From Candidatus Hydrogenedentota bacterium (GTDB taxonomy: Bacteria; UBA8481; J006), in NCBI GenBank assembly GCA_003697085.1, contig RFFU01000139.1, positions 1 through 6,307 on the forward strand: DNA of 6,307 nt, given 5' to 3'. The notes beneath the pieces are model-generated. The model saw only the letters and a list, made by a program, of their open reading frames with translations, searched no databases and had not been told where the DNA came from. This document shows positions 1 to 6,307 of this stretch, piece after piece (position 1 is the stretch's first letter; every line of letters begins with the position of its first letter). Made by a program: the position numbers and the translations under genes.

Positions 1-29
1 CTCACCCCACCCTCCCCGCCTCCGCCGCG

Positions 30-181
30 TGCCGCGCGGCAGGCAGGTCCCCGACGAGGCGAGGGAAAAGCGGGTTTAAACGTGGCGCGGGCATCCTGCC
101 TGCACGAAGTCCCGCCCGCGGCGGCGCCGTCCCTGGGAACGTGGAAGCGTCTGTCGACAAGCAGGCATCCCACCCGCCGGA
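30..181. repeat. Cluster of short palindromic and degenerate repeats
   Basis: No credible gene lies in 1-310. The stretch holds a perfect palindrome TGCCGCGCGGCA (30-41), an inverted pair GCAGGCAGG (39-47) and CCTGCCTGC (95-103), and GTTTAAAC (74-81). Two diverged copies of a unit begin AACGTGG, at 79 and at 138, 59 bp apart. Each contains GGCATCC and ends in a CCCGCC-like stretch. On the minus strand a GTAGGGGCGA motif lies farther in, at 241-232. Together these resemble eroded copies of a dispersed intergenic repeat. Confidence 0.4.
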
Positions 182-266
182 AAGGAGCGCGTGTTCTCCA
201 GTCTGCGGATCGCTGCCGGGTACCCCGCCAGTCGCCCCTACAAATCCCAAGGGATGGTCAGTATCC

Positions 267-288
267 GCTCCGTCGCTTGAGACGGAGC
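267..288 (-). terminator. Perfect 8-bp hairpin after the permease gene
   Basis: On the minus strand GCTCCGTC pairs with GACGGAGC around a 6-nt loop (TCAAGC), starting 22 nt after the permease stop. The position suits a transcription terminator for the transport operon. However, the 3' flank reads GGATACTGACC with no T-run, so it may act only as an mRNA 3'-end stabiliser. Confidence 0.45.
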
Positions 289-310
289 CTCGAAGAAGCG
301 TCGAACCAAG

Positions 311-1123
311 TTACGAGTGCTCCTGCCGGCGCAAGATCGCCGAGGCGGTGCGGTGACAGAAAATCACCGTCGCCAGTGTGTAGGCGAAGATGTACAGCAG
401 CGCGGCACCGGTTCCGTCCTCCCAGCGATAGGTTCGTTCGAGCGTTTCCTGAAAACGGCGCAAGGGAACGAAGGACGGGAGAATAACATAGATCGCATGA
501 CTGATCGCGGACACGGTTCGTGCCGCCAATTTGCCCCAGGGATGGGCAAGGGTTTGCGCCACGCCTTTCGCCACAACGGCCAACTGATAGAAACTCTGTT
601 CGTTGAGGAAGAGGAAGGCCATCAGAACGAGGGCGGGGTGGATGAAGGTCCCCAGAAGGAGGACCCAGGAGAGCGCGATCGCAAGCGAAAAGATCTTGTT
701 CAGGATCACGACGGGGAAGGCGGTTGGAAACGGCACGCCCTTCCAGAAAAGAAAGGCGCATCCACCAGCGAAGAGGAGCAGATAAGCGAGGGAGCCGACG
801 AAAAGAAGGGCGGCGAGATTGGCGGCCAGATAGTTCTCGGCCGAACAGGGCCTGGTGAAGACCATCTTCAGCAGCCGTTGACGTTTGTGATGATCAAGGC
901 TCATCGCGGCCGCGATCAGAAGAATCAAGAAGATCAATCCGTCCGCCACCTCGACAAGCGTCCTGACGAAATCGAAATCGAGGTTCGCGGAGGTGAAGAG
1001 AAAGAAGGGAATGATGAAGAAGAGCGGCATCACGGAGAAGAAAAAGGCGAGGACGAGGAGAAGCCTGTTTCTGACGAGAAAGAGGATCTGCAGTTTGACA
1101 TTGCTCAGGAAGCGCTTCTTCAT
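311..1123 (-). CDS. ABC-2-type transporter permease
   Basis: This 270-residue integral membrane protein forms the transport channel for the ATPase just upstream. It has about six hydrophobic segments: roughly 21-43 (LLLVLAFFFSVMPLFFIIPF), 60-74, 101-127, 135-158, 160-174 and 238-256. The basic N-terminus (MKKRFLSNVK) and the loop at 77-92 (DHHKRQRLLKMVFTRPCS) fit the ABC-2 pattern. In that pattern a cytoplasmic segment after the second span contacts the ATPase. No solute-binding protein is encoded nearby, which favours export over import, though one could lie outside the window. I see no residue motif that reveals a substrate. The start is fixed by the ATGA overlap and the AGGAGGAG 5 nt upstream, and the TAA stop is at 313-311. 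It is the last gene of the block and is followed after 22 nt by a hairpin. Confidence 0.88.
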   Translation of the reverse strand: MKKRFLSNVKLQILFLVRNRLLLVLAFFFSVMPLFFIIPFFLFTSANLDFDFVRTLVEVADGLIFLILLIAAAMSLDHHKRQRLLKMVFTRPCSAENYLAANLAALLFVGSLAYLLLFAGGCAFLFWKGVPFPTAFPVVILNKIFSLAIALSWVLLLGTFIHPALVLMAFLFLNEQSFYQLAVVAKGVAQTLAHPWGKLAARTVSAISHAIYVILPSFVPLRRFQETLERTYRWEDGTGAALLYIFAYTLATVIFCHRTASAILRRQEHS

Positions 1124-2145
1124 CCGCGCTCCTCCTCATTGCTTCCGCCAACCGCCGGCTCCTCCCCTTCATCCACCGTTCCGCTCGCGAACGGCGCCCC
1201 TGCGCTCGTCCCAAGAACGGCGTTTTCTTCCGTCTTTTCCTCTCCCTCCCGGACCCGCTCGACGAAGACCTCCTCGAGCGTGCGCTTGCGGAAGCGGCAT
1301 TCAAACAGCGTTCCTCCCCGCGCCGTTAAGGTATGGATGAACTCTTCGATTTCGCCGGCCGGCAGTTCCCCCTTCCACTCGGTTTCCGTCTTCTGAAGCA
1401 CCGTGAAGGAAGGTGGAGGGTCTGTGAAGGGCGAGCACCGGATTTCGTAGCAGTTCGACCCGACGCGCAGGATCTCCTCCAGTTCTCCGTCCAGGATGAC
1501 TTCTCCCTTGTTCAGGATCGCCACCCGGTTACAGATCATCTCGACCTCGGAGAGAACGTGAGAATTGAGAATCACCGTGGTTCCACGGCGGTTGCGCTTC
1601 AGAAGGATGTCGCGGAACTCCTTGACGATGACGGGATCCAGGCCGCGCGTGGGCTCATCGAGGAAGAGGACTTCGGGGTCGTTGATGAGGCTGGCGGCGA
1701 TTCCGAGCTTCTGTTTCATTCCCTTGGAACACTTCGTCAGCCGCATCTTCCGCCACTTCGCCATTCCGACCTCTTCCAGAGCGGCCTCGAGGCGATGCGG
1801 CGGAATCGGCGTGTCGTAGAGCGAGGCGTAATAGCGCAAGGCCTCCTCGACGGTGAGATAGAGCGGGTAATGCGGCTCCTCCGGAAGATACGCGACCTTC
1901 TCGAAAAGCGCGCTTCCGATCTCGGGACGTTCGCCGTTGAGCCGAACGGAACCCGCGGTGGGACGCAACAGGCCGAGGAAGCAATACATTGCGGTCGATT
2001 TTCCGGCGCCGTTGGGGCCGAGCAATCCGAAGATGTCTCCGCGCCGCACGCAAAAATCGACTCCCTTGAGCGCCTCGACCGAACGGCGGAAGAGCGTTCC
2101 CCGAAAACGTTTCCGCAGTCCCTCGACCTCCAAAACCGCCGTCAT
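1120..2145 (-). CDS. ABC transporter ATP-binding protein (ABC-2 exporter type)
   Basis: This 341-residue protein hydrolyses ATP to drive the permease encoded next. It has Walker A GPNGAGKST (43-51), and LPEEP in place of the Q-loop glutamine (about 87-91), a change I recall in many ABC-2-type ATPases. The signature follows as CSKGMKQKLGIA (139-150), then Walker B VLFLDEPTRGLDP (159-171, catalytic Glu164) and the switch His196 in NSHVLSE. The nucleotide-binding domain ends near 225. A further domain (about 230-300, ending RKRTLEEVFVERV) is usual for CcmA-, NatA- or drug-exporter-type ATPases. The last 40 or so residues are acidic and low in complexity (GEEKTEEN, DEGEEP) and may be a disordered tail. 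The ATG at 2145 has GGGAG 4 nt upstream, and the stop overlaps the permease start by ATGA. The substrate is unknown. The redox gene upstream hints at envelope or cofactor biogenesis, which is inference only. Confidence 0.93.
   Translation of the reverse strand: MTAVLEVEGLRKRFRGTLFRRSVEALKGVDFCVRRGDIFGLLGPNGAGKSTAMYCFLGLLRPTAGSVRLNGERPEIGSALFEKVAYLPEEPHYPLYLTVEEALRYYASLYDTPIPPHRLEAALEEVGMAKWRKMRLTKCSKGMKQKLGIAASLINDPEVLFLDEPTRGLDPVIVKEFRDILLKRNRRGTTVILNSHVLSEVEMICNRVAILNKGEVILDGELEEILRVGSNCYEIRCSPFTDPPPSFTVLQKTETEWKGELPAGEIEEFIHTLTARGGTLFECRFRKRTLEEVFVERVREGEEKTEENAVLGTSAGAPFASGTVDEGEEPAVGGSNEEERG
1129..1136 (-). promoter_or_regulatory. Ribosome binding site of the permease, inside the ATPase gene
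   Basis: The minus strand reads AGGAGGAG here, 5 nt before the ATG at 1123. It lies in the last codons of the ATPase gene. With the ATGA overlap it supports tight translational coupling of the two transporter subunits. Confidence 0.7.
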
Positions 2146-2191
2146 AACTCTCCCGCCCTCAACTGCCGACTTTCCCAGCGGCGGCCGTACG

Positions 2192-2234
2192 GAGCAACGG
2201 AGGTCGTTGGAAAAACCAACGAGCCCCGTTGCTC
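2192..2234 (-). promoter_or_regulatory. 43-nt intergenic hairpin between the thioredoxin-like and ABC genes
   Basis: On the minus strand GAGCAACGG pairs perfectly with CCGTTGCTC, and inside it TCGTTGG pairs with CCAACGA around a TTTTT loop. Between the two helices there is one G-C pair, one G-U pair and one C-C mismatch. The first two bases of the stem belong to the TGA stop codon. No T-run follows the 3' arm (it reads CGTACGG), so it is not a standard intrinsic terminator. An mRNA-stability or processing element that sets different levels for the gene before and the genes after it is the likeliest role. Confidence 0.7.
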
Positions 2235-2964
2235 ATTTCTTTCCTCCAACACAGAATCGCCGATTCAGTTCCCGTATCACGGCGGCGGTATCCCGCCCTT
2301 CAAGGTCTTCCTTTCGCAAGGCGGCGATGACTTTCTTCGCCGTGCCGCAGGAACACTCCTTGACACTGCCCTGCTCGCAACCGCAGGGGCACGGCATCGT
2401 CTTGGCAATTACGACGGCGCGGGGCGAGAGCCCTTCGAGCAGCCCCTCCGATTTCTCCTTCTTCTCACGCTTCCGCCTGGAATTCTCGACCTCCTCAAGA
2501 AATCGCTCCTTCGTCATACCTCCCCCCTTCGAGAAAACCTCATTGTTGGGCGAAAGAAGCGGTTCCAGCGAGAGGTCGGCGTTGCTGATCATTCCGATCT
2601 CGTAGAGTTGAACTCGGCCGAACGGACCGATGACGATCGTCCGCGGATAACTCATCACGTCGTATCGCTCCGAAATGACGCCGTCCTCGTCGAGGAGCAG
2701 AGGAAACGTAAGGTCGAATTTTTCCCGGAAAGCCGCGACCTTCTCCCGGTTCTCCTCCACATTGATGCCGACGAGAAGGAGGTTATTATCGCGGTTCCTG
2801 CGGTAGAATCGTTCGAGTTCCGGCATTTCTCTTCGACAAGGACCGCACCAGGTCGTGAAGAAGTTGAGTATGATCGTCTTCCGGCCGACGTGGTCCGAAA
2901 GGGTAAAGGTGTCTCCCTCGAGGGTTTCGAGCGTGAATTCGGGCGCGCGATCCGACCCAGCCAA
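2233..2964 (-). CDS. TlpA-like thioredoxin domain fused to a Cys-rich CcmH/PCYCGC-like domain
   Basis: The 243 residues begin, in this frame, at a TTG directly after an in-frame TGA. Residues about 5-140 are a TlpA/redoxin fold: RAPEFTLETLEGDTF, then the active site WCGPC (39-43), LLVGINVEE, and a cis-proline at SYPRT (Pro107). Such domains reduce or exchange disulfides outside the cytoplasm, often for cytochrome c maturation. A charged linker (about 150-180) leads to a compact C-terminal domain with six Cys: MPCPCGC (Cys192, 194, 196), ECSCG (Cys204, 206) and Cys238 near the end. It resembles the short Cys-rich CcmH-type or PCYCGC-type domains, so heme, metal or thiol handling is likely. The TTG has no Shine-Dalgarno motif and the protein would lack an export signal. 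The likely signal anchor lies upstream in another frame, so the true gene probably began at 3101. The stop runs into a hairpin before the ABC genes. Confidence 0.8.
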   Translation of the reverse strand: MAGSDRAPEFTLETLEGDTFTLSDHVGRKTIILNFFTTWCGPCRREMPELERFYRRNRDNNLLLVGINVEENREKVAAFREKFDLTFPLLLDEDGVISERYDVMSYPRTIVIGPFGRVQLYEIGMISNADLSLEPLLSPNNEVFSKGGGMTKERFLEEVENSRRKREKKEKSEGLLEGLSPRAVVIAKTMPCPCGCEQGSVKECSCGTAKKVIAALRKEDLEGRDTAAVIRELNRRFCVGGKK

Positions 2965-3101
2965 TCATTCGCCGTCACGTACGGAGAGATCGATTCCTCG
3001 GCCGTCTTTTCCGTGATCTTTTCCTTCATCGGGTACTGGAGCACGGCGACACCGAGAAGCGAGACGGTGATCCAGAGTTTTACCGGGGAACGATTCGGCA
3101 T
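2965..3101 (-). pseudogene. Out-of-frame signal-anchor segment of the thioredoxin-like gene
   Basis: From the ATG at 3101 the minus strand encodes MPNRSPVK, a hydrophobic stretch LWITVSLLGVAVL, then a polar linker (QYPMKEKITEKTAEESISPY) ending VTANDW. This is the layout of a signal peptide or membrane anchor plus tether. An in-frame TAA two codons before the ATG fixes this start. By my count about three quarters of third codon positions are G or C, as expected for real coding DNA here. Just after this point the frame turns into nonsense (RIARPNSRSK), while the thioredoxin domain begins one frame over. A single-base loss near 2960-2970, in the genome or in the assembly, would join the two. The annotated extent stops where the downstream frame takes over. 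The alternatives are a chance ORF, or a separate short leader peptide. Confidence 0.55.
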
Positions 3102-3106
3102 TATTT

Positions 3107-3133
3107 AAAAGCGCCGCGCCGCCGGGAGGCGCG
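3107..3133 (-). promoter_or_regulatory. GC hairpin plus TTTT directly before the thioredoxin-gene ATG
   Basis: On the minus strand CGCGCC (3133-3128) pairs with GGCGCG (3120-3115) around a 7-nt loop. Four bases (GCGC) and TTTT (3110-3107) follow, and the ATG is at 3101. This looks like a weak intrinsic terminator or attenuator placed in the leader. No Shine-Dalgarno motif lies between it and the ATG. It could also end residual transcription from the upstream operon. I could not identify a convincing promoter in the spacer. Confidence 0.35.
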
Positions 3134-3208
3134 CCGAGCACAAAGGATGAGGTTTCCCGCCCTGATGCATAACGGGTCGAGAATATGAAATTTGGTGCGC
3201 GTTACCAG

Positions 3209-3480
3209 AAAAAACCACCGAAGACGCGGAATAAGAAAAAGGGAAAAGGAAAAGGGGAAAAGGCAAAAAGAAACCACGGAAAACACGAAATGACACGGAA
3301 GGAAAGAAAACCGCGGAAAACACGGAGGACACGGAAAAGGGGCAAGCGCAAGCGCAAGGACAACGGCAGGGGCAGGAGAAAGGCAAAGGGAAAAAGGAAA
3401 AAGGCAAAAGAAAACCTCGGAATTCACAGAAGAACACGGAAAAAGGAAAAAGAAGGAACGGAAAAGGGGGAACACGGGCG
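3209..3480. repeat. Composite purine-rich intergenic repeat tract
   Basis: The plus strand is almost entirely A and G with scattered C. Two kinds of block alternate. The first is a roughly 30-bp unit of three sub-repeats such as ACCACGGAAA, ACACGAAA and TGACACGGAAGG, with copies near 3214-3231 (poor), 3273-3302, 3310-3340 and 3414-3446. The second is a G/A block: GGGAAAAGGAAAAGG leading to GGCAAAAAGAAACC (3241-3275), with a second copy at 3388-3416. Each G/A copy leads straight into a CACGGAA unit. The open frames crossing the tract on both strands are artefacts of this composition (Lys/Arg-rich one way, Phe/Ser/Pro-rich the other). The tract fills most of the 3102-3510 spacer, where I find no gene. 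Confidence 0.85.
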
Positions 3481-3510
3481 GGAGGGAATGCCTGTCCGTC
3501 TATCGCTCCG
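3230..3510 (-). terminator. Possible Rho-dependent termination region
   Basis: The regulatory operon ends at the TAA at 3513-3511, and I see no stem-loop with a U-run just after it. The RNA made onward from the minus strand would be C/U-rich and nearly free of G for over 200 nt, which is the known composition of Rho utilisation sites. This is inferred from composition alone. The repeat tract may have no role in termination. Confidence 0.25.
3340..3393. repeat. Period-6 degenerate tandem repeat
   Basis: Nine consecutive 6-bp units can be cut on the plus strand: GGGCAA, GCGCAA, GCGCAA, GGACAA, CGGCAG, GGGCAG, GAGAAA, GGCAAA, GGGAAA. The consensus is near GGGCAA. The units drift from C-containing to pure purine along the array, which suggests slippage expansion followed by mutation. 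It sits inside the larger composite tract. Confidence 0.75.
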
Positions 3511-4122
3511 TTACCCTCCGGGGCGAAGCAGTCTTTTGAGGCTCCGAACGTCGGTGAGTTCGATGTGATCTTGATAGATCTTCACGCGGGAGAGTTCGCT
3601 GAATTCCTTGAGCGCCCTGGTGACTTCGGGCAGCTCCAACCCCGCGAATTCGGCGATCTCCTCGGGAGACAACGGAACCAACGGCGGCCCCGTCTCCTGC
3701 TCGACCGCCTTCCACAAAAGCATATCGACGACCCGCAAGCGGGGATTCTCGATGGAGAGATTGGCGAGATGGCGATAGGACTGGACGATGCGGTGGGAGA
3801 GAATACGGCCGAGCCGGGCCGCGAAGGCCGGCTGGGCCTTTACCAGCGCCTTGAGACCGGCCAGATCGAGCTCGAGCACTGTAACCTCGGTCATCGCCAG
3901 CGCGGTCGCCGTCCGCGGTTTGTGCTCCAAGACTCCCATCTCCCCGAAGATGTCTCCGGGCTTGAGGATCGCCAGCGTCTTCTCGACCCCCTCGGATACC
4001 TTCGTGATCGCAACCTGCCCCTCATGGATCACATAGCAGTTCTTCCCTTCCTCGAACTCACAGAAGATGACATCCCCCTCCTTGAAGACGCGGCCGAATT
4101 TCTCGAGCAGAACGGGATTCAT
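3511..4122 (-). CDS. CRP/FNR-family transcriptional regulator
   Basis: This 203-residue protein has a cyclic-nucleotide-binding domain at about 10-95 and a dimerisation helix at about 96-125. A winged helix-turn-helix follows at about 148-195, with LSPEEIAEFAGLELPEVTRA as its core. The phosphate-binding cassette is good: GDIFGEMGVLEHKPRTATAL places Gly60-Glu61 and Arg70-Thr71 where cNMP-binding family members hold the phosphate and ribose. I see no FNR-type N-terminal Cys cluster, so cAMP, c-di-GMP or another nucleotide is likelier than an iron-sulfur cluster. I chose the ATG at 4122 because homology starts there and it overlaps the upstream TGA as ATGA. A longer reading to 4260 would add 46 low-quality residues that overlap the previous gene. 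TGGGAG lies 10 nt upstream of the ATG. It is the last gene of the regulatory operon and probably acts with the sigma factor and the TPR protein. Confidence 0.9.
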   Translation of the reverse strand: MNPVLLEKFGRVFKEGDVIFCEFEEGKNCYVIHEGQVAITKVSEGVEKTLAILKPGDIFGEMGVLEHKPRTATALAMTEVTVLELDLAGLKALVKAQPAFAARLGRILSHRIVQSYRHLANLSIENPRLRVVDMLLWKAVEQETGPPLVPLSPEEIAEFAGLELPEVTRALKEFSELSRVKIYQDHIELTDVRSLKRLLRPGG

Positions 4123-4772
4123 GACGGGGAGGCTCCCAGTGTCTCGAGAAACCCCCGGAGCCGTTCGTAGGCGCCCATCGGCCGCGGATCCTCGGGGAAT
4201 TCTTGAATCAATCTCTTGTAGATTTCCAAGGCGGGTTCCGGTTCGCCGTCCTTCTCGCAAAGATTGGCCAAATGCAACGCGGCCTCGAGGCGCTCTTCGC
4301 CGGAAGGATCCGTCTCGAGGAAACGGGCATAGGCGTAACGGGCAGCGCGGATCATATTCTTCCGCCGAAAGCGATCGGCGATCATCCGCAGCCCGGCATT
4401 CCGGCTCATCGTTCCCGCCATTCCGCCGCGCATCCTCCTCACGATCATCTCGTCGATCTCCCGGAGTTCAGCACAGAGGGAGGTGATGACCTTGAGAGCG
4501 ACTTCGACGTTCCGGGCCAATAACGCCTCGAGTTCCGCGACATCGAGGACATTGGCGGAGACGTTCGTGACGGCGCGGGCGGTACCGATCCGGCGCTTTC
4601 CTCCGAGGGAGTCGGAAAGTCCGAGGAGCTCGCCGGGGTGAATACGCCGCGGCGACGAATCCCCCGCCTCCCGCGAGAGTTCGACGGTGCCCGAACGAAC
4701 GATGAATATCCTTCCGGAGGGATCATTTTCGAAGTAGAGAATGGCTCCCTCTTTGTAAACTTCCTCCTTCAC
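4119..4772 (-). CDS. Cyclic-nucleotide-binding-fold protein with TPR-like C-terminus, no HTH
   Basis: This 217-residue protein starts at GTG. Residues about 5-100 form a CRP-type beta-roll: YKEGAILYFENDPSGRIFIV, a SGTVEL strand, a GELLGLSDSLGG turn, then RRIGTARAVT before the long helix (about 78-115). The phosphate-binding cassette is degenerate: after GE there is no close match to the usual (A/G)x(L/F)...R(T/S/A)AT pattern, though RIGTARA could supply the Arg. Ligand binding is therefore uncertain. Residues about 139-212 are helical and TPR-like, with AARYAYARFLETDP, then AALHLANLCEKDGEPEPALE and IYKRLIQEFPEDP. No DNA-binding domain is present, so it is more likely a sensing or scaffold partner than a repressor or activator. 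It lies 27 nt after the sigma gene and overlaps the next gene by ATGA, so the second CRP-fold protein next door is its obvious partner. Confidence 0.85.
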   Translation of the reverse strand: MKEEVYKEGAILYFENDPSGRIFIVRSGTVELSREAGDSSPRRIHPGELLGLSDSLGGKRRIGTARAVTNVSANVLDVAELEALLARNVEVALKVITSLCAELREIDEMIVRRMRGGMAGTMSRNAGLRMIADRFRRKNMIRAARYAYARFLETDPSGEERLEAALHLANLCEKDGEPEPALEIYKRLIQEFPEDPRPMGAYERLRGFLETLGASPS

Positions 4773-4778
4773 ATTCGG

Positions 4779-4786
4779 CCCTCCCC
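4779..4786 (-). promoter_or_regulatory. Ribosome binding site deciding a GTG start
   Basis: The minus strand reads GGGGAGGG, 6 nt before the GTG at 4772-4770. An ATG two bases upstream (4774-4772) is followed at once by TGA and cannot be the start. The spacing therefore selects GTG as the start of the next gene. Confidence 0.7.
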
Positions 4787-4799
4787 GGACCGGTTCCGG

Positions 4800-6158
4800 T
4801 CAGGCCTCATTCCTCATCTCCGTCAGCATCGAGAAGAGTTCGGCCGCCAGGCGTGAATGGCGCAGTTTCTTGAAGGCGCGGGATTCGATCTGACGGACCC
4901 GTTCGCGCGTGATTCCCATCATCTGCCCCACCTCCTCAAGCGTGTGTTCCGGACTGCCGTTCAGCCCGAAACGCAGCTGAAGAATTCTGCGCTCTTTTTC
5001 GTTCAGAGTCGATAACATTTTTTGAAGATGCTCGGAAAAGGCCAGGGAAAGCACGGTCCGGTAGGGCGAGACGGCGCTGGTGTCCTCGACGAGATCAGCC
5101 AAAGAAGATTCCTGCGCGCTGGCCAGCGGGGCCTCCAACGACGACGGCTCTTGGGCGACCTTCATAATCTCGAGAAGACGCGGTTCCGAGATATCGAGTT
5201 CCTCGGCCATCTCCCTCAAGGTCGGTTCCCGCCCGAGCCGCTGGGAGATCTTTCTGGAGACGCGGATCCAACGATTGATCGAATCGGCCATATGAACCGG
5301 AACGCGGATGAGACGTCCCTGGTCGGCGATGGCGCGGCGCACCGCCTGGCGGATCCACCACGAGGCGTACGTCGAGAATTTATACCCCATCCGGTAATCA
5401 AAGCGCTCGATCGCGCGGATCAAACCGAGATTTCCCTCGTTGATCAGATCGAGCAGATGAAGACCATGTGAGGTGTAGCGCCGAGCGATGGAGATGACGA
5501 GCCGGAGGTTGCTCTCGATCAACCTCCGTTGCGCCTCGGCGAACTTGTGCTCTTCCTTCACTAAACGACGCGCCAATGGAACGAGATCCTTCTTGCGCCG
5601 GCCCGGAATCCGCGGAGGAGGCTCTTCGCCGGCGATCGCGGGATCAGGATGATAACGCCTCAACTCCGCGGCGCTCATCCCCGCTTTCTCCAGAATCCGC
5701 GCGATCTTTTGGCGGCTTTCCAATACGATCTTTCCGTATTTCTTCTCCTCCGCGTGGGTCAGAAGGGGTATTCGACTGACGTCCCGTATGTAGATTTGCA
5801 AGGGATCCTGGGAGGCGGCAAGCGGTTTGGAGGCGGATTCCCGTTCGCCGCCGAGATCGGTCACCGAGATGCCGTCCGCCGCCAACGCCTCCTCGATCCG
5901 AGCCACCTGCGCCGGGTCGGCGTTCGGCTCGTCCCCCGCCGCAACCTCCAACAGCAACTCGGCGTCGATTCGGTTGTCCACGATTGCGTCATTGAGCGAA
6001 TTCCGCAACGCCTCCGGCAAGGAAGCCAATCCCCGCTTCGAGGAACGCCGCCGCTTTCGCGCTCTTGCCGAGGGACTCCTCTTCGTCCCCCGCCGCGCGC
6101 GTCTCTTTCCGTCCTGCTTTCGCGTCTCTCTCGCGCCTCTCTCTTTCTTCGCGCTCAT
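4800..6158 (-). CDS. RpoD/SigA-like sigma-70 family RNA polymerase sigma factor
   Basis: This 452-residue sigma factor directs RNA polymerase to promoters. A very basic tail (about residues 1-43) comes first. A region 1.1-like stretch follows (about 48-105), then region 1.2 (about 117-145, [17 protein letters not shown]), a spacer rich in Pro and charged residues (about 150-207), region 2 (about 212-282, [17 protein letters not shown] and [14 protein letters not shown]), region 3 (about 291-368), and region 4 (about 378-440, with [20 protein letters not shown] as its helix-turn-helix). Regions 2.4 and 4.2 are of the primary or group 2 type, so it should read promoters of the -35/-10 class. 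The company of a LuxR-type regulator and two CRP-fold proteins, with no dnaG or rpsU nearby, makes a group 2 (RpoS-like) role as plausible as the main sigma, so I give no symbol. The ATG is backed by AAGGAGG 11 nt upstream. Confidence 0.95.
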
Positions 6159-6161
6159 TTC

Positions 6162-6307
6162 CTACGGAACCTCCTTCATCCTCAAGGCCATAATAGCCGC
6201 TTGGGTCCGATCCTGCACCCCCAGTTTTCTCAATAAAGCCGTGATGTGATTCTTCACGGTCCCCTCGGAAAGACAGAGCGTGTCGGAGATTTCTTTGTTC
6301 GAAAGTC
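6162..6307 (-). CDS. LuxR/NarL-type response regulator, C-terminal end (partial)
   Basis: Only the last 47 codons and the TAG stop (6164-6162) are inside the window; the 5' part lies beyond 6307. The visible peptide starts LSNKEISDTL, continues CLSEGTVKNHI, LLRKLGV and QDRTQAAI, and ends MALRMKEVP. This is the classic GerE/LuxR helix-turn-helix: the LSNKEI helix, the recognition helix SEGTVKNH, and the KLGVxDRTQA dimerisation helix of the NarL/FixJ family. In full-length members this domain follows a phospho-acceptor receiver domain and binds promoter DNA after phosphorylation by a sensor kinase. The receiver cannot be seen here, so a non-receiver LuxR protein is possible. The stop lies 3 nt before the sigma factor start, and the sigma factor's ribosome binding site falls inside this gene's last codons, so the two are very probably co-transcribed. 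Confidence 0.9.
   Translation of the reverse strand, partial: LSNKEISDTLCLSEGTVKNHITALLRKLGVQDRTQAAIMALRMKEVP
6170..6176 (-). promoter_or_regulatory. Ribosome binding site of the sigma factor gene, inside the upstream gene
   Basis: The minus strand reads AAGGAGG here, 11 nt before the ATG at 6158-6156. It lies in the last codons of the LuxR-type gene. This supports the 6158 start and suggests translational coupling across the 3-nt gap. Confidence 0.7.

Follow-up and report, generated by a model that had tools for sequence, protein, structure and literature searches.

What is a thioredoxin-like protein with a cysteine-rich tail doing beside an ABC transporter? The window (the whole 6,307-nucleotide stretch analysed here) carries on its minus strand an open reading frame, 2233-2964, in which a TlpA domain of ResA/CcmG type is followed by a 64-residue tail with six cysteines, together with genes for an ABC ATPase and an ABC-2-like permease. 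The features are as follows.

2233..2964, minus strand: fusion ORF (TlpA domain plus CcmH-like tail), 243 aa from TTG; full-length relatives L067/L071, L069/L072, L073, and L098
2587..2952, minus strand: TlpA/ResA-type domain, residues 5-126; AhpC-TSA 7e-28, Redoxin 8e-22, ResA 1st9 1.4e-21
2836..2847, minus strand: active-site CGPC, residues 40-43; aligned with ResA CEPC and invariant in five fusions
2236..2427, minus strand: CcmH-like tail, residues 180-243; PF03918 matches of orthologous tails, hhalign 98%, fold match to 2hl7 and 2kw0
2389-2391, 2383-2385, 2377-2379, 2353-2355, 2347-2349, and 2251-2253, minus strand: tail Cys codons C192, C194, C196, C204, C206, and C238, read from the sequence
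1120..2145, minus strand: ABC ATPase, 341 aa, operon gene 2; ABC_tran 1.4e-27, 51% identity over 286 aa to the neighbour in genome G262
311..1123, minus strand: ABC-2-like permease, 270 aa, operon gene 3; 25% identity, E 1e-16 to the neighbour in G262, aligned family A4/A11
2955..3101, minus strand: putative signal anchor MPNRSPVKLWITVSLLGVAVLQYPMKEK..., in another frame than the fusion ORF; ATG at 3101, weak similarity to the anchors of relatives

Two domains in one chain

An earlier note on this DNA had described a TlpA domain fused to a six-cysteine C-terminal domain, and this architecture is confirmed: the reading frame holds WCGPC (C40 and C43) as well as the six tail cysteines, and the interval the note gave, 2233-2420, covers the tail. 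The TlpA domain scores 97 bits against PF00578 and 78 bits against PF08534; its closest named relative, in NCBIfam as in the PDB, is ResA, and a Glu in the domain aligns with the position of ResA Glu80. Scores against the named subfamilies lie below cut-off (ResA NF002854, 100.6 against 170; DsbE TIGR00385, 43 against 123), and by these sequence matches the domain is inside the superfamily and is no certified ResA or DsbE.

The tail of the window itself reaches only 11-12 bits against PF03918, where the Pfam gathering cut-off is 25. A comparison of the orthologous tails and of the predicted fold is more informative. Specifically, i) when whole genomes were searched with PF03918, the fusion tail was the best match in G262 (24.1 bits), G419 (23.4), and G394 (19.7), and the G419 tail (L073) taken alone scores 26.1 bits, above the cut-off; ii) hhalign gives 98% when six CcmH proteins are compared with a profile built from four tails, a partly selected comparison, five of the six CcmHs having been found through the tail; iii) when the Cys motif is preserved and the other residues are scrambled, 0 of 1000 shuffles score as high as observed for three tails and 1 of 1000 for the fourth, the CcmH set again being partly selected via the tail; iv) the best two matches of the tail profile among all PDB sequences are the CcmH entries 2kw0 (E 0.005) and 2hl7 (E 0.009); and v) the tail, modelled alone because a full-length fold search showed the thioredoxin domain only, is predicted (pLDDT 80) to fold into three helices, the Cys motif falling between the first and the second, and a Foldseek search of this model against 350,542 PDB chains places the CcmH entries 2hl7 and 2kw0 first (probability 0.90). 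The two CcmH structures match the tail model with TMq 0.71 and 0.77 and structural Z of 8.5 (2hl7) and 7.7 (2kw0); the Foldseek E-values are weak (1.5) at 67 residues, so the weight of the fold match lies in its ranking and in its agreement with the sequence. We conclude from the profiles and the predicted fold that the tail is a CcmH-type domain, as the earlier note had proposed. The alternative it had offered, PCYCGC (PF13798), is rejected as the tail family: the window tail and three orthologous tails give no PF13798 match up to E = 1.

Like CcmH/NrfF (PF03918), the tail would thus be a three-helix domain whose Cys motif separates the first helix from the second, and the CxCGC..CxCGTA variant occurs also in stand-alone CcmH proteins of other phyla; the CcmH encoded in the ccm locus of the window's own genome (G000) carries CPCGC as in the fusion tail, and the CcmH proteins of other genomes carry CxCGC..CxCGTA. 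Unlike CcmH/NrfF, the tail stands behind a TlpA domain, lacks a transmembrane helix of its own after the domain, has more cysteines, including one after the third helix (window, G262, and G394) where CcmH has Gly, and in most fusions falls under the Pfam cut-off. Matches of the tail to Mg-chelatase/ComM and SecA are short CPCG..C look-alikes in which similarity stops at the motif, and L041, L042, and L048, returned by the tail search, were dismissed as chance matches.

Cysteines, gene start, and distribution

The tail cysteines form the motifs CPCGC (C192/C194/C196) and CSCG (C204/C206), and with the 0.9% Cys of the other window proteins as background, finding six or more within the 62 C-terminal residues has P = 2e-5. 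In the G262 and G394 tails Cys is found at 192, 196, 204, 206, about 209 (an extra one), and 238; in the G419 and G421 (Auribacterota-type) tails at 192, 194, 204, and 206. Conservation of the cysteines among homologues, on which the earlier note had staked its reading, is therefore found for C192, C204, and C206, invariant in five fusions, and not for 194, 196, and 238, which vary. The joint absence of C196 and C238 from G419 and G421 may represent one event, and the sequences give only hints that these two residues pair with each other. The first-loop cysteines of the tails are CPCGC, CPRGC, or CPCGR, not CxxC, as against LRCxxC for the redox-active Cys pair in E. coli CcmH.

The first in-frame start of the fusion ORF is TTG, with TGA directly before it. 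Full-length relatives have an anchor and then the TlpA domain, all in one frame, so that an N-terminal membrane anchor is seen in their sequences, whereas the window's candidate anchor is out of frame and resembles theirs weakly (21 of 1000 shuffles are as good). Since this putative anchor lies in another frame than the ORF, the simplest reading is probably that the contig carries a 1-nt frameshift near 2945-2964, through an error of assembly (the genome is a draft) or a real mutation, and the true start of the window's fusion gene is probably ATG 3101.

The fusion is present in five genomes: G000, G262, G394, G419 (Auribacterota), and G421. A scan of 84,980 species, one genome per species, returned three carriers, which points to a rare fusion or to strict search patterns; viral contigs searched with the whole fusion protein gave no relative. 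The window is an entire 6.3-kb contig and the carriers named by record are metagenome-assembled, so misbinning is possible.

Elsewhere in the window, two adjacent minus-strand genes (4119-4772 and 3511-4260) encode proteins with cyclic-nucleotide-binding domains, of which one has a TPR tail and the other a CRP-type helix-turn-helix; they are flanked by an RpoD-like sigma factor (4800-6158) on one side and by the fusion operon on the other. The interval from the CRP-like gene to the fusion gene contains purine-rich degenerate direct repeats (3228-3465; four families, with units such as AAAGAAAACCNCGGAAAACACGGA).

The ABC operon and its relatives

The permease gene overlaps the ATPase gene by 4 nt, and the genes for fusion, ATPase, and permease follow one another in this order in G000, G262, G394, G419, and G421. 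The neighbourhood survey suggested in the earlier note thus finds the TlpA-tail fusion paired with this ABC pair across phyla (five genomes, one order). Beyond fusion, ATPase, and permease, we saw no gene common to the neighbourhoods read, and specifically no common target gene. A close permease type occurs in ten genomes; in nine of them a TlpA gene immediately precedes that of the ATPase, and five of these nine have the tail: the operons of G270, G256, and G106 have an active TlpA and no tail, that of G405 has a TlpA with neither CxxC nor tail, and that of G336 has no TlpA. All five tail-bearing TlpAs retain CxxC; the association of the tail with an active CxxC is not significant in these small samples (P = 0.22). 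TlpA-like proteins that have lost CxxC and bear no tail beside such ABC pairs are those at L095 1796-2458 and L148 3191-3589.

The ATPase scores 91 bits against the CcmA model (cut-off 131.6) and the permease, which has no Pfam or NCBIfam match over cut-off, does not match CcmB; the CcmAB heme pair was accordingly rejected. Solved relatives of the permease family gave no credible sequence match. Weaker permease matches (L142-L147, L149, and L150) belong to other ABC-2 permeases, and no TlpA was recognised next to these. NosFY-type ABC pairs, which belong to copper-enzyme assembly, combine a soluble ATPase with an ABC-2 permease and are linked to extracytoplasmic cofactor assembly; the present pair shares this composition and differs in that no NosD or NosL was recognised in the neighbourhoods read.

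Possible roles: a thiol relay, a metal site, or cytochrome c maturation

The best explanation, to which we give about even credence, is a thiol relay contained in a single chain and linked to an ABC exporter, with a target that is probably other than apocytochrome c. The protein would be a membrane-anchored extracytoplasmic thiol reductase with TlpA/CcmG-type and CcmH-type domains in one chain; electrons would flow from a CcdA/DsbD-type protein to the TlpA CxxC, from there to the Cys set of the CcmH-like tail in the same chain, and from the tail cysteines to a cofactor or Cys-bearing target on which the adjacent ABC exporter acts, the ABC pair exporting that target or its cofactor. The chemistry would follow the CcmG/CcmH exchange, moved inside one chain: CcmG gets reductant via DsbD/CcdA, and for the CcmH dithiol an exchange with both CcmG and apocytochrome has been proposed, whose order and direction are disputed (PMC3601427). 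DsbD_TM/CcdA is present in all ten genomes searched. More tentatively, and somewhat short of even confidence, we see here a Ccm-like redox/export module without heme, in which, in bacteria lacking cytochrome c assembly, a one-chain CcmG-CcmH reductase and a dedicated ABC exporter would mature an extracytoplasmic protein or cofactor that depends on Cys. Of the earlier proposals, the best fit is the undescribed redox or cofactor module next to an ABC-2 transporter; that of a reductant and its partner in one chain stands as to both domain identities and the conserved fusion, and is not supported as to the cytochrome c setting for most relatives. Counting against the relay, the tail Cys pattern differs between lineages, the Auribacterota-type tails lacking C196 and C238, and the window's own copy seems to carry a frameshift. 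The ABC pair, moreover, can work without a relay, since three operons have a tail-less active TlpA, two TlpAs are without CxxC, and one operon is without a TlpA.

The main rival, which we regard as unlikely, is that the tail uses a CcmH scaffold to hold a metal site (Zn, Cu, or Fe-S) and acts as a metallochaperone and not as a dithiol relay; equally doubtful is the division of labour this would imply, with TlpA holding the tail cysteines in reduced form and the ABC pair transporting the metal or a ligand. Every tail does have four closely spaced cysteines (CxC or CxxxC, then CxC), and after CcmH the nearest PDB sequence look-alikes of the tail are the C-terminal zinc-binding peptides of SecA; however, the SecA similarity is confined to the motif while that to CcmH spans all three helices, and the loci read show no conserved metal-handling gene next to the operon.

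We consider it improbable that the protein is a reductase of the ordinary kind for cytochrome c maturation, with CcmG and CcmH naturally fused, that serves the Ccm machinery, although both domains come from that pathway. Ten genomes were searched for Cytochrom_C_asm (CcmC, CcmF, CcsA/ResC), nine with the operon and, in addition, G001, the window's nearest relative. Matches were found in two of the nine, G000 (System I) and G270 (System II-type), and none in the other seven, five of which are 93-98% complete; among the four fusion genomes tested for CcmC/CcmF/CcsA, three have none. This scarcity weakens the cytochrome c maturation role that the earlier note had envisaged, which is not supported for most relatives. 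G000 is the exception: its ccm locus has A, B, C, D, E, F, and H, and since no CcmG was seen there, in this genome alone the fusion could serve cytochromes too, as could five other Redoxin-family proteins. Against such service, G000 has its own CcmH besides these proteins, and the operon lies outside the ccm locus. That locus (L091 2821-8702, on G000:C119) looks like a complete System I set, ccmF, H, E, A, B, C, and D, adjoined by hemN-like and hemG-like genes; its CcmE carries CPSKY, the CcmE variant of System I* (PMC3601427).

That redox is incidental, the TlpA protein being mainly a structural or sensory subunit of the exporter and the tail a decoration, strikes us as highly improbable: same-position TlpA copies without CxxC (L095 and L148) and the operon without TlpA (L096) speak for it, but WCxPC is kept in 8 of 10 TlpA domains beside this type of ABC pair, including all tail-bearing ones.

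Set against known systems, the fusion shares with CcmG/DsbE and ResA the fold, WCxPC, the ResA Glu80 position, a probable membrane anchor, and CcdA/DsbD in the genome, but has a CcmH-type tail and an ABC operon, and most of its carriers lack cytochrome c assembly genes. With System I (CcmAB, CcmG, and CcmH) the operon shares an ABC pair accompanied by TlpA-type and CcmH-type proteins; unlike System I, it has no CcmC, CcmE, or CcmF, its ATPase and permease fail the CcmA and CcmB models, and heme attachment genes are missing from most carriers. Each domain is already known, and the new part, as far as the literature searched goes, is their union in one chain and operon: a search of limited coverage found no report of a CcmG-CcmH fusion or of a TlpA with an ABC-2 pair. 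A natural chain holding both domains would be a simple object for testing CcmG-CcmH electron transfer, useful because the passage of electrons between CcmG and CcmH and its direction are disputed (PMC3601427). The fusion in genomes without cytochrome c assembly genes suggests, in addition, a use of TlpA-CcmH beyond cytochromes, linked to an ABC exporter.

To judge from sequence, cytochrome assembly may not be the only setting in which CcmH-type domains are used. Apart from the fusion, short CcmH-like domains (CACGGC..CDC and CACGGC..CSC) occur at L100 1081-1680 and L104 1489-1926 in proteins without TlpA, one of them behind zinc ribbons; the L104 domain has no Pfam match, and the L100 domain scores 25.4 bits against PF03918, above the cut-off.
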